12,360 nucleotides of DNA from contig PXSC01000015.1 of the NCBI GenBank assembly GCA_003023535.1, positions 1-12,360 on the forward strand, in the 5' to 3' direction. Positions within the stretch are counted from its first letter, which is position 1, and the number at the start of each line of letters is the position of its first letter. The notes under the pieces were generated by a model. The model saw only the letters and a list, made by a program, of their open reading frames with translations, had not been told where the DNA came from and searched no databases. Below are positions 1 to 12,360 of the stretch, one piece after another. The stretch comes from Halobacteriales archaeon QS_9_70_65. GTDB lineage: Archaea; Halobacteriota; Halobacteria; Halobacteriales; Haloarculaceae. Position numbers and translations under genes: made by a program.

Positions 1-243
1 GTGGACGGTGAGGCTCCGCTCCTCCTCGAACTCCTTGATGAAGTACTCCTCGGTGCGGGCGAACAGCTTCCAGTCGATGAGCCGGGTGTCGTCGCCGGGC
101 GCGTAGCGCCGATAGTCGCTGAACGTCAGCCCCTCGCCGACCCGTGGCGACTCCTGGTCGCCCTGCCGCAGCGCCGCCGCCTGGCGGTCCAGGGCCGCCC
201 CGACCCGGCCCAACTCGTCGAGGAAGTCGGGGTCGATGGTCAC
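1..243 (-). CDS. DUF58 domain protein, N-terminal part (runs off the left edge)
   Basis: The 81 visible codons match the start of the DUF58 proteins that accompany MoxR ATPases. The region around residues 36-59 reads GEGLTFSDYRRYAPGDD and then TRLIDWK, the family signature, followed by an acidic FEEER stretch leading into the vWA-like core, which lies outside the window. DUF58 proteins are usually encoded beside moxR and are thought to be its partner or substrate; their biochemical role is not established. I chose the GTG at 243 because it gives the compact N-terminus (TIDPDFLDEL) expected for the family. An in-frame GTG lies four codons upstream and an in-frame ATG at 363, but the latter would add about 40 mostly Arg/Ser/Pro residues that look unnatural. 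The gene lies 142 bases after moxR on the same strand and is probably the last visible gene of the operon. Confidence 0.88.
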   Translation of the reverse strand, partial: MTIDPDFLDELGRVGAALDRQAAALRQGDQESPRVGEGLTFSDYRRYAPGDDTRLIDWKLFARTEEYFIKEFEEERSLTVH

Positions 244-385
244 GGCCGCCACCCCGCCCGGCCGCCGCCGCCCGGACGTCGCGGCCGTCGGTGGGCTCCA
301 CCGTCGCCTCCGGCTCCGCCTCCGTCTTCGGCTTCGGCTTCGACTTCGCGTCCACGGTCGCATCCCGCCGGCGTCCCGTCCATCG
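244..385 (-). other. Low-complexity spacer between moxR and the DUF58 gene
   Basis: This 142-base stretch contains a degenerate 6-base periodicity (CGAAGC/CGGAGC-like units, about 305-350) and a G/C-only run around 255-290. Minus-strand frames stay open for long distances here. The frame that continues past the moxR stop gives a Lys/Pro/Glu/Ala-rich peptide with haloarchaeal-looking codon use. An ATG at 383, two bases after the moxR stop codon, opens a Glu/Gly-rich reading frame that ends at a TGA overlapping the DUF58 start region. None of these joins the DUF58 frame without a frameshift. It may be a plain spacer, or a disordered N-terminal extension broken by a real or sequencing frameshift. 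Confidence 0.4.
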
Positions 386-1360
386 TCACTCCAGCAGCGA
401 CGCGACGACGTCGTCGGCGGTGGTGCCTTCCCGCTCCGAGCGGAAGTCGAGGACGATGCGGTGCCGGAGGACGGGCGCGGCCAGCGCCTCGATGTCCTCC
501 GCGGCGACGTGCGAGCGGCCCTCGAGGAACGCCCGGGCCTTGGCGGTCGACACCAGCGCCATGCTCGCCCGCGGGCTGGCGCCGAACTCGATGGCGTCGG
601 CCTCGCGGGTCCGTCGGACGATGTCGACGGCCCGCTCGCGGACGTCCTCGGCGATGGGGACGTCCCGGACGAGCCGCTGGGCGGCGCGGATCTCCTCGCG
701 GGTGAGCACCCGCTCGACCGGTACCGTCTCGCTGCCCTCCGTGTAGAGGTCGACGATCTCCTCCTCCTGCTCGCGGCCGGGGTAGTCGACCAGCAGCTTC
801 ATGGTGAAGCGGTCGGTCTGCGCCTCCGGCAGCGCGTACGTCCCCGACTGGTCGATGGGGTTCTGCGTCGCCAGCACGAAGAACGGCTCCGGGAGGTCGT
901 AGGTGTCGCCGGAGGCCGTCACCTGCCGCTCCTGCATCGCCTCCAATAGCGCCGCCTGGGTCTTCGGCGTCGCGCGGTTGATCTCGTCGGCCAGCACCAC
1001 GTTCGCGAAGATCGGCCCTTCCTCGAAGACGAACTCCCGGCCGGCGTCCGTCTCGCGGATGATCTCCGTGCCGGTGATGTCGGACGGCATCAGGTCCGGG
1101 GTGTTCTGGACCCGCGAGAAGCCGAGGTCCGTTACCTCGGCGACGGTGCGCACCATCGTCGTCTTCCCGAGCCCGGGATTCGACTCCAGCAGCGCGTTGC
1201 CGTCCGCGAGAATGCAGACGAACAGCCCGTCGAGCACCGCCTCCTGGCCGACGATACGGCGGTCCAGCTCCTCGCGGGCGTCCCGTAGCTTCGATTGCAG
1301 CTCGTCGATATCGTACTCGTACTGTTCGTCGTCGGCCGTGAGGTCCGTGTCCTGTGTCAT
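386..1360 (-). CDS. moxR: MoxR-family AAA+ ATPase
   Basis: Cytoplasmic AAA+ ATPase of 324 residues, the usual MoxR length. The Walker A motif is SNPGLGKTT (about 60-68), Walker B is VVLADEINR (121-129, Asp125/Glu126), sensor 1 is ATQNP with Asn167, an arginine-finger-like DRF is at 183-185, and the sensor 2 region is GASPRAS with Arg264. All catalytic elements are intact, so it should be an active ATPase. MoxR proteins act as chaperone-like machines that activate or assemble complexes, working with vWA-domain proteins. I chose the ATG at 1360 because the protein then starts with a short acidic tail before the conserved helix; upstream codons in this frame overlap the previous gene and look non-coding. 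It lies 31 bases after the membrane-protein gene and before the DUF58 gene, a classic pairing. The exact client is unknown. Confidence 0.95.
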   Translation of the reverse strand: MTQDTDLTADDEQYEYDIDELQSKLRDAREELDRRIVGQEAVLDGLFVCILADGNALLESNPGLGKTTMVRTVAEVTDLGFSRVQNTPDLMPSDITGTEIIRETDAGREFVFEEGPIFANVVLADEINRATPKTQAALLEAMQERQVTASGDTYDLPEPFFVLATQNPIDQSGTYALPEAQTDRFTMKLLVDYPGREQEEEIVDLYTEGSETVPVERVLTREEIRAAQRLVRDVPIAEDVRERAVDIVRRTREADAIEFGASPRASMALVSTAKARAFLEGRSHVAAEDIEALAAPVLRHRIVLDFRSEREGTTADDVVASLLE

Positions 1361-1391
1361 GTGTTCGGTCGTGTCGATTGGACGGTCACGT

Positions 1392-2315
1392 TCACTCCTG
1401 TTCGCGGATCCGGAGGTTGTACTCCCTGACGAGTTCGGCGTTCTCCACGCGGTCGGGGCGGCTGAAGGCCGCCTGCCGGGTCTCGACGTCGGCGCCGCCG
1501 GCACCGCCCCCGTCGGACGGGAAGTTCCGGTCCTCTTCGATCGGCCCGTCGCCTTCGTTGGCCTCCACCTCGGCGGTGACGTCCTCGCTGCCGCGGTCGA
1601 CCGGGTCGGGGTCGCCCAGCACGGCGCCGCCGTCCCGGAGGCCGTCGGGCTCCGGCGTGACGGCCTCCGGTCGGTCGTCGACCGCCGTCGTCGTGTCGTC
1701 GCCGAGAAACGACAGCCCGACGACGCTCACCTGTAGCGAGGCGAGACACAGCACCACGACGACGATCCCCGTCGCGGCGACCCGCGCGTCGTCGACGAGG
1801 GCGACGCCGGAGGCGTCCCGCAGCCGCTCGAGGGTCTCTTCGTAGAGGCGGGCGGCCATCCGGTTGTCGGCACCCGACTCGACCGCGTCGCGGGCCGTCC
1901 GGAGCGGCCCCGCAACCGCCGGGTTCGCCGCCTCGAACCGCTCGACAAGCGACCGTCTGGTCCGGAGCCAGAACTCCCCGCCGCAAACTGCGACGCCGGC
2001 CAGCACCGCCAGTACCGTCGGGTACGGCACCGCCGACGCGACCGTCGCGAGCGCGACGTTGACGGCCAGCATCGCCGCCACCCCGTCGGCGACCGCGTAG
2101 ATCGCCGCCGCCTTCCGACCCTCGCGCCGGACCGCCGTCAGCGCCCGCTCCATCCGTCCCTGCGGGCTCTCCGGGTCGACGTCGGCCTCCGGGGCCGTCC
2201 CGTCGTCGGCGGTCGCGTCGTCGGCCTGCGTCTTCCCCTCTTCGGGTGCGTTCTCGTTTCCGCTCCCGAGGTCGGCCTCGACGGTGAGGTCCTCCTCGTC
2301 CGCGTCGTCGCTCAC
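1392..2315 (-). CDS. Acidic three-span membrane protein of unknown function
   Basis: I do not recognise a characterised family. The 307-residue protein has a disordered, Asp/Glu-rich N-terminus (1-55), a closely spaced pair of hydrophobic segments (about 68-92 and 96-117), a 60-residue charged stretch probably on the cytoplasmic side, a third membrane segment (about 178-202), and a 105-residue acidic tail probably facing outward. The first two helices with the following amphipathic stretch look like a membrane hairpin carrying a small cytoplasmic domain. The start is GTG at 2315; an in-frame stop at 2325-2327 leaves no upstream alternative. It begins 25 bases after the coiled-coil gene and ends 31 bases before moxR, so it is surely cotranscribed with them. 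A role as membrane partner or anchor for the MoxR/vWA system is inferred from context only. Confidence 0.85.
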   Translation of the reverse strand: MSDDADEEDLTVEADLGSGNENAPEEGKTQADDATADDGTAPEADVDPESPQGRMERALTAVRREGRKAAAIYAVADGVAAMLAVNVALATVASAVPYPTVLAVLAGVAVCGGEFWLRTRRSLVERFEAANPAVAGPLRTARDAVESGADNRMAARLYEETLERLRDASGVALVDDARVAATGIVVVVLCLASLQVSVVGLSFLGDDTTTAVDDRPEAVTPEPDGLRDGGAVLGDPDPVDRGSEDVTAEVEANEGDGPIEEDRNFPSDGGGAGGADVETRQAAFSRPDRVENAELVREYNLRIREQE

Positions 2316-2340
2316 GGCTCCGTCTCACCCGTGTCGGTCA

Positions 2341-2940
2341 TCAGTAGTCGTCGCACTCCGGCTCGTCGCCGTTGTCGTTTTTGTTACAGAGGCTCTCGAG
2401 GTCGCTTTCGAGCCGATTGTTCTCGTTTCGCAGGTTCTCGTTTTCGTTCTCGAGCACCCTGATCCTTTCTTCGAGGTTCTCGATTTCGCTTCTGAGGCCC
2501 TCGATCGTCTCGTTTTTGCCGTCCAGCCGCGATTTCAGCCGGTTCCGCTCGGCGGTGAGGTTGCCGACCCTGAGCGCGAGCTCGTCGACCCGGTTTTCGG
2601 CCTGCTGGAGTTCGCTCGTCGTCCGGTCGAGCTCCTCCTCGGTCGCGGACAGCTCGCTTTCGGTCCGCTCTAGCTCGCTCGTGACCTGGTCGACGTCCTG
2701 GGTCCGGGTTTCGAGGCGGCTCTCGAGGGTGTCGACCTGCTCTCTGGCGTCCTCGAGGTCGCCCCGCGTCGCGTTCAGCTGCGTCCGCAGCTCCTCGTTC
2801 TGCGACCGGAGTTCCTCGTTCTGCGACCGCAGGTCGTCGGCGGAGTCCTGGTACACCACGGTCGCGCCGGCGGTGCCGACCAGGGAGACGACGACGAGGG
2901 CGACCATCCCGACGTTGATGCTTGTACCGATTGCGCTCAC
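2341..2940 (-). CDS. Membrane-anchored coiled-coil protein
   Basis: A 199-residue protein with one N-terminal hydrophobic segment (about 9-30) followed by a nearly continuous coiled coil (about 33-185), rich in Leu, Glu, Asn and Arg with clear heptads. The first heptads are an exact seven-residue duplication (RSQNEEL twice) mirrored in the DNA. The acidic tail holds the only two cysteines, Cys185 and Cys196, which could form a disulfide if the coil lies outside the cell; several N-glycosylation sequons also fit an outside location. The start is GTG at 2940, inside the GTGA overlap with the vWA gene upstream, suggesting translational coupling. The 3' half is visibly less GC-rich than its neighbours, largely because of Asn, Lys and Glu codons. 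No enzymatic motif is present. It may act as a spacer or oligomerisation rod for the surface complex, which is inference. Confidence 0.87.
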   Translation of the reverse strand: MSAIGTSINVGMVALVVVSLVGTAGATVVYQDSADDLRSQNEELRSQNEELRTQLNATRGDLEDAREQVDTLESRLETRTQDVDQVTSELERTESELSATEEELDRTTSELQQAENRVDELALRVGNLTAERNRLKSRLDGKNETIEGLRSEIENLEERIRVLENENENLRNENNRLESDLESLCNKNDNGDEPECDDY

Positions 2941-5111
2941 TGGAGACCACTCTCCAGTAAGGTGCGCCCACGGTACACTTGAAGCCGTCGAGTGACGACG
3001 TACTCCGGGCGGTAGTTGGCGGCGTACTCGGCGCCGAAGGCCGTCCGGTAGCCGCGCTCCTCGGGCGTGACGGTCGCCCGGTAGAGCCCCTTCTCGACCT
3101 GGCTGAACGCCGCCTCGTCGGGCGGCGACTCCCCGCGATACCGGACCCGGGCCGGCTCCCCGAGGCGGGTGTCGGTCGCCGTGGTGACGTCGGTCAGCGT
3201 CCGGGTCGGGTCGCCGACGGCGTAGTTGACCGACCGCGTCGTCAGAATCGAGTCCGGCGCCTCCAGCAGTCCGTCGAGGGTGTTGGCGTCGTCGTAGGCG
3301 GTGATCGAGACCACGCGTCCGAGCCCGAACCGCCAGGAGGCGATCGCCGGCGCCCCGTCGGCCGTCGCGACCTGGAAGGCCGCGCCCTGCTTGACCCGCA
3401 CCTCGTTGGCCCGGCCGGGACTGGCGGTCGGCTCGACGCCGGAGGTGATGAACGTGTTCCGGGAGACGACGGTGAGGTTGTCGCCTTCGACCTGCGAGCC
3501 GCCGCCGCCGAACAGGAGCCGTAGCCGGGTCGTGTCGTCGGCCCGGAGGTACGGGCCGCCGCCGGCGTCGGCGATCTGCCGGAGGACGTCCTCGTCGACG
3601 TTTCCGCCGGCGCCGACCGTGATGACGCGCGTGCCCTGGCGGTCGAGCCGCCGGGCGACGACCGTCGCCGGGTCGGGGTCGTCCTGGCCGTCGGTCAGCA
3701 GGATGACCGTCCCCTGGCGGTCGCCGAGCAGCGTGTTCGCCCCCTGGAGGCCGCGGGCGGTGTCGGTCGCGCCGCCGCTTTCCAGCCGGCGGATCCGGTC
3801 GGTCAGCGTCCGGCGGTTGTTCTCCAGCGGCTGGAGGTCGGCGACCCGGTACGGCTCGATGGTGTAGGCGACGATGCCGACCCGCTGGCGGCCGTCGAGC
3901 TGCTGGACGACGTCGAGGGCGGTGGCCTTCTGTATCTCGAAGGTCCGTCGTGTGCTGCCGGAGACGTCGATCAGGAGCACGATGTTGGCGGCGCTGCCGG
4001 TCGCGTTGCCGACCCGAACCGGCAGCAGCGGCGCCAGCGACGACCGCTCGTAGCCGCCGTCGTCGTAGGCGTTCTCGCCGCCGACGACCACCAGCCCGCC
4101 GCCGCCGACGACGTGCTCCTGGAGCGCGCCGACGTCGCCGACCTCGCTCGCCGGCCGGTCCTGGACGACGACCGCCGCGTAGTCGTCGAGTTCCGACGGC
4201 ACGCTCGAGGCCGTCGTCACGTCGTACAGCTCCTCGAGGTAACTCCGCAGCGGGTAGTCGCCGTCGGCGACGTACAGCAGGTCCGGCTGTTCGACGACCC
4301 GGACGCTCCGGTAGAAGACGTCGTTGCGCTCGTAGACGTCGTCGCCCCGGACCGTCGCGGTCACCCGGTGGGTGCCGGTCTCCTCGAACGTCTCCGAGAC
4401 GGTGAACGCCTCGTTGTCGCCGAGACTCTCGTTGCGGACCGACTCGCCGTCGACGGTCACCTCGACCGGGACGCGCCCGTCGACGGCGGCCCCGCGAAGC
4501 CGGACCGTGAACTCCGTCTCGACGCCCGTGGTGACCGTCTCCGGCCCCTCGATCGCGACGGCCCGCTCGGTTTCGGTGGCGTTCAGCTCGACGGCGTGGA
4601 TCGTCGCGTTCAGCGACCGCGCCTCCTCGGCCGCGGCCGCGAGACTCCGGCCCTCGGTCACCCGTCCGTCGGAGACGACGACGACGGTCCCGTTCTCCCG
4701 GAGGTTCGCCGCCACCCCGTCGCCGACCGGCGAGCTCCCTCCGGCGCCGACGCTGGCCCGCGTCACCGGGACGCCCTCCGATTCGATGTCCGACGCGAGC
4801 CGGTCGGTGACGTTCCGCTGGACGGCCATGCTGGCGGAGTCGTCGGTCAGCAGCGTTACCTCCGGCTCGCCCGGCGTCTCCTGCGATTGGACGGTGAACG
4901 GCCCCATCGCCCCGGAGACGAGCAGACAGACGACGAGCACCCGGCTCGCCAGCAGTAGCCGCCGGCTCCGCTCGGAGGCCGACCGCGTTCCGTCGTCGCC
5001 CCCGAGGGTCAGATACGCCAGCGCCGCGACCGCGGCCGGCAGCAGCGCCAGCGGCCACAGCTGCTCGAGGCCGACCGTGAATCCGTCCGCCAGGGTGTAG
5101 GAGACCGACAT
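2937..5111 (-). CDS. vWA-domain membrane protein with Ig-like and glutamine-amidotransferase-like domains
   Basis: A 724-residue protein. Two N-terminal membrane helices (about 18-37 and 51-70) are joined by a short Arg-rich loop, which by the positive-inside rule puts the large remainder outside the cell; many N-glycosylation sequons agree. Next come a short vWA-like segment with a DxSxS motif (Asp90, Ser92, Ser94) and VSDG near 147, an Ig-like domain (about 185-272), a glutamine-amidotransferase-like fold without visible catalytic Cys (about 276-365), and a full vWA domain (about 376-540) whose metal site shows IDVSGS (Asp382, Ser384, Ser386), GGATD and LLTDG (Asp474). A beta-rich tail follows and no C-terminal helix is seen. 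The ATG at 5111 shares one base with the stop codon of the BatA-like gene. The product is probably a structural or adhesive partner in the MoxR-linked surface system. Confidence 0.9.
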   Translation of the reverse strand: MSVSYTLADGFTVGLEQLWPLALLPAAVAALAYLTLGGDDGTRSASERSRRLLLASRVLVVCLLVSGAMGPFTVQSQETPGEPEVTLLTDDSASMAVQRNVTDRLASDIESEGVPVTRASVGAGGSSPVGDGVAANLRENGTVVVVSDGRVTEGRSLAAAAEEARSLNATIHAVELNATETERAVAIEGPETVTTGVETEFTVRLRGAAVDGRVPVEVTVDGESVRNESLGDNEAFTVSETFEETGTHRVTATVRGDDVYERNDVFYRSVRVVEQPDLLYVADGDYPLRSYLEELYDVTTASSVPSELDDYAAVVVQDRPASEVGDVGALQEHVVGGGGLVVVGGENAYDDGGYERSSLAPLLPVRVGNATGSAANIVLLIDVSGSTRRTFEIQKATALDVVQQLDGRQRVGIVAYTIEPYRVADLQPLENNRRTLTDRIRRLESGGATDTARGLQGANTLLGDRQGTVILLTDGQDDPDPATVVARRLDRQGTRVITVGAGGNVDEDVLRQIADAGGGPYLRADDTTRLRLLFGGGGSQVEGDNLTVVSRNTFITSGVEPTASPGRANEVRVKQGAAFQVATADGAPAIASWRFGLGRVVSITAYDDANTLDGLLEAPDSILTTRSVNYAVGDPTRTLTDVTTATDTRLGEPARVRYRGESPPDEAAFSQVEKGLYRATVTPEERGYRTAFGAEYAANYRPEYVVTRRLQVYRGRTLLESGLQ

Positions 5112-6901
5112 CAGAGGTCACCCCGCCGGTAGAGGTAGCCGATCTCGGCGACGACCACCAGCAGCGCCCCGACGGCGAAGTACTCCGTCAGCGGCCGCGG
5201 CACCTGGCTCGGTGCCGTCCGCGCGATGTTGCCCGTTCGGTCCCGCTCGTCGATCGGCTCGACGGCGGTGTCGGACTCCCGCTCCGACAGCAGCGCCGCG
5301 CTCTCTTGCGCGTCGTCGGTCCCGTAGAAGCCGGGCTCCCGGAGGGTGACCGTCGGCCCCGACAGCGTCCCCTCGGGGCCCTCGACGGTCTCGGCGTCGA
5401 ACTCGACCGTCTCGCCGGTGGCGTGGTTGACCGACGACAGCGTCGGCCGGTCGGCGAGGTAGAACGTCGCCCGCTTCCAGAACACCGGATACCGGCTGTT
5501 GAACTTGAACGACGAGCCGTCCTCGATGTAGCCGTAGAAGAGCAGCCGACCGTCCGCCCGTTCGGCGGTCGCCAGAAGCGGCGTGCCGTCGTCCAACTCG
5601 ACCAGCGCCCGCCCCTCGCGGAGCGACCCGTTCAGGTACACCGACGGGGGCTGGAAGTCGATGTCCGCCGTCAGCGGGGTCCGGGTCGTCGACTCGATTC
5701 TCGGGGTCGACGCCGTGCCGGCCGGCTCCAATAGTAACAGGTCGCCGAGCCGCTCCGGCGGCTCGGGCCGAGCGACGACGCCGACGCCGCCGCCGTCGGC
5801 CAGCACCTGTCGGCCGGTCTCGACGTTGCCCGGCAGCAGCGACTCCGCCTCGACGTCGCCGTAGAGAACGACGTCGTACTCCCGGTCGACCGTCGTCGGC
5901 GGCTCCGCGACGGTGACGTTCACCTGGTCGATGACCTCCAGCGCCGCCGTCAGGTACCGGTTGCGGTCGTTCGTGAACAGCAGCACGTCGACCGTCCCGT
6001 CGGCGGGGGCGGCGACGGCGGCGGTGTCGTCGACCGCGAAGTCGTCGCCCGGCTCGAGGCGGGCCTCGCCGCCGCCGGCCGGCACCGACAGCGTCACCTC
6101 GCCGACGCCGCCCGGCGCCAGCCGGACCTCGCGGCGCTGGTCGCCGAGCGTCACCGTCCGGGTCGTCTCCTCGTCGCCGAAGTTCTTCGCCGTCAACGTC
6201 ACCTGCGAGCCGGCGAACTCCCGGTCGACGAAGCCGACGTTCGTCTCCCCGCCGCCGGCGAACTGCCGGAGGTCGACCGTGACGCCGCGGGCCCGGGCGG
6301 TCGTCACCGGGTCGGTCCAGCGGTCGCCGGCGAAGTCGCTGAACACCACGACGCGGGTGTTTTCGCCCGCCAGCGCCGTCGCCTGCGTCACCGCGCCGCG
6401 GAGGTCGCCGGGGACGCCGGTCGGCTCGACCCGCGAGAGGGCGTTGCGGGCCGTCGCCGGCGTCGCCCGCCTTGCGACCACCTCGCCGCTGCCGGCCGTC
6501 GTGACGACCGACGTCGTGGACGTCACCGCCCCCTCGGCGGCGTCAACGGCCGCCGCGAACCGGCTCTGACCGCCGTCGGTCGTCGCCATGCTGGCGCTCG
6601 AATCGACGACGATCACCGTCTCCTCGACGGTCGTCCGCTCGGCGACCAGCACGTACGGCGCCGCCAGCGACAGCGCCACCAGCACGACCGCCAGCAGCTG
6701 CAACAACAGCAGCAGGCTCCGGGAGAGCCGCTCGAGGTACGGGCTGGTCGCCCGCTGGCGCTTCTCGCTCGCCAGAAACCGGAACGTCGGCAGCTCGACG
6801 CGGTCGGGGTCCGGGCGGATGAGATAGAGAACGACGATGGGAACCGCGAACAACAGGGCGGCGAGCCCCAGCGGCGAGAGAAACGCGTCCTGAATGGCCA
6901 T
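5111..6901 (-). CDS. BatA-like vWA membrane protein
   Basis: A 596-residue protein with the BatA-type N-terminus: a first membrane helix (about 10-29), the conserved stretch VELPTFRFL followed by basic residues, and a second helix (about 62-84). A vWA domain follows with metal-site motif VVDSSAS (Asp100, Ser102, Ser104), then a TGVPGDL-type loop and VVFSDF. After it come an Ig-like region, a glutamine-amidotransferase-like domain, and a C-terminal membrane helix (about 571-591) ending in a basic YRRGDL tail. The main domain should face outward. I chose the ATG at 6901 because it starts the family N-terminus directly and lies about 36 bases from an A/T box; the ATG at 6928 would sit too close to that box. 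It is the first gene of the operon, and Bat proteins act together with MoxR. Confidence 0.92.
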   Translation of the reverse strand: MAIQDAFLSPLGLAALLFAVPIVVLYLIRPDPDRVELPTFRFLASEKRQRATSPYLERLSRSLLLLLQLLAVVLVALSLAAPYVLVAERTTVEETVIVVDSSASMATTDGGQSRFAAAVDAAEGAVTSTTSVVTTAGSGEVVARRATPATARNALSRVEPTGVPGDLRGAVTQATALAGENTRVVVFSDFAGDRWTDPVTTARARGVTVDLRQFAGGGETNVGFVDREFAGSQVTLTAKNFGDEETTRTVTLGDQRREVRLAPGGVGEVTLSVPAGGGEARLEPGDDFAVDDTAAVAAPADGTVDVLLFTNDRNRYLTAALEVIDQVNVTVAEPPTTVDREYDVVLYGDVEAESLLPGNVETGRQVLADGGGVGVVARPEPPERLGDLLLLEPAGTASTPRIESTTRTPLTADIDFQPPSVYLNGSLREGRALVELDDGTPLLATAERADGRLLFYGYIEDGSSFKFNSRYPVFWKRATFYLADRPTLSSVNHATGETVEFDAETVEGPEGTLSGPTVTLREPGFYGTDDAQESAALLSERESDTAVEPIDERDRTGNIARTAPSQVPRPLTEYFAVGALLVVVAEIGYLYRRGDL

Positions 6902-6928
6902 GCGTTGTGGCTGGCCATGGGGATACAT

Positions 6929-6945
6929 GTGCTTTTTTATTGCCG
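6929..6945 (-). promoter_or_regulatory. Putative archaeal promoter (TATA-like box) of the BatA/MoxR operon
   Basis: On the minus strand this reads GGCAATAAAAAAGCAC, the only A/T-rich island in the 126 bases between the protease and BatA genes. Its centre is about 36 bases from the ATG at 6901, so initiation about 25 bases downstream would give a leader of roughly 10 bases. This geometry is usual for haloarchaeal genes and supports the chosen start. Read on the plus strand it is a T-run, but no plus-strand gene ends here. Confidence 0.6.
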
Positions 6946-7027
6946 GACGGCGGCCGGGTGCGGCCGGCCGAGCGGACCGCCGGCGTCGTGCTCCTCGCGC
7001 GGCGACCCGACTCGTCGGCGACGGCCC

Positions 7028-9565
7028 CTACGCCCCGCCGTCGGGGGCGACCGTGGCCGCGGTCTCTTCGACCCCGATCTCGACGTCGACCTGCACGTCG
7101 GCGCCGTTGAACAGCAGGCCGCCGGCCGCCGGCGGGACGTCGACGTCGGTGCCGGCCAGCTGGCTGGCGCCGTCGCCGGGCACGGAGACGAGCTTCACGA
7201 CGACCTGGTAGACGTCGCCCTCCTCGAGACCCACGGTGACGTCGCCCTCGGCGTCGAGCGTGCCGCGGTAGCTGTCGACGACGGTCGGCGTTCCGGTCGC
7301 GGGACCGTCGTCGTCGACGCCCGCCGGCGACAGCGCGTCGTAGACGACCAAATCGATGTGCGGCGCACCGCCGGTCAGATCGGCGTTCCGGCCCTCGTAG
7401 CCGTCGAAGACGGCGCCGACCTCGTAGGTGCCGGGCCCGGTGATGTAGCCGGCGGCGGCCTGCTCGTCGTCGGGGACGTCGAGCCCCAGCGTCGCCGTCG
7501 TCGTCCCCTCCTCGAACTCGCGGGAGACGGCGTCGACGGCCGCGCCGTCGTTGATGCGGCCGAACCCTTCGTAGGGGTCCCGCTCGCCCGGCGTGTACGC
7601 CGGCGCCTGGTCGCCGTGCCACGGGATCGCGTTGAACGCCGTCGTCGTCGCCGTCGCCAAGAGCGTCGCCTTCGTCTTCAGCGTCCACGCCAGCCGGTCG
7701 GTCTCGTCGCGGCCCTCGTCGAACAGCGCCGACGGCGCCGGCAGGTCCAGCCCCGCGGGGCCGTCCTCCTCCATGGCCTGCATCACCAGCGCCGCCAGCC
7801 CCGCCGTCGACGGCGCCGCCATCGACGTCCCGGTGAACTCGGTGTAGCCGCCGACCTCGCCGTACTCGCCGTCGGCGGTGTCGGTCCGGGCGTCGACCGA
7901 CGTCTCGTCCTGGCCGTAGGCGCAGACGTCCGGCGTCCGGAAGACCTCGCCGTCGTCGGTGACGGTCGCCAGCCCGCCCGAGGAGGTCGTGCTGATGCCG
8001 GAGAGGTGGTCGGTCCGGACGACCGAGATGGCCTCCGGCGCCCCGGAGACGGTGTCGTTGCCGCCGGTCGGCGTCCCCGGCAGGTTCGCGACCGCGTGGG
8101 CCGACACGAGCCCCGCCCGCGCCAGTGCCGCAATGCTCTCGTAAACCTCGTCGTAGTCGTTCTGGACGACCGCCGACGGCACACCGAGCGGCTGGCCCCA
8201 GGACATGCTGACCGCCCGGGACGCGAAGGCCTCGGCGTACCGCTGGGGGTTGTCGCCGATGGTCCGGAGGACGCTGCTGCGGCCGCTGACGAGCGAGAAC
8301 GTGTTCGGCGTGGCGACGAGGCTCTGCCGGGGGGCGACGCCCGGGTGTAGCGCCTGGTCGCCCCGGTCGGTGAGCCCGCCCGTCACCTCGAGGCCGTCGA
8401 TCTCGCCGCTGGCGGCCAGGTCGGTCCCGCGCTCGGCGACGACCGAGGCGGCGACCCGCTCGAGTTCGCCGGTGCCGTCCGGCGACCGGCCGTCGACGGT
8501 CAGTTCGAGCCTGTACGTCCGGCTCGCCTCGTCGGCCCCGGCGTCGTGGACCGCGTCGGCCGTCAGCACCGCCCGCTCGCCGTAGCCGCCCTCGGCGGTG
8601 CTGCCGCCGCCGTGCTGGAGGGCGTTGACCGACGTGCCGCCGGTCGCCAGCTCCGAGCCGTCGGGGCCGACCAGCCGGGCGTCGACCCAGCGGCCGCCGA
8701 GGGCGACGAACAGCTCCCGGCCGGCCGTCTCGCCGGGGGCGACGAACTCCAGCGTCCCCGCCGGCGGTTCCGCCCGGTCGCCGTCGAACTCCCACCGCTC
8801 GAGGAACGTCCCCGTCTCGAGCACCCGCGCCCGGCCGGTGCCGGTCATGATGCCGCAGCAGTGGCTGCCGTGGCCGCTGGTGTCCCGCGGCAGATCCGGG
8901 TCGCCGTCGGCCCGCAGCCAGCCGACGAGCCGCGGCAGCGACCCCCGCGCCGGCGGGTCGACCGCCGAGAGGCTCGCGGCGCCGTCGGTCACCGACAGCC
9001 CGTCGATCGCGTCCACCCGGACCCCCGTCCAGGGGCCGATGTCGCCGTGGCGGGCGTCGACGCCGCTGTCCGGCAGCAGCACCGTCCGGTCGGCGCGGCC
9101 GCGGTAGCCCCGCTCCCAGGCGTGGGCCGCGTTCCGGGCCCGGGGGTTCAGCAGCTCCTGCGGGAACCCGACGTCGAGGGTCCGCTCGGCGACGTCCGTG
9201 CCGTCGGCGTCGTCGGTGACCGTCAGCCGCGCCGTGTAGTCGCCGACCTCCGGCAGCTCCACGGTCGCCGTCGCCGCCTCGCCGGCCGTCGCCGGCAGCC
9301 GGTCGCCGTCGGGTCCCGTCACCTCGAACGCGTACGTCTCGATACCGTCGGCGTCGGCGCTCGGTCGGGACCGCTCGCCCGACAGCCGCACCTCCTCGCC
9401 GGGACTCGGGGCCGCCGGTTCGACGGTCAGAACCGCCCGCGTCGGCGGCCCGCGGCCCTCGCCGTCCGCGCTCGCCGCCCCGGGGACGGCCGCCCCGGCG
9501 ATGCCGGCGCCGGTCGTCTTCAGTACGTCGCGTCTGTCGAACAGAGTCCCGTCCTCGTCCGTCAT
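7028..9565 (-). CDS. Tat-exported S8 (subtilisin-like) serine protease
   Basis: An 845-residue secreted peptidase. The N-terminus carries a twin-arginine signal (DRRDVLK at 10-16, hydrophobic core, AASA cleavage site near 33) with no lipobox Cys. A PKD/Ig-like domain follows (about 43-133). The catalytic triad is visible: Asp166 in PDSG, His232 in GHGSH and Ser581 in GTSMAAP; the oxyanion Asn is probably Asn494 in AVAN. About 175 residues of beta-rich sequence are inserted after the His motif, before the conserved GVAP segment near 409. Beyond the catalytic core is a beta-rich C-terminal domain (about 690-845). No C-terminal membrane helix or sorting motif is seen, so the enzyme should be released. 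Cys236 and Cys237 follow the catalytic His, where proteinase K also has a Cys. It has its own promoter and lies just upstream of the vWA operon on the same strand. Its substrate is unknown. Confidence 0.95.
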   Translation of the reverse strand: MTDEDGTLFDRRDVLKTTGAGIAGAAVPGAASADGEGRGPPTRAVLTVEPAAPSPGEEVRLSGERSRPSADADGIETYAFEVTGPDGDRLPATAGEAATATVELPEVGDYTARLTVTDDADGTDVAERTLDVGFPQELLNPRARNAAHAWERGYRGRADRTVLLPDSGVDARHGDIGPWTGVRVDAIDGLSVTDGAASLSAVDPPARGSLPRLVGWLRADGDPDLPRDTSGHGSHCCGIMTGTGRARVLETGTFLERWEFDGDRAEPPAGTLEFVAPGETAGRELFVALGGRWVDARLVGPDGSELATGGTSVNALQHGGGSTAEGGYGERAVLTADAVHDAGADEASRTYRLELTVDGRSPDGTGELERVAASVVAERGTDLAASGEIDGLEVTGGLTDRGDQALHPGVAPRQSLVATPNTFSLVSGRSSVLRTIGDNPQRYAEAFASRAVSMSWGQPLGVPSAVVQNDYDEVYESIAALARAGLVSAHAVANLPGTPTGGNDTVSGAPEAISVVRTDHLSGISTTSSGGLATVTDDGEVFRTPDVCAYGQDETSVDARTDTADGEYGEVGGYTEFTGTSMAAPSTAGLAALVMQAMEEDGPAGLDLPAPSALFDEGRDETDRLAWTLKTKATLLATATTTAFNAIPWHGDQAPAYTPGERDPYEGFGRINDGAAVDAVSREFEEGTTTATLGLDVPDDEQAAAGYITGPGTYEVGAVFDGYEGRNADLTGGAPHIDLVVYDALSPAGVDDDGPATGTPTVVDSYRGTLDAEGDVTVGLEEGDVYQVVVKLVSVPGDGASQLAGTDVDVPPAAGGLLFNGADVQVDVEIGVEETAATVAPDGGA

Positions 9566-9596
9566 GCGTGGTCGGTCGTGACGTCTCTTCTTTCAC

Positions 9597-9610
9597 GGAT
9601 AAGATTTTGG
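9597..9610 (-). promoter_or_regulatory. Putative promoter of the S8 protease gene
   Basis: On the minus strand the segment reads CCAAAATCTTATCC, an A/T-rich box in otherwise GC-rich DNA, centred about 37 bases before the protease ATG at 9565. That spacing would give a short leader of about 10 bases. The match to a TATA element is imperfect, so this is a tentative call. Confidence 0.45.
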
Positions 9611-9807
9611 AACGTCGCCGAGGGCGCGCCGGAACCGGTCCGAAGCGACGTCCTATCGATTGCGGTGCCCGGCCGCCGGCGCGAACGCCGCCGCGGCTGC
9701 ATCCGGACCCGTCGCCCGGAGTCGGCAACGCGGGCCGCCGTCGGTGACGCGCCCGATGAGCGGCGATCCGTCTTCGGCCGCACCGCCCCGTCTGTCAGGA
9801 ACGTTCA
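9611..9807 (+). other. Divergent intergenic region, nothing recognised
   Basis: About 200 bases between the two divergent promoters. Reading frames on both strands give Arg/Pro/Ser-rich peptides without the acidic bias of haloarchaeal proteins, so I see no gene. No repeat or RNA gene is apparent. It may carry regulatory sites that I cannot recognise. Confidence 0.5.
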
Positions 9808-9821
9808 GTACCTTTTTACTC
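9808..9821 (+). promoter_or_regulatory. Putative promoter of the NAD kinase/phosphatase fusion gene
   Basis: The segment TACCTTTTTACTCC is a TATA-like island in GC-rich surroundings. Its centre lies about 30 bases before the ATG at 9844. Initiation at the normal distance would fall within a few bases of that ATG, implying a leaderless or nearly leaderless transcript. This argues against the in-frame GTG at 9826, which would lie upstream of the expected transcript start. Confidence 0.6.
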
Positions 9822-9843
9822 CGGTGTGCGGTACGACACGATC

Positions 9844-11532
9844 ATGCACGGTCGTCGACTCGCGACCACGAAGGAGGTGATCGCTCTCGCGACGCCGGAC
9901 AGCGACGAAACCATCGAACGGCTGCGGTCGTGGGCGGCCGGTCACGACATCGAGTTCACCTGTCTGGACATCGGGACCGAGGTGACCGACGACCACGTCG
10001 GACGGGCCCAGGAGACGGTCGCCATCAGCATCGGCGGCGACGGCGCCTTTCTGGAGGGCGTCCGGGCATTCACGCCGCACCAGCTCCCGCTGCTCGGCGT
10101 CAACACCGGGACACTGGCCTTCCTCGCCCGGGTCAACCCGAACGACCTCGACGATGCCATGGACGAGGTGCTCCGGGGCCGCTCGTCGGTCCACGCCCGC
10201 CAGCAGTACCACGTCGCGGCCGGCGACCTGGAGACGACCGGCATCAACGAGGTGTTCCTCCAGAAGCACCCGCCCGAGGAGCGCCACCAAACGAAGGTCG
10301 GGACGCTGCACGTCTACGTCGACGACGAGTACGTCGGCCGGTACTTCGGTAGCGGGCTCATCGTCAGCACGCCCACCGGCAGCACGGGCCGGAGCTACTC
10401 CAATCACGGACCGATCCACTACCCCCACGACAACCGCACGCTGCAGATCGTCCCCCACGAGACCATCAGCGCGACCTCCGACCCCATCGTCGTCAGCCAG
10501 GAGTCGACGGTCCAGGTCGTCCTCGAGGACGACTTCGACATCGACGTCGACGGCGGACGGCGGTACGAGCGGCTCGAACCCGGAACGGTCGTCACCGTCA
10601 CCGGCGCCGACCGGCCGGCCCAGGTCATCCGGACCTCCTACGACGATCCGTTCATCACCGCCCTGGTCGACAAACTGGGCTGGGGGCTCCGGAGCCTCGA
10701 CGACGAGGGGCCCCGCGAGCGGCTGGCCGCCGACGAGGAGTCGGCGGACTTCCTCACGCAGGCGGCCCGCGTCGCCCGGGAGGCCGCCCGGTCGGCCGGC
10801 GAGCCGCTCCACGAACTCCACGGCCAGGTCGAGCAGGTCGAGTACAAAACCGACAAAGCCGACATCGTCACCGAGGCCGACTACCAGTCCGAACACATCA
10901 TCAGCACCGTCATCGAAAGCGAGTTCCCGAGCCACGGCATCCGCTCGGAGGAGAGCCCGGCGGTCCCGGCGGAAGGCGACTACACCTGGTTGGTCGACCC
11001 ACTGGACGGCACCGGCAACTTCGCCCACGGCAACCCCAACTACTCGGTGTCCATCGCGCTGCTCGACGCCGACGAAACCCCGGTCATCGGGGTGGTGTAC
11101 AACCCCGAATCCGACGAGATGTTCCACGGCGTCGCCGGCCGCGGCGCCTACCAGAACGACACGCCGATCGCGCCGACCGACCGGGACCGCCTCGACGAGA
11201 GCATGCTCCTGTCCGGCTACGACCCCGACGGTAGCTTCCTGCAGGCGTTCTACAGCGAGACACAGGGGGTCCGCCGGCTCGGCAGCGCCGCGCTCCATCT
11301 CGCCTACGTCGCCGCCGGCAGCGCCGACGCCGTCTGGGAGTACGACACCCACCCGTGGGACGTCGCGGCCGGCCTCTGCATCCTCCGGGAGGCCGGCGGA
11401 GCCGCCACCGACGACGAGGGCACCGACTACCGCGTCCGGCTGGATGCCGACGGCGACCGCACGCCCATCCTCGCCAGCAACGGCGTGGTCCACGACGCGC
11501 TGCTGGAGCACCTCTCGACACGGGACGTCTGA
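9844..11532 (+). CDS. nadK: NAD kinase fused to inositol-monophosphatase-family phosphatase
   Basis: A 562-residue cytoplasmic bifunctional enzyme. The N-terminal half (1-280) is an NAD kinase with GGDG (64-67), GVNTGTLAFL (85-94), the NE pair (Asn135/Glu136) and STPTGSTG (175-182) with a GPI after it; it should phosphorylate NAD to NADP. The C-terminal half (about 300-562) is an inositol-monophosphatase-family enzyme with DIVTEAD (340-346), SEE (368-370), the metal motif DPLDGT (385-390) and WDVAAG (505-510). All metal ligands appear intact, so it may remove the 2'-phosphate from NADP or act on inositol or fructose phosphates. A comparable kinase/phosphatase fusion is known in Methanocaldococcus (MJ0917), where as I recall the phosphatase comes first; here the order is reversed. 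The ATG at 9844 fits the promoter. A second copy of this gene converges on it from the right edge. Confidence 0.94.
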   Translation: MHGRRLATTKEVIALATPDSDETIERLRSWAAGHDIEFTCLDIGTEVTDDHVGRAQETVAISIGGDGAFLEGVRAFTPHQLPLLGVNTGTLAFLARVNPNDLDDAMDEVLRGRSSVHARQQYHVAAGDLETTGINEVFLQKHPPEERHQTKVGTLHVYVDDEYVGRYFGSGLIVSTPTGSTGRSYSNHGPIHYPHDNRTLQIVPHETISATSDPIVVSQESTVQVVLEDDFDIDVDGGRRYERLEPGTVVTVTGADRPAQVIRTSYDDPFITALVDKLGWGLRSLDDEGPRERLAADEESADFLTQAARVAREAARSAGEPLHELHGQVEQVEYKTDKADIVTEADYQSEHIISTVIESEFPSHGIRSEESPAVPAEGDYTWLVDPLDGTGNFAHGNPNYSVSIALLDADETPVIGVVYNPESDEMFHGVAGRGAYQNDTPIAPTDRDRLDESMLLSGYDPDGSFLQAFYSETQGVRRLGSAALHLAYVAAGSADAVWEYDTHPWDVAAGLCILREAGGAATDDEGTDYRVRLDADGDRTPILASNGVVHDALLEHLSTRDV

Positions 11533-11634
11533 CCGCCCCGCCCGCCGGCTCGGAACGCCGGCGAGGTGCCATCGTCAGTCGCTCGCGTCGAGTCCGGAGC
11601 AGACTCCGGAATCGTTCCGATTAGGATGTGTATG
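11411..11634 (+). repeat. Left arm of a 224-bp inverted duplication (gene end plus 3' flank)
   Basis: This segment covers the last 122 bases of the fusion gene and 102 bases of its 3' flank. Its reverse complement matches 12137-12360 without any gap and with 14 mismatches by my count: 6 in the coding part and 8 in the flank. The right arm continues past the window, so the duplication is longer than can be seen. Confidence 0.95.
11544..11622 (+). terminator. Row of three small hairpins just after the fusion gene
   Basis: Beginning 11 bases after the stop codon are GCCGGC-(7)-GCCGGC (11544-11562), TCCGGAG-CAGA-CTCCGGA (11593-11610), and AATCG-TTC-CGATT (11610-11622), which shares one base with the second. 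No T-run follows, as would be typical of archaeal termination, so the role could equally be mRNA 3'-end protection or processing. The same three hairpins occur after the second gene copy, and the base changes between copies keep the pairing. Confidence 0.4.
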
Positions 11635-11667
11635 GAACGAACGAGTGAACGTTTGACTCGACGTACA

Positions 11668-11710
11668 GACCTCGAAAGCCCTCGGCCGGCTCCGGTCGCG
11701 CGGCTCGCTG
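11668..11710 (+). repeat. Left 43-bp perfect inverted repeat
   Basis: The 43 bases starting GACCTCGAAAGCCC and ending GCGGCTCGCTG are matched exactly, in reverse complement, at 12057-12099. The sequence just outside (11635-11667 compared with 12100-12136) is diverged, so this is a separate block of identity from the gene-end duplication. The two copies bound a 432-bp region holding the hairpin array and the central stem-loop. Confidence 0.93.
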
Positions 11711-11715
11711 TCGTT

Positions 11716-11873
11716 CGAGAGAGCTCCGCTCTCTCGTGATGTTGCCAGAATCCGCAGGATTCTGGCCGCTTGCCGGACGTCGTCCGGCAATGTCGTCAGA
11801 ACGCGACGCGTTCTGACTGCAAGCGGGAAATCTCCGATTTCCCGCAATGACGAAAGACGCGTCGCGTCTTTCG
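11716..11873. repeat. Array of six tandem hairpins with different stems and 3-base loops
   Basis: Six perfect short palindromes follow each other at 25-28 base intervals. Stems and loops are: 11716-11736 (9 bp, loop TCC), 11744-11766 (10 bp, loop GCA), 11770-11790 (9 bp, loop GTC), 11795-11817 (10 bp, loop GAC), 11823-11845 (10 bp, loop TCC), and 11851-11873 (10 bp, loop GTC). Spacers are 7, 3, 4, 5 and 5 bases and none extends a stem. The stem sequences differ from one another, although 5' halves tend to be purine-rich (for example CCAGAATCC, GTCAGAACGC, CGAAAGACGC). The geometry is therefore conserved and the sequence is not. Either strand can fold, as RNA or as extruded DNA. The array lies between two convergent gene copies, where a terminator, a structured RNA, a recombination barrier or a protein-binding array could all fit. 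No function can be assigned. Confidence 0.93.
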
Positions 11874-11930
11874 AACCACGCTCCTCACTCCGTTGCGGTG
11901 CTTGCGTCGCCGTGCTTCCCGGACCCGGCC

Positions 11931-11996
11931 TCGCCCTTTCAGTCCACCAGGAAATCGGCTTTCCGGCCGGCTGTCCCTGGCGGACTGAAAGGGCGA
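11931..11996. repeat. Central stem-loop of the intergenic palindrome
   Basis: The 21-base arm at 11931-11951 (TCGCCCTTTCAGTCCACCAGG) pairs with 11976-11996 with a single mismatch, around a 24-base loop that itself contains CCGGCCGG. Weaker inverted similarity continues outward: GTGCTTGC(G/A)TCGCCG occurs at about 11898 on the plus strand and at about 12014-12030 on the minus strand. The whole region between the genes is thus one long imperfect palindrome centred near 11964. Confidence 0.85.
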
Positions 11997-12056
11997 GCGG
12001 CGCTCGGCGGTGCCTCGGCGATGCAAGCACTGAGGGAGCGGAGCGACCGAGGCGCG

Positions 12057-12099
12057 CAGCGAGCCGCGCGACCGGAGCCGGCCGAGGGCTTTCGAGGTC
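12057..12099 (-). repeat. Right 43-bp perfect inverted repeat
   Basis: Exact reverse complement of 11668-11710. On this side the repeat leads directly into the outer part of the central palindrome, without any hairpin array. No short direct repeats are evident just outside the pair, so a simple transposition with target-site duplication is not supported. Confidence 0.93.
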
Positions 12100-12148
12100 C
12101 TTACCTCAAGTCAGTCGTTGCCACCACGAACCGACACATACACACCCT

Positions 12149-12227
12149 AACCGGAACGATTCCGGAGTCTGCTCCGGACTCGACGTGAACGACTGACGAT
12201 GGCACCCCACCGGCGTTCCGAGCCGAC
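12149..12227 (-). terminator. Three hairpins after the second fusion-gene copy
   Basis: Counterpart of the structures after the first copy. In the sense of this gene the order is GTCGGC-(7)-GCCGGT (12209-12227), TCCGGAG-TCTG region with CTCCGGA (12161-12178), and AATCG-TTC-CGGTT (12149-12161). Three stem bases differ from the other copy and each change leaves a G-U pair in the sense RNA. A role in 3'-end formation is plausible but unproven. Confidence 0.4.
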
Positions 12228-12238
12228 GGGCGGTGCGG

Positions 12239-12360
12239 TCAAACGTCTCGGGTCGCGAGGTGCTCCAGCAGCGCGTCGTGGACCACGCCGTTGCTGGCGA
12301 GGATGGGCGTGCGGTCGTCGTCGGCGTCCAGCCGGACGCGGTAGTCGGTGCCCTCGTCGT
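12239..12360 (-). CDS. Second copy of the NAD kinase/phosphatase fusion, C-terminal end only
   Basis: Only the last 39 codons and the stop are inside the window. The peptide runs from DEGTDYRVRLDAD through ILASNGVVHDALLEH to LATRDV and differs from the first copy at two residues: Asp for Gly in the DADGD stretch, and Ala for Ser four residues before the end. The four other base differences are silent. The frame is intact to the same stop position, so the visible part shows no sign of decay. Whether the NAD kinase domain is also present lies beyond the edge. The visible end belongs to the phosphatase domain. It converges on the complete copy, with 706 bases between the two stop codons. Confidence 0.9.
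   Translation of the reverse strand, partial: DEGTDYRVRLDADDDRTPILASNGVVHDALLEHLATRDV

Follow-up and report, generated by a model that had tools for sequence, protein, structure and literature searches.

A recurrent array of tandem hairpins in haloarchaea is probably a transposase-free mobile DNA element

The six tandem hairpins described here represent, with a probability that we put at about 0.6, a short mobile DNA element of haloarchaea that carries no transposase and acts as folded DNA. They lie in a window of 12,360 bases (the whole stretch of DNA that was analysed) and share one structural grammar with arrays in most of the sampled haloarchaeal genomes (235/293). The kind to which they belong is known in outline from SMRs, PATEs and MITEs. 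What appears to be new is the architecture of a hairpin array, together with stems that change in pairs, free GNA-rich loops and, in a few copies, insertion at the side of a hairpin loop. No account of such arrays was found among the best-ranked papers of a mostly open-access literature, judged by title and opening of the abstract. PMC13155455 surveys perfect inverted repeats in 118,019 genomes and has no word starting with 'halo' in its accessible part, and the accessible part of PMC7230728 deals with AT-rich promoter repeats of haloviruses, which are different from the hairpin arrays.

Six hairpins in 158 bases

Six perfect palindromes were found at 11716-11873. Their stems measure 9, 10, 9, 10, 10 and 10 bp, every loop has 3 nt, and successive hairpins start 28, 26, 25, 28 and 28 bases apart; the geometry reported in the initial annotation (stems of 9-10 bp, loops of 3 bases) was reproduced at identical coordinates on recomputation. 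In order they are hairpin A (11716-11736; 9 bp, loop TCC), hairpin B (11744-11766; 10 bp, loop GCA), hairpin C (11770-11790; 9 bp, loop GTC), hairpin D (11795-11817; 10 bp, loop GAC), hairpin E (11823-11845; 10 bp, loop TCC) and hairpin F (11851-11873; 10 bp, loop GTC), all listed without strand. The rest of the 12,360-base window holds no further triloop hairpin with a perfect stem of at least 8 bp. A first-order Markov model of the nearest genome (G001) yields 14 such hairpins in 192,607 bases, so that six of them within 158 bases cannot be attributed to chance, just as had been claimed from the letters. The real G001 sequence has 101 hairpins of this class per 381,612 bases.

The stems differ in sequence within the window array, which excludes a CRISPR array with its identical repeats and unique spacers and upholds the earlier rejection of a CRISPR, a tandem duplication and a standard REP cluster. 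The accompanying statement that the stems are of different sequence is right for a single array but does not extend to arbitrary sequence, as the arrays draw on a reused vocabulary of stems with conserved linkers between them.

A family with a common grammar

A covariance model (R1) built from nine 4-hairpin arrays, with 12 candidates scored per genome, matched 235 of the 293 Halobacteriales genomes and 75 of the 87 genera at E 1e-5, with 1 to at least 12 matches per positive genome. The scan of haloarchaeal genomes that the initial annotation had suggested as a check, run here by covariance model, thus gave the recurrence looked for. In a sample of the phylum 37 of 246 genomes matched, all of them Halobacteriales; 20 of the 209 R1-negative genomes of this sample were listed, 6 of the order and 14 of the phylum only. 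Two plasmid records contain an array match, a search of phage records for the array was negative at E 0.01 and plasmid PL47 of H. walsbyi gave no R1 match at E 1. Exact-stem patterns were also tried as a family search and recovered modules B and E in just 3 and 2 of 60 relatives; they were dropped because the stems change from genus to genus.

The full form reads, in array orientation, GTCGTT[A]TGATGTT[B]CGC[C]TGTC[D]TGCAA[E]AATGA[F]AACCAC, and whole modules are absent in the shorter forms A-D-E-F, A-B-E-F and A-F. The lengths are 105-127 nt for 4-hairpin forms and 169-178 nt for 6-hairpin forms. The statistics rest on 59 arrays, one per locus, out of 67 sources, selected via a model that favours well-formed hairpins. 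L094 and L131 were left out as the same places as L103 and L116, and so were L037, L042, L044, L048, L059 and L093, whose matches were short, weak or absent. The arrays of the window, L021, L025, L060, L061, L063, L072, L076, L079 and L144 were extended by hand past the model match so as to cover them in full. For the statistics of loops, flank complementarity and insertion sites the near-identical L106, L134 and L148 were removed, leaving 56 arrays.

Across the 59 arrays nine bases on each side are conserved at 88-100% per position, and the ends are inverted, GTCGTTCGA standing against TCGAACCAC, the reverse complement of which is GTGGTTCGA. In the window the 168-bp unit at 11711-11878 (+ strand), delimited by its en bloc absence in G001 and by this end profile of 88-100%, has the ends GTCGTTCGA from 11710 and TCGAACCAC to 11879, one shared base on each side included.

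Occupied and empty sites

The orthologous locus of G001 lacks window 11711-11878 en bloc, between 11710 and 11879, and carries a different two-hairpin array at the mirror site, on the other arm of the larger repeat. The joined flanks of the window array align with L011/L020 (one locus) over 98 nt at 99% and gapless at the junction. Triloop hairpins are absent from this region in L012. The same was observed in a second genus, where G149 has an array (L156; L108 is the same place) and G311 has none (L157): the joined flanks of L108 match L157 over 122 nt at 97.5% and gapless, with an adjoining stretch at 94% over about 1,060 bases. Among the loci listed as orthologous to L156 (at most 30 of 52), L156 has the sole array. 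For the joined flanks of the 59 arrays a gapless empty counterpart was found in 22 cases, only a gapped one in 8 and no spanning match in 29; the gapless matches listed range from 72 to 99% identity and include overlapping records of one place and paralogous copies of the larger repeat. None of the 22 arrays with a gapless empty counterpart shows a target duplication.

Three copies in G211 share a block of 174-177 bp at 95-97%, in which the four hairpins and their loops are identical, and their flanks otherwise align just in short hairpin repeats. Related copies within one genome were also seen in G134 (L134-L137), G132 (L138, L139) and G115 (L140, L141); in these the likeness extends beyond the array (158-361 bp, 85-99%), and such pairs could help to date copies and to delimit larger mobile units.

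In most arrays the unit stands between a G and a C, with C as the base after it in 51 of 56. Sites of the form CGNNG^C account for 32/56 against a background of 14% of GC dinucleotides, although 20 of these 32 are CGCTG, the site in the larger repeat of the window, and hardly independent; CGNAG accounts for 8/56 against a background of 2%. At two of these eight, L116 and L149, joining the flanks gives a hairpin of 10 and 9 bp, respectively, through a GAA loop, and the array stands one base 3' of the loop, whereas at the other six the stem through the loop has just 1-2 bp. The empty counterparts of L148 and L149, found in L118 and L140, are array-less hairpins of the GNA-loop kind. Placement in palindromic repeats was seen for the window array and for others. 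A position at the tip of an outer palindrome was considered for all arrays and rejected as a general rule, since it describes a subset only (9/56, against a shuffled mean of 3.3 and a largest value of 7 in 200 shuffles).

Relation to known elements and the candidate enzyme

On the best reading of these features, the arrays appear nearest in kind to the SMRs of Haloquadratum and may work as they do. In the accessible text of PMC3119063, SMR-A of Haloquadratum walsbyi is a non-coding element of about 110 bp with inverted ends and without target duplication, inserted into the near-terminal palindromes of PATEs and IS605-type elements, by a mobilisation termed 'enigmatic', and SMR copies of one type are highly alike, commonly >95%. 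The arrays resemble SMR-A in size (105-127 nt in the 4-hairpin form), in being non-coding, in their inverted ends, in the lack of target duplication and in their placement inside palindromic repeats. In this comparison of descriptions, tandem triloop hairpins do not figure in the account of SMRs, and the high likeness of SMR copies and the weakness of the R1 matches in H. walsbyi C23 are further differences. MITEs, by the same accessible account (PMC3119063), are likewise short, non-coding and dispersed with inverted ends, but often have target duplications, against none in 22 arrays, and the body of the arrays is multi-hairpin. PATEs and IS200/IS605 elements are palindrome-based and without target duplication as the arrays are, but PATEs are described there as having palindromes near their termini and no inverted ends (PMC3119063), whereas the arrays consist of hairpins end to end and do have inverted ends, so that the lack of terminal inverted repeats expected of an IS200/IS605 element or a PATE was not found.

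Modules of the same kind do occur in PATE-like loci of H. walsbyi. In strain C23 (G092, assigned by a plasmid PL100 match of 100% over 1,930 bases) R1 gave 25 weak matches at E up to 10, the best at 0.003, and several of the 11 loci inspected are two-hairpin arrays built of the same kind of module. The array of L189 reads GTCGTC[CGAGAGAC]..[CGAAAATC]AACGAC and lies within repeated sequence that is PATE-like by eye. L188, L189, L191 and L198 of this strain show two-hairpin arrays and ACGAATCGC/CCAGAAATC modules, within repeated loci that are PATE-like by eye.

In REP/BIME systems one stem is repeated and a RAYT gene is associated, RAYTs belonging to the Y1_Tnp superfamily. The arrays share with them the dispersed intergenic hairpins but differ in that the modules of one array have different stems and the loops vary freely; an assignment to REP/BIME with RAYT was rejected on the different stems within an array and on the absence of a Y1_Tnp match in 75 of 235 array-bearing genomes. 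Integron attC sites are folded single-strand DNA recognised by shape under weak sequence constraint. The arrays would be similar in folding as single-strand DNA and in recognition by shape, a proposed likeness, but they leave no room for cassettes between the hairpins and have fixed triloops in tandem order.

The alternative that survives best, although we consider it unlikely, is that the arrays are PATE-like derivatives of IS200/IS605 elements, moved in trans by a Y1 enzyme (TnpA) that cuts folded single strands. IS200/IS605 chemistry produces no target duplication and leaves clean empty sites, with which the arrays agree, and the two-hairpin arrays of the same kind in the Haloquadratum walsbyi C23 loci judged PATE-like by eye point the same way. 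Y1_Tnp was matched (E 1e-5) in 186/293 genomes and is commoner in genomes with R1 matches (160/235) than in those without (26/58), with an odds ratio of 2.6 and a p of 0.001 that are uncorrected for kinship. However, 75 of the 235 array-bearing genomes have no Y1_Tnp match at E 1e-5; among them is G134, which has at least 12 R1 matches and two copies 98.7% alike over 158 bp. The inverted ends of the arrays also argue against this origin, as PATEs and IS605-type elements are without them in the accessible text of PMC3119063. Judging from these 75 genomes, G134 among them, a Y1 enzyme would thus not be needed there today, unless it has since been lost or was missed by the family model.

Near the arrays no transposase was detected among the 25 families listed out of 78, in a Pfam scan of 46 of the 111 predicted neighbour genes, and the neighbours scanned belong to ordinary enzyme and regulator families. 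The role of a substrate for a hairpin-recognising recombinase, one of those offered initially, is in agreement with the clean presence and absence of the arrays, while no enzyme was found to go with it.

Genomic context

None of the 59 arrays lies inside a predicted gene, genes being called by a codon-based predictor trained on six window genes. Tandem neighbours flank 22 of them, convergent ones 20 and divergent ones 10; 7 arrays could not be classed. A resident chromosomal element, whose hairpin DNA binds a protein of the nucleoid, of repair or of replication and is maintained by selection on the host, would suit this intergenic distribution as well as the conservation of ends and linkers over the 59 arrays in a family spread over 75 genera. 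We hold this explanation to be more doubtful still, as a mobile repeat better explains why close relatives differ in having an array at a given site and why copies stand in unlike flanks, and the number of R1 matches per positive genome varies from 1 to at least 12.

Change in stems and loops

In the nine-sequence alignment 99.1% of the cells are paired; the change affects both sides in 32 cells and a single side in 1. Two-sided changes occur there in 14/40 pairs, against a mean of 7.4 in shuffles, none of 500 of which reached 14; the measure of 'further pair types' showed no excess in this alignment (16 vs 15.0 in shuffles). When 45 pairs of arrays with the same geometry were compared (members being shared among pairs), the 1,757 stem pairs showed 214 changes that were compensated, 12 that were one-sided and 6 that were two-sided in another way. 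The linkers changed at 78 of 1,340 sites (0.058 per site) and the loops at 301 of 543 (0.55 per site). The two-sided count is not equal to a count of mutations because it arises partly from exchange of whole modules, e.g. B for D. The window array and L060 (genome G012) differ in 10 of 170 bases, every one of them in loops. It is the shape that is kept, as first proposed.

Among 1,002 same-stem hairpin pairs, which are non-independent, loops differing at 0, 1, 2 and 3 positions were observed 123, 278, 265 and 336 times against 79, 232, 350 and 341 expected; loops thus differ almost as independent draws, with some excess of identical ones. Two explanations of loop change were set aside. Inversion of loops (reverse-complement loops in same-stem pairs; 93 vs 71 expected of the 1,002 non-independent pairs) was not used, and rewriting of the loops at each copying is ruled out by the three G211 copies, which carry identical loops. 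Orthologous arrays recognised by flank similarity among the 59 amount to three pairs only, too few to use; in one of them, L096/L108, the flank is 93% on one side and the arrays differ in loops and modules.

The constraint on the stems looks like one on DNA and not on RNA. In the inner 8 bp of 255 hairpins 74 of 2,040 pairs are mismatched, some of these being mis-centred hairpins, and G.T (25) is about as frequent as A.C (19; others 30), whereas an RNA fold under selection would have tolerated G.U and shown a clear excess of it in the orientation of the array. Loops of the form GNA occur in 60 of the 255 array hairpins and those of the complementary form TNC in 69 (together 129/255), and their similar frequency indicates no strongly preferred strand. 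The closing pair is C-G in 233 of the 255. A model-independent sample of C-G-closed hairpins from 381,612 bases of G001 gave GNA or TNC loops in 31 of 59 array-like hairpins (stem of at least 7 and a neighbour at 18-34 bases) against 26 of 194 (13%) isolated ones (stem of at least 6). C(GNA)G turns are reportedly extraordinarily stable DNA minihairpins, to judge by the titles of Hirao 1994 and Yoshizawa 1997, which PMC6895277 and PMC6479982 give as references.

These counts also bear on the suggestion that the arrays are transcribed structured RNAs or transcript ends, which we regard as improbable. The RNA fold is very stable (z = -19 for the larger repeat), 42 of the 59 arrays have tandem or convergent predicted genes on their two sides, and covariation, one mark of a structured RNA, is present; the other mark, tolerated G.U, was not found, since G.U shows no clear excess over A.C (25 vs 19 of 74) although an RNA could tolerate it. 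Against this suggestion stand, in addition, the balance of GNA (60) and TNC (69), hence the lack of a preferred strand, and the outcome of an Rfam scan of 11400-12360, in which none of 7 matches with E up to 1 reached the gathering score. The structured RNA and the terminator among the options of the initial annotation are accordingly not supported, the former on the mismatch counts and the latter on the 10 of 59 arrays that lie between divergent predicted genes.

A working model

If the arrays are transposase-free mobile elements acting as folded DNA, each would move, or disappear, in a single piece of about 105-180 bp and leave its target unduplicated. The family, its grammar, the compensated stems, the free loops and the clean presence and absence are direct observations. 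We infer that insertion is the main direction, whereas the empty sites could be clean losses rather than pre-insertion states. Most insertions would separate the G from the C of a GC dinucleotide within a palindromic repeat; for at least two copies the site would be one base 3' of the loop in a C(GNA)G hairpin that was already there. The working form would be folded DNA, as a single strand or a cruciform, whose hairpins may be recognised or protected, and the mobilising enzyme would act in trans. The arms may stay complementary because the fold is selected for or because each arm can serve as the template for repairing the other, and the loops would be free save for a preference for stable GNA turns.

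A bolder version, possible but put forward tentatively, is that of selfish or domesticated DNA inherited by shape, in which a structure-specific recombinase other than Y1 would insert the arrays by GNA triloops, palindromes would nest and the arms would template the repair of each other. If this is true, stem sequences may change while the fold stays, and insertion may occur beside GNA triloops of hairpins of the array's own kind too. The arrays provide natural replicated data on the evolution of DNA palindromes, in which the arms change together and the loops drift. The movement of transposase-free mobile repeats of haloarchaea, 'enigmatic' in the accessible text of PMC3119063, becomes testable.

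The larger palindromic repeat and its surroundings

The array is held by a larger palindromic repeat of 432 bp (11668-12099, without strand) with 43-bp perfect inverted ends, the left arm at 11668-11710 (+ strand) and the right arm at 12057-12099 (- strand), and a central hairpin at 11930-11997 (without strand) whose 22-nt arms are 95% complementary. Its ends read GACCTCGAAAGCCCTCG and its central hairpin CCCTTTCAGTCC, and the predicted fold is a multibranched tree (z = -20 for DNA, -19 for RNA). The DNA query 11668-12099, array included, gave matches at E 1e-4 in 243/293 genomes of the order and 72/87 genera, with 2 candidates scored per genome. The larger repeat is widespread in haloarchaea, with arrays at either arm, and its central hairpin is apparently inverted in L012 relative to window 11930-11997. 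G001, the nearest genome, matches window 9826-11710 at 95% and has at least 86 matches to the query 9826-12360 (best 40 of 610 candidates scored), most of which, among the matches listed, are in the palindromic region.

The stretch 11411-11710 is 90% complementary to 12057-12360, the left flank being repeated in reverse past 12099. The inverted copy outside the palindrome is 93.8% identical to the left copy over 224 bases, and the left copy of the window is 90 and 92% identical to L011 and L012, which have different sequence to the right of the palindrome. As the two copies are not much closer to each other than the left one is to L011 and L012, and the right flanks of the latter differ, window 12100-12360 is probably a fold-back of the assembly through the palindrome. 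The convergent right-hand gene of the window is probably part of this fold-back. Such palindromes can make assemblies fold back, which calls for caution. With 12100-12360 seemingly the left flank folded back, the local assembly is less than fully trustworthy, but that the array itself is due to chance or to an assembly artefact can practically be dismissed, as this is contradicted by arrays of the same grammar in many genomes (235/293), single-contig genomes among them.

The stretch 12100-12360 corresponds to an inverted copy of the 3' end of an NAD kinase gene and its downstream flank. This gene lies to the left of the larger repeat, at 9826-11532, as one open frame of 568 aa, and its product combines the N- and C-terminal domains of NAD kinase with an inositol monophosphatase domain; relatives over nearly the full length are encoded at nine loci of genome contigs. 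Window 1-6928 is operon-like and encodes DUF58, MoxR-type AAA, DUF7502 and BatA/VWA-domain proteins, and this run is followed by a subtilase gene at 7028-9565.
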